Source of the DNA: an uncultured Flavobacteriales bacterium | Lineage (GTDB): Bacteria > Bacteroidota > Bacteroidia > Flavobacteriales_E > Vicingaceae | Reading direction: 5' to 3' | NCBI GenBank assembly: GCA_905479915.1 | Contig: CAJQOH010000007.1 | Span: forward strand, 1-64,000 | DNA length: 64,000 nt | Shown here: positions 1-64,000 of the stretch, in pieces | How the letters are laid out: the number at the start of each line of letters is the position of its first letter | How positions within the stretch are numbered: the stretch's first letter is position 1 | The notes under the pieces: model-generated | What the model was told of the DNA's origin: nothing | Seen by the model: the letters and a program-made list of their open reading frames with translations, nothing else | The model's database searches: none | Program-made: the position numbers and the translations under genes

Positions 1-266
1 TCAAAAGGTGTCTTACTATCATCCTACTAATATACAAAATCTAATCTCTAACAATTCTTTTTCAATAAAAAAATCATTATAACAAACCAACACACGCACA
101 TCAATATGCTTTGGTTATCAACAACTTACAAACAAAAGTGAGATAAAAGTGAGATACTTACAAAGATGAAATAGAGATGTATTTATAAAAAAGTGAAAAG
201 AATAAAAATACTTTCACCCATAAATAAAGCTACCTACTCATTACAAGTAATTAAACTTAATCTAAG

Positions 267-2018
267 ATGATAAAAAAAGAACTTTTTACAATAATGCTTT
301 CGATGTTCACATTATCTATGATAGCACAAAACTGGTCAGGCACAACCATTGTTGCAACGGACCCAGTTTACGTCTATGAATTAGCTTCGGGAGATTTAAA
401 TGGAGATGGTTTTGATGATATTATTACAACAACTACAGCAACTGATCTCACTTTACATTGGTATCTTAATGATGGTGCTGGAAACTTTACTCAATACTCC
501 TATGATGCAAATTTTAGAGGAGTAGGTATGACAATCTATGATTTAGATGGAGATGGAGATCTAGATATAATTGGTGTTGGAATAATGACCGATATTACCG
601 ACACAGAAGGTATTGCATTGTGGGAAAATGACGGAAATAATTTACCCGTCTTTACAAGACATGATATTTATAAAACCACTACTCGTTTTGACGGAGGAAG
701 ATCAACAAGAGTTTACGATGCTGATAACGATGGAGATATGGATATTATAGCGGGAAGTTATAGTGATGACCGTGTTTCTTATTTCAAAAACCCAGGAACC
801 CCAACAACACTAGGCTGGACTAAGGTGGATATCTTGTCAGGGTCTACAGATGCAGATGGAATTAATTTTGTAGACATAGGTGATGCTGATGGTGATAATG
901 ATACAGATGTAGTAGTAACCGTTTATACGGCAGATAAAATAACAATCAAACAAAGAACAGGCAGTTCTAGCTATACTAGCAGAGTTGTTACTACTGGTTA
1001 TGACGCTCCCACTATGACAAAATTTGCTGGAGATCTTGATGGGGATGGACACAACGATCTTATCAGTACTTCTACTGGCACAAGTGATAAACTCTCTTGG
1101 TGGAAAAATGGAGGAAACATTTCTGCCGGGGCTTCCAATTGGACAGAAAACACACTATACACTGGTGAACCCAGTTATGGAGTCATATCATACGACATAG
1201 ACAATGATGGAGATTTAGATATTTTTGCAGGAATAGCGAGCCCTTCTGGATCATACGAAGATATTGTTTGGTATGAAAACGATGGTGTAGGAAATTTTAC
1301 TCTAGAAACGATTTATAGCAATAAAAACATCTATGAAAACTATGGATTTAATATGTTTTTAACCTTTGGAGATGTAAATAATGATGGTAAAATGGATTTA
1401 ATTGTAACTGCAGCTAACAATGATACCAAAGGAGATGTATTTTACTTCTTAAATGAAATGACAATAACACTCCCTATAAATTTAATAGACTTCACGGCCA
1501 AACATCAAGGTGGTGAAACACTCTTAGATTGGAGTACTTCATCTGAACATAATAATGATTATTTCACTATTGAACGATCAAAAGATGGTTTACTATGGGA
1601 AGAATTGATTGATGTAGATGGAGCAGGTAACTCTTCTAACCTCCTTCATTATTCAACTAATGATAGAGACCCTTACACTGAACTATCCTATTACCGTGTA
1701 AAGCAAACCGATTTTAATGGAGAATATTCTTATTCTCAAATAGAAGCTATTAATATTAAAGGTACTAATAATTCAATTTTCACTGCCTTTCCTAACCCCT
1801 TTAAAACAAGTTTTAATCTACATTTTTTTGAAAATACTGAATACCCAATTACAATTGGAATTTATGATCAATTAGGTCGGAAAGTTTATAAAAAATTGAT
1901 TACTGAGCAAGTTGAAACAGTTGAAATCGATTTTGAGAAGAATTTTCCTAAAGGGGCATATTTCATTAAGGTTAATACCAACTTAGAGCAAATGGTAAAA
2001 AAAATAATAAAAAAATAG
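267..2018 (+). CDS. secreted FG-GAP/VCBS repeat protein with T9SS sorting domain (copy 1)
   Basis: Seen: a 583-aa protein with an N-terminal signal peptide ending near IAQ/NWS, then about seven Asp-rich calcium-binding-like loops of FG-GAP/VCBS type (DLNGDGFDD, DLDGDGDLD, DADNDGDMD, DLDGDGHND, DIDNDGDLD, DVNNDGKMD) spread over residues 45-385. A linker domain (about 405-495, LPINLIDFTAKHQG...) of a kind common in Bacteroidota secreted proteins follows. The last ~80 residues look like a type A T9SS C-terminal domain (FPNPF, YDQLGRKV, KGAYFIKV, KKIIKK). Known: such beta-propeller repeats occur in surface or secreted adhesion proteins, and the tail is cleaved during T9SS export. Inferred: extracellular or cell-surface binding protein, ligand unknown. 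It lies 35 bp upstream of a close paralogue with a different tail, so the two may be co-transcribed. Confidence 0.85.
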   Translation: MIKKELFTIMLSMFTLSMIAQNWSGTTIVATDPVYVYELASGDLNGDGFDDIITTTTATDLTLHWYLNDGAGNFTQYSYDANFRGVGMTIYDLDGDGDLDIIGVGIMTDITDTEGIALWENDGNNLPVFTRHDIYKTTTRFDGGRSTRVYDADNDGDMDIIAGSYSDDRVSYFKNPGTPTTLGWTKVDILSGSTDADGINFVDIGDADGDNDTDVVVTVYTADKITIKQRTGSSSYTSRVVTTGYDAPTMTKFAGDLDGDGHNDLISTSTGTSDKLSWWKNGGNISAGASNWTENTLYTGEPSYGVISYDIDNDGDLDIFAGIASPSGSYEDIVWYENDGVGNFTLETIYSNKNIYENYGFNMFLTFGDVNNDGKMDLIVTAANNDTKGDVFYFLNEMTITLPINLIDFTAKHQGGETLLDWSTSSEHNNDYFTIERSKDGLLWEELIDVDGAGNSSNLLHYSTNDRDPYTELSYYRVKQTDFNGEYSYSQIEAINIKGTNNSIFTAFPNPFKTSFNLHFFENTEYPITIGIYDQLGRKVYKKLITEQVETVEIDFEKNFPKGAYFIKVNTNLEQMVKKIIKK

Positions 2019-3237
2019 CATCTAGAAATTTACATTAATAAAAATTAATAATTATGAAAAAAACACTTTTATCAGTACTACTTTCAATATTCACAATATC
2101 TATAATGGCACAAAATTGGTCAACAGCAACCATTGTTGCAACAGCCCCAACTTATGTCTATGAATTAGCTTCGGGAGATTTAAATGGAGATGGTTTTGAT
2201 GATGTTATTACAACAACTACAGCAACTGACCTCACTTTACACTGGTATCTTAATGATGGTGCTGGCAACTTTACCCAATACTCTTATGATACAAATTTTA
2301 GAGGGGCTGGTATGACCATCTATGATTTGGATGGAGATGGAGATCTAGATATTATTGGTGTGGGAACAATGTCAGACATTGGTATGGAAGGTATTTCATG
2401 GTGGGAAAATGACGGAAATAATTTACCCACCCTTACAAGGCATAATGTTTATATCACTTCATCTTTATTTGATGGTGGAAAATCACCAAGAATATATGAT
2501 GCTGATAACGATGGTGATATGGATATTATAGCGGGAAGTTATAGTGATGACCGTCTTTCCTATTTCAAAAATCCAGGAACCCCAACAACACTAGGATGGA
2601 CTAAGGTAGATATCTTATCAGGAACCACCGATGCAGATGGAATTAATTATGTAGACGTAGGTGATGGTGATGGTGATACAGATGTAATAGTAACCGTTTA
2701 TACGGCAGATAAAATAACAATTAAAGAAAGAACAGGCAGTTCTAGCTATACCAGTAGAGTTGTTGCTACTGGCTATGACGCTCCTAACATGGTTAAATTT
2801 GCCGGGGATCTTGATGGGGATGGACACAACGATCTTATCAGTACTTCACATGGCACAAGTAACAAACTATCTTGGTGGAAAAATGGAGGAAACATTTCTG
2901 CCGGGGCTTCCAACTGGACAGAAAACACACTATATTCTACCGAATCAAGTTACGGAGTCTTCTCATTTGATGCAGACAATGATGGAGACATCGATATTTT
3001 TGCAGCAATATCAAGTCCTTCTGGAACAGGAGAAGATATTGTATGGTATGAAAATGATGGTGCAGGAAATTTTACTCTTGAAACGATTTATAGCAATCAA
3101 AACATATATGAAAACTATGGATTTAATATGTTCTTAACTACAGGAGATGTAAATAATAATGGCAAGATGGATTTAATTATAACTGCGGCTAACAATGATA
3201 CTAAGGGAGATGTATTTTACTTCTTAAATCAAATGAC
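267..3237 (+). repeat. tandem gene duplication, ~1.2-kb direct repeat
   Basis: Bases ~267-1463 and ~2054-3237 are near-identical over long stretches (for example the segment encoding WWKNGGNISAGASNWTENTLY is almost base-for-base the same). Similarity stops abruptly just after the codons for GDVFYFLN. The repeat covers signal peptide plus propeller only. Seen by eye; the exact identity was not computed. Confidence 0.85.
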
Positions 3238-3940
3238 TCTAGCTACTTGCTTAACAAACGTTTCAATTTCCTCCCAAATAAATCCAACATGTAATGCAGA
3301 TTCTAATGGAACAATAACTGTTTCTTCAACGGGGTTTACCTCTCCATCTTATACATGGTCAAATGGAGGAACAGGGCCTACAATAGCTAACTTAGGTGCA
3401 GGATCATATCAAGTAATTGTATCTGACAGCTCCTGCGTAGATTCTATAACTGCAACACTTACAAATCCACCTGCTATTGATAATTCTGTAACACAAATAA
3501 ATGATTCCTTAACTGCCAATCAAAGTGGTGCAACATATCAATGGATAGATTGTAATAACGGAAATTTAGCAATTACTGGTGCAACCAACCAATCCTACAC
3601 TCCTACTATTAGCGGAAGTTATGCAGTAGTAATTACTTTGAATAGCTGCACAGATACTTCGAGCTGTAATACAACAGTTTCTGTAAAAAAAATAAAACTG
3701 AAAGAGGCAATTATAGAAATCTACCCTAACCCTGCAGATAGTCGTATATTCATTAAGAGTAATGACATTACTCTTAATAAAATAAAATTATTTGATGTAC
3801 TTGGAAAAGAGTTAAATGTAAATTTAATCCAAAAAGAAAATAATCTAGAAATCGATGTATCCTCTATCCAAAAAGGAATTTATATTATTGAATTCACCAC
3901 TAATCATGAGAAGATTTCCAAACGAATAATAATAAAGTAA
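2054..3940 (+). CDS. secreted FG-GAP/VCBS repeat protein with SprB-like repeat and T9SS sorting domain (copy 2)
   Basis: Seen: a 628-aa paralogue of the preceding gene. The signal peptide (cleavage near IMAQ/NWS) and beta-propeller half (residues 1-~400) are nearly the same as copy 1, with a two-residue loss in one loop (DVGDGDGDTD against DIGDADGDNDTD) and an Asp-to-Asn change in the last loop (DVNNNGKMD). After FYFLNQM the sequence is unrelated to copy 1: a Cys-containing SprB-like module (CNADSNGTITVSSTG...YTWSNGGTGPTIANLGAGSY...), a second Cys-rich Ig-like stretch, and a T9SS type A tail (IYPNPADSRIFIK, LFDVLGKEL, QKGIYIIEF, KRIIIK). Inferred: exported by T9SS and surface attached or released. 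The shared head and swapped tail suggest duplication followed by recombination. Confidence 0.85.
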   Translation: MKKTLLSVLLSIFTISIMAQNWSTATIVATAPTYVYELASGDLNGDGFDDVITTTTATDLTLHWYLNDGAGNFTQYSYDTNFRGAGMTIYDLDGDGDLDIIGVGTMSDIGMEGISWWENDGNNLPTLTRHNVYITSSLFDGGKSPRIYDADNDGDMDIIAGSYSDDRLSYFKNPGTPTTLGWTKVDILSGTTDADGINYVDVGDGDGDTDVIVTVYTADKITIKERTGSSSYTSRVVATGYDAPNMVKFAGDLDGDGHNDLISTSHGTSNKLSWWKNGGNISAGASNWTENTLYSTESSYGVFSFDADNDGDIDIFAAISSPSGTGEDIVWYENDGAGNFTLETIYSNQNIYENYGFNMFLTTGDVNNNGKMDLIITAANNDTKGDVFYFLNQMTLATCLTNVSISSQINPTCNADSNGTITVSSTGFTSPSYTWSNGGTGPTIANLGAGSYQVIVSDSSCVDSITATLTNPPAIDNSVTQINDSLTANQSGATYQWIDCNNGNLAITGATNQSYTPTISGSYAVVITLNSCTDTSSCNTTVSVKKIKLKEAIIEIYPNPADSRIFIKSNDITLNKIKLFDVLGKELNVNLIQKENNLEIDVSSIQKGIYIIEFTTNHEKISKRIIIK

Positions 3941-4075
3941 TTTAACCCAATAACGATACTAGGAAAATTAGTTTAAAATGATAAAAAAGATTCTTTAAAC
4001 AAAAAAATATAATAAAATTATTTGCTCAAAAGTACTTTAAGGTAACAGTAAAATTACATTTAAGGAACAATTAGT

Positions 4076-4177
4076 ATGATATCAGCAAATTTATTAGTCC
4101 TTATAATATTAATATACTTTTTATACTCTCAGAATACAAAAATGCTTAATAAAATTCTATATCATGACAAAATTTAA
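4076..4177 (+). CDS. putative small membrane protein, 33 aa
   Basis: Not in the ORF track. ATG at 4076 opens a 33-codon frame (MISANLLVLIILIYFLYSQ...) ending TAA at 4175-4177. Residues 4-17 form a very hydrophobic helix followed by a polar, basic tail (NTKMLNKILYHDK), typical of single-pass small proteins. The stop overlaps the start of the following 80-aa ORF by 14 bases, so the two could be translationally coupled. No family is recognised. In an AT-rich genome a hydrophobic 33-codon frame can arise by chance, so this is only a candidate. Confidence 0.3.
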   Translation: MISANLLVLIILIYFLYSQNTKMLNKILYHDKI

Positions 4178-4406
4178 TTGTTCAAACCGAATATTAGAGA
4201 TATCTGTTTTAAACGAAAAAAAGGTCAGTTACTCAAAAATGATTTCCTATTTTTTAAAAGGAAAAAGAATACTCACTCAAAATAATGCAAAATTCATAGT
4301 AATTAATATTGACAATAAAACCTGCTTCGATAAAAAAGGAAGCAAAACACTTACTAGCTTTTTATCCAAAAGCAATAATATTCCTATTATAATAAATTAT
4401 CATTAA
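4164..4406 (+). CDS. hypothetical protein, 80 aa
   Basis: An 80-aa cytoplasmic-looking, Lys/Asn/Ser-rich protein without signal peptide or clear membrane segment. No family is recognised with confidence. The order of alternating hydrophobic strands and an amphipathic helix (ILEISVLNEKKVSYSKMI...FIVINIDNK...IPIIINYH) resembles the central part of the 127-aa protein at 55264-55647 (LVLVVLNDNATIEIEDI...YGVIIDSGN...AMSVIINN), so both may be small STAS-like domains; this is inference from pattern only. It could be a truncated member of that group. It overlaps the putative 33-aa ORF upstream and is followed by a repeat hairpin. Confidence 0.45.
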   Translation: MTKFNCSNRILEISVLNEKKVSYSKMISYFLKGKRILTQNNAKFIVINIDNKTCFDKKGSKTLTSFLSKSNNIPIIINYH

Positions 4407-4490
4407 TAATTCTAAAAAGGAATCGAAAATAAGATTGAAATTTAAACTTATTATAAAGCAGTAAAAATATATGAAAAAATCTAAAAAAAG

Positions 4491-4548
4491 TTAAGCTCCA
4501 AACATAAATGCTTGGAGCTTAAGTTATGCTAAAAAGAGGTGGAAGCCT
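4491..4548. repeat. 55-bp dispersed hairpin repeat, copy 1
   Basis: Perfect 9-bp stem AAGCTCCAA/TTGGAGCTT with a 10-base loop at 4493-4520, followed by AAGTTATGCTAAAAAGAGGTGGAAGCCT. The same element, with about five changes, recurs at 6021-6077. Read on the minus strand, the hairpin is followed by a T-run (CTTAACTTTTTTT), so it looks like the terminator end of a minus-strand transcript. No gene lies on that strand between here and 4728. Confidence 0.7.
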
Positions 4549-4608
4549 ACAATAACATTTCACAAAAAACTCAACACAACAGACTATTAGGCTTATGTAT
4601 TTCAAGAG

Positions 4609-4697
4609 AATCTATTAGAAATCACCTATAAATACTCAACTTGACAGATAGGTGACATTTAAATGGCGTGTTGTAAACAAATATCTTCTAATAGATT
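4609..4697. promoter_or_regulatory. nested inverted repeats upstream of XRE-DUF4870 gene
   Basis: Outer arms: AATCTATTAGAA (4609-4620) and its perfect 12-bp complement TTCTAATAGATT (4686-4697). Inner arms: TCACCTAT (4622-4629) and ATAGGTGA (4648-4655). The outer right arm overlaps the -7 box of the putative promoter. Inferred: operator sites, possibly for the adjacent helix-turn-helix protein itself. The 322-bp gap 4407-4728 otherwise holds only the hairpin repeat. Confidence 0.5.
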
Positions 4698-4699
4698 TG
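4671..4699 (+). promoter_or_regulatory. Bacteroidota-type promoter for the XRE-DUF4870 gene
   Basis: TTG at 4671-4673, an 18-base spacer, then TAGATTTG at 4692-4699, an exact match to the TAnnTTTG -7 consensus. Start codon is 30 bases downstream at 4729. Confidence 0.65.
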
Positions 4700-4728
4700 T
4701 GTCATTATAATTTTATAAATTTAAAGAC

Positions 4729-5295
4729 ATGAAAAGCAAACCACTTAGCGAAAATTTAATTTATCATAGAAAGCTAAAAGGATATACCCAAGAAATTCTA
4801 TCTGAAAAAACTACTGTTGGTGTTAGAACAATACAACGAATAGAAAAAGAAGAGGTTCAACCACATTTACAAACAGTTAAACTTTTAGCAGTTGGATTAG
4901 ATATTGAAGTAAAAGATCTTATTCCTCTTGAAAACCCTAATGAAGAAAATGTAAAACGCGGATGGATACTTTTATTTCATTCTATTCCATTTATTGGATT
5001 TTTAATTCCATTTGCCAATATTTTTATGCCTTTTATCTTTTGGAGTATAAAATCTAAAGACAATAAAGCATATGATATGAACGGTCGAGCTGTTGTCAAT
5101 TTTCAATGTACAATTACTTTACTGTTTATAATTTCACTATTACTATTTTTCCCTTTTCCTGGTTACAACTACTTTCTTACTGCAGCTATCACTTTATATG
5201 CTATTACTACAAGTATATACAACATTTTTAAAAGCTTAAATAGTGGAACTTGTTACTACCCACTTTCTATACATTTTTTAAAAAATAAAGAATAG
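4729..5295 (+). CDS. membrane-anchored XRE-family regulator (HTH + DUF4870-like)
   Basis: 188 aa. Residues ~7-65 form an XRE/Cro-type helix-turn-helix (LIYHRKLKGYTQEILSEKTTVGVRTIQRIEKEEVQP...LLAVGLDIEVKDL). Residues ~78-175 carry several hydrophobic segments (WILLFHSIPFIGFLIPFANI, TLLFIISLLLFFPF, FLTAAITLYAI) in the arrangement of DUF4870-type membrane domains. Known: HTH-DUF4870 fusions occur in Bacteroidota. Inferred: a DNA-binding domain tethered to the inner membrane, signal unknown. It stands alone with its own promoter, flanking inverted repeats and a terminator, and may regulate itself or the M23 peptidase downstream. Confidence 0.8.
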   Translation: MKSKPLSENLIYHRKLKGYTQEILSEKTTVGVRTIQRIEKEEVQPHLQTVKLLAVGLDIEVKDLIPLENPNEENVKRGWILLFHSIPFIGFLIPFANIFMPFIFWSIKSKDNKAYDMNGRAVVNFQCTITLLFIISLLLFFPFPGYNYFLTAAITLYAITTSIYNIFKSLNSGTCYYPLSIHFLKNKE

Positions 5296-5325
5296 AAACG
5301 ATTCTTCTACTTCATTTCTATTTTT
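5288..5325 (+). terminator. intrinsic terminator after the XRE-DUF4870 gene
   Basis: AATAGAAA (5291-5298) pairs with TTTCTATT (5315-5322), extendable to ~11 bp with flanking A/T and G-U pairs, followed by T-rich sequence. The stop codon lies in the left arm. Confidence 0.45.
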
Positions 5326-5518
5326 CAATTGTGCTAGTTAGGTATGCTGTTAAATCAGATTACTCAGCGAAATCTATACTTTAATAATCAATACTTACGC
5401 TTCCCTAATTTTAGTTTGAATAAGTAGTCTTGAATATTTTTCTTTGAACTAGTATTAACCTTAGTAAGCAATACAACTAAACACTAATCATCAATACATA
5501 AAACTTAAAAAAACAATT

Positions 5519-6013
5519 ATGACAAATATTAAAAAAACAATTTCAATAACAGTAATCGCTTTATCATTACTGATTCTTAATTCATTTAAAATCGATCACA
5601 AAAAAGATCTTAATATCCCTCAATTCTTACCTATCAATAAAAACGATATAATTAGAATATCTTCTGGATTTGGAAAAAAAACAAACTCTTCTAATAAAAT
5701 TGAACGCACACATGAAGGTATAGATTTTATAGCTTATAAAGGCACTCCTATTTTAGCTGCTGGAAATGGAGAAGTAATCTTTTCAGGGTTTTCTAAGACC
5801 TATGGAAATCACATCATAATAAAACATAACGATACTTATCAAAGTCTTTATGCGCATATGAATACACTAAATGTTGAGAAAGAACAAAAGGTAAAGGCCA
5901 AAGAAACAATTGGAATAATTGGTTCAACTGGAAAAGCAACAGGAATACATTTGCACTATGAAGTAATCAAGAATGGTATAAAGATAGATCCCAACCCTTT
6001 ATTTAATAATTAG
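5519..6013 (+). CDS. LytM/M23-family metallopeptidase
   Basis: 164 aa with an N-terminal hydrophobic segment (ITVIALSLLILNSF) acting as signal peptide or anchor, then an M23 domain from about residue 55. Zinc-binding motifs are visible: HEGIDF (HxxxD) and HLHYEV (HxH), with the usual GNGEVIFSGFSKTYGNHIIIKH and YAHM stretches. Known: M23 endopeptidases cut peptide cross-links in peptidoglycan. At 164 aa it is little more than the catalytic domain, without coiled coils or LysM repeats. Acts in the periplasm. It stands alone; the second 55-bp hairpin repeat starts 8 bases after the stop codon. Confidence 0.88.
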   Translation: MTNIKKTISITVIALSLLILNSFKIDHKKDLNIPQFLPINKNDIIRISSGFGKKTNSSNKIERTHEGIDFIAYKGTPILAAGNGEVIFSGFSKTYGNHIIIKHNDTYQSLYAHMNTLNVEKEQKVKAKETIGIIGSTGKATGIHLHYEVIKNGIKIDPNPLFNN

Positions 6014-6020
6014 AAAAAAA

Positions 6021-6077
6021 TAAAGCTCCAAACATAAATGCTTGGAGCTTAAGTTGTGCCATAAGAGATGGAAGCCT
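6021..6077. repeat. 55-bp dispersed hairpin repeat, copy 2
   Basis: AAGCTCCAAACATAAATGCTTGGAGCTT (6023-6050) is identical to copy 1 at 4493-4520. The following AAGTTGTGCCATAAGAGATGGAAGCCT differs by a few bases and a one-base gap. On the minus strand the stem is followed by TTATTTTTTT, a terminator-like run. It could back up the tRNA terminator at 6098-6125, or serve the M23 gene. Confidence 0.7.
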
Positions 6078-6097
6078 TCTTAATATTGGTTTGCAAC

Positions 6098-6125
6098 AAA
6101 AAAGCCTTCTCATAGAGAAGGCTTT
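6098..6125 (-). terminator. intrinsic terminator of the tRNA-Gly/tRNA-Leu unit
   Basis: Perfect 11-bp stem AAAGCCTTCTC/GAGAAGGCTTT with a 3-base loop (6101-6125). On the minus strand it is followed by a run of T and lies 3 bases past the tRNA-Leu 3' end. Confidence 0.85.
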
Positions 6126-6127
6126 CG

Positions 6128-6211
6128 TACTCGAGGCCGGAATCGAACCGGCACGGCCTAATGGCCACAAGATTTTAAGTCTTGCGTGTCTACCAGTTCC
6201 ACCACTCGAGC
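6128..6211 (-). tRNA. tRNA-Leu (anticodon TAA)
   Basis: Reads GCTCGAG...CTCGAGT with a full 7-bp acceptor stem (one G-U), anticodon arm CAAGA-CTTAAAA-TCTTG giving anticodon TAA (reads UUA), the long variable arm expected for leucine tRNAs (TGGCCATTAGGCC) and a normal T arm GCCGG-TTCGAAT-CCGGC. CCA is not encoded. It is transcribed after tRNA-Gly, 41 bases apart. Confidence 0.95.
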
Positions 6212-6252
6212 TTCAATATTACTATTGAAAACTGGTATATATTTTCTTCAAG

Positions 6253-6325
6253 AGCGGGAGACGGGGTTCAAACCCGCGACCTCCACCTTGGCAAGGTGGC
6301 GCTCTATCAGCTGAGCTACTCTCGC
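6253..6325 (-). tRNA. tRNA-Gly (anticodon GCC), with unusual core bases
   Basis: 73 nt: acceptor GCGAGAG/CTCCCGC, D arm GCTC-AGCTGATA-GAGC, anticodon arm CCACC-TTGCCAA-GGTGG (GCC), T arm GCGGG-TTTGAAC-CCCGT, discriminator T, no CCA. Odd points: an A4xC69 mismatch in the acceptor stem; the D loop has A at position 19 instead of G; and the T loop has T at 56 instead of C. The last two together keep a Watson-Crick 19-56 pair (A-U for G-C). The gene has a strong promoter and leads a two-tRNA unit, so it is probably expressed. Confidence 0.9.
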
Positions 6326-6362
6326 TTAATTTTAAAAGAACATCCTTCTTACGAAGGGAGGG

Positions 6363-6391
6363 CAAAAGTAACTATTTTTTTTACTTTGCAA
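6363..6391 (-). promoter_or_regulatory. promoter of the tRNA-Gly/tRNA-Leu unit
   Basis: Minus strand: TTG (6391-6389), an 18-base spacer, TACTTTTG (6370-6363), a full match to the Bacteroidota consensus, 37 bases before the tRNA-Gly 5' end. Confidence 0.75.
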
Positions 6392-6445
6392 AATTCTTTA
6401 TCAATTTAATTACACTTTTTTCTGTCATTTTTTATGAAAAGAAAA

Positions 6446-6477
6446 AACGCTGAAATAAATTAAGTTATTCCAGCGTT
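6446..6477. terminator. hairpin, possibly bidirectional terminator
   Basis: AACGCTG/CAGCGTT plus AATAA/TTATT around one mismatch, 6446-6477, flanked by A-rich sequence on the left, which gives a T-run on the minus strand. It lies downstream of the 34-aa ORF on the minus strand and upstream of the tRNA promoter. Confidence 0.5.
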
Positions 6478-6498
6478 CCTATTGTAATGAAAAAGAAA

Positions 6499-6563
6499 AC
6501 TTCCTTAAGACTCTGTACAAGGCATTAGCAGTATGAGGTAGTAAATTCGAGTCTTAAAGAAGT
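6499..6563 (-). terminator. long-stem terminator after the 34-aa ORF
   Basis: ACTTCCTTAAGACTC (6499-6513) pairs with GAGTCTTAAAGAAGT (6549-6563): 15 bp with a single G-U, and a 35-base loop. On the minus strand it begins 8 bases after the ORF stop and ends in AAGTTTTCTTTTT. The large loop is unusual for a simple terminator, so the 3' UTR could also form a small RNA. Confidence 0.55.
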
Positions 6564-6570
6564 TATTTGA

Positions 6571-6675
6571 TTAAAACACAATTACTGTTGCAAAAGTTAC
6601 TATAGATGACATAAATGCAATTATTAAAAAAGTATAAATGTTGTATTGTGCTGATTTGTTCATATGTATTTTCAT
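6571..6675 (-). CDS. small single-pass membrane protein, 34 aa (not in ORF track)
   Basis: Minus-strand ATG at 6675-6673 opens MKIHMNKSAQYNIYTF..., ending TAA at 6573-6571. An internal ATG four codons on (6663) would give a 30-aa form starting MNKSAQ. Residues ~16-34 (FLIIAFMSSIVTFATVIVF) form one strongly hydrophobic helix reaching the C terminus. Support beyond the reading frame: a consensus-like promoter 54 bases upstream and a 15-bp-stem terminator 8 bases downstream make a complete one-gene unit. Function unknown. Such short tail-anchored-like proteins often associate with larger membrane complexes, but nothing nearby names a partner. Confidence 0.6.
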   Translation of the reverse strand: MKIHMNKSAQYNIYTFLIIAFMSSIVTFATVIVF

Positions 6676-6728
6676 GGCTATTTGGTTTTATAGTTAATAA
6701 TTCAATTTATCTAAAACTTTAAAAATTT

Positions 6729-6755
6729 CAAAGTAAAAAGAAAGGCATTCTGCAA
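6729..6755 (-). promoter_or_regulatory. putative promoter of the 34-aa ORF
   Basis: Minus strand TTG (6755-6753), a 17-base spacer, TACTTTG (6735-6729), one base short of TAnnTTTG. Start codon at 6675. Confidence 0.45.
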
Positions 6756-6909
6756 CAACAATAAGCGCTTATTATAACAATGTTTTTAAGAACTTTCTTC
6801 CATATTAAAACGCCTAGAGCGCGCTAAAAGTTGCCTTGGTATAAAAGCGATTTATAAACGGTAGGAATTTATCCCCAAACGGAGATTTGTGATCCAATTA
6901 TCGGAAATA

Positions 6910-7743
6910 TTACTTTTGAAGAAAAGCTAAGGTCTTGTCTAAAACTAGCTGAACATCGTCTGGAAAAGAAGTTTCAGTATATGGATGTTTAGATCCAAAC
7001 ACATGATCGGCACCCTCAACCTCTTCCAATAAAGAGTCTTTACTCCATTTATTTATCTGGTGAGCCTCTTCTATTCTTACTACCTCATCAGCCGTACCAT
7101 GAATGATTAAATGAGGAAGTCTTAATTTCTTAGCAGCTAACTCAATATTAAATCGTTCTAAATTGTTCAAGGTATCTTCTGCCAATTGATAATACAATGG
7201 CATTTGTTGATTCGTTCTAGAATTTTCGATATACAAAACACCTTCTTTTTCCCACTGAGTGATTACCTCTTGTGAATAACGATTAATTAAATCTGATACA
7301 GCAGCCCACGTAATTAACTTTTTAATTCTATTGTCTTCATGTGCCGCCAAAATAGCAATTCCTCCACCTCTACTATGTCCTATTAAATAAATTTGATTCT
7401 TATCAATTTCTTCAGTTTCAAGATTTTCTATCCAATCTAACACTGTAGTAATATCATCCAATTCTTTCGTATAGTTATTATTTCCAAATGCTTCTAAATC
7501 CGGAAAATCGATAGGTTGTTCTATTGTTCCACCATTATGAGAAAAATTAAACTTTAAAAAAGCAAAACCTTTCTCAATAAAGAATCCCATCATTTCATTA
7601 AAATGACCCCAATCTTTAAATCCTTTAAACCCATGAGTAAAAACTAGTATTGGCTTTGGAGTTCCATTAGCCTTAAAACCATAGTCCAACACAATAGGTT
7701 TATTGTGTTTTCCTTCTACAATATCGTTCTTAGAAATAAGCAT
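6910..7743 (-). CDS. alpha/beta hydrolase (serine esterase/peptidase-like)
   Basis: 277 aa, cytoplasmic, no signal peptide. The alpha/beta-hydrolase core is visible: HGFKGFKDWGHFNEMMGFF oxyanion region (about 36-54), the nucleophile elbow GHSRGG (Ser near 125), an acid in IIHGTADEVV (Asp near 218) and the catalytic His in EGADHVFG (near 248). Known: this dienelactone-hydrolase/S9-like group covers esterases and acyl hydrolases; the substrate cannot be read from sequence. The start codon overlaps the argS stop (TAATG), so it is the last gene of the arginase-argS-hydrolase operon and likely translationally coupled. Confidence 0.82.
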   Translation of the reverse strand: MLISKNDIVEGKHNKPIVLDYGFKANGTPKPILVFTHGFKGFKDWGHFNEMMGFFIEKGFAFLKFNFSHNGGTIEQPIDFPDLEAFGNNNYTKELDDITTVLDWIENLETEEIDKNQIYLIGHSRGGGIAILAAHEDNRIKKLITWAAVSDLINRYSQEVITQWEKEGVLYIENSRTNQQMPLYYQLAEDTLNNLERFNIELAAKKLRLPHLIIHGTADEVVRIEEAHQINKWSKDSLLEEVEGADHVFGSKHPYTETSFPDDVQLVLDKTLAFLQK

Positions 7744-9521
7744 TACATTTTATCGGGCACATTAACCCCTAACAATAACATTGATGATTTAATAACTTTC
7801 CCTACCATTTCAGACAAGCACAATCTAAAAGCTAATTTTTGGTTATCCTCTTCTCTTAAAATATCTACTGTTTGATAAAAATTATTGAATTCCTTAACCA
7901 AATCAAAAGTATAATTAGACAATACTGCTGGACTATATGATTTTCCAGCTTCTTTTATAACTGAAGGATAATCATTAATTAATTTAATCAACTCTTGTTC
8001 CTTACCATTCATTTCTACAGCAGCATAAATTTTAGAATACCCAAGACTTTCAGCTTTCTTAAGTAAAGACTGTATTCTTGCGTGAGCATATTGTATAAAC
8101 GGCCCTGTGTTCCCATTTAAATCAATCGATTCTGCAGGATTAAATACCATCCCTTTTTTAGGATCAACTTTTAATAAGAAATATTTTAATCCTCCTAAAC
8201 CAATAGTTGAGTAAAGCGCTTCTTTCTCTTCCTCACTCATCCCATCCAAATGACCTCTTTCTTGAGTCATCGCTTTAGCATCCCCAACAATAATATCCAT
8301 CAACTCATCAGCATCAACCACAGTTCCTTCCCTAGATTTCATTTTACCATCAGGCAATTCAATCATTCCATAAGACAGGTGATAACATTCATCAGCCCAT
8401 TCATATCCTAATTTTTTAAGAATGGTAAATAACACTTTAAAATGATGGTTTTGTTCATTACCTACGGTATAAATTAATCCATTTAAATCTTGATGTTTTT
8501 TAAACCTTTCTATTGCCGTTCCAATATCTTGGGTCATATAAACGGAAGTGCCATCACTTCTCAACAATATTTTATCATCCAATTTTGTGTCTGATAAATC
8601 TGCCCAAACTGAACCATCTTCTTTCTGATAAAATTCTTTTTTAGCTAAACCTTCAGCAACAACTCCTTTTCCTAGAATGTATGTATCAGACTCATAATAC
8701 AATTCATCAAAATCAACCCCCATTGTTTTAAAAGAGACATCAAAACCATCATACACCCAAGTATTCATTTTTTCCCATAATGCTCTTACTTCTTCATCAC
8801 CTTCCTCCCATTTACGAAGCATTATTTGTGCTTCCTTAAAAATAGGAGCCTCTTTTTCTGCTTCAGCTTTCTCCATCCCTTTATCAATCAGGTCTTGAAT
8901 TTCTGCTTTATACGCTTTATCAAAAGCAACATAATACTTCCCTACTAAATGATCTCCTTTTAACCCCGAACTTTCTGGAGTTTCTCCTTCACCAAACTTT
9001 TGCCAAGCAATCATACTCTTACAAATATGAATACCTCTATCATTAATAATTTGAGTTTTTACAACTTTATGCCCGTTAGCTTTAAGAATTTCAGCTACAG
9101 AAAAACCCAAAAAGTTATTTCTTAAATGACCTAAATGTAACGGTTTGTTTGTATTAGGAGAGCAATACTCTACCATTACAGTTTTACCAGAACTTGTTTG
9201 ATGTCCGTATTTTTTTGTTGTAGAAATTTGATTGAAAACACTCAACCAATACGCACTAGAAATAGAAAAATTTAAAAATCCTTTAACAACATTAAACCCA
9301 ACAACCTCATCTATATTGGCTTGAATAAACTCGCCTAAATCTTCAGCAGTTTGTTCAGGCCCTTTTTTTGATGCCTTTAAAAATGGAAAAACTACAACTG
9401 TTAGATCTCCATCAAACTCTTTTCTTGTTTTTTGGATTTGAACCTGTTTCTTATCAACTTCAGCATTATATAAATGCTTAATTCCCTCTACAACTTTATC
9501 TATTAATACTCCTTCTATCAT
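7743..9521 (-). CDS. argS: arginyl-tRNA synthetase
   Basis: Class I aminoacyl-tRNA synthetase charging tRNA-Arg. About 592 aa, normal family length. Seen: N-terminal additional domain, HxGH-type signature in NKPLHLGHLRNN (about 130-141), the region YTVGNEQNHHFKVLF, a KMSKS-equivalent KMKSREGT, and a C-terminal anticodon-binding DALR-like domain. The ORF track starts at a TTG (9530), but the ATG at 9521 forms a 4-base ATGA overlap with the upstream arginase-family stop and is preferred. The last codon overlaps the hydrolase start. Essential and cytoplasmic. Confidence 0.96.
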   Translation of the reverse strand: MIEGVLIDKVVEGIKHLYNAEVDKKQVQIQKTRKEFDGDLTVVVFPFLKASKKGPEQTAEDLGEFIQANIDEVVGFNVVKGFLNFSISSAYWLSVFNQISTTKKYGHQTSSGKTVMVEYCSPNTNKPLHLGHLRNNFLGFSVAEILKANGHKVVKTQIINDRGIHICKSMIAWQKFGEGETPESSGLKGDHLVGKYYVAFDKAYKAEIQDLIDKGMEKAEAEKEAPIFKEAQIMLRKWEEGDEEVRALWEKMNTWVYDGFDVSFKTMGVDFDELYYESDTYILGKGVVAEGLAKKEFYQKEDGSVWADLSDTKLDDKILLRSDGTSVYMTQDIGTAIERFKKHQDLNGLIYTVGNEQNHHFKVLFTILKKLGYEWADECYHLSYGMIELPDGKMKSREGTVVDADELMDIIVGDAKAMTQERGHLDGMSEEEKEALYSTIGLGGLKYFLLKVDPKKGMVFNPAESIDLNGNTGPFIQYAHARIQSLLKKAESLGYSKIYAAVEMNGKEQELIKLINDYPSVIKEAGKSYSPAVLSNYTFDLVKEFNNFYQTVDILREEDNQKLAFRLCLSEMVGKVIKSSMLLLGVNVPDKM

Positions 9522-10480
9522 TTTATACAATACTTTTCTATACTACTTGTAAAATCACTTAACACATCAAAAGCTGTTTCTGCCATCACATTCCCTTTAT
9601 TGTCTAAACAAGGATTTACCTCTACAACCTCTACACAAGCAACCTTACCACTTTCTATAATTTTGTTAATTATATCTTTTATTTCTTGTTGATCAAAACC
9701 TTTAGAAACAGGAGTTCCGGTTCCTTTAGAAATTAAATCACAGTCCATACTATCCACATCAAACGACACATAAATTAAATCACAGTCACTTAACTTTTCT
9801 AAAGTTTCATTGATACACACATCCATACCTCTATACCTTACCTCATCAACCCTATAATTTTTTATAGCGTTTTTCTCCATTGCATATTCTTCTGGTTCTT
9901 CAGTATCTCTCACACCAAAATAAACAACATCAGTATGCAAAACTTTAGGTGAGATTCCTCCTATATTTTTCAATCCTTCCCATGCAGCATCTGTTTCTCC
10001 CTTAACTTCATTTATTTTTCTATCCATATTATCGTCTGCCAAGGCAGCAGCCAAAGGCATTCCATGAACATTACCAGAAGGTGTGGTATATGGCGAATGA
10101 ATATCAGCATGAGCATCTATCCATACTACACCCAATCTTTTATCTGGAAAAGCTGTTTTAATTCCACTAATAGTTCCTAAAGCTGAAGAATGATCTCCTG
10201 ATAAAACCAACGGAAACTCGCTATTTCCTAATGTTGTTTTAACAGCATCAGTAAGGCGGTTGCAAACGGTTAAAACCTTTGCTATTCTTTTTGCAAAAAG
10301 AGCTTTTTGCTTTTCATAAACAACATCATTTTCCGTTTCTAAATCAACATAGTCATACCGATTAAAATAATCACTACCACAATTTATTGCTGCAATTTCA
10401 ATAGCATCAATACCCATATCAGAACCACGAGTTCCTGCTCCAATATCTGATCTGTTTTTTATAATTTTAATCTTATCCAT
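9518..10480 (-). CDS. arginase/agmatinase/formimidoylglutamase family hydrolase
   Basis: About 320 aa ureohydrolase. Binuclear manganese motifs are present: SGDHSSALG, WIDAHADIHSP (DAHAD) and SFDVDSMD, followed by KGTGTPVSKGF. The usual DP after SFDVDxxD is replaced by DC. Known: the family hydrolyses guanidino compounds (arginine, agmatine, formimidoylglutamate); conservation with flavobacterial arginases and the argS neighbour suggest arginine as substrate, which is inference. The track start at 10486 is TTG; ATG at 10480 (MDKIKI) is preferred. First gene of a three-gene operon with ATGA coupling to argS, so arginine use and charging would be co-expressed. Confidence 0.88.
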   Translation of the reverse strand: MDKIKIIKNRSDIGAGTRGSDMGIDAIEIAAINCGSDYFNRYDYVDLETENDVVYEKQKALFAKRIAKVLTVCNRLTDAVKTTLGNSEFPLVLSGDHSSALGTISGIKTAFPDKRLGVVWIDAHADIHSPYTTPSGNVHGMPLAAALADDNMDRKINEVKGETDAAWEGLKNIGGISPKVLHTDVVYFGVRDTEEPEEYAMEKNAIKNYRVDEVRYRGMDVCINETLEKLSDCDLIYVSFDVDSMDCDLISKGTGTPVSKGFDQQEIKDIINKIIESGKVACVEVVEVNPCLDNKGNVMAETAFDVLSDFTSSIEKYCIK

Positions 10481-10622
10481 AAACAAACTATAACGTTATT
10501 ATTAATGAGAGTTCGAAGTTATCCAAAATCAATTAAATATCAATAAAAAGTGATTTATCTCTGAGATATTAGCAGACTTAAAGGTTTTATATGTTCTTGC
10601 CTATTTTACTACAAAATAATGA

Positions 10623-10630
10623 TATATTTG
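10623..10630 (+). promoter_or_regulatory. -7 promoter box inside the annotated 250-aa ORF
   Basis: TATATTTG exactly fits TAnnTTTG and lies 32 bases downstream of the ORF-track ATG (10591). This indicates that the coding start is further downstream (TTG 10654). A TTG at 10597-10599 is 23 bases upstream, longer than usual. Confidence 0.4.
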
Positions 10631-10653
10631 TGTTTCGTGCATTTTCCAAATAT

Positions 10654-11343
10654 TTGAGAGTAGTATTCCATATTATAATAATCATCATTTCGATTTCATT
10701 ACTGAGTTGTGGCGGTTCCGATACAGGAAAATCTGAAGGCATCATTGAATATGAAGTTTCTTATCCAAAAATGGATAAAAAGAACTTTATGCTAGATTTT
10801 ATGCCAAAAAAAATGATCCTAAAATTTAAAGACAACAAATACAAAACATCCTTAACTGCTGGTATGGGTATGTTTAAAACCAACTTTGTTATTAATCCTG
10901 ATGAAAATGAGATTTCTCAAATGGTTAAATTGATAAACAAGAAGTACATCCTCACATTAAAAGATGATGAAATAGTAAATTCAATCGACAACCTCCCAGC
11001 CTTTCACATTGAACAAACAGGTGAAACAAAAAACATTTTAAATTTCAATTGCAAAAAAGCAATCATAACTGTAGACAATGAATCAAATGATGCTTTTCCT
11101 GTTTTTTACACAGATAAAATAGAAATTGAAAACCCAAATTCAACCAATCAATTCCAAGGCATTAACGGAGTTATGCTCAAGTATCAATATGAAAAATACA
11201 ACATTTGCATGCAATTTAAAGCTAAAAGCATAACGTTTACTGAAGTTGAAGATAAAGAGTTTGATATTGATGAAAAATATGAAGCTGTTTCTGAGGTTGA
11301 AATGGACAAAGAAATGCAAGAAATTTTCAATAGTTTTAAGTAA
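10654..11343 (+). CDS. lipoprotein of unknown function
   Basis: Longest frame is 250 aa from ATG 10591, but the first 21 residues precede what looks like a complete lipoprotein signal peptide: (M)RVVFH, a poly-Ile core (IIIIIISISL) and lipobox LLSC/GG. A TTG at 10654 starts precisely there and a -7 box sits at 10623-10630, so a 229-aa protein is preferred. The mature part starts GGSDTGKSEGIIEYEVSYP and continues as a beta-rich domain (FMPKKMILKF, ILNFNCKKAIITVDN, DKIEIENPN) similar in style to DUF4412-like Bacteroidota lipoproteins; family membership is uncertain. It precedes ftsK by 118 bp on the same strand. Location: membrane-anchored, periplasmic side. Confidence 0.7.
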   Translation: MRVVFHIIIIIISISLLSCGGSDTGKSEGIIEYEVSYPKMDKKNFMLDFMPKKMILKFKDNKYKTSLTAGMGMFKTNFVINPDENEISQMVKLINKKYILTLKDDEIVNSIDNLPAFHIEQTGETKNILNFNCKKAIITVDNESNDAFPVFYTDKIEIENPNSTNQFQGINGVMLKYQYEKYNICMQFKAKSITFTEVEDKEFDIDEKYEAVSEVEMDKEMQEIFNSFK

Positions 11344-11429
11344 AAACACACCTAAAAAACTTACTTGTTATTCACAATCAATTGTTATTTAGTAGCAATT
11401 AATCCATCCATACTAGCGTTAGTTATTAA

Positions 11430-11437
11430 TACATTTG
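11430..11437 (+). promoter_or_regulatory. -7 box upstream of ftsK
   Basis: TACATTTG matches TAnnTTTG, 24 bases before the ftsK ATG. No clear TTG at the proper distance upstream. Confidence 0.4.
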
Positions 11438-11461
11438 ATCTATTAGTAATTAGCAAAGTGA

Positions 11462-13948
11462 ATGGGAAGGAACGAATATAAATCTGAAGATAAAAAATCT
11501 AAACCAACTTCTAAAAAAAAGAAGTCTAGTAGATTGAATCCCTTCACTAAAATCAACACCCTTTTCACCAAATTATTTAGCAACGAAAAATTTACTAAAT
11601 CCACAGGGCTATTTTTACTAGCCTCTTCAGCATTTTTATTATTAGCATTTTCTTCATTTCTATTTACATGGGAAATTGATCAAAACATAATTAACAACCA
11701 CTGGAATGATCCAACCGTTCAAGTTGAAAATTGGCTTGGAAAACTAGGGGCATACACCTCTCATCAATTTATATTTAACGGTTTTGGAATTTCTTCTTTT
11801 TTGTTTGTATTCCTCTCGTTTATACTTGGCTTTAGAATCCTACTTAAATCCAACCTATTACCCTTAGGGAAGTCTTTTAAATACTCTATTTTTTCAATTT
11901 TATGGCTTTCCATCTTATTGAATTATTTAACGCCTTCTATTCCAATTTTAGGTGGAGCATTTGGTTTTCAGACAAACCTATGGCTTAGTAGCATTATAGG
12001 CAATGTTGGTATTCTTTTATTTCTAATCTTAAGTATATTAATATTTTCAGTAATTAATTTCAATATTTCCTTCAACTTTCTTCCTTCAAAAAAAGAAGTT
12101 GAATCAGACATCTCTCCAGAAGATTCCCCACTTGAAGAGACTTCTACAAATACAATTTTTGAGGAACCTACCAACCCACCGGTTGTAGAAGAACCTATTG
12201 AATTGGTTAAAGAAGAGGAAATTCCAACACCTACACCTTTAACCGAAAACACACCTCCTCTTGTCAATTTAGAAACTGACGAGAGTATTGAAGAAACTGC
12301 GGTTGAATTATCTAGTGAAAACACAGCTCCACCTGAACCAAAACAAGAAGGAGACATTGAGTTCTCTATTGAAGAGCCGGAAGTAAAAGATGAAATATTA
12401 AGTGACAAGGAGGTTGATAGCAAGGTAAAAGATTTTGGGGAATATGACCCGAAACTAGATCTTGCTTCTTACAAGCTACCTTCAATTGATTTATTAAAAG
12501 ACTTTGGAGATACCAAGAACAAAGTTAGTCCAGAAGAGTTGGAAGCCAATAAAAACAAAATTGTAGACACATTATCTAACTACAACATAAAAATCGCAAG
12601 TATTAAAGCGACAATTGGACCAACAGTTACACTATACGAAATTGTTCCTGAAGCGGGGGTTCGTATTTCTAAAATAAAAAATCTTGAAGATGATATTGCT
12701 CTTAGTTTAGCTGCTTTAGGGATTAGAATTATTGCACCTATACCAGGCAAAGGAACTGTAGGTATTGAAGTGCCAAATCAAAACCCTGAAATTGTCTCGA
12801 TGCGAACAGTTGTTGCTTCAGATAAATTTCAAAATGCAAAAATGGAATTGCCTGTTGTTATGGGTAAAACCATTACCAATGAAACCTACATTTTTGATTT
12901 AGCTAAAATGCCCCATCTACTTATGGCTGGAGCTACTGGACAAGGAAAGTCAGTTGGTCTAAATGCTGTCTTAGTTTCTTTACTTTACAAAAAACATCCT
13001 TCGCAGTTAAAATTTGTTTTAGTAGATCCTAAAAAAGTAGAATTAACACTATACAACAAAATTGAAAGACATTATTTAGCAAAACTGCCTGATGCCGAAG
13101 ATGCAATTATTACAGATAACGACAAAGTAGTAAATACACTAAATTCACTTTGTATTGAAATGGACCAACGTTACGAGCTATTAAAAACAGCTATGGTTCG
13201 TAACATAGTAGAGTACAATGCTAAATTTATTGCCCGTAAACTCAACCCTGAAAACGGACACAAATTTTTACCTTATATCGTTTTAGTTATTGATGAGTTT
13301 GCAGATTTAATTATGACTGCTGGTAAAGAAGTGGAAACGCCTATTGCTCGTTTAGCTCAATTGGCTCGTGCAATTGGAATTCATTTAATTATTGCTACTC
13401 AAAGGCCTTCTGCAAACATTATTACTGGAATCATTAAAGCGAATTTCCCTGGGAGGTTAGCCTTTAGAGTAACTTCAGGAATTGATTCTAGAACAATATT
13501 AGACTCCAGTGGTGCCGATCAATTAATTGGTAAAGGAGATATGCTTATCTCACAAGGAAACGATTTAATTCGTGTACAATGTGCTTTTGTAGACACCCCA
13601 GAAGTAGAAGAAATATGTGATTTTATCGGAGAACAAAGAGGTTACCCAGAAACATTTACTTTACCAGAATATGTTGGTGAATCTGCAACCGGAGGAAGTG
13701 GTTCTTTTGATGGTGAAGATAGGGATGCCTTATTTGATGATGCTGCAAGAATGCTGGTAACACACCAGCAAGGTTCCGCTTCATTACTTCAACGAAAAAT
13801 GAAAATTGGATACAATAGAGCCGGAAGATTAATTGACCAAATGGAAGATGCAGGAATAATTGGCCCTTCTGAAGGAAGTAAAGCTAGACAAGTATTGGTA
13901 ACTGATTTAGAAACTTTGGAACGGTTATTGGAAGCTCTTCCGCAATAA
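11462..13948 (+). CDS. ftsK: DNA translocase FtsK/SpoIIIE
   Basis: 828 aa. A Lys/Ser-rich N terminus leads into about four to five membrane helices (residues ~45-200), then an acidic Pro/Glu-rich linker (about 210-315), an alpha domain, the RecA-like motor and a C-terminal gamma winged helix. Seen: Walker A GATGQGKSVGLN, Walker B VLVIDEFADLIM, the IATQRPS motif, and gamma-domain LLQRKMKIGYNRAGRLIDQME. Known: a septum-anchored ATPase that pumps chromosomal DNA and directs XerCD dimer resolution. The linker is short, as in Bacteroidota. Followed 19 bp later by a LolA-like gene, likely one operon. The antisense 151-aa ORF over the linker is a composition artefact. Confidence 0.97.
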   Translation: MGRNEYKSEDKKSKPTSKKKKSSRLNPFTKINTLFTKLFSNEKFTKSTGLFLLASSAFLLLAFSSFLFTWEIDQNIINNHWNDPTVQVENWLGKLGAYTSHQFIFNGFGISSFLFVFLSFILGFRILLKSNLLPLGKSFKYSIFSILWLSILLNYLTPSIPILGGAFGFQTNLWLSSIIGNVGILLFLILSILIFSVINFNISFNFLPSKKEVESDISPEDSPLEETSTNTIFEEPTNPPVVEEPIELVKEEEIPTPTPLTENTPPLVNLETDESIEETAVELSSENTAPPEPKQEGDIEFSIEEPEVKDEILSDKEVDSKVKDFGEYDPKLDLASYKLPSIDLLKDFGDTKNKVSPEELEANKNKIVDTLSNYNIKIASIKATIGPTVTLYEIVPEAGVRISKIKNLEDDIALSLAALGIRIIAPIPGKGTVGIEVPNQNPEIVSMRTVVASDKFQNAKMELPVVMGKTITNETYIFDLAKMPHLLMAGATGQGKSVGLNAVLVSLLYKKHPSQLKFVLVDPKKVELTLYNKIERHYLAKLPDAEDAIITDNDKVVNTLNSLCIEMDQRYELLKTAMVRNIVEYNAKFIARKLNPENGHKFLPYIVLVIDEFADLIMTAGKEVETPIARLAQLARAIGIHLIIATQRPSANIITGIIKANFPGRLAFRVTSGIDSRTILDSSGADQLIGKGDMLISQGNDLIRVQCAFVDTPEVEEICDFIGEQRGYPETFTLPEYVGESATGGSGSFDGEDRDALFDDAARMLVTHQQGSASLLQRKMKIGYNRAGRLIDQMEDAGIIGPSEGSKARQVLVTDLETLERLLEALPQ

Positions 13949-13967
13949 TAAATTCAAAAGAAACAAA

Positions 13968-14612
13968 ATGAAAAAAACATTTATCATAGCACTAACAGCG
14001 CTAATTAGTTTAGGAAGTTTTGCTCAAGAAGTAGATACTAAAGCAAAAGGAATATTAGATAAGCTTAGTGTAAAAACAAAAGCTTACAAAACAATTAAGG
14101 CAGATTTTCAATTTACCCTTAAAAACAAAGCAGAGGGCATCAATGAAACACAATCTGGTAAAATTCAAATTAAAGGTGATAAATACTTCTTATCCATTGC
14201 CGGTCAAGATATCATTTCCAATGGCAAAGATATTTACACGATCTTAAAAGACGCTGAAGAAGTTCAAATTAATGGAATTCCTGACGAAGATGAGGAAGAT
14301 TTTATTAGTCCCAATACTATTTTTACGTTATACGAAACAGGCTTTAAATACAAATACCTTAAAGAAGATAATGGAACTCACATCATAAACCTTTATCCTA
14401 AAAAAGCAAATGAAAAAGAATTTCATAGAATAGCCTTATTTATTAATAAAGCTAAAAACGAAATCTCTAAAGTGAAAATCTTTGGCAAAGATGGATCTAT
14501 AACAACCTATTCTATTAAATCATTCGTAGCAAACGGAACTATACCTGATTCAAAATTTAGTTTTGATAAAGCAAAGCACCCCAACTATGAAGTTGTTGAT
14601 TTAAGGGAGTAA
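13968..14612 (+). CDS. LolA-like outer-membrane lipoprotein carrier
   Basis: 214 aa with a clear signal peptide (MKKTFIIALTALISLGSFAQ). The mature protein fits the LolA fold family: VKTKAYKTIKADFQFTLKN, SGKIQIKGDKYFLSIAGQDIISNGKDIYTILKD, then ISPNTIFTLYETGFKYKYL and a beta-rich C terminus with SKVKIFGKDGSITTYSI. Known: LolA carries lipoproteins across the periplasm; in Bacteroidota this gene commonly sits directly after ftsK. Transport of lipoproteins is inferred from family. It ends in a strong terminator hairpin, closing the ftsK unit. Confidence 0.85.
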   Translation: MKKTFIIALTALISLGSFAQEVDTKAKGILDKLSVKTKAYKTIKADFQFTLKNKAEGINETQSGKIQIKGDKYFLSIAGQDIISNGKDIYTILKDAEEVQINGIPDEDEEDFISPNTIFTLYETGFKYKYLKEDNGTHIINLYPKKANEKEFHRIALFINKAKNEISKVKIFGKDGSITTYSIKSFVANGTIPDSKFSFDKAKHPNYEVVDLRE

Positions 14613-14620
14613 AAGAAAAA

Positions 14621-14645
14621 TGCCCCGCTAAAAGCGAGGCAATTT
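14621..14645 (+). terminator. intrinsic terminator of the ftsK-lolA unit
   Basis: TGCCCCGCT-AAA-AGCGAGGCA, a 9-bp stem with one C-A mismatch, followed by ATTTT; 8 bases after the lolA-like stop. Confidence 0.8.
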
Positions 14646-14735
14646 TATAAGAAAAAGGTAACGCCCAAAGTCATTTCTGACCCTAGACTATATTTAAGAC
14701 GTAACTATTTCGAAATGGTTGCTTCTAATAAAAAA

Positions 14736-15758
14736 TTATTTTCTACGGAAGTATCTTTTAGGTAATGTTAAGTTATCAAATGTTGCAAATTGAATATAGG
14801 TAAACAGATCGTTATTTAAATAACCGTACATTCTATCTACATCATACTGAAAAGGTTCTCCTTTATTATCCAAAAGAGTTCTAAAGTTAGGCATATGATA
14901 TATCGCAATCTTATTATTATTTACACCTTCAAGATCCTTAACTTCTATTGTGATAAAAGGAGGTGAAGCGATGATAGAATCAATTTTAGTTTGTTCAGAA
15001 TCAGTATCAATCATCTCGTAATATATTTTTTGATATCGATCAACATAATCTTTCAACTGATCAGGATGAACGTTTAATGGTTCTTCACTGCCTATTTCAA
15101 ACAAAGAAAACTTACCTTCATCATTCTTAATAATAAAAGACTCTTCAGGTGTTTCAGAATAGTTAACTTCTATACTCTTTATTGTTTCGGGTTTATATTT
15201 AAAAACAATCGCATCTCTCCATTGTGTTGCCTGTGTAAAGAAACGGGAAGATAAGTAACCATAGTTTCCTGGAATAAACATAATAAATGGAGCTGTAGAT
15301 TTAACACCATTCGTTTCTAATATCATATAAGTTCCTTGATGATCTAAAGTTGATCCTCCAACATAATATATCTTACTAGGCTTATCTCCTCCTTGATAAA
15401 TTTCTACCTTAGTTGCTCCTGTTGCAATTTGCTTAACAACATTATTAAATGCTGCTTTTGGTACTGGAGAACGAACATCTATTCTACTAAATGTTTTCAT
15501 TAACAATCTAATATTATCAGGACGTGCAGTATACTTTCCATCTACCATCCAAACACTCTCTTCCTTAGCTAAAGTAACTGAATTACCTCTAGCATCTACA
15601 ATAAATATTTTATCAATACTAGCTGTATCTTCAATGGCAAAATCAGATTTTTCACCACCAGCTAAACCCAAAGTCCCTGAAGTTTTATTAATAAAAAAAT
15701 AAATAGCTACAGCTGCAAGAACAACTAAAAGGAGTATTAATACTTTATTACTTTTCAT
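14736..15758 (-). CDS. DUF4340 domain-containing protein
   Basis: 340 aa with one N-terminal membrane anchor (VLILLLVVLAAVAIYFFI) and a long periplasmic part matching DUF4340-type proteins (DFAIEDTASIDKIFIVDARGNSVTLAKEE.W.VDGKYTARPDNIRLLMKTF.RIDVRSPV; later WRDAIVFKYKPETIKSIEVNY). Function not established. It follows gldG by 2 bases, as the third gene of gldF-gldG-DUF4340. Inferred: an accessory subunit of the same ABC-type complex, since DUF4340 and GldG-like DUF4350/ABC_transp_aux proteins recur together in other bacteria. Confidence 0.8.
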   Translation of the reverse strand: MKSNKVLILLLVVLAAVAIYFFINKTSGTLGLAGGEKSDFAIEDTASIDKIFIVDARGNSVTLAKEESVWMVDGKYTARPDNIRLLMKTFSRIDVRSPVPKAAFNNVVKQIATGATKVEIYQGGDKPSKIYYVGGSTLDHQGTYMILETNGVKSTAPFIMFIPGNYGYLSSRFFTQATQWRDAIVFKYKPETIKSIEVNYSETPEESFIIKNDEGKFSLFEIGSEEPLNVHPDQLKDYVDRYQKIYYEMIDTDSEQTKIDSIIASPPFITIEVKDLEGVNNNKIAIYHMPNFRTLLDNKGEPFQYDVDRMYGYLNNDLFTYIQFATFDNLTLPKRYFRRK

Positions 15759-15760
15759 AA

Positions 15761-17503
15761 TTACTTAGTAAATTTTTTCTTTCTATCGAAATAATGAGCC
15801 AATCCAAACAATAAAATTAACCCTATAGGTAAGATTGTATTAATCAATTGCCAATCAAACTTATCATCTTTTAAAACTGTTTTATCCAGCAATCTTATTT
15901 TCAATTTTTTAGACCTTACACTCATCAGACCACTATCATCACAAAGATACCCTACCACATTCAACATAAAATCTCTATTCCCAAATTCTTGTCTTGTAAA
16001 ACGATCAAAACCAAGTGCTAAATACTCTCCTGTTCTTTTATTTACACTATTTTTAGCAACATCTCCATCTGCTATAACAATCATTTTATTCTCTACACTC
16101 TCTTCTTTAAAGTTGATCTCATTGGCATCTCTAATCTGAGGTGTTATTCGATTCTTATATACCGACTCAAACTTACCTTCCAATAAAACGGCCACAACCT
16201 GATGTCCGGCATTAAATTGTTTTTGATCAGGTTCAAAACGCACCATATCTAAACCTATTCTTGTTGGAGTACTACTTACTTTAGAATATTTAGATGTTTT
16301 TAAAAGCCCAGTTTTCCTAACTCCCTTCTTAGCTATCGTGTCTATATTACTAACAAACTCTCCTTTTAAAGGATTTAAATTATTCACTATTGGATGACTA
16401 TTTGCAGAAGTCAATAAAGGAAAAAAGAACCAAGGAAACATTTCCGTTTTAGGCTGATTACCAACCATACCTGTTACTATTGGAATCGGTACTGATTGTA
16501 CATCCTGAACAATATTTGTATTTACTCTTACTCCATAAGTAAACAATTGATCATCTAAATTTAAATCTATAGGGATAGCCATCGTAATATTTGCCGTTTG
16601 CAGACTATCCATACTTGCAAAAACAGGATCTACCAACCATACCACTCTACCCCCATACATAATATACTGATCAATAATAAACTTATCTTTTTCAGGAAAT
16701 TTATCTGTGGGCTTAGCTATAATTATAGCATCATATTTAATTTTAACAGTATATGCTTTAGTGCTATCAACCATTACACGCTCTGTTAAGCTATGTAAAT
16801 TACCATCAATTTCAATACGGTCAACAGCATAAAACTCTGCCAACGACTCTGCCAACGATGCAGTTTCTAACTTACTTAACTCACCATGTCCATCTATAAA
16901 TGCAACCTTAGGAACATTAACAATGGTAAGGTTATTTATTGCATTCGCTATTTCATATTCTAATGACTCAATAGAGTTATTAAGCATTGATTCTTGCTGA
17001 GCACCCACCTGGCTTTTTAACAATTGTACAGGTAATTCTTTACCCTTATACAAAAACACAGCTCCTGGCCAAATGATCTTACTACTAGATCCATCATTCG
17101 ATTTTTCTGATAAATCAGTTGGACGTAAACCTTGCTTATACAATTGCTTGTATATTTCGTCTCTAATTTTTTGGTCACCACTCTCTGATGGGTTAATAAA
17201 TTCATATTCCAAATTACCATTTGAATATGCTCTAAATTCATCCAACATTTCTTTGGTCTCATCACGTAACCGCTTAAAACCAGCAGGAAAATCTCCCTCT
17301 AAGTAAACCTTAACATAAATGATGTCATCAATGTTATTTGCTAAATCTTTACTTGTTTCTGAGAGGGTATATCTTTTTTCTGAAGTTAAATCAAATCGTT
17401 CAAATGTAAAGGATCCAACATAGTTTAATAATAAAACGATTACCAATCCTATTACTAAAAAAGTAAGGTCTTTTTTTCTATTTAAAGTATTCTTACCTAC
17501 CAT
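15761..17503 (-). CDS. gldG: gliding motility-associated ABC transporter component GldG
   Basis: 580 aa. N-terminal membrane helix (FLVIGLVIVLLLNYVGSF) then the GldG/ABC_transp_aux domain: FDLTSEKRYTLSETSKDL, VKVYLEGDFPAGFKRLRDETKEML, EFRAYSNGNLEYEFINP and VAFIDGHGELS. A second helix near the C terminus (LINTILPIGLILLFGLAHYF) anchors the other end. Known: with GldA and GldF it forms an ABC complex needed for gliding in Flavobacterium johnsoniae. Its ATG overlaps the end of gldF by 7 bases. gldA is not in this window, as is usual. Length is normal for the family. Confidence 0.93.
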   Translation of the reverse strand: MVGKNTLNRKKDLTFLVIGLVIVLLLNYVGSFTFERFDLTSEKRYTLSETSKDLANNIDDIIYVKVYLEGDFPAGFKRLRDETKEMLDEFRAYSNGNLEYEFINPSESGDQKIRDEIYKQLYKQGLRPTDLSEKSNDGSSSKIIWPGAVFLYKGKELPVQLLKSQVGAQQESMLNNSIESLEYEIANAINNLTIVNVPKVAFIDGHGELSKLETASLAESLAEFYAVDRIEIDGNLHSLTERVMVDSTKAYTVKIKYDAIIIAKPTDKFPEKDKFIIDQYIMYGGRVVWLVDPVFASMDSLQTANITMAIPIDLNLDDQLFTYGVRVNTNIVQDVQSVPIPIVTGMVGNQPKTEMFPWFFFPLLTSANSHPIVNNLNPLKGEFVSNIDTIAKKGVRKTGLLKTSKYSKVSSTPTRIGLDMVRFEPDQKQFNAGHQVVAVLLEGKFESVYKNRITPQIRDANEINFKEESVENKMIVIADGDVAKNSVNKRTGEYLALGFDRFTRQEFGNRDFMLNVVGYLCDDSGLMSVRSKKLKIRLLDKTVLKDDKFDWQLINTILPIGLILLFGLAHYFDRKKKFTK

Positions 17504-18228
17504 TTTCTACTACTTAGAGCTGTTTTAGTAAACGTTAGAAATAAAAATATTGTACTTATAAAGTAAATAACATCTCTTGTATCAATAACACCTCTACTCA
17601 TAGAGACGTAATGCTCATTGATTCCTAATTTCATAATGATGTCATCCACCTCTCCAAAATACTCTAAAGAACTAATTGATTCAAACCCTACATAACAAAA
17701 GAAACACAAAAACACGGCAACAATAAAAGAGATGATCTGATTCTTTGTAATTGAACTTGCAAATGTTCCTATAGCAACAAATACACTTCCTAAAAAGAGT
17801 AAACCAAAATAAGACCCAACTGTACCTCCAAAATCAATATTTCCTACAGGGTTCCCTAATTGATAAACGGAATAGAAATAAACTAAAGTTGGCAATAAAG
17901 AAAATAACACCAGAGTAAACCCTGCAATGTATTTTGCAAATACAATTTGAAAATCTGTTAAAGGCTTAGTCAGTAATAACTCTATAGTTCCTGTTCTACC
18001 CTCTTCTGCAAACAATCGCATAGTTATGGCAGGAACCAAAAACATGAACACCCAAGGTGCCACATAAAATAAGGCATCAATATTTGCATATCCATTATCT
18101 AAAACATTAGTTCCTCCAGGAAAAACCCACATCATTAAACCAATAGTACTTAGAAAAACAACAATAACAATGTATCCTATTAAAGAACCTAAAAAGCTAC
18201 GTATTTCCTTATTTATTAATGTTAACAT
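17497..18228 (-). CDS. gldF: gliding motility-associated ABC transporter permease GldF
   Basis: 243 aa, six predicted membrane helices of the ABC-2 permease type. Family signature segments are visible: NKEIRSFLGSLIGYIVIVVFL, LFYVAPWVFMFLVPAITMRLFAEE, TIELLLTKPLTDFQIVFAKY and FASSITKNQIISFI. Known: membrane subunit of the GldAFG complex. First gene of the operon. The start codon sits inside one arm of a 13-bp inverted repeat whose other arm is upstream of the promoter box (see the separate entry). Confidence 0.94.
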   Translation of the reverse strand: MLTLINKEIRSFLGSLIGYIVIVVFLSTIGLMMWVFPGGTNVLDNGYANIDALFYVAPWVFMFLVPAITMRLFAEEGRTGTIELLLTKPLTDFQIVFAKYIAGFTLVLFSLLPTLVYFYSVYQLGNPVGNIDFGGTVGSYFGLLFLGSVFVAIGTFASSITKNQIISFIVAVFLCFFCYVGFESISSLEYFGEVDDIIMKLGINEHYVSMSRGVIDTRDVIYFISTIFLFLTFTKTALSSRKW

Positions 18229-18280
18229 CCTATCTTTTTCTCAAAGAGAACAAATTTAATATTTTTTATAGGATGTTAAC
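18221..18280. promoter_or_regulatory. 13-bp perfect inverted repeat spanning the gldF start
   Basis: GTTAACATCCTAT (18221-18233) and ATAGGATGTTAAC (18268-18280) are exact complements, 34 bases apart. The left arm contains the gldF ATG; the right arm lies about where a -33 element would be. Confidence 0.6.
18251..18258 (-). promoter_or_regulatory. -7 box for gldF
   Basis: Minus strand TAAATTTG, an exact TAnnTTTG match, 22 bases before the gldF ATG and between the two arms of the inverted repeat. The -33 position reads TTA instead of TTG. Confidence 0.45.
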
Positions 18281-18413
18281 GCTAAAAATTGTTAAACCAA
18301 CGTTTTGAATATATAAACGGTAAAAATATCAAATGTTACATATTTAACATATTTTTAAATATTAAAGCATTTAACTTTTTGTATTATTGCAATCTCAAAC
18401 TAAACAAAGAAAA

Positions 18414-19733
18414 ATGGTTGTATTAAAATTTGGAGGAACATCTGTTGGATCTGCCGAAAGAATAAAAGAGGTAGCCAATTTAGTTAACTCTTCTCAAAAA
18501 AAAGTAGTAGTTCTATCTGCAATGTCTGGAACAACAAACAGCCTTGTTGAAATCGCTGATTATTTGTACAAAAAAAATCATGATAGTGCAAACGAGGCTA
18601 TCCTTCTTCTTGAACAGAAGTACTATGAGGTAATTAATCAATTATTTTCTACTCAAGAGTTTAAAGAAAAAGGAACTGAATTAATTAAATCTCATTTCAC
18701 TTACATAAAATCATTTACTCAAGACATGTTTACCCTATTTGAAGAAAAAGCAATACTTGCTCAGGGTGAACTGATTTCTACTGCCTTATTACATTATTAT
18801 TTTAACGAGCAAAATGTGGATTCAATTCTTATACCTGCATTAAATTTTATGCGAATAGATAAGGAAGGAGAACCTGATTTATTTTACATCCAAGAAAACA
18901 TCAATAGAGAGATTAATCAAAATCCAGAGAACGCAATTTTTATTACGCAAGGATATATTTGCAGAAATGCTTTTGGTGAAATTGATAATTTAAGACGAGG
19001 AGGAAGTGATTATTCTGCTTCTTTAATTGGCGTTGCTTGCCAAGCTGAAGAAATTCAGATTTGGACGGACATTGATGGAATGCACAACAATGACCCTAGA
19101 TTTGTAGAAAACACAAAACCTTTAGCCAACCTTTCTTTCGATGAAGCTGCGGAGTTAGCTTATTTTGGAGCTAAAATATTGCATCCAGCAAGTGTTCAAC
19201 CATGTAAAATAGCGAACACACCTGTACGGTTAAAAAATACCATGCAGCCTGAAGCTTCTGGAACACTAATCAGTAGTGCTGTAAATGGTGAAGGCATTAA
19301 ATCTATTGCAGCTAAAGACAACATTACTGCCATCAAAATTAAAAGTGGAAGAATGCTATTGGCTCATGGGTTTATGCGTAAAGTATTTGAAATTTTTGAG
19401 ACCTATAAAACACCTATTGATATGATTACCACATCAGAAGTAGCTGTTTCTGTTACAATCGATGACACCAAATATTTAAATGATATTGTTGATGAATTAA
19501 AAAAATATGGAACAGTAGAAGTTGATACTGATCTGTCTATAGTATGTGTTGTTGGTGATTTTATTGCCGAAAGTAAAGGGTACGCTTTTAAAGTTATGGA
19601 AGCCCTTCAAAACATTTCTATTCGAATGATTTCTTATGGAGGAAGCAGACACAATGTATCCTTATTGGTAAATACCTCAGACAAAAAAGAAGCTTTAAAT
19701 GCATTACACCAAAACCTTTTTGACCATGTTTAG
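18414..19733 (+). CDS. lysC: aspartate kinase, monofunctional
   Basis: 439 aa from the ATG at 18414 (the track start at 18387 is a TTG that falls in promoter-like sequence TATTATTG). Seen: N-terminal KFGGTSVGS, the amino-acid kinase domain with GSDYSASLIG and WTDIDGMHNNDPR, and a C-terminal pair of ACT domains (KIKSGRMLLAHGFMRKVFEIFE; IVCVVGDFIAES...NISIRMISYGGSRHNVS). Known: phosphorylates aspartate, first step to lysine, threonine and methionine; ACT domains bind lysine or threonine for feedback. There is no homoserine dehydrogenase fusion. The last 8 bases overlap lysA, so lysine regulation is likely (inference). Confidence 0.95.
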   Translation: MVVLKFGGTSVGSAERIKEVANLVNSSQKKVVVLSAMSGTTNSLVEIADYLYKKNHDSANEAILLLEQKYYEVINQLFSTQEFKEKGTELIKSHFTYIKSFTQDMFTLFEEKAILAQGELISTALLHYYFNEQNVDSILIPALNFMRIDKEGEPDLFYIQENINREINQNPENAIFITQGYICRNAFGEIDNLRRGGSDYSASLIGVACQAEEIQIWTDIDGMHNNDPRFVENTKPLANLSFDEAAELAYFGAKILHPASVQPCKIANTPVRLKNTMQPEASGTLISSAVNGEGIKSIAAKDNITAIKIKSGRMLLAHGFMRKVFEIFETYKTPIDMITTSEVAVSVTIDDTKYLNDIVDELKKYGTVEVDTDLSIVCVVGDFIAESKGYAFKVMEALQNISIRMISYGGSRHNVSLLVNTSDKKEALNALHQNLFDHV

Positions 19734-20871
19734 CTCAGAAGAAATAACTCGTTTTGAATCTTTAACCACTCCATTTTATTATTATAATTTGGAATTATTA
19801 AAAGATACCTTAAAAGCGGTAAAAGAAACTTCATCAGAATACAATTACCATGTGCATTATGCTTTTAAAGCAAACACAAACAACGAAATTTTAGAGTTGA
19901 TTCAACAATATCGATTAGGTGCTGATTGTGTTAGCGGTAATGAGGTAAAAAAAGCCATTGAATGTGGGTACACTTCTGAACAAATTGTTTTTGCAGGTGT
20001 TGGTAAAACCGATGATGAAATAAATACTGCTTTAGACAACAATATTTTCTGCTTTAACTGCGAATCTATTCCTGAGCTCGAAGTCATTAATGAGCTAGCC
20101 GCGGCTAAAAACAAAACTGCTCAAATAGCATTAAGAATAAATCCTAATGTAAATGCCAATACACACGCCTACATTACAACCGGACTAGAAGAGAACAAGT
20201 TCGGCATCAACATGTGGGAATTAGAGGATGTTTTAGTAGCTCTTGCCGACATGAAAAATGTAAACTTTATTGGTTTACACTTTCATATTGGTTCACAAAT
20301 AACAGATTTAAACGATTTTAAAGGACTTTGTTTAAGGGTAAATGAAATACAGAACTGGTTTTATGATAGACAAATAATTGTTAACCATATTAATGTTGGT
20401 GGTGGTCTCGGAATAGATTACGAAAACCCTCAACAAAACCCTATCCCAAACTTTGAAGCCTTCTTTAAACTCTTTAACGATTTTATAGAGCTAAGACCTC
20501 AACAAGAATTGCATTTTGAATTGGGCCGTTCTATTACCGGACAATGTGGAACATTAATTAGCAAAGTGCTTTATGTTAAAAAAGGAGTAAATACAGATTT
20601 TGCAATCATTGACGCTGGGATGACCGAACTAATAAGACCCGCTCTTTACCAAGCAACACATTCTATAAATAATTTAACGACTACCTCAACAGAATCAAAA
20701 CGTTATGATGTAGTTGGCCCAATTTGCGAATCTTCTGATTGTTTTGCCAAAGCATTAATGCTTCCAACAACAAAAAGAGGAGATTTAATTGCCATCAACT
20801 CTTGTGGTGCTTATGGCGAAGTAATGGCTTCACAATACAATTTAAGAGATTTAGTAAAGGCGGTTTACTAA
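19726..20871 (+). CDS. lysA: diaminopimelate decarboxylase
   Basis: 381 aa from ATG 19726, which overlaps the lysC stop (ATGTTTAG); the track start at 19699 lies deep inside lysC and adds a non-homologous nonapeptide. PLP-dependent fold III decarboxylase: YHVHYAFKANTN with the Schiff-base Lys, GADCVSGNEVKKA, GLHFHIGSQI, NVGGGLGIDY (phosphate loop), ELGRSITGQCG and CESSDCFA (catalytic Cys), GAYGEVMASQYN. Known: last step of lysine synthesis, meso-diaminopimelate to lysine. Homodimeric, cytoplasmic. Operon with lysC links the first and last steps of the pathway. Confidence 0.95.
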   Translation: MFSSEEITRFESLTTPFYYYNLELLKDTLKAVKETSSEYNYHVHYAFKANTNNEILELIQQYRLGADCVSGNEVKKAIECGYTSEQIVFAGVGKTDDEINTALDNNIFCFNCESIPELEVINELAAAKNKTAQIALRINPNVNANTHAYITTGLEENKFGINMWELEDVLVALADMKNVNFIGLHFHIGSQITDLNDFKGLCLRVNEIQNWFYDRQIIVNHINVGGGLGIDYENPQQNPIPNFEAFFKLFNDFIELRPQQELHFELGRSITGQCGTLISKVLYVKKGVNTDFAIIDAGMTELIRPALYQATHSINNLTTTSTESKRYDVVGPICESSDCFAKALMLPTTKRGDLIAINSCGAYGEVMASQYNLRDLVKAVY

Positions 20872-20908
20872 AGTTATTTTCTATTAGAAAACTGTACTTT
20901 CGTAGAAC

Positions 20909-20948
20909 AATCTATTTTACATCTTACTATATAGATGTAGAATAGATT
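20909..20948. terminator. hairpin terminator after lysA
   Basis: AATCTATTTTACATCT pairs with AGATGTAGAATAGATT, 16 bp with a single wobble and an 8-base loop. No long T-run follows, so efficiency is uncertain. Confidence 0.5.
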
Positions 20949-20971
20949 TAATAAACACTAACTCTACTTAT

Positions 20972-22285
20972 ATGAATAAATCAACTTTAATCTGGATCAT
21001 TTTACTAGCTACAACATATATTAGTTGTACTTCTAATGACAACAAAACAAACCAAACTAAAAAAGTTGACACCTTTTCTTTTGAAATAAAAAATTTAACG
21101 GATAAAGAATACCCAGACAATCCTGATATTGGATTTAGATCTAAGAATTATAATGAAAATTTATTTGAAAAAGGAAATATTAGTAAAACATCCAAAACAT
21201 TCATTTGGAATTTTTCATTCCTAACTAAAGAATCTGACACCATATCAATAAACAATATAAATATATCTGAATTCATACCTACCATTCCAGAACACATAAA
21301 ATCTGATTCTTACATGAGCTACATCTCTTGCATTAATCAAGAATGGAATAGAAACCAAGTTAAGTTTAATAAGAATGAATTCTCTACAAATACTCCAGAA
21401 ATTGTTCGGATCGATGTAGCTCGAAACTGCCTTAACGCTTATTTATGGGAAATAATTTTATACATAGAAGAAGATGGCGCAATCTTACCGTATTCTCATG
21501 GTTGGTTTGATTTTCCTCATGATTTATATGCTGAACTTTTTGAGAAAAAAAACAACATTCCATTTAACGAGTACAAATCTCCTTTAGAAGACTGGGTTGA
21601 CCCAGCAAATAATGAAATTGACTTAAGTCTTCTTAGAACTGTTGTAGATACAATAAATATAAATTTCAAAGATGAATCAGATCAAATGTATCCTCTAGAA
21701 GGCGCTCGAAAAAAGAAGTACAAAGAAATTATTCATCCAACTTCTTTTTCGAACATGAGAGATCTTCAATCTGACTCTACTCTATTTGCTACATTTACTC
21801 CTCCAGGTTATTACAACAGAAAAGACCCTAGAACAACTGAACTTGGCCGTATTTACAATTTAAAAGATATTAAACTGCTTAAAATTGAAACAAAATCAAC
21901 ACAAACTGAACTATATGAGCTTCAGCTTAAATTCTCACACAAGACAAAAGGCAATGAAACTTCATTAATTATTGGCGGAATCAACATCGATGAATTTCCT
22001 ATTCTTAATGAAAATGAATCAAACAATGGATGGAAAAATTCTATGGGAATTGGCAACCATACATTTTACGAGAAATATAAAGAGCATATAAATAAAGAAA
22101 CCAAAAATTCCCCTTACTACGCAATCTTATTAGATGGTAAAGGGAAATGGTTGGATAGCCATAAAATTGGAATTGACGGTCCAATTTTTCACTTTTCTGA
22201 TGACCAAAAAACTTCGCTGCATTTATGGTTATTATCATTTGAACGTCATGCTCTAGTAGGACATTATCAAGTAGAATTAAAATAA
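20972..22285 (+). CDS. lipoprotein of unknown function, 437 aa
   Basis: Signal peptide II: MNKSTLIWIILLATTYISC with lipobox YISC/TS. The mature 419-aa protein is rich in Asn, Lys, Asp and Trp, with no family I can name. It may hold two similar halves: both carry a 'xxFxKxxNN.PF/Y' type segment and a strand-rich region ending in YLWEIILYIEEDGAILPYSHGW and SPYYAILLDGKGKWLDSHKIG, which look like distant repeats of one fold. Anchored in the inner or outer membrane. It stands alone after the lysA hairpin and ends in a strong bidirectional terminator shared with atpC. Confidence 0.7.
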   Translation: MNKSTLIWIILLATTYISCTSNDNKTNQTKKVDTFSFEIKNLTDKEYPDNPDIGFRSKNYNENLFEKGNISKTSKTFIWNFSFLTKESDTISINNINISEFIPTIPEHIKSDSYMSYISCINQEWNRNQVKFNKNEFSTNTPEIVRIDVARNCLNAYLWEIILYIEEDGAILPYSHGWFDFPHDLYAELFEKKNNIPFNEYKSPLEDWVDPANNEIDLSLLRTVVDTININFKDESDQMYPLEGARKKKYKEIIHPTSFSNMRDLQSDSTLFATFTPPGYYNRKDPRTTELGRIYNLKDIKLLKIETKSTQTELYELQLKFSHKTKGNETSLIIGGINIDEFPILNENESNNGWKNSMGIGNHTFYEKYKEHINKETKNSPYYAILLDGKGKWLDSHKIGIDGPIFHFSDDQKTSLHLWLLSFERHALVGHYQVELK

Positions 22286-22318
22286 TTCAAGAGAACATTA
22301 AAATATTTTCCGCACAAA

Positions 22319-22349
22319 AAAAAGGCTATCAGTAAATGATAGCCTTTTT
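22319..22349. terminator. bidirectional intrinsic terminator
   Basis: AAAAAGGCTATC-AGTAAAT-GATAGCCTTTTT, a 12-bp stem with A/T flanks giving a T-run in both directions; between the convergent lipoprotein gene and atpC. Confidence 0.9.
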
Positions 22350-22368
22350 CAATTGTATAAATTTAATG

Positions 22369-22602
22369 TTATTCTGCTAAAACAATAACTTTATTATTGT
22401 TTACTTCCACAACACCACCTTTAACGGTAAAAGATTTTTCAGAACCGTTCTCAGTAATTTTAATATCTCCAGCTTTAAGTGTAGATACTAATGGTGCGTG
22501 ACCGTCTAACAAACCAAAGAAACCATCAGAACCAGGTAAGTTAACCATATCAACTTCTCCTTGGTAAATGTTTTCTTCTGGTGTAATTATTTCTAATTGC
22601 AT
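22369..22602 (-). CDS. atpC: F1 ATP synthase epsilon subunit (short form)
   Basis: 77 aa: the beta-sandwich domain only (MQLEIITPEENIYQGEVDMVNLPGSDG.FG.L.GHAPLVSTLKAGDI...VKGGVVEVNNNKVIVLAE). The C-terminal helical hairpin, which in many bacteria inhibits ATP hydrolysis, is absent. Known: short epsilon subunits are usual in Bacteroidota. Links the rotor c-ring to gamma in the F1 stalk. It follows atpD by 8 bases; the other ATP synthase genes are not in the window, again normal for this phylum. Confidence 0.93.
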   Translation of the reverse strand: MQLEIITPEENIYQGEVDMVNLPGSDGFFGLLDGHAPLVSTLKAGDIKITENGSEKSFTVKGGVVEVNNNKVIVLAE

Positions 22603-22610
22603 AACTTCTA

Positions 22611-24131
<1,521 letters not shown>

Positions 24132-24238
24132 TTAAATTAAACTTATCTGTCGTATTTTCAGACTGCGAAAGTACTATTAAAAATCAAATGATTATAACAT
24201 AATTTAAGATTACTTTTTTAAATTTTTATTACTGATAT

Positions 24239-24270
24239 TTGCAACACACAAATAAGTGCAATTACTTTTG
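24239..24270 (+). promoter_or_regulatory. promoter for ribF
   Basis: TTG at 24239-24241 and TACTTTTG at 24263-24270 (exact -7 match), spacer 21 bases (slightly long). GTG start 18 bases downstream. Confidence 0.5.
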
Positions 24271-24287
24271 ATTTTAAGACAAAATAA

Positions 24288-25217
24288 GTGAAGGTTTACC
24301 TCAGTATCGAAGAGTTTAAAACTCATAGCAAAACAGCCGTTACAACTGGAACTTTTGACGGAGCTCACTCTGGTCATAAAGTAGTAATTGATCAACTCAT
24401 AAACACCGCAAAAAAAATTAATGGAGAAAGCGTAATCTTAACCTTTTTTCCTCATCCAAGAATGGTTTTACATCCAGATGACCATAATCTTAGGTTATTA
24501 AATACGATTGAAGAGCGTATTTCCTTATTAGAAGGAACAGGAATTGACCACCTTATCGTTCACCCTTTTTCTAAAGAATTTTCTCGATTAAGCTCTACTG
24601 AATTCGTTAGAGATATATTGGTTAATCAATTAAATGTATCCACTCTCGTTATTGGTTACGACCATCATTTTGGACGAAACAGAGAAGGTTCTTTTGATCA
24701 CCTTCAAGAATTGGCTCCACTTTATGACTTTAATGTAGAAGAAATTGCTGCTCAAGAAATACAACAGGTTAATATTAGCTCTACCAAAGTAAGAACATCA
24801 TTATTAAGCGGAGAAATTAATGCTGCTAATGAATTTTTAGGGTACAACTACTTCCTTAAAGGTACAGTTATTGATGGAGATAAAACTGGTAGAACAATTG
24901 GTTTTCCAACTGCAAATATTAAAATAGACCAGTGGTACAAACTAATCCCTGCAAAAGGAGTTTATGCAGTAAAAGTAATATTAGATGGAACTTTTTACAA
25001 TGGAATGTTAAATATTGGCAACAGGCCAACTATTAAGGAAAACAACAATGAAACTATTGAAGTAAATATCTTTAACTTTGATGAAGATATTTATACTAAA
25101 GAAATTCAAATTGAGTTTCATTATAAAATAAGGGACGAACAAAAGTTCGAAAACTTATCAAGCTTAAAGAAACAACTAGAAATTGACAAACAAAAAACGA
25201 TACAAATACTTAATTAG
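24288..25217 (+). CDS. ribF: bifunctional riboflavin kinase / FAD synthetase
   Basis: 309 aa, full family length, GTG start. N-terminal FMN adenylyltransferase domain: TTGTFDGAHSGHKVVID (nucleotidyltransferase HxGH-like loop), LTFFPHPRMVL, VIGYDHHFGRNREG and the ISSTKVR segment equivalent to ISSTRIR. C-terminal flavokinase domain: GDKTGRTIGFPTANIKI and IGNRPTIKENNNETIEVNIFNFDEDIY. Known: converts riboflavin to FMN and FAD in the cytoplasm. The next ORF overlaps its end by 35 bases. Confidence 0.95.
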   Translation: MKVYLSIEEFKTHSKTAVTTGTFDGAHSGHKVVIDQLINTAKKINGESVILTFFPHPRMVLHPDDHNLRLLNTIEERISLLEGTGIDHLIVHPFSKEFSRLSSTEFVRDILVNQLNVSTLVIGYDHHFGRNREGSFDHLQELAPLYDFNVEEIAAQEIQQVNISSTKVRTSLLSGEINAANEFLGYNYFLKGTVIDGDKTGRTIGFPTANIKIDQWYKLIPAKGVYAVKVILDGTFYNGMLNIGNRPTIKENNNETIEVNIFNFDEDIYTKEIQIEFHYKIRDEQKFENLSSLKKQLEIDKQKTIQILN

Positions 25218-25797
25218 TTTTTTACTGATTGCATTTTCCTTTCAAGTAAATGCTCAACTATTAGATTCAATTGCTATTGATACTGTTCCTACCTACACAC
25301 TACAAAGAGCATTAAAGCAAGACCCTTTAAAAGTGTATAAATTATCTTTAAAAAAGATGAAACTTTCAGCAATTCCTCAAGAAATTCTGGAATTCAAAAA
25401 CTTACAGATACTCGACCTTCAAAAGAACAAATTAAAAACTTTCCCAAAAGAAATTACAAACTTCCCATACCTTCAAGAGCTAAATATATCAGCCAATAAA
25501 ATTGAAACGGTCACCAAAGAGTTAGGAACCCTAATTCATTTAAAAAAAATCATTGCAAACTCAAACAAAATAATCTCCCTACCTAAGGAAATAAGAAATT
25601 TAAAAAAGCTTGAATTTATTGACATCTGGGGAAATGATATTGGATCCCTACCTCATGAAATACAAGAACTTCAAGGGAACCTTAAAGAAATTGACATGCG
25701 AGTAATTTTAATGAGTAAAGAGGAACATCAAAAAATAAAAGAATTACTCCCTGACACAAAAATCAGATTCTCCAAAAGCTGCGATTGCGCTTTTTAA
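25183..25797 (+). CDS. secreted leucine-rich repeat protein
   Basis: 204 aa. It starts at a TTG inside ribF (overlap 35 bases); no ATG precedes the signal peptide (KYLISFLLIAFSFQVNAQ), so TTG is required. Residues ~60-160 hold about five LRR units of ~23 residues (LSAIPQEILEFKNLQILDLQ, LKTFPKEITNFPYLQELNIS, IISLPKEIRNLKKLEFIDIW, IGSLPHEIQEL). Ends with a Cys pair (SCDCAF). Known: such LRRs mediate protein binding; the partner is unknown. Exported to the periplasm or beyond. No T9SS tail is visible. Confidence 0.75.
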   Translation: MTNKKRYKYLISFLLIAFSFQVNAQLLDSIAIDTVPTYTLQRALKQDPLKVYKLSLKKMKLSAIPQEILEFKNLQILDLQKNKLKTFPKEITNFPYLQELNISANKIETVTKELGTLIHLKKIIANSNKIISLPKEIRNLKKLEFIDIWGNDIGSLPHEIQELQGNLKEIDMRVILMSKEEHQKIKELLPDTKIRFSKSCDCAF

Positions 25798-25800
25798 CAA
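25774..25800 (+). terminator. terminator overlapping the LRR gene stop
   Basis: AAAAGC...GCTTTT with an inner GC/GC pair and one bulge, followed by a T-run; the TAA stop is at its right edge. Confidence 0.5.
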
Positions 25801-25910
25801 GATTTTACCTTTTTTAAAAAATTATTGCATTCTAATTGTAAGCTACACATATATCTTTATTTTTGAGACCAGTAAACCATTTCTATAATTTTTACGTTTA
25901 CTAAACTTAA

Positions 25911-26528
25911 ATGACCAAAAGACTTAACATATTAGTTTTTCTATTTGCTTGCTTGATATCTATCAATATCCAAGCACAAGACAAAATCTTATTTTTAAAT
26001 GGTAAGATTATGGAAGGAAGTCTTTTAGAAAAAACCAATTATGAGTTTACATTTAAAGACAAAAAAGAAAACCAATTCACTATAGATAAGTATAGAGTAT
26101 TTTCTTACTTCCAAAACAATAAAGAAAACATTGTTTATGAATTTGATACACTTTCTGGAAATTTCTTAAAAGTAGAAACCATGAAAATGTTTGTTTATGG
26201 AGAAAGAGATGCACACCAAACATTCAAACCTAGAGCAACTAATATTGGAGGTCTAGCATTTGGAGGAGCTGTTGGTTTTCTAATGCAAAAAGATCAAAAC
26301 TTCTTATACATTCCAGCTCCTTTAATTTATACTGCATTTACTTTATTATTTCCAACAAAAGTGAACCAGAGAAAACTAAAAGACACTAAATACTTAAAAG
26401 AAGATGAGTATTTAAGAGGGTATGAAAGAATTGCTAGAAGTAAAAGGACCCAAGGAGCTTTAAAATCTAGTCTTATCGGTATGGCTGCTGGTTTTGTTGC
26501 CGGACTTGCTATTAATAGCGGCAAATAA
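25911..26528 (+). CDS. exported protein of unknown function, 205 aa
   Basis: Signal peptide MTKRLNILVFLFACLISINIQAQ/DK. A short beta domain (ILFLNGKIMEGSLLEKTNYEFTFKDKKENQFTIDKYRVFSYF) resembles the 'GxxxGxV' strand pairs of small Sm-like or PEGA-like domains in Bacteroidota envelope proteins, but no family is claimed. The second half has two hydrophobic glycine-rich stretches (IGGLAFGGAVGFLM; SLIGMAAGFVAGLAI) that may be membrane-inserted helices. Followed 8 bp later by a UbiA-like gene. Confidence 0.65.
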   Translation: MTKRLNILVFLFACLISINIQAQDKILFLNGKIMEGSLLEKTNYEFTFKDKKENQFTIDKYRVFSYFQNNKENIVYEFDTLSGNFLKVETMKMFVYGERDAHQTFKPRATNIGGLAFGGAVGFLMQKDQNFLYIPAPLIYTAFTLLFPTKVNQRKLKDTKYLKEDEYLRGYERIARSKRTQGALKSSLIGMAAGFVAGLAINSGK

Positions 26529-26536
26529 TAAAGCTT

Positions 26537-27415
26537 TTGAAAAGCTTTAAAACAATCATCAACTTCTTTATCTACTCCAATCTGTTTGTATCATTTTGTG
26601 TTACTGCATTTACACATACAACCTATATTATTTTCAACCTACCTCAAAATAATTTACCAGTTGTGCTTTCAATGGTATTTTGCTTTACTTTTTTCACATA
26701 CAATGGTCAACGCCTCTATAGACTGAGACAAAAAATCGTTGATCCTGAAAAAATTGGAGATCGATTGAAATGGGTAATAAAACACCAAAAAAGCTTAACA
26801 ATTTCAACACTACTACTTGGCTTAACTGGTCTAAGTCTCACCTATTACATTGGTCTTTATTGCTGGTTACTACTTATTCCTATGGGAGCTATTTCTATTT
26901 TTTACGTGGTTCCTATCATCCCTTTCTATCAAAAAAGTCCAAGCCTAAGAAACCTACCTTACCTTAAAATATTTTTAATAGGATTTGTATGGAGTCTTAT
27001 TATTATAGGACTTCCAATGCTAGACAACTCTTCTCTTCCTAAGCTCAATTTAAATATCCTTTTTGCACTCTTTCAAAATCTATTTTTTGTAGTTGCCATC
27101 ACCTTACCTTTCGATATAAGAGACTTAAGTTTTGACTTATCAAACAATCTAAAAACAATACCACAACTTTTAGGAGTAAAAAAGACAATCGCGCTATCAG
27201 AAATTCTTTTAACAGCTTCTATTGTATTGCTCTACTTCTTAGAAATAAAATCTGTCTATTTTATAGGACTATCGATAGGCTACGCTATAACAATGCTAGT
27301 CATTTTATTTACAAAAGAGAATCGAAAAGAATTGTTTTTTTCAGGGCTAATAGAAGGAACAGTACTTATTGTTTATGGATGCGTCCTTATTTCTGAGTAT
27401 TGTTCTTTTCTCTAA
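26537..27415 (+). CDS. UbiA-like polytopic membrane protein
   Basis: 292 aa, about eight hydrophobic helices. The general layout and the motif FDIRDLSFDLSNNLKTIPQLLG match the second aspartate-rich motif of UbiA prenyltransferases, but the first motif (NDxxDxxxD) is degenerate (NGQRLYRLRQKIVDPEKIGD). Known: UbiA enzymes attach prenyl chains to aromatic or lipid acceptors. With one motif lost, activity is doubtful; it may have a changed role. Start is TTG at 26537, placed in the loop of an 8-bp hairpin (AAAGCTTTTGAAAAGCTTT). Its 3' end overlaps hemJ tail-to-tail by 29 bases. Confidence 0.65.
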   Translation: MKSFKTIINFFIYSNLFVSFCVTAFTHTTYIIFNLPQNNLPVVLSMVFCFTFFTYNGQRLYRLRQKIVDPEKIGDRLKWVIKHQKSLTISTLLLGLTGLSLTYYIGLYCWLLLIPMGAISIFYVVPIIPFYQKSPSLRNLPYLKIFLIGFVWSLIIIGLPMLDNSSLPKLNLNILFALFQNLFFVVAITLPFDIRDLSFDLSNNLKTIPQLLGVKKTIALSEILLTASIVLLYFLEIKSVYFIGLSIGYAITMLVILFTKENRKELFFSGLIEGTVLIVYGCVLISEYCSFL

Positions 27416-27938
27416 TTTTTTTATACGCTTTTATTGCCAACATTAACAACATCCCAAAAAGCACAATTCCAACAGCGCCCCAAATCCAACTAATTGCATT
27501 TTTAAGCACAACTAAAAACACAATCGCAAAAAGAAAAACTGTTGCGATTTCATTAAATATTCTAAGCTTAAAAGAAGAATATTTCAAGTTATCATTAATC
27601 AATTGAGTAAACATTCTATGACACATAAAATGATACACATACAAAGCTGCAACAAAGGTTAATTTAATATGCATCCAAGGCTGACTGATATAATATGAAA
27701 AGTTAGTAGAAAATAACCAAGACGCAAAAACTGCTGTTAAAATAGCTGATGGCCATGTAATTCCATACCACAAGCGTTTACTCATCAATTTATATTGTTT
27801 TTGTAAAATAGCTTTCACATCACCACCTTCCTTATCGGCTTCAACAAAATAAATGAAGAGTCTTACTATATAAAATAACCCTGCAAACCAGGTTACTACA
27901 AAAATAATATGTAATGCTTTTATATAGCCAAATTCCAT
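27387..27938 (-). CDS. hemJ: HemJ/CopD-family membrane protein (protoporphyrinogen oxidase)
   Basis: 183 aa, four to five membrane helices. N-terminal FGYIKALHIIFVVTWFAGLFYIVRLFIYF holds the conserved His of the HemJ family; later LMSKRLWYGITWPSAILT, PWMHIKLTFVAALYVYHFMCHRMF and LRIFNEIATVFLFAIVFLVVLKN agree with the family. Known: HemJ oxidises protoporphyrinogen IX to protoporphyrin IX in the inner membrane. Divergent from hemH with only 48 bases between start codons, so the last two haem steps share a control region. The C terminus is extended by a charged tail (KAYKKIREKNNTQK). Confidence 0.8.
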   Translation of the reverse strand: MEFGYIKALHIIFVVTWFAGLFYIVRLFIYFVEADKEGGDVKAILQKQYKLMSKRLWYGITWPSAILTAVFASWLFSTNFSYYISQPWMHIKLTFVAALYVYHFMCHRMFTQLINDNLKYSSFKLRIFNEIATVFLFAIVFLVVLKNAISWIWGAVGIVLFGMLLMLAIKAYKKIREKNNTQK

Positions 27939-27973
27939 TAGGCTAAATTATCAAATAATATCTATTAGATTAT

Positions 27974-27981
27974 TACTTTTG
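27974..27981 (+). promoter_or_regulatory. -7 box immediately before hemH
   Basis: TACTTTTG, an exact TAnnTTTG match, ends 5 bases before the hemH ATG (27987), so the transcript would be leaderless or nearly so. No clear TTG at -33. Confidence 0.45.
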
Positions 27982-27986
27982 TAGAC

Positions 27987-29015
27987 ATGTCAAAAAAAGG
28001 AGTATTATTAGTCAACTTAGGAACACCCAATAGCCCATCGGTAAAAGATGTGCGTAAATACTTGCGTGAATTTTTAATGGATAAATATGTAATTGATTTA
28101 CCATATATAACGAGATGGCTTCTCGTAAACGTTATCATAGCTACATTTAGAGCTCCTAAATCGGCAGAAATATACAAACAACTTTGGACAAAAGAAGGGT
28201 CTCCTCTTTTAATTTATGGGCTTAAAGTTCAAAAATTACTTCAAAAAAAATTAGGTGCTGACATTCATGTTGGGTTTGCTATGCGCTATCAAAACCCTCC
28301 AATAAAAACAGCAATTAAAGAGTTTAAAGATAAGGGCATTGATGATTTAGTTGTTATTCCTCTTTATCCTCAATGGGCATCTTCTTCAACAAAATCTAGT
28401 ATAGAAAAAGTTAAAGAAGAATTAGTAACTAACAACTATTCTCCAAAAGTTAGATTTGTTGAAAATTTTGTGAAAAACGAAAAATTCATAGCTGCTATTG
28501 CTGAAAACGGAAATAAACATTGGAAAACAGGAAAGTATGACAAAGTACTATTTAGTTACCACGGCATCCCTGAAAGACATATTTTAAAAGATTGTGACAA
28601 CAACCACTGCAAACTGGATGAAAACTGTTGTTCCATTTATGCTGATAAAAATAGATTATGTTACAGAGCTCAGTGCTACGAAACATCTCGTTTAGTTGCT
28701 AAAGCGATGAATCTCAAAGAATCGGATTACGAAGTTGCTTTTCAATCAAGACTTGAAACAAGAGCTAGAGACCCTTGGCTAAAACCATATTCTGACGTTG
28801 TTACCGCAGATTTTCCAAAAAACGGAATTAAAAACGTGTTAGCATTCTCTCCTTCATTTATTGCCGATTGTTTAGAAACCACTATTGAGGTTGGAGACGA
28901 ATTCAAAGAGATTTTTGAAGAAAATGGCGGTCAAAATTGGCAGTTGGTTGAAAGTTTAAATGAATCCAATTTATGGATTGAAGCTCTAGAAGAACTTGCT
29001 ACAAAACCTTCGTAA
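27987..29015 (+). CDS. hemH: ferrochelatase
   Basis: 342 aa, typical length. Seen: KGVLLVNLGTPNSPSVKDVRKYLREFL at the N terminus, LLIYGLKVQKLL, VVIPLYPQWASSSTKSS, the metal-binding His segment FSYHGIPERH and a Cys cluster CDNNHCKLDENCCSIYADKNRLCYRAQCYET, then VAFQSRLETRARDPWLKPY and FSPSFIADCLETTIEV. Known: inserts ferrous iron into protoporphyrin IX. The unusually Cys-rich middle loop (seven Cys within ~40 residues) could bind metal; Fe-S clusters occur in some ferrochelatases. Overlaps the next gene by one base (TAATG). Confidence 0.95.
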   Translation: MSKKGVLLVNLGTPNSPSVKDVRKYLREFLMDKYVIDLPYITRWLLVNVIIATFRAPKSAEIYKQLWTKEGSPLLIYGLKVQKLLQKKLGADIHVGFAMRYQNPPIKTAIKEFKDKGIDDLVVIPLYPQWASSSTKSSIEKVKEELVTNNYSPKVRFVENFVKNEKFIAAIAENGNKHWKTGKYDKVLFSYHGIPERHILKDCDNNHCKLDENCCSIYADKNRLCYRAQCYETSRLVAKAMNLKESDYEVAFQSRLETRARDPWLKPYSDVVTADFPKNGIKNVLAFSPSFIADCLETTIEVGDEFKEIFEENGGQNWQLVESLNESNLWIEALEELATKPS

Positions 29016-29779
29016 TGTTTTTTATTCTATCTAAGATTCTCACTTTTTTAATCAACCCACTTGTATGGATTTTCACTTTATTGTTGTGGGGAATCCTGAC
29101 AAAAAAGACACTTCGAAAAAAAAAAATATTGTGGAGTGCTGTTGTAGTATTTTACTTTTTTTCTAACTCTTTTCTTGCCAATGAATTTGTAAGGGTTTAT
29201 GAAGAACGAAACCAAACTTACTCTGAACTAATAACGAATTATGATGTTGCAATTGTACTAGGAGGTTTTTCCAGCTATGACCCAAGTCAAGAATTGATTC
29301 AGTTTCATTCTGCCACAGACAGACTAATGGCCGGGATAAAATTGTACAAAACTGGTAAAGCCAAAAAGTTAATGATTGTGAGTGGTTCTGGAAGTATTCT
29401 TAAACCCGATGAAAAAGAAGCCTTATTTGTTGAGAAATATTTATTGGAAATTGGCATCCCAGAGGAAGATCTTATTATTGAATCTGAATCTAAAAACACA
29501 AGAGAAAATGCACTAAATTCTGCTGAAATTTTAACTAAAAAATACACCAACGGAAAATACATTCTAATTACTTCTGCTACACACATGCCAAGAGCAAAAA
29601 GATGCTACAAAAAAGCTGGACTTGAAGTAACTCCTTTTAGTGTTGATCAACAAGCTGGACCAAGAACATATGCCTTAGATCATTTATTTATTCCAAATGT
29701 ACATAGCATTAAAAGTTGGCAAACACTCATAAAAGAATGGACTGGGTTTATCACATATAAACTACTAGGCTACATTTAG
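29015..29779 (+). CDS. ElyC/SanA/YdcF family protein (DUF218)
   Basis: 254 aa with two N-terminal membrane helices (FFILSKILTFLINPLVWIFTLLLWGIL; ILWSAVVVFYFFSNSFLA) and a soluble DUF218 domain: VAIVLGGFSSYD, TDRLMAGIKLYKTGKAKKLMIVSGSG, ESKNTRENALNSAEIL and LITSATHMPRAKRCYKKAGLEV. Known: ElyC-type members act in envelope biogenesis, affecting undecaprenyl-phosphate use in E. coli. The exact activity is not established. Translationally coupled to hemH through TAATG. Ends 6 bases from the convergent GH16 gene. Confidence 0.82.
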   Translation: MFFILSKILTFLINPLVWIFTLLLWGILTKKTLRKKKILWSAVVVFYFFSNSFLANEFVRVYEERNQTYSELITNYDVAIVLGGFSSYDPSQELIQFHSATDRLMAGIKLYKTGKAKKLMIVSGSGSILKPDEKEALFVEKYLLEIGIPEEDLIIESESKNTRENALNSAEILTKKYTNGKYILITSATHMPRAKRCYKKAGLEVTPFSVDQQAGPRTYALDHLFIPNVHSIKSWQTLIKEWTGFITYKLLGYI

Positions 29780-29785
29780 GAAATT

Positions 29786-30565
29786 CTATTTCCTTTTATA
29801 GGCTCTAACATAATCAATCTCAAAATAATTAGGGAAAACGGCATCTTCCAACTTCATACCCTTCATATCACTTATCTCGTTATTGATAATGATATGCAAT
29901 TTATATTTAAGGTATTTCATCCCTCGTCTTGAAGTCTTTACCCTTTTATTGTCATAAAACCATCTAATTTTTCTGTTCGTCCACTCAACGGCATAAGTAT
30001 GAAAACCTTCTGCTGCACTTTCTTTCATTCTCACTTGCTTCGGCTGCGCTTTTTTTTTGCCTCTCCTATTTTTCCAATGATGATTTGTTTTAATTAAATC
30101 AGGTGAATTTGTGTAAAACTCATAAATGTCTATTTCAGGAGGCCAATCTTCTGTTGAAACCAACCAAAATGCAGGCCAACATCCTGTTCCTTTTGGGTTT
30201 TTACTTCTAATTTCAAAATAACCATATTGCTGCTTAAATGACTGATTACAATCAAGCATCCCTGAAGTATATTGTACTCCTTCTTTTACTTCCTTTTCTT
30301 CTGCAACAATTATTAAGCTGGAATCAGAAAATTGAAACTGATCCGCACCATAATAAGTAAGACCATCTATATTAACCCTACCACCCCAATAATAATGATC
30401 CTGCCACTTTGAATAATCTAACTTACCATCATTAAATTCATCATTAAAGGTCAATTCCCATCCTTCTTTTTCTATTGGGTTTTGAGTAATTCCTTCAAAT
30501 GAAAAAATACCAATCAATACCAATAAAACATATTTCACAACTCTAAAATTGAAGTAATTCATCAT
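29786..30565 (-). CDS. glycoside hydrolase family 16 (laminarinase-like)
   Basis: 259 aa. Signal peptide (VVKYVLLVLIGIFSFEGITQ). GH16 jelly-roll: WELTFNDEFNDGKLDYSKW, FEIRSKNPKGTGCWPAFWLV and the catalytic motif PEIDIYEF (ExDxxE), then HTYAVEWTNRKIRWFYDNKRV and an EIDYVRAYKRK end. Known: GH16 retaining enzymes cut beta-1,3/1,4-glucans or galactans such as laminarin or agar; the substrate is not decided here. No T9SS tail, so likely periplasmic. ATG at 30565 (or 30562) lies inside the maf gene (23-base overlap), making it third in a UbiA-maf-GH16 operon. Confidence 0.9.
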   Translation of the reverse strand: MMNYFNFRVVKYVLLVLIGIFSFEGITQNPIEKEGWELTFNDEFNDGKLDYSKWQDHYYWGGRVNIDGLTYYGADQFQFSDSSLIIVAEEKEVKEGVQYTSGMLDCNQSFKQQYGYFEIRSKNPKGTGCWPAFWLVSTEDWPPEIDIYEFYTNSPDLIKTNHHWKNRRGKKKAQPKQVRMKESAAEGFHTYAVEWTNRKIRWFYDNKRVKTSRRGMKYLKYKLHIIINNEISDMKGMKLEDAVFPNYFEIDYVRAYKRK

Positions 30566-31121
30566 AAACGCGTTTAACCGGTAATCCCATCACATTAAAA
30601 TAAGAACCTATTATCTTTTCGATACCAACATACCCAATCCATTCTTGAATTCCGTAACTACCAGCCTTATCAAAAGGCTCATATTCGTCAATATAATATT
30701 CAATTTCTTCAGTAGTCAATTCCTTAAAATAAACTTCGGTTTCATCGTAAAAAGTATGTTGTTTTTCTTTAGACAATAATGTTACCGCAGTAATCACCTC
30801 ATGTCTATTACCAGATAATTTAGCAAGCATTTCAATAGCATCTTGTCTATCTTTTGGCTTTCCAATTATCTCATCTTTCAAACAAACAATAGTATCAGAA
30901 GTTAATACCAAATCATTCTCTTTTAAACCATCTTTAAAAGCATTTGATTTCAATTTACTTAAAAACAATGCTACTTGCTCACGTTTTAAATTGGGAGGAT
31001 AAATCTCCTCTATATCTTTGGTTTTAATTTCAAACTCAAACCCTAATTCTTTTAAAAGGTTTTGCCTTCGTGGCGATTTAGAAGCTAAAATTATATTCCA
31101 TGAAACGGTTTTCAAACTCAT
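30543..31121 (-). CDS. maf: Maf-family nucleotide pyrophosphatase
   Basis: 192 aa. ILASKSPRRQNLLKELGFEFEI at the N terminus with the SxRR phosphate-binding motif, LTSDTIVCLKDEIIGKPKD, MLAKLSGNRHEVITAV and YEPFDKAGSYGIQEWIGYVGIEKIIGSYFNVMGLPV (conserved GxYGIQ and G-SxxNVxGLP). Known: hydrolyses dTTP, UTP and modified nucleotides, a house-cleaning role. Starts in an ATGA overlap with the prenyltransferase gene and overlaps the GH16 start. Confidence 0.92.
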   Translation of the reverse strand: MSLKTVSWNIILASKSPRRQNLLKELGFEFEIKTKDIEEIYPPNLKREQVALFLSKLKSNAFKDGLKENDLVLTSDTIVCLKDEIIGKPKDRQDAIEMLAKLSGNRHEVITAVTLLSKEKQHTFYDETEVYFKELTTEEIEYYIDEYEPFDKAGSYGIQEWIGYVGIEKIIGSYFNVMGLPVKRVYDELLQF

Positions 31122-32155
31122 GCGATATAAATAGTAGTATAATAAAAGAAAGCTGTATAAACGATACCCATCAACATTATCAATTTCATATTTAAACTCA
31201 ATTTAGTATAATCTGATTTTTCTTGAGCAGATTGCAACTTTACTATCACATAAATCAATGGCAATTGTACTGCAAATAAAAAGTACATAAAAGAAGCCAT
31301 ATCTTTTCCTTGTAACTGAAAATACTGCAAATATCCAACCATTACAACCATAATAACCGCTATAATTTGAGCTACAATTTTTGCCTTTACTTTTCCATAT
31401 ACAACCGCTAGGGTATTACTGAAATACTTTTTATCCCCCTCATAATCTTCTATATCCTTTATAATTTCTCTAATCATGGTGCTAATAAAAGCAAAAACAG
31501 TAAACCCTAAAACCCAATATAAAATACTGTTGAGAATTTCAAGCAATAAATACTCTACATCTTCAAATGGCGTATACTCTTCTAACCTAAACAACAAAGT
31601 ATTGACTGTATCATCAGAAAAAGCATGCTGTAAAATCAATTCGTATAAACCTGCAACAAAAGGAACTAAGGCTGCTAACAGAGCTACTATAACGTTACCA
31701 ATTACAACCTGTTTTTTAAACATAGTAGAATAGTACCACAAAGCTCCAGCAGACAAAACCTGTATAAAAATAAGTTTCCAATTCCCTAAAACATAAGCTA
31801 AATAAGCACCAATCAATATGGCAATTGTATTAATTACAACATGAGCTCCCATTGCTATTCTACGCTTAATATATTTTCCTACAATAATTTTATCTGGCCT
31901 ATTTACCCGGTCAACTTTCACATCAAAATAATCGTTAATTATATAACCAGCAGCAGCAATCATAACAGTAGACAAACTCAATAAAAAGAAATTCATATCT
32001 GTCATTTTCAACCCAACATTAGGGATATCTTGACCACCAGAAAAAGTATAGATTATAGGATAAATTACACCATAACGAATTGCATATTGCGTAAGTGCAA
32101 TAATCAATAGATTCGGTAAACGAATAAGTTTTATGAATGCAACAATAACGTTCAT
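31118..32155 (-). CDS. geranylgeranylglycerol-phosphate geranylgeranyltransferase-like UbiA
   Basis: 345 aa from the ATG at 32155 (MNVIVAFIKLIRLPNLL); the track start at 32200 adds a basic 15-aa extension and is also possible. About eight to nine membrane helices with both UbiA motifs intact: NDYFDVKVDRVNRPDK (NDxxDxxxD) and DIEDYEGDK (DxxxDxxxD). Known: this Bacteroidota family is usually annotated as a homologue of the archaeal digeranylgeranylglyceryl-phosphate synthase; its product in bacteria is uncertain. First of three overlapping genes with maf and GH16. Not closely similar to the degenerate UbiA-like protein at 26537. Confidence 0.8.
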   Translation of the reverse strand: MNVIVAFIKLIRLPNLLIIALTQYAIRYGVIYPIIYTFSGGQDIPNVGLKMTDMNFFLLSLSTVMIAAAGYIINDYFDVKVDRVNRPDKIIVGKYIKRRIAMGAHVVINTIAILIGAYLAYVLGNWKLIFIQVLSAGALWYYSTMFKKQVVIGNVIVALLAALVPFVAGLYELILQHAFSDDTVNTLLFRLEEYTPFEDVEYLLLEILNSILYWVLGFTVFAFISTMIREIIKDIEDYEGDKKYFSNTLAVVYGKVKAKIVAQIIAVIMVVMVGYLQYFQLQGKDMASFMYFLFAVQLPLIYVIVKLQSAQEKSDYTKLSLNMKLIMLMGIVYTAFFYYTTIYIA

Positions 32156-32305
32156 TTTTTTCTTGACTTTACGTAAAAGTATAAAAAGTAATTTAGTCAT
32201 AATGATATTAAGTAATTAAGTTTATGTTTAATTCCTTATTTCATAAGCTTCTCACCTAAATCCTAAAAAAACTTTTACCTTTAAACTTTAAACTCAGAAC
32301 TAAAG

Positions 32306-34210
32306 GTGGATATTCATCAAATACTATTAAAATATTGGGGGTACAAAAACTTTCGCCCGTTGCAAGAAGATATTATTAATGCAACATTGGCTGAAAAAGA
32401 TACACTCGCACTATTGCCTACTGGTGGAGGAAAATCAATTTGTTTTCAGATTCCAGCAATGGCAAAAGAAGGCATCTGTATTGTTGTTTCTCCATTAATT
32501 GCTTTGATGAAAGATCAGGTACAGAACTTGGTAAGTCGCAACATAAAGGCTGTTGCCATATATGCAGGAATGACCAGAAGAGAAATTGACATTACACTAG
32601 ACAATTGCATTTACGGTAACATCAAATTTTTATACATCTCGCCAGAACGAATAGAAACTGAAATTTTTAAGGAACGTTACAAAAAAATGAACGTTAATCT
32701 TATAGCAGTTGATGAGGCGCATTGTATTTCTCAATGGGGTTATGACTTTAGACCTGCTTATTTAAATATAACCAACCTACGCAAAGAGAAACCTGATGTA
32801 ACTTTTATAGCACTAACTGCAACTGCTACTCCTGAAGTTGTAATTGATATACAAAAGCAATTAAAATTTAAAAACGAGAATGCGCTACAAAAAAGTTTTG
32901 AACGTAAAAACTTAGCCTATGCTGTTCTACCTGAAGATGATAAAAAAAACCGTATCCTAAAAATTTTAAAGTCAGTACCTGGCACTTCAGTTGTCTATGT
33001 TAGGAGCAGAAAAAAGACAAAAGAAATCGCTTTGTTTCTTCAAAAAAATGGAATTGCTTCCGATTTCTACCATGCTGGACTTAACAATGAGGAACGAACA
33101 ATAAAACAAAACAATTGGATCAACAATACTACTCAGGTTATTGTTTCTACCAACGCTTTTGGAATGGGAATAGATAAACCAGATGTTCGTTCTGTTATTC
33201 ATATTGATTTACCAGACTCTCTAGAAGCATACTTTCAAGAAGCAGGAAGAGCCGGAAGAGATGAAAAAAAGGCTTATGCCATCTTATTGTTTGAGGAGGC
33301 AGACAGAATTGATTTAGAAAAAAGAATTGTAAGTAGTTTTCCTGAAATAGACACTATCAAACAGGTATATCAATCGTTGGCCAACTTCTTTCAAGTTCCG
33401 ATTGGTTCTGCTTTAAACGAGAGTTATTCTTTAAACATCTTAGAGTTTAGTGAACAGTACAATCTAGAAATATATACGGTATACAATTGTTTAAAATTTT
33501 TAGAAAAGGAAGGCTACCTTACCCTATCAGAATCTAATCACAATGCTTCTCGCATAAAGATTGAAATTAGTAAAGATGACTTGTATGAATTTCAAGTAAA
33601 AAACAACAAGTTCGATATCTTTCTTAAAACCATACTAAGATCTTATACTGGTCTATTTGAAAACTATGCTAAAATTGATGAATTTGAAATCGCTAAACGT
33701 CTAAAAAGCAATAAAGATCAAGTCGTAAAAGGTTTACAATATTTAAATAATTTAGAAATTATAAGCTATCTAGAACAAACCAATCAACCTCAGCTCACCT
33801 ATTTAACAGAGCGTTTAAATGTTAAAGACATTTCTATCTCTGCCAAACATTACCATGAAAGAAAAGAGATTGCTGTAAAAAAAATGGAAAGTGTTATTTA
33901 TTTTGCTACCGCAAAGCATAAATGTAGAAGTGAAATTCTTTTAAATTATTTTGGTGAAAAAGATGTTTATCGTTGTGGAGTTTGTGATGTTTGCATGGAA
34001 AGAAACAAATTAGAATTAAGTGATGTTGAATTTAGTTCTGTTTCTGACCAAGTAAAAAAGATAGTGCAAAAAGAAAAGCTTCCTATTACTCAATTAATTA
34101 ATAAAATTGAAGGAGTAAGAGACGACAAAACCATTAAAGTAATACAATGGTTAATAGAAAATGATAAATTAGTAAGCAACAAAGAGAATTTATTAGAATG
34201 GAGAAAATGA
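32306..34210 (+). CDS. recQ: RecQ-family ATP-dependent DNA helicase
   Basis: 634 aa, GTG start (MDIHQILLKYWGYKNFRPLQ). Helicase motifs: LALLPTGGGKSICFQIPA (Walker A), VDEAHCISQWGYDFRPAYLN (DEAH plus aromatic loop), IALTATATPEV, STNAFGMGIDKPDVR, EAGRAGRDEKKA. RQC zinc-binding cysteines are visible (KCRSEILLNYFGE...CGVCDVC). No HRDC domain follows; the C terminus is a short helical region. Known: 3'-5' helicase in recombination and fork repair. This is a short RecQ, common beside a longer paralogue in Bacteroidota. Confidence 0.93.
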   Translation: MDIHQILLKYWGYKNFRPLQEDIINATLAEKDTLALLPTGGGKSICFQIPAMAKEGICIVVSPLIALMKDQVQNLVSRNIKAVAIYAGMTRREIDITLDNCIYGNIKFLYISPERIETEIFKERYKKMNVNLIAVDEAHCISQWGYDFRPAYLNITNLRKEKPDVTFIALTATATPEVVIDIQKQLKFKNENALQKSFERKNLAYAVLPEDDKKNRILKILKSVPGTSVVYVRSRKKTKEIALFLQKNGIASDFYHAGLNNEERTIKQNNWINNTTQVIVSTNAFGMGIDKPDVRSVIHIDLPDSLEAYFQEAGRAGRDEKKAYAILLFEEADRIDLEKRIVSSFPEIDTIKQVYQSLANFFQVPIGSALNESYSLNILEFSEQYNLEIYTVYNCLKFLEKEGYLTLSESNHNASRIKIEISKDDLYEFQVKNNKFDIFLKTILRSYTGLFENYAKIDEFEIAKRLKSNKDQVVKGLQYLNNLEIISYLEQTNQPQLTYLTERLNVKDISISAKHYHERKEIAVKKMESVIYFATAKHKCRSEILLNYFGEKDVYRCGVCDVCMERNKLELSDVEFSSVSDQVKKIVQKEKLPITQLINKIEGVRDDKTIKVIQWLIENDKLVSNKENLLEWRK

Positions 34211-34260
34211 AGTTCTTAAAAAGCAATACTAGAACTTCATCCTGAACTTGATTCAGGCCC
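34208..34260. repeat. twin hairpins, REP-like palindrome after recQ
   Basis: First stem TGAAGTTCT/AGAACTTCA (34208-34239, 9 bp), then CCTGAA-CTTGA-TTCAGG (34241-34257). The second, in the context CATCCTGAACTTGATTCAGG, resembles a palindrome dispersed in many flavobacterial genomes. It may also act as the recQ terminator. Confidence 0.5.
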
Positions 34261-34283
34261 CATAAAAACAAGAAAGAAATATT

Positions 34284-34742
34284 ATGGAAAAAATCAAATG
34301 GACAACAAAAGCATTTAAAAACCTTACGGTTGATGAATACTTTGAAATACTTTACTTAAGAACAGAAGTATTTGTGGTAGAACAAGACTGTCCTTACCAA
34401 GAGGTTGATGAAAAAGACAGACAATCTTACCATCTATTTGGTAGAGCGGAAAACGGAACGGTAATGGCCGTTACTAGGATTTTACCAAAAGGTATTTCTT
34501 ATGCTGAAGCTTCCATTGGTAGAGTTGCACTGAAAAAAGAATATCGAGGAAAAGGGATTGCTGACACCCTAATGTTAGAATCATTTAAGTTTGTTGAAAA
34601 CCACATGGGCAAACAAGCAATAAGGATTTCTGCCCAAGAATATCTTTTGAAATACTATACTAAACATGGTTTTAAACAAGTTGGGGATATGTATTTAGAA
34701 GATGATATTCCACACATAGAGATGCTTGCTCAAATGAACTAA
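34284..34742 (+). CDS. ElaA-type GNAT acetyltransferase
   Basis: 152 aa. ElaA family signature: FEILYLRTEVFVVEQDCPYQEVDEKD, YHLFGR, then the acetyl-CoA binding segment SIGRVALKKEYRGKGIADTLM (RxxGxG/A) and the C-terminal SAQEYLLKYYTKHGFKQVGD. Known: N-acetyltransferase fold; the cellular substrate is unsettled. Lies 73 bp after recQ and 3 bp before an 85-aa ORF. A decayed second copy of its middle part lies 0.9 kb downstream (35361-35465). Confidence 0.9.
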   Translation: MEKIKWTTKAFKNLTVDEYFEILYLRTEVFVVEQDCPYQEVDEKDRQSYHLFGRAENGTVMAVTRILPKGISYAEASIGRVALKKEYRGKGIADTLMLESFKFVENHMGKQAIRISAQEYLLKYYTKHGFKQVGDMYLEDDIPHIEMLAQMN

Positions 34743-34745
34743 ACT

Positions 34746-35003
34746 ATGGAAGATTTTATTAAAACAGCTATTGAAGATTTACAAATCATGTATTGTGCTG
34801 TGGAACAGGATAAAGGTTCAAATTTTCTATTTTCTGTTCGATTAGCAGACAACATGGAAATGGATCGATTGAAAGTGGCCTTAGAGGAAAACAACTTAGT
34901 TGTTTTAATTCAAGATGATCTAGTAAACATACCATCATCATATCAAACCAAAGAGCATATACAAACCCTGATTAACTGTTTTAGATTATCAGTGAGTTTT
35001 TAG
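34746..35003 (+). CDS. hypothetical protein, 85 aa
   Basis: Starts 3 bases after the acetyltransferase stop. Acidic, soluble, with alternating strand and helix segments (FIKTAIEDLQIMYCAVEQDKG, FLFSVRLADNMEMDRLKVALEENNLVVLIQDDLV, TKEHIQTLINCFRL) suggesting an alpha/beta fold. No family recognised. Position implies co-expression with the GNAT enzyme. It is followed by an AACGTTAT/ATAACGTT hairpin. Confidence 0.6.
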   Translation: MEDFIKTAIEDLQIMYCAVEQDKGSNFLFSVRLADNMEMDRLKVALEENNLVVLIQDDLVNIPSSYQTKEHIQTLINCFRLSVSF

Positions 35004-35012
35004 GAGTCTCAC

Positions 35013-35032
35013 AACGTTATTCAAATAACGTT
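35013..35032. terminator. short hairpin between convergent genes
   Basis: AACGTTAT-TCAA-ATAACGTT, an 8-bp perfect stem. No T-run, so a weak terminator at best. Confidence 0.35.
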
Positions 35033-35047
35033 CTAATCTATTGTAAG

Positions 35048-35281
35048 TTAATCTAATTCGCAAGCTTTTATAGTATATACTCCTGCAACTGTCTCTTCAT
35101 AATCATATGCATTACATTCCTCATCAGTTAATCCACTACCAACAGTCTCAGTCTCTTGAGTTGCAGTAGTTCCTGCACTAAAATCACTACTATTTGTATA
35201 ACATACACAATCACTTTTTGAGCAGCCAATCAAAACTAATACCCCCATCAAAATCGTTAATAAAATTGTTGTTTTTTTCAT
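35048..35281 (-). CDS. small Cys-containing lipoprotein, 77 aa
   Basis: MKKTTILLTILMGVLVLIGC with lipobox LIGC/SK, then a 58-aa mature part with four further Cys (DCVCY, EECNAY, KACELD) and a Ser/Thr/Glu-rich middle. The Cys pattern suggests disulfides in the periplasm. No family recognised. It sits alone between the GNAT operon and the GNAT fragment, on the opposite strand. Confidence 0.65.
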   Translation of the reverse strand: MKKTTILLTILMGVLVLIGCSKSDCVCYTNSSDFSAGTTATQETETVGSGLTDEECNAYDYEETVAGVYTIKACELD

Positions 35282-35360
35282 AATTAATCATTCAGTTAAT
35301 ACTCATGTAATGATATTAATTATTCACCACGAAACCTAAAAATGTTAACAACATTATTAA

Positions 35361-35465
35361 TTCACCACTTTTATTAGAATTTTACCAATAGGTATTTCTT
35401 ATATTGAAATTCCTATTGATAGAATCATATTAAAAAAAGACTATAAAAGAACCAGAACTGATTAA
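35361..35465 (+). pseudogene. decayed fragment of the ElaA-type acetyltransferase
   Basis: Frame 35361-35465 reads FTTFIRILPIGISYIEIPIDRII... then KKDYKRTRTD*. It aligns without gaps to the functional gene's MAVTRILPKGISYAEASIGRVA... KKEYRGKGIAD (34463-34567). The identical run ATTTTACCAA...AGGTATTTCTTAT is visible at DNA level. The glycines of the CoA loop are lost and there is no start codon (in-frame TAA at 35358). A dead remnant of a local duplication. Confidence 0.75.
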
Positions 35466-35519
35466 CCACTTTAAATAATTTGTGAGTTTTAAAACCAATT
35501 AATTCCAAATCGAATAACT

Positions 35520-35897
35520 ATGAAAGTTACTACCGAAAAAAATGAAAAAATTGCCAATATGATATTTGGTTCCATTTACCCACTTTATCTCAATAGGTTG
35601 GAGAAAAATGGCAGAACAAAAGAAGAACTCAACCAAGTAATTAATTGGTTTACTGGATTTGATCAAGGTACTTTACAAGAACTTATCGATGAAAAAGTAA
35701 CTTTTAGAACATTTTTTAAGAAAGCCAAAATTAATCCAAACGCCCACATGATTAAAGGAGTTGTTTGTGGTTATCGAATTGAAGAGATTGAGGATGAGTT
35801 TGAATTGTATAAACAATGTAGGCAAATGGAAAAACTCATTGATGAATTGGCAAAAGGTCGTAAAATGGAGAAAATCTTACGCGAAGAAAAAAAGTAA
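35520..35897 (+). CDS. DUF2200 family protein
   Basis: 125 aa, soluble. Matches the DUF2200 pattern: NEKIANMIFGSIYPLYLNRLEKNGRTKEELNQVINWFTGFD, then FRTFFKKAKINPNAHMIKGVVCGYRIEEIEDE. Function unknown; the family is small and cytoplasmic. It faces ligA tail-to-tail with 3 bases between. Confidence 0.85.
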   Translation: MKVTTEKNEKIANMIFGSIYPLYLNRLEKNGRTKEELNQVINWFTGFDQGTLQELIDEKVTFRTFFKKAKINPNAHMIKGVVCGYRIEEIEDEFELYKQCRQMEKLIDELAKGRKMEKILREEKK

Positions 35898-35900
35898 AAA

Positions 35901-37955
<2,055 letters not shown>

Positions 37956-37965
37956 TTATACTTCT

Positions 37966-37973
37966 TAATTTTG
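37966..37973 (+). promoter_or_regulatory. -7 box upstream of the TPR gene
   Basis: TAATTTTG fits TAnnTTTG. The track's TTG start (37971) is inside this box, which argues for the ATG at 37995. Confidence 0.45.
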
Positions 37974-37994
37974 AATTATAAATTCATTAACAAA

Positions 37995-38687
37995 ATGACA
38001 GGTTTAGAAAAAGGTAAAGCATTATTTGAAAAACAAGAATACAATGAGGCTATTGAAGCTTTAAACTCTTTCTTGACTGAAAATGAAAATAATGCTGATG
38101 CACTATACACTAGGGCTATTTGCTACAGAAAAATTGATCAATTCAAAAAGTCTATCGCTGATTTTACAACTATGCTCATCCGTTTACCAAACGAACCAAC
38201 CTTATTGTGTGATAGAGGTATATCTCACTTCCACAATAAAGATATTGAATCTGCAATGGTAGATATGAATAAGGCTGTTGAGATAGACCCTAACAATCCT
38301 TACCGCTATTCTAGTAGAGCGTACATCAGATCAAGATCTGATATTGACGGTGCAATTGCTGACTACGAAAAGGCTGTTGAATTAGACCCAAAAGACGAAA
38401 TTGCTTTAAATAATTTAGGGTTATTGCATGAGAATGCTGGCAGAATGAAATCCGCTCAAAAAAATTACAAAAAAGCAAATACAATTATTGGTTATGACCC
38501 TGATAAAAGGCAAGAAGAAATAAACAAAAACACGATAGAAGAACAACTAGAAAATACAGCTTCTAAAAATGAAGAAACTCAACCTATAGAATCTTTAGGA
38601 AAAATTATGCTGAGTGTTTTTACAACCAAACAAGGTCGAAAAGAATACTTTAATTACCTCAAGTCAATAATTAAGAAGAAGGAATAA
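37995..38687 (+). CDS. tetratricopeptide-repeat protein
   Basis: 230 aa from ATG 37995 (MTGLEKGKALFEKQEYNEAI). Four to five TPR motifs over residues 1-155: ALFEKQEYNEAIEALNSFL, ALYTRAICYRKIDQFKKSIADF, LLCDRGISHFHNKDIESAMVDMNKAVEIDP, SSRAYIRSRSDIDGAIADYEKAVELDP and ALNNLGLLHENAGRMKSAQ. The rest is a charged, probably disordered tail. No signal peptide, so cytoplasmic scaffold or adaptor; partner unknown. Convergent with the response regulator 18 bases away. Confidence 0.85.
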   Translation: MTGLEKGKALFEKQEYNEAIEALNSFLTENENNADALYTRAICYRKIDQFKKSIADFTTMLIRLPNEPTLLCDRGISHFHNKDIESAMVDMNKAVEIDPNNPYRYSSRAYIRSRSDIDGAIADYEKAVELDPKDEIALNNLGLLHENAGRMKSAQKNYKKANTIIGYDPDKRQEEINKNTIEEQLENTASKNEETQPIESLGKIMLSVFTTKQGRKEYFNYLKSIIKKKE

Positions 38688-38705
38688 GTAGAACTCAATA
38701 AATAT

Positions 38706-39158
38706 TTAAACCATACTAGGAAAAGGATGTTTCAAGTAAGAGAATACTTTCTCATAAGTTTTACCTGAAACTTCTTCTGACAAATAAATCATTCCATTAT
38801 TGATCAATTCAATTGCCTCTTCATAAACATTTTTACTTTCTCCTTTCTTAATAAAACCTGAAGCTCCAGCAGTTATCATCTCTTTTATAAACTCAGGGCT
38901 CTCCCAAAAAGAAGTTGCTAGTATTTTAATATCTGGATCAATTTTTTTTAACTCTCTAGTCGCGTCAATCCCATTCATATTTGGCATATTCACATCCATT
39001 AAGACAACATCATAATCATTTTTCATAACCAAATCTATAGCCTCATAGCCATCAGTAGCTTCTCCTTTTACAACAATCATTGAATCAGATAGAACTAATT
39101 TCAAACCATCTCTAACAATATCTCTATCATCTACAACTAACAACCTTATTTCATCCAT
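38706..39158 (-). CDS. receiver-domain-only response regulator (NarL-type REC)
   Basis: 150 aa. Receiver domain residues 3-125: acidic pair in VVDDRD, phospho-acceptor Asp in VVLMDVNMPNMNG, Ser/Thr switch in ILATSFW, conserved Lys in GFIKKGES. The most similar receivers are those of NarL/FixJ regulators, but the LuxR-type DNA-binding domain (~65 aa) is absent. The protein ends with a short tail (EEVSGKTYEKVFSYLKHPFPSMV), and the neighbouring gene begins 18 bases away, leaving no room for a frameshifted HTH. Inferred: a signalling protein acting by protein contact, or a phosphate sink. No histidine kinase is adjacent. Confidence 0.85.
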   Translation of the reverse strand: MDEIRLLVVDDRDIVRDGLKLVLSDSMIVVKGEATDGYEAIDLVMKNDYDVVLMDVNMPNMNGIDATRELKKIDPDIKILATSFWESPEFIKEMITAGASGFIKKGESKNVYEEAIELINNGMIYLSEEVSGKTYEKVFSYLKHPFPSMV

Positions 39159-39337
39159 AATTAAAATTTCAAGTCAGATAAAATTAGAAAGAAAAAGAAG
39201 TAAAAACATCAGTATTTTTACTTAGTGGGAAAAATAAATGAAACAATTTAACAAGTAAATTGATTTTCCTTGATTTTCATAACAAATGGTAAACATCAGA
39301 TTAAAATCATTTTAATAAATTAATAATACGATAACAT

Positions 39338-41239
39338 TTACCTTTTAATAAACAAGTATAAATACCCGTCACTCTTTTTTGTTACGTTATAAAACAAATC
39401 TCCTTTATATTCAAAAAAATCTTTATTTGTAGAAGAAACAATGCAATCTAATTTATCTTCTACTTTTATTTGGTCACACAAATCAAAAGAATTTAAATGT
39501 ATAGGCCTTACACCATCACGATAAGAATCTGTAAATAATTGATACTCTAATTCAAATTTTTTGAGCTTCAAGCCTACATTCTTATACCCCCTATCTTCTA
39601 TCATATCCACAACATTTTTATAATCACTATGAAACTCTAAAAAGCGACTAAAATACTTTTTATACCTATCATCCGTCACCTTAATTTCTGATGTAAATGG
39701 TACAACAGTAATCAATGGACGACTATAATTAAACAATAAAATAACCACAGCATTAAATACAAATCCAAAAATCACCAAATAAATTAAAATTTTAGATTTC
39801 AACTCTTTTATTATAAAATACGCCAAAACAACAGTATGAAAGATGTAAAAAGGAGCATGCAACTTAATCCAAGGTTGCCATTTCAAATAAAAACAAAAGA
39901 ATAAGAATGATAAAATAATAACTATAAGTAAAACGACTATCCCCCTATTGTATTTTTTATAAAATATGAATAACCATATAATAGTTAGTAGCATTAATAT
40001 AGTATGATATGTATTTGCTCCATTGTTTTCATGAGTAGACAAAGGATCTACAGAGTAATTTATGTAACTAATATTGTAATCGTTTATATCTACATTAATT
40101 AGTTCATGAATTTTCTCGGTGGCAGCTGCTGCTAAAGGCGCAATCTTAGGTAATCCAAATTGATTGGATAAATTTTTTGTAACACTAGAAATTAAACCCG
40201 TTACGGAATGAGTTTCATTAGCATACGAATTTTGAAGACTAGGATTTGTACCAAGTATACTGGAGGTAAGTTGATAATTCCTTGAAAAATGGGCAAAATT
40301 TATCACAACAAATACCAGTCCTACCAGCAAATAATTAAGCCAAACTATTGGCATTTTTTTAAATGCAATTTGGTATAAATGATAGACAGCCCAACTAAAA
40401 ATAAATGGAGTCAAATATAAATACGCAGTACTTTTTGTTGCAGCAGCCATACCCAAAGCACACCCAAGAAAAATGAAATTTACAATGGCCTTACCTTTTC
40501 TTGTTTTAATTAAAAAATAAATACTCACCACCATAAAGAAAGATACTACCAATTCATTATGTGTAGATGAACCCAATAAAATTACCTCTGGGATACATAT
40601 TAAAATAAAAACTGAAAGTATTTGTCCGAACCTACTTAGCTTTAATTCTTTGCCGATCAAGCTTATTCCTATAGCTGTTCCTATTAAATAAAACAGCTGA
40701 ACTGTATTAGAAAGAAAGTCATTACCTAGTAATAAGTTAACATTCAAAAGCATTACCTCTGAAAAAACAGGGAAAATTAACTGTTGATGAAATGGTGTTC
40801 TATAATGAGCTAAGCTTTCATTTTTAATCCAATGAATCGTTCTAGCCATATGATAAAGCATAGAATCCCAATTATTGGTAGGGTAAATTAATCCTTGAAC
40901 CAAAATTCCAACAAGAATAAAACCAGAAAAACCAATTAAAAACTTTTCAAAAAAAGAAAGTCTTTTTAATCCATTTTTGGTTTTAACCAAAAAAGCTCGG
41001 AGCTTTTTATAGGATTTTTTTTGATAAACAGCATAAATTATAACAGCATCTATAACGCCCCAAGCTGTTATCAAACTATAATAATTTAAGGATTTGAACA
41101 AACTCAAAACCTCTGTTAATCCTAATACTAATACTGAGAATAATAAAATAGACTTCAATATAGATAACCTTGTATCATCGCCAGATATAGAGAGCAAGGT
41201 TATACCTAAAAAACATATCAATAACAAAATAACGGCCAT
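39338..41239 (-). CDS. GT39/GT-C-like polytopic membrane glycosyltransferase, paralogue 1
   Basis: 633 aa, roughly eleven to thirteen membrane helices, then a ~150-residue C-terminal soluble part rich in aromatic and charged residues. After the first helices a loop carries NWDSMLYHMARTIHWIKNES.AHYRT, which resembles the first extracytoplasmic loop of GT39-type (ArnT/PMT-like) proteins, where acidic residues take part in catalysis. Known: GT-C enzymes transfer sugars from polyprenyl phosphates outside the membrane. Inferred: the same for this protein; acceptor unknown. The most diverged of three tandem copies (HQQLIFPVFSEVM replaces YPQLNSAPFAEEL). Confidence 0.72.
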   Translation of the reverse strand: MAVILLLICFLGITLLSISGDDTRLSILKSILLFSVLVLGLTEVLSLFKSLNYYSLITAWGVIDAVIIYAVYQKKSYKKLRAFLVKTKNGLKRLSFFEKFLIGFSGFILVGILVQGLIYPTNNWDSMLYHMARTIHWIKNESLAHYRTPFHQQLIFPVFSEVMLLNVNLLLGNDFLSNTVQLFYLIGTAIGISLIGKELKLSRFGQILSVFILICIPEVILLGSSTHNELVVSFFMVVSIYFLIKTRKGKAIVNFIFLGCALGMAAATKSTAYLYLTPFIFSWAVYHLYQIAFKKMPIVWLNYLLVGLVFVVINFAHFSRNYQLTSSILGTNPSLQNSYANETHSVTGLISSVTKNLSNQFGLPKIAPLAAAATEKIHELINVDINDYNISYINYSVDPLSTHENNGANTYHTILMLLTIIWLFIFYKKYNRGIVVLLIVIILSFLFFCFYLKWQPWIKLHAPFYIFHTVVLAYFIIKELKSKILIYLVIFGFVFNAVVILLFNYSRPLITVVPFTSEIKVTDDRYKKYFSRFLEFHSDYKNVVDMIEDRGYKNVGLKLKKFELEYQLFTDSYRDGVRPIHLNSFDLCDQIKVEDKLDCIVSSTNKDFFEYKGDLFYNVTKKSDGYLYLFIKR

Positions 41240-41331
41240 AAACTAAAATTAACGAGATAAAGAAAAGGAATCAAATTTATTTACCACTGATCTTAAACCA
41301 AAATTATCAAAAGCCACAAAACATACTGCCA

Positions 41332-43233
41332 TCATTTTTTTAAATATAGAAATAAGTAGCCATCATTATCCTTTGTCGCATTGTAATAGATTGTTCCTTC
41401 ATATTTTATTTGATTTTCATATTCAGTTGAGACAATACAATCTACATTATTTTGAATAGGAAGCGATTCACTAAGCAAACATGAATTAATATGTATTGAT
41501 TTAATATCACTACGATATGAATCTACAAACAACTGATACTCCATACTATAACTTCCTAACATCAAACCAATATTTTTATATTTTTTTACAGAAATAATTT
41601 CTTTAACCTTCTTATAATCATGATGAAAATTAAAAGAATTACTAAAGTACTTTTCATACCTATCATCAGACATTGTAACATCATAAGTAAAAGGGGGTAG
41701 CGTAATGAATGGTCTACTAACATTAAACACCAATATTAAACAAGCATATATCACAAAGCCTAAAATAGAAAGGTTCAATACGAGTTTAGATTTTAAAAAC
41801 TTCGTTAAAAAGTAAGCTATAATTACAGAGTAAAACATAAAAAAAGGCACATGCAACTTAACATAGGGAACCAATTTCAAATAAAAACAAAAGGTTAGAA
41901 AAGAACACACACACACTACCCAAAACAAGGTTAATTTGATATTATGCTTTTTTGCGTAAATCAACATCCAAACCATACTCAATAACATTAATAACATATG
42001 GTAAATATTTGCGCCATTGTTTTCATGTATTGCTAATGGATCAAGTTCAAAAGAATTAAAAGTTGTTTTAGGATTATGAATATCTTCACCTATTGCATCG
42101 TGTAATTGATCTGTTAGGTTATAAACAATTGGTGTTACCATTGGAATACCAAACTGATAAGAAATATTCCTACTCACATTAGATACCATCATTTTTAATG
42201 AATGCTCCTGATTGACATAGGAGCCATTTATCTCCTCTGTTGCTCCAAGAATAGTTGATGACAATTGATAGTTCCGTGAATATTGACCTGTATTAACTAA
42301 GGCAAAACAACACACTAGTAGGCTACAATACGATAACAAAAACCACTCTTTTTTGAGCACTATAAAATAAACTATGTACCCAAAGAAAACAGTAACAAAA
42401 GGTGCAAGGTATAGATAAGCCGTATGCTTTGTTGCCGCTGCTAAACCAAGAGAAAACCCTAACAAAACAAAGTTAACCACTGTTTTTTCTGAACTAATCT
42501 TCAAAAAATAATAGATGCACATTAACATAAAAAAAGAAAGGACTATTTCATTATGTGTAGAGGAACCGAGTAAAATAACCTCAGGAATACATACCAAAAT
42601 AAAAGCCGAGAATAGTTGTCCGAATCTATTTAAACCTAACTCTTTCGCAATCAAACTTATTGAAAAAAAGGCGCTCAATAAATAAAACCATTGCACACTA
42701 TTTGATAAATAATCATTTCCAAAAAGTAGATTAACATTTAAAATTAACTCTTCCGCAAAAGGTGCCGAATTTAACTGAGGATAAATACTTGTTCGATAAT
42801 GGGCTAAGCTCTCATTTTGTATCCAATGAACAATTCTAGCCATATGGTAGGCCATTGAATCCCAATTAGCTGTAGGATAAACTATCCCTTGAACAAAAAC
42901 TCCTGCTAAAATAAAAATTGAAAAACCAACAAAAAACTGTTCAACTCTTGATAAATTTTTAATCGTTTCTTTTAATTTAACTCTTAACGCATAGATTTTT
43001 TTATAAGCTTCTTTTTTATAAATAACATATAGAATAGAAGTATCTATGATCCCCCACACTATAACCAAACTAAAGTAATTCAAAGAATAAAACACACTAA
43101 GAATCTCCGTTACTCCTAATACTAAAACAGAGTATATCAATACAGATTTCAATACGGACAACCTTGTATTATCTACAGATATAAAGAGCAAGATTAACCC
43201 CAAAAAGCATATCAATAATAAAGCAATTGCCAT
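41332..43233 (-). CDS. GT39/GT-C-like polytopic membrane glycosyltransferase, paralogue 2
   Basis: 633 aa, the same length to the codon as its neighbours. N-terminal helices (LLLICFLGLILLFISVDNTRLSVLKS), the loop NWDSMAYHMARIVHWIQNES followed by LAHYRTSIYPQLNSAPFAEEL, further helices, then the conserved C-terminal section YSMEYQLFVDSYRSDIKSIHINS and VDCIVSTEYENQIKYEG. Closer to paralogue 3 than to paralogue 1. It starts 18 bases after paralogue 3's stop and the gap shares ACTAGTTACTTTT with the sequence upstream of paralogue 3. Likely one operon of three. Confidence 0.72.
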   Translation of the reverse strand: MAIALLLICFLGLILLFISVDNTRLSVLKSVLIYSVLVLGVTEILSVFYSLNYFSLVIVWGIIDTSILYVIYKKEAYKKIYALRVKLKETIKNLSRVEQFFVGFSIFILAGVFVQGIVYPTANWDSMAYHMARIVHWIQNESLAHYRTSIYPQLNSAPFAEELILNVNLLFGNDYLSNSVQWFYLLSAFFSISLIAKELGLNRFGQLFSAFILVCIPEVILLGSSTHNEIVLSFFMLMCIYYFLKISSEKTVVNFVLLGFSLGLAAATKHTAYLYLAPFVTVFFGYIVYFIVLKKEWFLLSYCSLLVCCFALVNTGQYSRNYQLSSTILGATEEINGSYVNQEHSLKMMVSNVSRNISYQFGIPMVTPIVYNLTDQLHDAIGEDIHNPKTTFNSFELDPLAIHENNGANIYHMLLMLLSMVWMLIYAKKHNIKLTLFWVVCVCSFLTFCFYLKLVPYVKLHVPFFMFYSVIIAYFLTKFLKSKLVLNLSILGFVIYACLILVFNVSRPFITLPPFTYDVTMSDDRYEKYFSNSFNFHHDYKKVKEIISVKKYKNIGLMLGSYSMEYQLFVDSYRSDIKSIHINSCLLSESLPIQNNVDCIVSTEYENQIKYEGTIYYNATKDNDGYLFLYLKK

Positions 43234-43251
43234 AAATCAAAAGTAACTAGT

Positions 43252-45153
43252 TTATTCCATAAGATACAAACAGAGGTATCCTTCATTCTCTCTGGTTACG
43301 TTTAAATACCTCTTTCCTTCATAATCAATAAAGTCATGCTTATCAGTAGAAACTATGCAATCAATTGGAGATTCTACTTCCAGTTTTTCGCATATTTTAT
43401 GTGATTTTAAGTGAATCGCTCTAATGTCACTTCTATAAACATCTGAAAACAATTGATACTCCATACTGTAAGGCCCTAATTTTAAACCGATATTCTTTAA
43501 CTTCTTAAAAGTGATCATATCCTTTACCTTTTTATAGTCATGGTAAAAGACCACAGATTTACTAAAGTATTTTTTATATCTGTCATCATCCATTTTTATA
43601 TCCCATGTAAAAGGAGGGTATGTAATAAATGGCCTAGTACGATTAAAAGTTAATATTGCAATAGCGTAAATCACAAATCCTAACACACATAAATAACGTA
43701 AAATATTTTGATTGAATATTTTGATTAAAAAATAAGCAAGAACTACAGAATAGAACACGAAAAATGGAGTATGCAACTTAACATATGGAACCCATTTTAA
43801 ATAAAAACAAAACAATAAAAAAGATAAAACACAAGCTATCCAAAACAATTTTAATTTTAGATCATGTCTTTTTATAGTTACAATCATCCAAACCATACTT
43901 AATAGTATCAATACCATATGGAAAATATTAGCTCCATTATCTTCATATGTTGCTAATGAGTCTATTGCATAAAAGTCATAAGTCGTTTTAGGATTATTAA
44001 TGTCTTCATTAATTAAATCATGTAATGTTACCGTTAAATTATAAACAACCTGTGTTACGTATGGGACTCCAGCCTGACACGATAAATTTCTTGAAACATT
44101 AGACACCATCATTTTTAATGAATGCTCTTGATTTACATACGATTCATGAAGCGTATCATCAACACCAAAAATAGATGAAGACAATTGATAGTTACGTGTA
44201 TAATGGCCCGCATTAACTACTACAAAGCCACATATTAAGAGACTGCAATAAGGCAATAAAAATCGCTCTTTTTTTAGTATTAAGTAATAAATAATATATC
44301 CAGAAAAAATAGCTACAAATGGCATAAGATATAGATATGCAGTATGTTTTGTTGCAGTTGCTAAGCCAAGAGATAAACCTAAAAACAAAAAATTAATTAC
44401 TGTTTTTTCTGAAACTATTCTAATAAAATAGTAGATACTCATCAACATAAAAAAAGAAAGAACTGTTTCATTATGAGTAGATGAACCTAATAAAATAATC
44501 TCTGGTATACATACCAATATAAAAGCTGAGAATAGTTGTCCAAATCTATTTAACCCTAACCCTTTTGCAACCAAACTAATTGCAACAATGCTTCCTAATG
44601 TATAAAACCATTGAATACTATTTGATAAATAATCATTTCCAAAAAGTAGATTAACATTAAGAATTAATTCTTCAGCAAAAGGTGCCGAATTTAACTGAGG
44701 ATAAATACTTGTTCGATAATGAGCTAAACTCTCATTTTGTATCCAATGAACAATTCTAGCCATATGGTAGGCCATAGAATCCCAATTATTTGTAGGGTAA
44801 ACTAGTCCCTGAACTAAGATTCCTGCTAAAATAAAAATCGAAAAACCAATAAAAAATTGTTCAACTCTTGATAGACTTTTAATCGTTTTTTTTAATTCAA
44901 CTCTTAACAATTGAATTTTTTTATACGATTCTTTTTTATAAATACTATAGATCAGAGTAGCATCTATAATTCCCCAGACTATAACCATGCTAAAATAATT
45001 TAAGGAAGTGAACAAACTCAAAATCTCTGTTACTCCCAATACTAAAACTGAAAATAGCACTACAGATTTCAATATGGATAACCTTGTATTATCTACAGAT
45101 AGAAAAAGTAAGGTTAGACCCAAAAAGCATATCAATAATAAAATAACTGCCAT
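43252..45153 (-). CDS. GT39/GT-C-like polytopic membrane glycosyltransferase, paralogue 3
   Basis: 633 aa, first transcribed of the three. Same architecture: hydrophobic N terminus (AVILLLICFLGLTLLFLSVDN), loop NWDSMAYHMARIVHWIQNES, a central segment VNQEHSLKMMVSNVSRNLSCQ shared almost exactly with paralogue 2, and a C-terminal part with MEYQLFSDVYRSDIRAIHLKS and DCIVSTDKHDFIDYEGKRYLNVTRENEGYLCLYL. Preceded by the CWC gene at 37 bases, so it may be in the folB-CWC operon. Function inferred by family resemblance only. Confidence 0.72.
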   Translation of the reverse strand: MAVILLLICFLGLTLLFLSVDNTRLSILKSVVLFSVLVLGVTEILSLFTSLNYFSMVIVWGIIDATLIYSIYKKESYKKIQLLRVELKKTIKSLSRVEQFFIGFSIFILAGILVQGLVYPTNNWDSMAYHMARIVHWIQNESLAHYRTSIYPQLNSAPFAEELILNVNLLFGNDYLSNSIQWFYTLGSIVAISLVAKGLGLNRFGQLFSAFILVCIPEIILLGSSTHNETVLSFFMLMSIYYFIRIVSEKTVINFLFLGLSLGLATATKHTAYLYLMPFVAIFSGYIIYYLILKKERFLLPYCSLLICGFVVVNAGHYTRNYQLSSSIFGVDDTLHESYVNQEHSLKMMVSNVSRNLSCQAGVPYVTQVVYNLTVTLHDLINEDINNPKTTYDFYAIDSLATYEDNGANIFHMVLILLSMVWMIVTIKRHDLKLKLFWIACVLSFLLFCFYLKWVPYVKLHTPFFVFYSVVLAYFLIKIFNQNILRYLCVLGFVIYAIAILTFNRTRPFITYPPFTWDIKMDDDRYKKYFSKSVVFYHDYKKVKDMITFKKLKNIGLKLGPYSMEYQLFSDVYRSDIRAIHLKSHKICEKLEVESPIDCIVSTDKHDFIDYEGKRYLNVTRENEGYLCLYLME

Positions 45154-45190
45154 AAACTAAAAGTAACTAGTAAAAGAAAAGGAAGCAAGT

Positions 45191-45373
45191 TTATTTACTA
45201 TCTGTATTCATTTTACCAATACAAGGTTCACACAAACAATCTTTATATTTTGATTTTAAAACAGCTAAGTTTTTTGTTGAAATTTGATAATTAGTACACC
45301 AACAATTATCATTTGGTTGACAAGAAAAGTCATTGCCACATTTAGCACATTTTATTCGTCTTTTATCGCTCAC
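45191..45373 (-). CDS. cysteine-rich CWC-family protein
   Basis: 60 aa, GTG start overlapping the folB stop by 11 bases. Seven Cys in CAKCGNDFSCQPNDNCWC and LCEPC arrangement, the CWC signature plus a terminal CxxC, indicating one or two zinc ribbons. Function unknown; the family occurs in Bacteroidota and Proteobacteria as a stand-alone ORF. Coupled to folB. Confidence 0.85.
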   Translation of the reverse strand: MSDKRRIKCAKCGNDFSCQPNDNCWCTNYQISTKNLAVLKSKYKDCLCEPCIGKMNTDSK

Positions 45374-45719
45374 ATTCTACTTGTATAGCAACATTATCAA
45401 TATGCCCTCCTAAAGGAACATTTAATTTTGACACTTTTAATTTAATTTTTTCTACTGCCGAAAACTCTTCAAATAACGCATCTACAATCCGCTTTGAGAC
45501 ATGCTCCAACAAATTAGAACGAATAGCCATTTGTTCTTTAATAATTGTAAAAACAGCTTGATAATTTACCGCATCATTAATATCATCTGATATTGCAGGT
45601 TTAGATAAATCAGAATCCAAAACCACATCAACCTGGAAATTTGTGCCTATATCCGCTTCCTCTTTGAAGCATCCATGATAGGCATAAATCTTAATTCCTT
45701 CTACAAATATCTTTCCCAT
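45363..45719 (-). CDS. folB: dihydroneopterin aldolase
   Basis: 118 aa, family length. GKIFVEGIKIYAYHGCFKEEADIGTNFQVDVVLD at the N terminus with the conserved GxxxxHGxxxxE pattern, DDINDAVNYQAVFTIIKE, LEHVSKRIVDALFEEF and the C-terminal KIKLKVSKLNVPLGGHIDNVAIQVE. Known: folate synthesis, cleaves dihydroneopterin to hydroxymethyl-dihydropterin; forms octamers. Followed by the overlapping CWC gene. Confidence 0.93.
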   Translation of the reverse strand: MGKIFVEGIKIYAYHGCFKEEADIGTNFQVDVVLDSDLSKPAISDDINDAVNYQAVFTIIKEQMAIRSNLLEHVSKRIVDALFEEFSAVEKIKLKVSKLNVPLGGHIDNVAIQVECER

Positions 45720-45783
45720 ATCAAATAGTAAAAAGTAAAAAGTGGAGAGTTTTTAAAGTAAATAATTACCTCTTAATCCTTTC

Positions 45784-45812
45784 AACTTTAAACTTGATAA
45801 ACTTTAAACTTG
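45784..45812. repeat. 13-bp direct repeat between folB and glnS
   Basis: AACTTTAAACTTG twice, 16 bases apart (45784 and 45800). A similar CTTTAAACTTTAAACT run precedes recQ near 32280-32295. Part of a 98-bp intergenic stretch without a gene; no function assigned. Confidence 0.5.
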
Positions 45813-45817
45813 TTAAC

Positions 45818-47503
45818 TTACTTTTTCTTAGCCCAAAAATCTTTCAATGTAGCTGTTCTATTAAAAATTAAATGATCTGATGTTGAATCATTATCAACAC
45901 AGAAATAACCTAAACGCTGAAACTGGTAACGCTCATGTGGTTTTGCATCTTTAAGTGCCAATTCTATTTTACAGCCTTTTAATATTGAAAGTGATTCCTT
46001 ATTAATAAACTCTTTAAAATCTTTTTCTTTATCTCCATCTGGATTCTCAACTGTAAACAATCGATCATAAGCATTTACTTGAGCAGTAACATTATGCGAA
46101 GCAGAAACCCAATGTAACGTTCCTTTTACTTTACGTTTACTTTCTTCAGATCCACTACCACTCTTACTTTTTGGATCGTAAGTACATTTTACCTCAACAA
46201 CATTCCCATCAGCATCTTTAACAGCTTCTACTCCATTAATAATATAACCATGCTTTAACCTTACTTCTTTTCCTACTCCTAATTTAAAAACCTTTTTAGG
46301 ACACTCCTCTAAGAAATCACCTCTTTCAATGTATATCTCTTGTGAAAATATCATTTCTCGTTGACCAGCATTTTCATCTTCAGGATTGTTATCTGCCATA
46401 ACAACTTCTGTTTCTCCTTCAGGGTAATTGGTAATTACCAATTTTAAAGGATCTAACACCGCCATTATTCTATTGGTAGTCTTATTCAAATCTGTACGAA
46501 TACAAGATTCTAACAAAGCAACATCAATCATCTGTTCTCTCTTAGAAACGCCAACAGTATCAATAAAGTTTCTGATAGATTTAGGGGTATAACCTCTTCG
46601 TCTTAAACCAGAAATAGTAGGCATCCTAGGATCGTCCCAACCGTTAACTAAATTTTCTTCCACCAACTGCATCAACTTTCGTTTACTCATTACAGTATAG
46701 TTTAAATTTAATCGAGAAAACTCCCTTTGCTTAGGCCTCAATTTTTCATCATGCACCTGATCTAAAAACCAATCATACAATTCTCTATGCGGTTTAAACT
46801 CCAATGAACATAGCGAGTGAGAAATTTGTTCTACATAGTCTGATTCTCCATGAGTCCAATCATACATAGGATAGATACACCAATCACTACCTGTTCTATG
46901 GTGAGGTTTATGCATAACTCTATACATTATTGGGTCTCTCATCAACATATTGGTATGAGTCATATCAATTTTAGCTCTTAATATATGCTCACCCTCTTTA
47001 AATTCTCCTTGCTTCATTCTATTAAACAAGTCTAAATTTTCTTCTACACTTCTATCTCTAAAAGGACCATTAACACCTGGTTTTGTTGGAGTCCCTTTTT
47101 GTGTAGCCATATCCTCAGAAGATTGAGAATCAACATAGGCTTTTCCATTTTGAATCAACAATACTGCCCAATCATATAGTTGTTGGAAATAGTCTGAAGA
47201 ATAGCATTCTGCATCCCATTGATAACCTAACCAGTTTACATCATACTTAATTGCATCTACATACTCTTGTTCTTCTTTTGATGGATTGGTATCATCAAAC
47301 CTCAAATTAACAGGAGAGTTATACCTTTCTCCTAAACCAAAATTTAAACAGATTGCTTTTGCATGACCAATATGTAAATACCCATTTGGTTCTGGCGGAA
47401 ATCTAAACTTTAAGCTATCAGATGAATAGCCTTCTTTTAAATCTTCTTCTACTATTTGCTCAATAAAATTGAGTGATTTTTTTTCTTCTTCCACGTTATC
47501 CAT
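45818..47503 (-). CDS. glnS: glutaminyl-tRNA synthetase
   Basis: 561 aa. Class I core: FRFPPEPNGYLHIGHAKAICLNFG (HIGH), RFDDTNPSKEEQEYVDAI, VMSKRKLMQLVEE (KMSKS-like), DDPRMPTISGLRRRGY, and a C-terminal two-barrel anticodon-binding domain (RLKHGYIINGVEAVKD; YQFQRLGYFCVDNDS). Known: charges tRNA-Gln directly, so the indirect GatCAB route may be dispensable for Gln here. Its ATG overlaps the gltX stop (TAATG), tying the two related synthetases together. Confidence 0.97.
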   Translation of the reverse strand: MDNVEEEKKSLNFIEQIVEEDLKEGYSSDSLKFRFPPEPNGYLHIGHAKAICLNFGLGERYNSPVNLRFDDTNPSKEEQEYVDAIKYDVNWLGYQWDAECYSSDYFQQLYDWAVLLIQNGKAYVDSQSSEDMATQKGTPTKPGVNGPFRDRSVEENLDLFNRMKQGEFKEGEHILRAKIDMTHTNMLMRDPIMYRVMHKPHHRTGSDWCIYPMYDWTHGESDYVEQISHSLCSLEFKPHRELYDWFLDQVHDEKLRPKQREFSRLNLNYTVMSKRKLMQLVEENLVNGWDDPRMPTISGLRRRGYTPKSIRNFIDTVGVSKREQMIDVALLESCIRTDLNKTTNRIMAVLDPLKLVITNYPEGETEVVMADNNPEDENAGQREMIFSQEIYIERGDFLEECPKKVFKLGVGKEVRLKHGYIINGVEAVKDADGNVVEVKCTYDPKSKSGSGSEESKRKVKGTLHWVSASHNVTAQVNAYDRLFTVENPDGDKEKDFKEFINKESLSILKGCKIELALKDAKPHERYQFQRLGYFCVDNDSTSDHLIFNRTATLKDFWAKKK

Positions 47504-49032
47504 TAGGCTACTTCTTCTTTTTTAATGTTTTGTATTCCTGCATTCAACCTTGCAATTGATTCTTCTTTCCCTATTAATTCCATAATATCGAATAATGATG
47601 GACCGCCACCTTCTCCTGTAATTGATAATCTAATCGCAATCATAGGTTTTCCAAAACCTAACTCTTTTTCTTCAACAAAAATTTTAAAAGCAGTTTCTAA
47701 TGCTTCACTCTTAAACTCAGTTGCAGAAAAAACAGCAATTAATTGCTCTACTATTTGAGCTGAATCATCTTTCCATTTTTTCTTTACCATTTTGGCATCA
47801 TAACTTGTAGGTGCTTCAAAAAAGTAGTTCCCTTTTTCTAAAATCTCATTTACAAATGACACCCTTTCTTTCATCAAACCACAAACTGCAACTAATTTAT
47901 CATCAGCTATATCTCCTGCTAAAGGTTTTATAATTTGAGCCAATTCCTCGTTAGATTTTGCTCTTAAATATTGCTCATTGAACCACTTAGTTTTATCAGG
48001 GTCGAACTTCGCTCCTGACTTACCAACACGCTCTAAAGAAAATTCTTGAATCAATTCTTCTAAAGAAAATAATTCTTCTTCTGTTCCTGGATTCCACCCT
48101 AAAAATGCCAACATGTTAATGTGTGCTTCAGAAAAGTATCCACTTTCTCTATATCCAGAAGCAATATCTCCTTCTGGAGATTTCCATTCGATTGGAAAAA
48201 CAGGAAAACCTCCTGCATCACCATCTCTTTTGCTCAACTTCCCATTTCCTGTAGGCTTCAAAATTAAAGGCAAATGAGCAAACTCTGGCATGTCGTTTTC
48301 CCAACCTAAATATTGATACAATAAAACATGTAAAGGTCCAGATGGCAACCATTCTTCACCTCTAATTACGTGACTAATTTTCATCAAATAATCATCAACC
48401 ACATTTGCCATGTGATAGGTTGGCATTCCATCAGATTTAAACAATACTTTATCATCTAAATTTGAAGAATCTACTTCAACATAACCCCTTATAATATCTT
48501 TAAAGCTAACTTTTTCATTTGGCTGTATTTTAATACGAACAACAAAAGGTTCTCCTGCCTCAATTTTATTTTGAACTTCTTCTGAAGACAACGTCAATGA
48601 GTTTTTCATTGTCATTCTGGAAGCTGAATCATATTGTTGAGAATGACCTTCAGCTGCTTTTAAACGCTCTCGCATTGCATCTAATTCTTCTGGTGTATCA
48701 AAAGCATAATACGCTTTTCCAGCATCTAACAACTGATCTACATACTTTTTGTACGTTCCTTCAGCTTTCCTCTCTGATTGTCGGTAAGGACCAAAATCAC
48801 CACCAACACCAACTCCTTCAGTAGGAGTTATTCCACACCACTTTAAAGCTTCTAAAATATAATCTTCAGCACCTTTAACATATCGTGTTTGATCAGTATC
48901 TTCAACACGTAATAAAAAATCTCCGCCATTTTTCTTTGCGAATAAATAATTATACAATGCTGTTCGTACTCCACCGATATGTAATGGCCCTGTTGGACTT
49001 GGTGCAAATCTTACTCTTACTTTTTTCTCCAT
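47503..49032 (-). CDS. gltX: glutamyl-tRNA synthetase
   Basis: 509 aa. VRVRFAPSPTGPLHIGGVRTALYNYLFAKK (HIGH-type), RVEDTDQTRYV, HLPLILKPTGNGKLSKRDGDAGG (KLSKR), and a helical C-terminal anticodon-binding region. Known: discriminating or non-discriminating form is not decidable by eye, but the presence of glnS suggests a discriminating enzyme. First gene of gltX-glnS, with a -7 box at 49115-49122 and an ~80-base leader. Confidence 0.96.
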   Translation of the reverse strand: MEKKVRVRFAPSPTGPLHIGGVRTALYNYLFAKKNGGDFLLRVEDTDQTRYVKGAEDYILEALKWCGITPTEGVGVGGDFGPYRQSERKAEGTYKKYVDQLLDAGKAYYAFDTPEELDAMRERLKAAEGHSQQYDSASRMTMKNSLTLSSEEVQNKIEAGEPFVVRIKIQPNEKVSFKDIIRGYVEVDSSNLDDKVLFKSDGMPTYHMANVVDDYLMKISHVIRGEEWLPSGPLHVLLYQYLGWENDMPEFAHLPLILKPTGNGKLSKRDGDAGGFPVFPIEWKSPEGDIASGYRESGYFSEAHINMLAFLGWNPGTEEELFSLEELIQEFSLERVGKSGAKFDPDKTKWFNEQYLRAKSNEELAQIIKPLAGDIADDKLVAVCGLMKERVSFVNEILEKGNYFFEAPTSYDAKMVKKKWKDDSAQIVEQLIAVFSATEFKSEALETAFKIFVEEKELGFGKPMIAIRLSITGEGGGPSLFDIMELIGKEESIARLNAGIQNIKKEEVA

Positions 49033-49114
49033 CTATGTTTCTTTAGATCCCGTTTCTCAACAGAATTAGTTCAATTTGCTATATCAAGATATAGAATTTC
49101 ACTTAATTAGTTTG

Positions 49115-49122
49115 CAAAGGTA
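49115..49122 (-). promoter_or_regulatory. -7 box for gltX
   Basis: Minus strand TACCTTTG, an exact TAnnTTTG match, ~80 bases before gltX. The leader contains a small hairpin CTATATC-TT-GATATAG (49079-49094). Confidence 0.4.
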
Positions 49123-49140
49123 ATTTATTCAAAGCCAAAA

Positions 49141-49174
49141 AAAAAGCTTCTTAGATTTCTCTAAGAAGCTTTTT
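49141..49174 (-). terminator. intrinsic terminator of the PKD/T9SS gene
   Basis: Perfect 15-bp stem AAAAAGCTTCTTAGA/TCTAAGAAGCTTTTT with a 4-base loop and a T-run in either direction; 17 bases past the stop. Confidence 0.92.
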
Positions 49175-49191
49175 AAATATAATCTATTCAA

Positions 49192-50640
49192 CTATTTCTT
49201 TACTGCTATTCTTTCAGTAAAAACGCGTTCTCCTTTATGTTCAATAGAGACAAAATATATTCCCGATTCCATTTCTTCTGTTGATATCTTGATTTTGTCT
49301 TGATTTTCAACTGCAACAGCTTTTATTTTTTGACCAACTACATCTGTTATGATAACTTCACTTCCATAATAATTATTAGGAACAGTTACATTAAAATACT
49401 TAGTTGCTGGAACAGGATAAATGTTCACATAATTTGCTGCATCAAAATCATCAATACTAGTAACAAAAGAAATTACTTGACAAACAGTATCCATACCACA
49501 ACCTGCAGAATCCGTAACAGTTAAACATACGGTATAATTACCAGCAGAAGCATAGGTATGAGAAGGTGATTCTAAACTTGCTGAATAACCATCTCCAAAA
49601 TCCCAAGAATAAATATTTCCTGCTATTGATGTATTCGTAAACTGATACGCTCCTCCCCCCATGTGTGCAATTGTAAAAGATGCAATTGTGGTGTCATTCA
49701 CTAAAACTACCCTACTTGCAGTATCAACACAATTACCTGTATGTCCATATCTAGTAGAAATTAATTGTGAAGTGTATGAAGCTGCTGATCCATAAGTGTG
49801 TCTATAAGGGGTTAAATATGGATCTACACTAGTTGCATCTCCTAAGTCTAATGAAAAACTATCTGAAGCTGTATAAAACATTGAATCTGTATAAGCAGTT
49901 GTAGTATTTGTAAAAAGTACAGAATCTCCTAAGCAAATAGTATCTGAATCTACAGTATATGACCCTGTATACGATTCTTCGAAAATTGGCGACAATAACA
50001 TATCAGAATCCCAAGCACCAGACCAGTCTGTTAAACAATTGTACCAAGTTCCTGCATAATGAGCCCAAGATAAACTTTCTCCTAGACCGTCAGAATAACC
50101 ATTAAATCCATAATAAGGAAGTGTAGAAGGTAATTCTGACGAATCAAGTTCTAACACAAGAACAAAAGAATCTGTTACTGCAACAGGAGTAGAAAACATT
50201 AAAGGTTGATCCCTAAAGGCAGCATCTATAACATCAACAGTATCTCGATGTAGTAATATATTTGGTGCATTTGGGTAACTCGCATTTATATTAAAAAGAG
50301 AGTAAACACTCGCCACCAAACGTATTGAGTCTAAACCTTCATTATTATCTAAATCTATTAAAACATAAGCATTCATCCCATGAATTGTTCCTGAACCAGA
50401 ATAATGATACGCTTGAGAATATGCAGAAACACCATGAACAGACATTGTATCTAGTTCAACCATGTTAGTCAACTTTGATGCTGGGTAGCGAACTGTATCA
50501 ATACATGATGCTGTTTTAAAACTACTTTTAGCCTGAAGATATGGGACACTTACAGATGCCCTCTGAGACATATTTCCTTGTCCATTAACCGTTAACAATC
50601 CAATAAAAATTGCTAAAATAAGAGAGTATGTTTTTTTCAT
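49192..50640 (-). CDS. secreted PKD-domain protein with T9SS sorting domain
   Basis: 482 aa. Signal peptide (SLILAIFIGLLTVNGQ), an N-terminal ~200-residue domain with no family call, then PKD-like domains: a first degenerate one (GDSVLFTNTTTAYTDSM...LDLGDATSVDPY) and a clear one at about 315-395 (YQFTNTSIAGNIYSWDFGDGYSASLESPSHTYASAGNYTVCLTVTD). The last ~75 residues are a T9SS type A tail (NIYPVPATKYFNVTVP, ITDVVGQKIK, ESGIYFVSIEHKGE, ERIAVKK). Known: PKD domains in such proteins bind other proteins or polysaccharides. Inferred: surface protein exported by T9SS. Confidence 0.87.
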   Translation of the reverse strand: MKKTYSLILAIFIGLLTVNGQGNMSQRASVSVPYLQAKSSFKTASCIDTVRYPASKLTNMVELDTMSVHGVSAYSQAYHYSGSGTIHGMNAYVLIDLDNNEGLDSIRLVASVYSLFNINASYPNAPNILLHRDTVDVIDAAFRDQPLMFSTPVAVTDSFVLVLELDSSELPSTLPYYGFNGYSDGLGESLSWAHYAGTWYNCLTDWSGAWDSDMLLSPIFEESYTGSYTVDSDTICLGDSVLFTNTTTAYTDSMFYTASDSFSLDLGDATSVDPYLTPYRHTYGSAASYTSQLISTRYGHTGNCVDTASRVVLVNDTTIASFTIAHMGGGAYQFTNTSIAGNIYSWDFGDGYSASLESPSHTYASAGNYTVCLTVTDSAGCGMDTVCQVISFVTSIDDFDAANYVNIYPVPATKYFNVTVPNNYYGSEVIITDVVGQKIKAVAVENQDKIKISTEEMESGIYFVSIEHKGERVFTERIAVKK

Positions 50641-50708
50641 ATAAATTATGTTTTAGTTATAAAAGTATGATACGTTTAAAGGTTAAAAAAAGTTGCAATA
50701 ATATTTTC

Positions 50709-51350
50709 TTATTCTATTATCGACTCTTCTGTTTCTTCTTTTGGAAAAAACTGTTTATTCATCAGAAATACAAGCCCTATCCCACAAGAAATGGATACAT
50801 CAGCTATATTAAATACGGGTCTAAAAAACATGAAATATTCTCCACCCCATACTGGAACCCAATCTGGAAAAGTACCATCAATTAAAGGAAACCACAACAT
50901 ATCTACAACTCTTCCATGTAAAAACGGAGCATATCCTCCTTCATCGGGCATAAACGTTGCTATCTGATTAAAACTCTCATTAAAGATCATTCCATAAATA
51001 CCACTATCAATCATGTTGCCTATTGCTCCAGCAAAAATAAGGGCAGAACTTATTTGTAGTCCTTTATGTGCATCTTTTGGTAAATATTTAAATATATAGA
51101 TCCCTCCAGCAATTATAGCCACAATTCGAAATAAACTCAATGCCAATTTACCCCAATCTCCTCCGAGCTCCATACCGAAAGCCATCCCGTTGTTTTCTAT
51201 AAAATGGATATAAAACCAATTCCCAAATACAGGAAACTCTTGACTTAAATACATATTTGTTTTTACCCAAAGTTTTGACCATTGATCTGCCGTTAACACT
51301 AAAAGTGTTACAACAATTGGTTTAGAAAGAATTGATAAAAACTTGTTCAT
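50709..51350 (-). CDS. lspA: lipoprotein signal peptidase II
   Basis: 213 aa, somewhat longer than the usual ~160-170, with an inserted loop (YGMIFNESFNQIATFMPDEGGYAPFLHG) between the two catalytic Asp regions, as found in Bacteroidota. Conserved: TADQWSKLWVK, ENNGMAFGM, GAIGNMIDS (first Asp) and GRVVDMLWFP (second Asp); FNIADVSISCGIGLV at the end. Known: aspartic protease that cleaves diacylated prolipoproteins, several of which are encoded here (10654, 20972, 35048). Four membrane helices. Confidence 0.95.
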   Translation of the reverse strand: MNKFLSILSKPIVVTLLVLTADQWSKLWVKTNMYLSQEFPVFGNWFYIHFIENNGMAFGMELGGDWGKLALSLFRIVAIIAGGIYIFKYLPKDAHKGLQISSALIFAGAIGNMIDSGIYGMIFNESFNQIATFMPDEGGYAPFLHGRVVDMLWFPLIDGTFPDWVPVWGGEYFMFFRPVFNIADVSISCGIGLVFLMNKQFFPKEETEESIIE

Positions 51351-51366
51351 TTAATATTGTCCTAAA

Positions 51367-51408
51367 TTAAAAATTGGAGACTAAATTCATATAATCTCCA
51401 ATTCTTAA
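51367..51408 (-). terminator. terminator after the TraR/DksA-like gene
   Basis: AATTGGAGA/TCTCCAATT, extendable with TTAA/TTAA past one mismatch, followed on the minus strand by TTTTTAATTT. Separates the ileS-dksA unit from lspA. Confidence 0.6.
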
Positions 51409-51429
51409 TTAACTTTTATTTTTTTAAGA

Positions 51430-51804
51430 TTAGCTCTGAGCTTGTTTAGCTTCAATACTAAGCGTTGCATGAGGAACAGCCATTAACCTTTCTTTCTGGA
51501 TTAATTTACCTGTAACTCTACAAACTCCGTAAGACTTATTTGAAATTCTAATCAATGCATTTTCTAAATGCTTTAAAAACTTTTCTTGTCTTCCTGCCAA
51601 TTGAGCTACCTCTTCTCTAGAAAGCGTTGCTGCTCCTTCTTCCATCATTTTGAATGAATGAGCAGTATCATCAGTTCCATTATCATCTGCATGAGACAAT
51701 GATCCTCTTAGTCCGTCTAAATCTTTTTGTGCAACTTCAATTTTTGCATCAATTACAGCTTTAAATTCTGCTAAATCTTTATCTGAATATCTTATGTCTG
51801 CCAT
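51430..51804 (-). CDS. TraR/DksA-family protein with reduced zinc finger
   Basis: 124 aa. N-terminal coiled-coil region (LAEFKAVIDAKIEVAQKDLDGLRGSL...MMEEGAATLSREEVAQLAGRQEKFLKHLENALIRI) and a DksA-type C-terminal fold YGVCRVTGKLIQKERLMAVPHATLSIE. Only one of the four zinc Cys remains (C in GVC; the others read T, P, A), typical for Bacteroidota members. Known: DksA-like proteins bind RNA polymerase through the secondary channel; whether this one does is inference. It begins 10 bases after ileS and is probably co-transcribed. Confidence 0.85.
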   Translation of the reverse strand: MADIRYSDKDLAEFKAVIDAKIEVAQKDLDGLRGSLSHADDNGTDDTAHSFKMMEEGAATLSREEVAQLAGRQEKFLKHLENALIRISNKSYGVCRVTGKLIQKERLMAVPHATLSIEAKQAQS

Positions 51805-51814
51805 TTTGTATTAT

Positions 51815-54800
51815 TTAATTCAATTTTTCTATTGAGATTACAGTACTTACATTGTCATCTAGTTCTACTGCAATTCCATTATTTTGTTTCATTTCGTCAA
51901 CTAAATCAAGTTCTCCTGCTAAAGTTTCAGAGCAAATATAATTTTTATTTTTATTAATTGCTTGATTTATTTCGTTGTGTTTTAAGATTTTAAGGTGAAT
52001 TTTATCCGTCACCTCTAAACCGCTTTCTTTCCTTAAGTTTTGGATACGATTTACAAATTCTCTAGCCATTCCTTCCTCTTTTAAATCATCCGATAGCACA
52101 ACATCTAAAGCAACAGTAATTCCTCCCTCAGATTGCAATAACCATCCTGGAATATCTTGAGTAGAAATTTCTACATCACTCAACTCCAACACAACATTTT
52201 GATCTTCAACAGCAAATGTTTTGGATCCATTACTTTCTAATTCAGCAATTTCATCAGCTCCAAATTGATTTACAACTCCAGCAATTTGCTTCATTATCTT
52301 ACCATATTTTGGTCCTAATGTTTTAAAATTTGGTTTAATGCTTTTCACTAAAACTCCTGTAGTATCTGTTAAGTATTCTAATTCTTTAACGTTTGTTTCT
52401 GAAAGAATTAAATCTTCAACATCTTCTAACTGTCGCTTAAATTTATCATCTAAAATAGGCACCATAATTTTTTGTAATGGCTGACGAACTTTTAGGCTTT
52501 CTTTCTTTCTTAAGCTCAAGACCATAGAAGAAACTTTTTGAGCAATGGCCATTCTCTCTTCTAAATCTGTATCGATAACCGCTGTATCAGAAATTGGAAA
52601 ATCAGATAAATGAACTGAAGTTGTATTGCTATTTCCACTTACCGCTACTAAATCTGAATACAGTTGATCCATATAAAATGGAGCTATAGAAGAAGATAAC
52701 TGAGCTACCACTTCTAAACATTTGTACAATGTTTGGTAAGCAGCAATCTTGTCTTGAGAGTATTCCCCTTTCCAAAAACGTCTTCTACACAAACGAACGT
52801 ACCAATTACTCAATTCATCATTTACAAAATCTTGAATTGCTCTACCTGCTTTTGTCGGTTCTAATGCATCAAAACAATCATCAACAACGGTAATGAGAGA
52901 ATTTAATTTTGAAATGATCCAACGATCAATTTCCGGTCTTTCGCTAACAGGAACTTCATCTTCAGCATAAGTAAATCCATCTAAATTAGCATACAATGCA
53001 AAGAACCCGTAAGTGTTATACAATGTTCCAAAAAACTTACGTTGAACTTCTGTAATTCCATCTAAATCGAATTTTAAATTATCCCATGGTGATGCATTGG
53101 TTACCATATACCAACGCGTAGCATCTGCCCCATACTTTTCTAAAGTATCAAATGGATCAATTGTATTGCCTAAACGTTTAGACATTTTAACTCCATTTTT
53201 ATCCAAGACTAAACCGTTAGAAATTACATTTTTATAGGCTACAGAATCAAACACCATTGTTGCAATAGCATGCAACGTAAAAAACCAACCTCTTGTCTGA
53301 TCTACTCCCTCTGCAATAAAGTTAGCTGGAAAATATTCATTGTTATCTATAGCTTCTTTATTTTCGAAAGGGTAATGCTGTTGAGCATAAGGCATAGATC
53401 CTGAATCAAACCAAACATCAATCAAGTCTGATTCTCTTTTCATTGGTTTTCCTGAACCGGAAACCAAAATAATTTCATCAACATAATTTTTATGCAGATC
53501 AAAAGTCTTATAATTTTCTTCAGACATATCTCCAACAACAAAATCTGCCAATGGGTTTTTAGTCATTAAACCAGCAGCTATAGACTTTTCGACCTCCGCT
53601 TTTAATTGTTCTACTGAAGAAATACAAATTTCATCATCTCCTTCTTCAGTTCTCCATATTGGAATTGGTATCCCCCAATAACGTGAACGAGATAAATTCC
53701 AATCGTTTAGATTTTCTAACCAATTACCAAAACGACCTGTTCCAGTACTTTCAGGTTGCCAATTTATTGTTTTATTTAACGCTATTAATCTATCTTTTAC
53801 TGCTGTAGATTTAATAAACCACGAATCTAGTGGATAATATAATACAGGCTTATCAGTTCTCCAACAATGCGGGTAACTGTGCTCATATTTAGATACATTA
53901 AACGCTTTATTCTCTTCTTTTAATTTGATACAAAGCTGAACGTCAACAGATCTTTCTAAAGCTTCTCCTTCTGCATAATATTCATTCTTAACATACATTC
54001 CTGCAAACTCACCCATTTCTGGTCTAAATCTACCTTGCAAATCAACTAAAGGAACAGCGTTTCCGTTATCATCTAAAACTAACATAGCGGGTACTCCAGC
54101 ATCTTTTGCTACTTGAGCATCATCCTGTCCAAAAGTTGGAGCAATATGCACAATCCCTGTACCATCTTCAGTAGTTACAAAATCACCAGCTATCACTCTA
54201 AATGCTTTATCAGCATTTTCATGAGGCAAGGCATAAGGCAACAACTGCTCATATTCTACCCCTACTATTTCAGCACCTTTTTTCTCTTGAACTATAGTCC
54301 ATGGAATAATTTTATCTCCTAAAGAATAATCTTCAAACGATGCATTTTCTCCATCTGCTTTAAAGTGTTTACCAACTAAATCTTTGGCCAAAATGGCAAA
54401 CATTCTATCTCCAGTATAAGGATTAAATGTATCTACTTTAACATAATCAACTTTATTCCCAACTGCTAATGCAGTATTTGAAGGCAATGTCCAAGGTGTA
54501 GTTGTCCATGCTAAAAAATAAGAGTTTTCTGTATTTTTAATCTTAAACTGAGCTACTGCTGATGTATCTTTTACATCTTTATAACAACCTGGTTGGTTTA
54601 ATTCATGTGAACTCAAGCCAGTTCCTGCTGCTGGAGAATAAGGTTGAATTGTATACCCTTTATACATTAAGCCTTTTGCATAAAGCTGACCCAACAACCA
54701 CCAAACGGTTTCCATGTATTTATTTTCATAGGTAACATATGGATCATCCATATCTACCCAATACCCCATTTTCTGAGTTAAACTATTCCAGATATCTGTA

Positions 54801-55183
54801 TACTGCATTACTGTCTCTCTACACTCTTTGTTGTAGTCATCAACAGAAATTTTAGTTCCAATATCTTCCTTAGTAATTCCTAATTTCTTTTCTACACTCA
54901 ACTCAACGGGTAACCCATGCGTATCCCATCCAGCCTTACGCTTAACCTGAAATCCTTTTAATGTTTTATAACGACAGAAAAGATCTTTAATCGTTCTTCC
55001 CATCGCATGATGAATACCAGGCAATCCGTTTGCAGAAGGTGGTCCTTCATAAAATACAAAGGGATCTTTCCCTTCTCTAGTTGAGATACTTTTCTCAAAA
55101 ACTTTATTTGCTTCCCACTTATCTAAAACGTCTTTAGCAACGTTAGGTAAATCTAGCTTGGGGTATGTTTTATATTGGCTCAT
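51815..55183 (-). CDS. ileS: isoleucyl-tRNA synthetase (large, HHxMG type)
   Basis: 1122 aa from the ATG at 55183; the track start two codons earlier is TTG. Class I: GPPSANGLPGIHHAMGRTIKDLFCRY instead of the canonical HxGH spacing, editing domain (WTTTPWTLPSNTALAVG; GTGIVHIAPTFGQDDA), zinc-less C-terminal region, KNGVKMSKRLGN. Known: this HxxH-type signature marks the second, eukaryote-like IleRS class, members of which are often insensitive to mupirocin. Inferred: same here. Charges tRNA-Ile; one gene, so it is the housekeeping enzyme within this window. Confidence 0.95.
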   Translation of the reverse strand: MSQYKTYPKLDLPNVAKDVLDKWEANKVFEKSISTREGKDPFVFYEGPPSANGLPGIHHAMGRTIKDLFCRYKTLKGFQVKRKAGWDTHGLPVELSVEKKLGITKEDIGTKISVDDYNKECRETVMQYTDIWNSLTQKMGYWVDMDDPYVTYENKYMETVWWLLGQLYAKGLMYKGYTIQPYSPAAGTGLSSHELNQPGCYKDVKDTSAVAQFKIKNTENSYFLAWTTTPWTLPSNTALAVGNKVDYVKVDTFNPYTGDRMFAILAKDLVGKHFKADGENASFEDYSLGDKIIPWTIVQEKKGAEIVGVEYEQLLPYALPHENADKAFRVIAGDFVTTEDGTGIVHIAPTFGQDDAQVAKDAGVPAMLVLDDNGNAVPLVDLQGRFRPEMGEFAGMYVKNEYYAEGEALERSVDVQLCIKLKEENKAFNVSKYEHSYPHCWRTDKPVLYYPLDSWFIKSTAVKDRLIALNKTINWQPESTGTGRFGNWLENLNDWNLSRSRYWGIPIPIWRTEEGDDEICISSVEQLKAEVEKSIAAGLMTKNPLADFVVGDMSEENYKTFDLHKNYVDEIILVSGSGKPMKRESDLIDVWFDSGSMPYAQQHYPFENKEAIDNNEYFPANFIAEGVDQTRGWFFTLHAIATMVFDSVAYKNVISNGLVLDKNGVKMSKRLGNTIDPFDTLEKYGADATRWYMVTNASPWDNLKFDLDGITEVQRKFFGTLYNTYGFFALYANLDGFTYAEDEVPVSERPEIDRWIISKLNSLITVVDDCFDALEPTKAGRAIQDFVNDELSNWYVRLCRRRFWKGEYSQDKIAAYQTLYKCLEVVAQLSSSIAPFYMDQLYSDLVAVSGNSNTTSVHLSDFPISDTAVIDTDLEERMAIAQKVSSMVLSLRKKESLKVRQPLQKIMVPILDDKFKRQLEDVEDLILSETNVKELEYLTDTTGVLVKSIKPNFKTLGPKYGKIMKQIAGVVNQFGADEIAELESNGSKTFAVEDQNVVLELSDVEISTQDIPGWLLQSEGGITVALDVVLSDDLKEEGMAREFVNRIQNLRKESGLEVTDKIHLKILKHNEINQAINKNKNYICSETLAGELDLVDEMKQNNGIAVELDDNVSTVISIEKLN

Positions 55184-55263
55184 GTTCAATTTTAAGAAGT
55201 GCGAATTTAACGATTTAACCTTTTATTTAATTAATTTCGATAATATATTCTTGCAGATAAAAA

Positions 55264-55647
55264 GTGAAAAAAACAACCCTAAAAAACTCAACTATAGAGC
55301 AGTTATCTGCTAACCTTGTATTGGTTGTTCTAAACGACAATGCTACCATTGAAATAGAAGACATCATTGAAATTAAAGCAGCAAATAAAAAAATTACGAA
55401 TGGAGAAAATTATGGGGTTATTATAGATAGTGGTAACTACACCTCAATTAGTAATGAGGCAAGAAGTTTAACAGCAAGCAAAGAGATGGAAGGTAAAAGA
55501 ATTGCCATGTCCGTTATAATTAACAACTTATCTCAACGGCTGCTTGTCAACTTTTTTCTAAAGATTAATAAGCCTTTGGTTCCTACCAAATCATTCTCCA
55601 ACCTGAAAGAAGCTAGAGAATGGATAGAAACTGTTATTAATCAATAA
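55264..55647 (+). CDS. hypothetical protein, 127 aa (STAS-like pattern)
   Basis: GTG start, soluble. Alternating strand-helix layout (LVLVVLNDNATIEIEDIIEIKAANKKI, ENYGVIIDSGNYTSISNEARSLTAS, KRIAMSVIINNLSQRLLVNFFLKI) and an end with KSFSNLKEAREWIETVI suggest an alpha/beta fold of STAS/DUF7793 style; family assignment is tentative. Bacteroidota genomes often carry such proteins in several copies. Its 3' end overlaps ridA tail-to-tail by 11 bases. Possible distant relation to the 80-aa ORF at 4164. Confidence 0.7.
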   Translation: MKKTTLKNSTIEQLSANLVLVVLNDNATIEIEDIIEIKAANKKITNGENYGVIIDSGNYTSISNEARSLTASKEMEGKRIAMSVIINNLSQRLLVNFFLKINKPLVPTKSFSNLKEAREWIETVINQ

Positions 55648-56065
55648 CCGCAATACATTTTAATTCAATACAAATTGGTGAAGGCAGTGCATTTACTTCT
55701 ACAGTAGTTCTACAGGGTTGGTTCCCTTTAAAATATTCTGCATAGACCTTATTATAGGTTTTAAAATCTCTTTTCATATCTGTTAAAAAAGTAGTTACAT
55801 CAACTAAGTTTTCCCAACTAGAACCCGATTCTTCTAAAATCGTTTTTACATTATCAAATACAGAACGACATTGAGCTTCAAAATCAAAAGTTTCATAATT
55901 CCCATTCTTGTCATATTTCAATCCAGGAATATTTGCCTCCTCACTTCCAGAACCCGCAGCCCTTGGTCCAACTCCTGACAAAAACAAAAGATTACCCACT
56001 TTACGTGCATGAGGATACATCCCCATTGGTTTTGGTGCTTTATCCGTACTTATTTTTTCGCTCAT
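55637..56065 (-). CDS. RidA/YjgF family protein
   Basis: 142 aa. Rid fold pattern: GMYPHARKVGNLLFLSGVGPRAAG, FDFEAQCRSVFDNVKTILEESGSSWENLVDVTTFLTD, YAEYFKGNQPCRTTVEVNALP with the conserved Arg, and IELKCIAVID. Known: RidA members hydrolyse enamine/imine intermediates of PLP enzymes; subfamilies also include 2-aminomuconate deaminase. The glycine-rich insertion and CRTTVEVNALPSP lean to the 2-aminomuconate-deaminase-like group, which is inference. Stands alone. Confidence 0.85.
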   Translation of the reverse strand: MSEKISTDKAPKPMGMYPHARKVGNLLFLSGVGPRAAGSGSEEANIPGLKYDKNGNYETFDFEAQCRSVFDNVKTILEESGSSWENLVDVTTFLTDMKRDFKTYNKVYAEYFKGNQPCRTTVEVNALPSPICIELKCIAVID

Positions 56066-56117
56066 AATTTTAATTTCTTAAAGAGAACAAATGTAAGGTT
56101 TTTAATTACTTTTCAAT

Positions 56118-56516
56118 TTATTCTGTCTGTTCTATCGAATCCCAAACTGACCCTGAAGTTCGCATTGGCCCATATTTTTTAGGTGTGTGAGTAACAACTA
56201 AAAACAATCCAATTAAAAATAGAAACACAAAAATTATAAATATGAATTTCGATTTATCTGCTGTTTTATAATTAGCTTCTCTATGATTATAGACTTTCTT
56301 ATCTAAGCCAAAAATGTCTTTTTCTATATAATACTCTTCTACTATTTCTTTTTCATTATTCAGTTTGCCCCCCTTAGGAGTTCTTCTCTTCCGTCTAATG
56401 ATTAAAGCGCTCATTAATATCATCAACAACAAACCACAAAATGCCAAAACAGGATCTGGATATGAGTAATACCCATAACCTGTTCCAAAACAATCGATTA
56501 TTAGTAGAATTTCCAT
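56118..56516 (-). CDS. putative small membrane protein, 132 aa
   Basis: Two hydrophobic helices: VLAFCGLLLMILMSALII near the N terminus and KFIFIIFVFLFLIGLFLVV near residue 90-110, separated by a strongly basic and charged loop (RRKRRTPKGGKLNNEKEIVEEYY) that should be cytoplasmic. No family recognised. Alone between ridA and the methyltransferase, divergent from the latter. Confidence 0.6.
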   Translation of the reverse strand: MEILLIIDCFGTGYGYYSYPDPVLAFCGLLLMILMSALIIRRKRRTPKGGKLNNEKEIVEEYYIEKDIFGLDKKVYNHREANYKTADKSKFIFIIFVFLFLIGLFLVVTHTPKKYGPMRTSGSVWDSIEQTE

Positions 56517-56573
56517 CCTGTTAAATTACCCAAAATTTAAAAACTCTTTATTTCTTCCATTAAAGATAAACAT

Positions 56574-56581
56574 TACTTTTG
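56574..56581 (+). promoter_or_regulatory. -7 box for the polysaccharide-modification operon
   Basis: TACTTTTG, an exact match, 29 bases before the ATG at 56611. Confidence 0.45.
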
Positions 56582-56610
56582 CAAAGAAGTAACCAAACAA
56601 TTTAAGTGAT

Positions 56611-57345
56611 ATGAGGAACCCTTTCAAGAAAAAAACAGAATCTGAAGTAATAGCTCCTACAACAATTCCAGATGAAGCCTATCTTGTGCCTGACGTACCT
56701 ATGGCAGGAAAAATTGCCCATCAAAAATGGCAAAGCTATTTATATGAGCACTTTAATAAAGAAGGATTTCGTGTATTAGAAATTGGTAGTAGAGAGGTTA
56801 CTGGACCTTCTGGAGCTAGAGATCATTTTAACAAAGCCGAATATGTTGGTTTTGATTATTATGATGGAGACAATGTAGATGTTGTTGGTGATGCTCATAA
56901 ATTATCCACTTATTTTGCCGAAAACGAAAAATTTGATTTAATCTATTCTAGTGCTTGTTTTGAGCATTTTGCAATGCCATGGGTAGTTGCTACAGAAACG
57001 GCCAAACTCTTAAAAGTTGGCGGTCATGTTTTTGTAGAAACACACTTTTCGTATTCATCCCACGAAAGACCTTGGCACTTTTTTCAATTTAGTGACATGG
57101 CATTGAAAACACTCTTTTCTAGCGCTTTAGGATTCGAGTGTGTAGAAGCAGGATTATCCAACCCTATTGTAGGAAGGTTTTCCAGTTTTGCAGATGAATA
57201 TTTACAAAACAAACCAGTTACAGGACTTTATTGTCATTCTGAATTTCTTGGAAAAAAGGTAAAAGAGGTAACAGATTTTAGTTGGGATAAAGTAAATCTA
57301 GAAGATGTTGTCAAAGACACTCATTATCCAGAGCCACAAAAATAA
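56611..57345 (+). CDS. class I SAM-dependent methyltransferase
   Basis: 244 aa. SAM-binding motif I VLEIGSREVTGPSGAR, acidic end of strand 2 YVGFDYYDGDNVDVVGDAHKL, motif IV-like FDLIYSSACFEHFAMPW and KLLKVGGHVFVETHFSY, as in Methyltransf_11. Known: small-molecule or sugar methylation; the acceptor is unknown. It is 4 bases upstream of the MBOAT gene, so it likely acts on the same polysaccharide or its precursor (inference). Confidence 0.85.
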   Translation: MRNPFKKKTESEVIAPTTIPDEAYLVPDVPMAGKIAHQKWQSYLYEHFNKEGFRVLEIGSREVTGPSGARDHFNKAEYVGFDYYDGDNVDVVGDAHKLSTYFAENEKFDLIYSSACFEHFAMPWVVATETAKLLKVGGHVFVETHFSYSSHERPWHFFQFSDMALKTLFSSALGFECVEAGLSNPIVGRFSSFADEYLQNKPVTGLYCHSEFLGKKVKEVTDFSWDKVNLEDVVKDTHYPEPQK

Positions 57346-57349
57346 ATAG

Positions 57350-58777
57350 ATGCTTTTTAGCTCAACCTTATTTTTATTTTTGTTCTTACCAATATGTTTA
57401 TTGGCAAGCTTTGTACTACCTAATATCCGTCTTAAAAATTTCTTTTTATTATTAGCTAGTTTATTTTTCTACGCTTGGGGCGAAGGAGAACTAGTCTTTT
57501 TAATGTTATTTACTATTCTACTAAATTATGTTTTTGGAATAGCAATTAGCAAATCCGAACCTCCGTCAATTAAAAAAATATACCTAACTCTTTCTATAAT
57601 AAGTAATCTTTCAATTTTAGGGTATTACAAGTATTTCAATTTTCTTATAGAAAACCTTAACTCAATCCTCATAGGACTTGGAGAAACGAAAATTACAGCC
57701 GAAACAGTAACTCTTCCAATAGGAATTTCTTTCTTTATATTTCAGTCCATTTCTTATGTAATTGATGTATATCGCAATGATGCAAAAGTGCAAAAAGACC
57801 CTTTAAACTTAGCACTATATATATCTCTGTTTCCTCAACTAATCGCTGGCCCAATTGTAAGATACCATGATGTTTTTTTGCAATTAGAAAAAAGGAATAC
57901 CGATACAAATAAAATCGCTCTAGGTATAAAACGTTTTATAATTGGACTTGGTAAAAAAGTACTTATTGCCAATACATGTGGCAGAGTTGCCGATCAAATA
58001 TTTGAATTAAGCGAAAATGATTTGTCAGGAAGTTTAGCGTGGTTGGGAATAGTTTGTTATACCATTCAAATTTTCTTTGATTTCTCAGGGTATTCTGACA
58101 TGGCTATTGGTTTAGGAAAAATGTTTGGGTTTGACTTCTTAGAAAATTTCAACTATCCATTTATTGCAAGATCTATTAAAAACTTCTGGCAAAGGTGGCA
58201 TATTTCTCTATCTACATGGATTAGAGATTATCTATACATTCCTCTAGGAGGAAATAAAAAAAGTAATTCTAGAACCTATTTAAACTTAATCATAGTTTTT
58301 TTCCTAACTGGACTTTGGCATGGAGCAAGTTGGAATTTTATTGTATGGGGTTTATTTCATGGTATATTTTTACTCATCGAACGCTTATTCTTAGAGAAAT
58401 TACTTAGCCGACTACCAAAATTTGTAAGTCATTTTTACACACTTTTTGTTGTGATTATTGCATTTGTATTTTTTAGAACTTCTGATATTAATAGTGCTTT
58501 AGTTTATATCCAAAAAATGTTCAGTTTTACTCAACAACAAAATGATTTTTACCCATTCTTACTATTCTTTGACTTTGAGCTTATCATCACGCTAATTGTT
58601 GCAATTATTGTCTCAATACCAACCTTAGAATTTATTAAACAACGGATGCCTTTTTTTAATAGAAGTTATCACATCTTAACATATACCAACTACATCGGAT
58701 TATTTTCCATATTTATCCTGTCCATTATCTATATAGCAAGTGGAACACATAACCCTTTCATTTACTTTAGATTTTGA
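57350..58777 (+). CDS. MBOAT family O-acyltransferase (AlgI-like)
   Basis: 475 aa, about ten to twelve membrane helices. MBOAT hallmarks: FFDFSGYSDMAIGLGKMFGFDFLENFNYPF, FWQRWHISLSTWIRDYLYIPLGGNKKSN, and the catalytic His region GLWHGASWNFIVWGLFHG. Known: AlgI-type proteins move acetyl groups across the inner membrane for O-acetylation of polysaccharides. Operon: the stop (TGA) overlaps the TTG start of the AlgX-like gene (TTGA), implying a donor-acceptor pair. Confidence 0.92.
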   Translation: MLFSSTLFLFLFLPICLLASFVLPNIRLKNFFLLLASLFFYAWGEGELVFLMLFTILLNYVFGIAISKSEPPSIKKIYLTLSIISNLSILGYYKYFNFLIENLNSILIGLGETKITAETVTLPIGISFFIFQSISYVIDVYRNDAKVQKDPLNLALYISLFPQLIAGPIVRYHDVFLQLEKRNTDTNKIALGIKRFIIGLGKKVLIANTCGRVADQIFELSENDLSGSLAWLGIVCYTIQIFFDFSGYSDMAIGLGKMFGFDFLENFNYPFIARSIKNFWQRWHISLSTWIRDYLYIPLGGNKKSNSRTYLNLIIVFFLTGLWHGASWNFIVWGLFHGIFLLIERLFLEKLLSRLPKFVSHFYTLFVVIIAFVFFRTSDINSALVYIQKMFSFTQQQNDFYPFLLFFDFELIITLIVAIIVSIPTLEFIKQRMPFFNRSYHILTYTNYIGLFSIFILSIIYIASGTHNPFIYFRF

Positions 58778-60558
58778 ATAGAAAAAAATCATATATAAAA
58801 ACACTAAAGCTAGGCCTTATTTTACTGGTCTCTCTTTATTTATCTAAATCAGGGTACCGATTTCTTAGACAAATTGAATTAGATAGTTCTAAGATCAACA
58901 CCACCATTTCAATTGAAGGGAAATTTCAAGGAAAACAAAGTTTACAAGTCTACTATTCGGAGGGGGCCGGATTTAACGTAGATAATTTTATAACAGAAAC
59001 TACAGCTGCTTCTAACGAGGTTCAGCGTATTGATTTTATCCTGCCTGAGTTAAAAAGAATACGAGATTTAAGGCTAGATTTTGGAACATCTCCCAATATT
59101 GTGGAGTTAAAAAACATTACTTTTTCACAAGGCAATCAACACTATAAAGTTCTTGTTAAAGATATCGCTTTAAATATCAGGCAAACGAATCAAATCAAAT
59201 TGCTTTACCCAGAAAAGGATGTAATGAAAATTGTATCCAACGGAACAGATCCATTTATCACTTTTAAGTTCGATTATATTGAAGTATTAGAAAAAATCAG
59301 GCCATGGAACTACTGGATAGTTCCTGCATTTTATTCAGGAATTATTAGCCTACTTGTTTTTTTCTGGCTAATCCAATTAAAGATTTCTATACCTCAATTT
59401 AAAAGAACTGATCGTTTACGACCAGGTATAAAATTCAACCCTAAATTGATTGTAGTCATTAGTTTTTTCTTAATCATTGCTATTCCTGCAGGCACTATGC
59501 TTATTAATGATTCAAACCATGAATCAAATCATGAAAACAGAACTAAAACCGCTCTCCCGGTTTTGAACATACATGCACTGTTAGAATATCCAAAAAAATA
59601 CAGCAACTATTTTAATGATCATTTTGGATTAAGAAATACTATTCTAAAATGGCATAGCTATATTAAATTCTTTGCACTTAACACTTCCCCTGTTCCTGAG
59701 AAAGTTTTCTTAGGCAAACAAGGTTGGTTATATTTTTCAGAAAATTATGACCCTAGATACCATAATTTAAGTTTTAACTATAGTGAAAAGGTTCTCGAAA
59801 AAATTAAAAACTCTTTAGAAGAGCGTGCAAATTATTTAAAAAATCAAGGAGCTAAATCTTACATTATTATACCACCTATAAAACATCGCATCTATCCTGA
59901 ATATTTACCAGATCACTTAAAGAATCAAAAAGTTACAAAGCTTGACCAACTTATTGCTTATTTAAAAAACCATTCTTTTATCAAAATAATAGACATTAGA
60001 TCTGAATTATTAGAGCAAAAGAAAAAAGAACAGATCTATTTTAAAAGTGACATCCATTGGAATGTAAATGGGGCTTTTGTTGGGTATAAAAAGTTAATGA
60101 ATACCATTGCAAAAGATTTCCCTTCCATCAAACCAATTCCAGATGACTCAATAACTTTTAAAATTTTAAAAAAGCATGAAGGAGATTTAGGTCGAATGAT
60201 ACTTCTTAATGAGCTTTGGGATGAAAAAGAGGTTGGATGCGGAGTTATCGGTGGTCTTTTTGCTCAAGAGGTCAAACCTTCCCCTTATCAAAACCTCCCC
60301 CTTACCCGAAGTCCAACAGTAGTATTTAAACTAGAAGATCAGTCCAAACCTAAACTAGTGATGTATAAAGATTCTTATGGCGTATATCTTACCCCACTCT
60401 TGAACGAACATTTTTCGCGAAGTGTTTATGTTTGGTCTCACTATTTAACTCCTCAATTAATTGAGCAAGAAAAACCTGACATTGTCATTTTTGAACTACT
60501 CGAATCTCTTATGTATCAACTTGAAATGGAGAATGATTCAGGAATTTCTTCAAAATAA
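58774..60558 (+). CDS. AlgX/AlgJ-like SGNH-hydrolase-type O-acetyltransferase
   Basis: 594 aa, TTG start. One N-terminal and two central hydrophobic stretches (IVPAFYSGIISLLVFFWLI; LIVVISFFLIIAIPAG), so the first ~180 residues form an extracytoplasmic beta domain, then a second periplasmic region with GKQGWLYFSENYDPRYH, KSDIHWNVNGAFVGYKK (DxHW) and MYKDSYGVYLTPLL (DS nucleophile block), the order expected for AlgX/AlgJ SGNH enzymes. Known: accept acetyl groups from the MBOAT partner and transfer them to polysaccharide. Extra N-terminal domain compared with AlgJ. Last gene of the operon. Confidence 0.85.
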   Translation: MNRKKSYIKTLKLGLILLVSLYLSKSGYRFLRQIELDSSKINTTISIEGKFQGKQSLQVYYSEGAGFNVDNFITETTAASNEVQRIDFILPELKRIRDLRLDFGTSPNIVELKNITFSQGNQHYKVLVKDIALNIRQTNQIKLLYPEKDVMKIVSNGTDPFITFKFDYIEVLEKIRPWNYWIVPAFYSGIISLLVFFWLIQLKISIPQFKRTDRLRPGIKFNPKLIVVISFFLIIAIPAGTMLINDSNHESNHENRTKTALPVLNIHALLEYPKKYSNYFNDHFGLRNTILKWHSYIKFFALNTSPVPEKVFLGKQGWLYFSENYDPRYHNLSFNYSEKVLEKIKNSLEERANYLKNQGAKSYIIIPPIKHRIYPEYLPDHLKNQKVTKLDQLIAYLKNHSFIKIIDIRSELLEQKKKEQIYFKSDIHWNVNGAFVGYKKLMNTIAKDFPSIKPIPDDSITFKILKKHEGDLGRMILLNELWDEKEVGCGVIGGLFAQEVKPSPYQNLPLTRSPTVVFKLEDQSKPKLVMYKDSYGVYLTPLLNEHFSRSVYVWSHYLTPQLIEQEKPDIVIFELLESLMYQLEMENDSGISSK

Positions 60559-60563
60559 AAGAC

Positions 60564-63521
60564 TTACATCTTTATTTGAAAATGAGTAGCATCCATTGTT
60601 AGGTTCTGATTATAACAAGGATCATGATCAATATAAGATTGCCATTTCTCTTTAAACAAACCTATTTCCTTAATATGCCTTGCGTAAGATTCTTTAGTCA
60701 TATGAGGATGCCCCCTTGTTAAAGATTCATAGTGATACAATTCTACATAAGGCAAATAAATATTGTAATACCCTTTTTCTGCTAACTTCAAACAAAAATC
60801 AACATCATTGTATTCTACTGCTAAATCCTCATTAAACCCACCTACTTCATTGTACACTTCTTTCCTCACCATCAAACATGCAGCAGTTACGGAAGAGTAG
60901 TTATTGGTAGATGTGATGTAATAAAAATAGCCGTGAGAATCTCTCGGCAACCCAATAAAAGTATGTCCAGCAACCCCTCCTAAACCTATCACAACCCCAG
61001 CATGCTGAATGGTATCATTATGATACAACAACTTAGCTCCAACTGCGCCAACAGAATCTCTTTGTGACTGTTCCATCATAGATTCTATCCAATCTTCAGA
61101 AATAACTTCTGTATCATTATTTAACAGTAAAATATATTCACCTTTAGAAACATCCACTGCTTTATTCATTAAACGAGAATAATTAAAAGGAATTTCTAAA
61201 TCTAACTGCACAAACTTCTCCTTGTATTTAGCTTTATATTTCTTAAACAAATCAAATGTTGCCTTTTCAGTACTGTTGTTGTTAATCATTATCACCTCAA
61301 TATTTTTGTAGGTAGATTTTTCAAAAACAGACTCCAAACAAGTCTCCAATACTTTTGCATTATCTTTAGTTGGTATAACAATACTTACTAAGTCTTCTGA
61401 TTTCAAGTCATATCTTACGGTATAAAAACCAGGTAATCCAGGTTTCAACTCAACACTTCCTTTTTCTCCTCTTCGCTCTAATGCTTCTGTTAAAGCTTTA
61501 ACTCCAGCCTCAAAGGCATAAGGTTTGGCATCTTCTTCCATAGCCGCAGATGCAGAATGCATTCTCCAGTGGTAAAGAATTTTTGGTATATGGTAAATGT
61601 TATCTGTTTTTTCTACAAAACGTAAAAACAAATCATAATCCTGACTTCCTTCAAACCCCACTCTAAAACCACCAATTTCATCTACAATAGACTTTCTCAA
61701 ACATGATAAATGAGTAATGTAATTTCTTGCCAAGAAATTATCAGGACACCAATCTGGTTTAAAATGAGGTTCACTTCTTACCCCGTTCTCATCAACCTTA
61801 TCTTCATCAGAATAAATAAAATCTCTGTTCTCATCTACATTTAACGCATAAACCAACTGATACAAAGCATCTTTACTTAATAAATCATCATGATCTAACA
61901 ATGCAACAAATTCTCCAGTTGCTAACTCTAAGGCAGAATTTGATGTAGCTGATATGTGTCCATTTTCTTTTCGATAAACAACTTTAATCCTAGCATCTTC
62001 TGAGCTATACTTGTCTAAAACTCCTCTTATTTCTGAATTAGTTGAACAATCATCTGCTATACACAATTCCCAATTAGAGTAGACTTGATTAATAACGCTT
62101 TCAATTGCTTCAATCAGAAACGAAATAGGTGCATTATAAACCGGCATTATTACGCTGATTTTTGGCAAATAAGAAAATATTTGAATCGTGTTTTTATAAT
62201 TTTTTAAATCTAACTCTGATGGTGACGTTCTAGCTAAAAAATTTTGCCAAGGATCTTGCACAAAATCTTGCGGAATAGCATCTCCTTCGATAATCATTAC
62301 TTTTTTAACCTCAATGAGTAAATAAATGTTCTTAAATATCTTACTCAAAAGTTTACGAATCATCCTTCTGCCATTAGCAGACAATGCGTGTAATACTTTT
62401 CCGACAATCCCTCTCTTTACACCTCCACCTATAGGAGATCTAAGCAAAGTTTTAAGTTTATGGTACTTTCGTTTTAATTTCCAAAGCTTACTTTGTTCAA
62501 TATCTTTTAGTCTTTGTTCTAAGTTCTGAATTACATTATTCAATGAAGCATTAAAGCTTTGCTGAATCTTTAGACTTTTAACTTGAGCTTCATTTTCTTC
62601 TTTCAACGAAACTATTTCAGTTTCTTTTTCTATAAGCGTAGAATTTAACTCCTGAAGACTTTCAGACTTTTGAGTATTAATAGCCTCTTTTTCTAAAAGC
62701 ACTTGATTTAACGTTTCAATATTAGCAGCTTGCCGAAAATGAACCGTTTCTATTTCTGATAAATTTTGAGTTAAATATCCAATTACTGAATCAGCATTTT
62801 CTTGATACAACTCGTAATGCTTTTTAGTGATGTATTCAACAAGAGCCTTTCTATTGTCCGTTTGATTTGAATCAGAAACCATAGAACCTGCTCTAACTCT
62901 ATAATCAAATAAAAACTGATTGATATGGTGAAATTTCCAACCATTCTTATAAGCATTTATCCAAAATTCCCAATCCTCATAACCTATAGCTGGTATCTCT
63001 TCATCATAGCCTCCTAATTGGACCCAAACTTCTTTTCGATAAACAGCGCAAGCATCAATATAATTCACTGCCAAAAACCTATCCAGCTGAAAGTCTGGCA
63101 ATTTTCGCAATTCTTCCTTATCCCCAAACACTTTTACATCAGAATAAACAACACCTACTTCTGCATTAGCATCTAATACTTCTATTGCTAAAGAAGCATA
63201 TTCAGCTGTAATTCTGTTATCTGAATCTAAAGGTAAAATATACGCATACTTTGCTTTTTCAATACCAATGTTTCTTGCTTTAGACAAACCTAAGTTTTCC
63301 TGATGGATAACACAAACACCTTCTTCTTCTAGTACCTCAAATAGTTTTAACGTATCCTCATCATCAGAACCGTCATTAACAATTATTAATTCCCAATTTT
63401 CAACATTAATTTTTCTAGCACTATTGACAGCTTCCATAAGAAACTCGCCATGATTATAGCATGGAATTATAACCGAAATTCCTTTTTCAAATTCTTCTTT
63501 GGGTAAATTTTCTTTACTCAT
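60564..63521 (-). CDS. multidomain family 2 glycosyltransferase
   Basis: 985 aa with three GT2-like GT-A domains: residues ~12-225 (VSVIIPCYNHGEFLM, LPLDSD, RKEVWVQLGGYDEEIPAIGYEDWEF), ~455-665 (ISVIMPVYNAPI, ALLDHDD, DEIGGFRVGFEGSQDYDLFLR) and ~710-960 (VSIVIPTKDNAKVL, LLLNNDTEV, VGGFNEDLAVEYNDVDFCLKLA). A helical coiled-coil (about 265-345, heptads rich in Leu, Glu, Lys) joins the first two. Known: such O-antigen or teichoic-type enzymes polymerise or decorate surface glycans. Seven in 13 bases precede the exporter ATPase gene, so both belong to one locus. No signal peptide; cytoplasmic. Confidence 0.9.
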   Translation of the reverse strand: MSKENLPKEEFEKGISVIIPCYNHGEFLMEAVNSARKINVENWELIIVNDGSDDEDTLKLFEVLEEEGVCVIHQENLGLSKARNIGIEKAKYAYILPLDSDNRITAEYASLAIEVLDANAEVGVVYSDVKVFGDKEELRKLPDFQLDRFLAVNYIDACAVYRKEVWVQLGGYDEEIPAIGYEDWEFWINAYKNGWKFHHINQFLFDYRVRAGSMVSDSNQTDNRKALVEYITKKHYELYQENADSVIGYLTQNLSEIETVHFRQAANIETLNQVLLEKEAINTQKSESLQELNSTLIEKETEIVSLKEENEAQVKSLKIQQSFNASLNNVIQNLEQRLKDIEQSKLWKLKRKYHKLKTLLRSPIGGGVKRGIVGKVLHALSANGRRMIRKLLSKIFKNIYLLIEVKKVMIIEGDAIPQDFVQDPWQNFLARTSPSELDLKNYKNTIQIFSYLPKISVIMPVYNAPISFLIEAIESVINQVYSNWELCIADDCSTNSEIRGVLDKYSSEDARIKVVYRKENGHISATSNSALELATGEFVALLDHDDLLSKDALYQLVYALNVDENRDFIYSDEDKVDENGVRSEPHFKPDWCPDNFLARNYITHLSCLRKSIVDEIGGFRVGFEGSQDYDLFLRFVEKTDNIYHIPKILYHWRMHSASAAMEEDAKPYAFEAGVKALTEALERRGEKGSVELKPGLPGFYTVRYDLKSEDLVSIVIPTKDNAKVLETCLESVFEKSTYKNIEVIMINNNSTEKATFDLFKKYKAKYKEKFVQLDLEIPFNYSRLMNKAVDVSKGEYILLLNNDTEVISEDWIESMMEQSQRDSVGAVGAKLLYHNDTIQHAGVVIGLGGVAGHTFIGLPRDSHGYFYYITSTNNYSSVTAACLMVRKEVYNEVGGFNEDLAVEYNDVDFCLKLAEKGYYNIYLPYVELYHYESLTRGHPHMTKESYARHIKEIGLFKEKWQSYIDHDPCYNQNLTMDATHFQIKM

Positions 63522-63534
63522 ATACCTTCTTCTA

Positions 63535-64000
63535 CTATTTAAATATGTTCGTGTAATAATTGGTTACCTCTTCAACTTCTCCAACTATTTGAATCTCTCC
63601 ATCTTTAATACAAGCTGCTCTATCACACATCTTTTTAATCTCCTCTGTACTATGAGTAACCAAAATCACAGTACTTCCCCCATTAATTAACTCGTTAATT
63701 CTAGCAACGCATTTTCCTTGAAACCCTTGATCTCCTACAGCTAAAGTTTCATCAATAATTAATATCTCAGGGTGATTTGACACGGCTATAGAAAAAGACA
63801 AACGCAACATCATTCCAGTAGAATATCTTTTCACTTGCATTTTTAAATCATCATCAGACAATTCAGAAAACTCACTAACAAATGCTCTACACTTTTTAAT
63901 TTCACTCTTCGTTAACCCCATTAAAACTCCAGCAATCTTAATGTTTTCATGACCAGAAAGCTCAGGCTCCAACCCAACACCTAAAGCCAATACAGGAGCA
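63535..64000 (-). CDS. polysaccharide/O-antigen export ABC transporter ATP-binding protein (partial)
   Basis: The frame is open to the right edge of the window, so the N terminus, including Walker A, is missing. Visible: LGVGLEPELSGHENIKIAGVLMGL, signature YSTGMMLRLSFSIAV, Walker B HPEILIIDETLAVGD, VILVTHSTEEIKKMCDRAACIKDGEI. These match the Wzt/KpsT (ABC-2 polysaccharide exporter) group. No C-terminal glycan-binding domain follows, so it is KpsT/TagH-like rather than a full Wzt. The permease gene is expected upstream, outside the window. Confidence 0.9.
   Translation of the reverse strand, partial: APVLALGVGLEPELSGHENIKIAGVLMGLTKSEIKKCRAFVSEFSELSDDDLKMQVKRYSTGMMLRLSFSIAVSNHPEILIIDETLAVGDQGFQGKCVARINELINGGSTVILVTHSTEEIKKMCDRAACIKDGEIQIVGEVEEVTNYYTNIFK

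Follow-up and report, generated by a model that had tools for sequence, protein, structure and literature searches.

The window (the whole stretch of 64,000 nucleotides analysed here, from an uncultured Flavobacteriales bacterium) contains three tandem genes that very probably represent a lineage-specific expansion of a fast-evolving GT-C glycosyltransferase gene, single-copy in relatives, with each copy encoding a periplasmic sugar transferase and carrying its own promoter-like box. The expansion is of an ordinary, lineage-specific sort and concerns an enzyme of a known kind. The three equal gene lengths, striking in a single genome, lose their significance when orthologues are brought into the comparison. 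With three copies in one genome and one in relatives, the locus offers a compact system for the question of acceptor splitting in GT-C duplicates.

Three tandem copies and their single-copy orthologues

Copy 3 (43252..45153), which is transcribed first, copy 2 (41332..43233) and copy 1 (39338..41239) are adjacent on the minus strand, start with ATG and have exactly 633 codons each, as described in the initial annotation, and each encodes a GT-C glycosyltransferase, the fold being assigned by modelling. The three proteins align with zero gaps, and in this ungapped alignment copies 2 and 3 are 71% identical, copies 1 and 3 54%, and copies 1 and 2 52%. The shared stretch NWDSM-YHMAR-HWI-NES-AHYRT noted previously was recovered in all three. 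They are flanked upstream by a Cysteine-rich CWC protein gene (45191..45373, minus strand, 60 aa), found near the single-copy orthologue in most relatives, and downstream by a response-regulator (RR) receiver protein gene (38706..39158, minus strand, 150 aa), located upstream of the orthologue in four relatives. No further members were found in the genome. A second PMT_2-class membrane protein of 543 aa is encoded on another contig of the same genome (C13, L087:7179-9547), where its gene overlaps that of a GT2 protein; such pairing is usual for a donor synthase and a GT-C enzyme.

Exactly one match was detected in 9 of the 13 other genomes of the genus; the same triplet, sought in these relatives, was found in none of them, and three copies occur only in the genome studied here (G000). 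In two of the four relatives with no match (G007 and G009), the contig ends exactly at the expected gene site, so the gene need not be absent there. All nine orthologues adjoin FolB/CWC/RR and/or TPR/LigA, with the GlnS and GltX tRNA synthetases further out; contig ends cut some of these neighbourhoods and, in G003, the gene itself, leaving eight complete orthologues. The ancestral single gene, flanked by CWC/FolB/GlnS on one side and TPR/LigA on the other in most of the genus members sampled, would then have expanded in tandem. Seven of the eight complete orthologues are also 633 aa long and the remaining one is 635 aa, with 43–60% identity to the window copies. From the equal lengths it had been concluded that indels were selected against in the triplet. 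This reading falls, because single-copy orthologues have the same length, down to 43% identity: the sequences indicate that 633 aa is the ancestral, normal length of the enzyme, inherited by the copies, and says nothing about the triplet.

The RR receiver gene (window 38706-39158; L022, L024, L025, L028 and L030) shifts its place at this locus. In the window and in G013 it is on the downstream side of the enzyme gene(s), in G001, G003, G004 and G010 it is on the upstream side, and at the enzyme locus of G002, G005, G006 and G011 it was not seen. GlnS (window 45818-47503) is a separate gene beside GltX in the genus members with the enzyme; the GlnS search in G008 and G012 gave only a weak match (24–25% identity), probably GltX. 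In several relatives the contig ends close to the gene, which suggested strain variation, but a rough hand estimate was not significant and the idea was dropped.

Beyond the genus, the taxonomic family has matches in 11 of 46 genomes, counting the own genome. For the class and the phylum, samples of 395 and 396 genomes, which overlap and both include the own genome, gave few strong matches; the best were from G326 (E 1e-128) and G280 (5e-71). A member from a second genus (G023, L074:421-2319; 632 aa) has unrelated neighbours (radical SAM, MnmE, RNase E/G and DNA glycosylase) and branches among the sequences of the genus, which suggests that it was placed there by transfer. Relatives were detected neither in phages and plasmids (tblastn) nor in viral contigs (scan), so an origin in phage seroconversion is without support. 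The family was also rejected as a candidate for the O-glycan transferase of Bacteroidota that is still undiscovered (PMC12871550), being too patchily distributed.

Fold, topology and family membership

The AlphaFold model built from 11 sequences (window and related loci) had a mean pLDDT of 79 and a pTM of 0.86; a model from three sequences gave a pLDDT of 35. The top 26 Foldseek matches in the PDB were all GT-C enzymes or complexes containing one (E values of 7e-5 to 6e-2), and the matches included PglB, ALG9, ArnT, Pmt4, OST subunits, DPY19, ALG6 and Emb proteins. The solved GT-C structures gave TM-scores of about 0.4 and a large rmsd, placing the match at the level of the fold only. The model supports the GT-C superfamily fold suggested in the initial annotation, with no one family singled out. 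A sequence search of the PDB yielded no match up to E 10, and ArnT-type (GT83) family models in Pfam and NCBIfam no match up to E 1. Copy 1 weakly matched the LA_3751/LA_3752 family of putative glycosyltransferases (NF047440; 23.9 bits, with a cut-off of 200 bits).

Hydropathy and charge predict 14 transmembrane helices, with loop 119-178 (loop 1), a large loop (326-409) and a C-terminal domain (504-633) outside; the loop 74-96, with 8 K/R residues, and helix hydropathy place loop 1 and the C-terminal domain on that side. Three predicted helices precede the helix leading into the presumed catalytic loop. Residues D125, Y129, H130, R133, H136, W137 and N140 are invariant in all 12 sequences. 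D125, an acidic residue of the first large periplasmic loop, is also present in a Verrucomicrobia relative (L020, 29% identity), which likewise keeps the neighbouring residues of NWDSMxYHMxR; across the 12 sequences these residues vary little or not at all.

The copies had previously been described as GT39-like. A set of protein O-mannosyltransferases would agree with the weak Pfam PMT_2/PMT matches at about residues 166-313 (PMT_2 1.6e-7 for copy 3 and PMT 1.4e-5 for copy 2, both over the Pfam cut-off) and with the presence of Pmt4 (9I5K) among the fold matches. However, PMT_2 is a broad family name, the PF02366 cut-off is passed by copy 2 only (25.2 bits, gathering score 22.7; no match for copies 1 and 3), and the PglB and ArnT fold matches are as good as that of Pmt4 or better. 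GT39 enzymes are marked by an acidic pair in loop 1, and GT66 enzymes by WWDxG. No DE, ED or DD pair was found within residues 118-160 in any of the 12 sequences, and there was no MIR domain match and no GT39-specific evidence. The GT39 label is therefore not supported, and we regard a GT39 identity as highly improbable.

The best fold match was to the PglB/STT3 oligosaccharyltransferases (GT66; 3RCE, 6GXC; E 7e-5), but identity is 12%, WWDxG is absent from the sequences examined and a lipid-linked oligosaccharide donor is not indicated. ArnT (GT83; 5F15/5EZM; E 9.7e-4) resembles the window enzymes in its GT-C fold, multi-helix core and periplasmic C-terminal domain, and in the polyprenyl-phosphate-sugar donor presumed for them. 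However, the two share 9% identity, the presumed catalytic Asp follows the first helix in ArnT and the fourth predicted helix in the window enzymes, and a lipid A modification operon is not nearby in the window. Our literature search found no study of this GT-C subfamily.

Proposed function and gene context

The comparison with known GT-C enzymes indicates that the proteins are most likely inner-membrane enzymes that take a sugar off a polyprenyl-phosphate carrier and add it to an acceptor in the periplasm. Each would consist of 14 helices, with three helices before an 11-helix GT-C core, and a periplasmic C-terminal alpha/beta domain, and for transfer would use D125, a residue of the NWDSMxYHMxR stretch in the first large periplasmic loop. 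One sugar may thus be moved, in an ArnT-like manner, from polyprenyl-phosphate-sugar to a periplasmic glycan or lipid acceptor, the donor presumably being made by an unlinked GT2 synthase. Chemistry of the same kind has been proposed for the three-component extracytoplasmic glycosylation systems (GT136 ORF12), in which a lipid-linked donor and a GT-C enzyme acting outside the membrane serve a surface glycan acceptor (PMC11127046); this likeness is one of description rather than sequence, and the window locus differs in having no linked flippase, donor synthase or CBM match.

The absence of an acceptor gene nearby, noted previously, was confirmed: no linked donor synthase, flippase or acceptor gene was found in the window or the relatives within the genus, where the neighbours are housekeeping genes (LigA, TPR, RR, CWC, FolB, GlnS, GltX, LspA and DksA-type). 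A lipid-linked donor is suggested by the gene context in distant relatives only, since the enzyme gene of G326 overlaps one for a GT2 protein of the lipid-linked-sugar-synthase type, and a similar GT2 gene is found in the G280 cluster. In the latter, two relatives lie among genes reading as glycosyltransferases, an ABC-exporter ATPase and an aminotransferase (Pfam was run on the two PMT_2-class proteins only). This surface-polysaccharide-like cluster (L073:8388-17459) encodes two different large PMT_2-class proteins, of 686 and 693 aa. GT2 relatives with 59% and 39% identity are present in the own genome. No donor synthase was assigned, because the closest of these matches holds one stop and GT2 relatives are also present in relatives with no enzyme.

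Origin of the triplet

Copies 2 and 3 formed a strongly supported pair of sisters (100/100). Copy 1, the most diverged, branched without firm placement: the free tree grouped it with the G013 orthologue (86/90), apart from copies 2 and 3, and in the topology test the monophyly of the three copies was neither supported nor rejected (p-AU 0.357). The tree would thus allow copy 1 to be a paralogue of greater age, or copies 2 and 3 to have arrived by transfer.

The homology that the initial annotation saw upstream of copies 1 and 3 (41240-41284 and 45154-45198) was borne out, with 39 of 45 positions agreeing; in the next 45 bases further upstream, only 16 agree. The 18-bp gap before copy 2 matches the stretch before copy 3 at 16 of 18 positions. 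Compared orthologues share only 28–33 of the 45 bases with copies 1 or 3, less than these two share with each other. The upstream stretches of both copies contain sequence resembling the CWC gene at its 3' end (GTAAATAA). Because of this CWC-end-like stretch at both copies and the 39/45 match, the duplicated unit probably ran from the CWC tail through the enzyme gene. The same match bears on the idea that copy 1 was resident at the locus and copies 2 and 3 joined it by transfer from another lineage. This idea would agree with the separate position of copy 1 in the free tree, and the G023 member, which belongs to another genus and lies at an unrelated locus, indicates that the gene can move; however, the upstream bases of copies 1 and 3 are closer to each other than to those of the compared orthologues and monophyly of the copies is not rejected, so we consider such a transfer rather unlikely.

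Synonymous divergence between copies 2 and 3 is 0.33 (pS) over codons 1-240 and 0.64 beyond (permutation p=0.0002), with the lowest values (0.17-0.24) over codons 101-180. No such step was observed in the control single-copy pairs (G001/G002, G004/G010 and G004/G005); smaller synonymous steps (0.16-0.17) were found in copy 1/copy 2 and copy 1/G001. The simplest reading to which these data point is gene conversion of the 5' halves of copies 2 and 3 after an older duplication.

Estimates of dN/dS were about 0.2-0.3 for the copies (0.14-0.31 across all pairs tested), and the proteins are therefore under purifying selection, as had been proposed. The enzyme is 58–60% identical to its G001 orthologue, and LigA, FolB, GlnS, GltX and the DksA-type protein are 83–94% identical at a broadly similar synonymous divergence, so it is the enzyme protein itself that evolves fast. 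Its gene encodes one of the fastest-diverging proteins of a housekeeping neighbourhood, which would fit an enzyme shaping the cell surface.

Divergence of the copies and its possible meaning

Copies 2 and 3 were initially thought to differ most in their loops, and different substrates were proposed on this basis. The first statement holds for the large loop, which is 63% identical, but not for the first periplasmic loop (98%), and TM11-14 (63%) and the C-terminal domain (60%) have diverged as well. The second does not follow, as single-copy orthologues of different species have mean identities of 62%, 57% and 63% in the large loop, TM11-14 and C-terminal domain, respectively, so copies 2 and 3 are no more diverged than these, and their 5' likeness is attributable to gene conversion. 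At sites invariant among single-copy orthologues, the three copies have changed at 9.4, 11.8 and 14.5%, more than most of the single-copy genes (2.5–12.3%). Copy 1 has altered four such sites in loop 1 (Q139K, Y151H, S156F and P158V), and these sequence changes leave room for a shift in specificity.

It is quite conceivable, though short of probable, that the copies all perform the same reaction and provide dosage only, drifting under purifying selection. The dN/dS values, the zero gaps, the retention of the catalytic-loop residues and the divergence of the 3' halves at the orthologue level agree with this reading, which explains less well the near saturation of synonymous sites beyond the converted region, indicating that the copies have long been kept, and the changes of copy 1 at loop-1 sites that are invariant in single-copy orthologues. 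A division of labour, with the same donor but different acceptors or linkages, leading to a variable surface decoration, can be put forward only tentatively. Between copies 2 and 3, loop 1 remains nearly identical but identity is 60–63% in the large loop and C-terminal domain, all copies alter 9–15% of the invariant sites (2.5–12% in single-copy genes), and each copy has its own promoter-like box. However, the identity of loop 1 coincides with the low pS, conversion explains it with no selection on the donor, and the divergence of the 3' halves equals that of single-copy orthologues. More speculatively, and with little likelihood, the enzymes might be a GT-C family of their own, with three additional helices at the N-terminus, and in this tandem set conversion might keep the donor-binding half common while the acceptor-facing half diversifies, giving a modular variation of surface glycans.

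Promoter-like elements upstream of the copies

In flavobacteria, a TAnnTTTG box spans positions -12 to -5 of the transcript start, and 5.5% of mRNAs were leaderless in a flavobacterial study (PMC9723704). A TAnnTTTA/G box was found at -12 to -5 of the ATG in 11 of 12 genes of the enzyme, with TTG 20 or 21 bases upstream in eight. The element of copy 3 (45158..45188, minus strand) comprises TTG at 45186-45188, a 20-nt spacer and TACTTTTA at 45158-45165, ending 4 nt before the ATG. That of copy 2 (43238..43269, minus strand) begins within the end of copy 3, with TTG at 43267-43269, followed by a 21-nt spacer and TACTTTTG at 43238-43245. The element of copy 1 (41244..41274, minus strand) is preceded by the CWC-3'-end-like GTAAATAA and has TTG at 41272-41274, a 20-nt spacer and TAATTTTA at 41244-41251. 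These upstream stretches look like candidate flavobacterial promoters with a predicted leaderless start at the A of the ATG, because the box is placed at -12 to -5 of this codon, and the transcript of each copy would start there, from its own box. The pattern is not enriched across the window (21 observed, with 21.7 expected from simulated sequence), so the promoter reading rests on its fixed place before the copies and orthologues. Among the 52 genes of the window, only the three copies have the element at that distance from the start codon.
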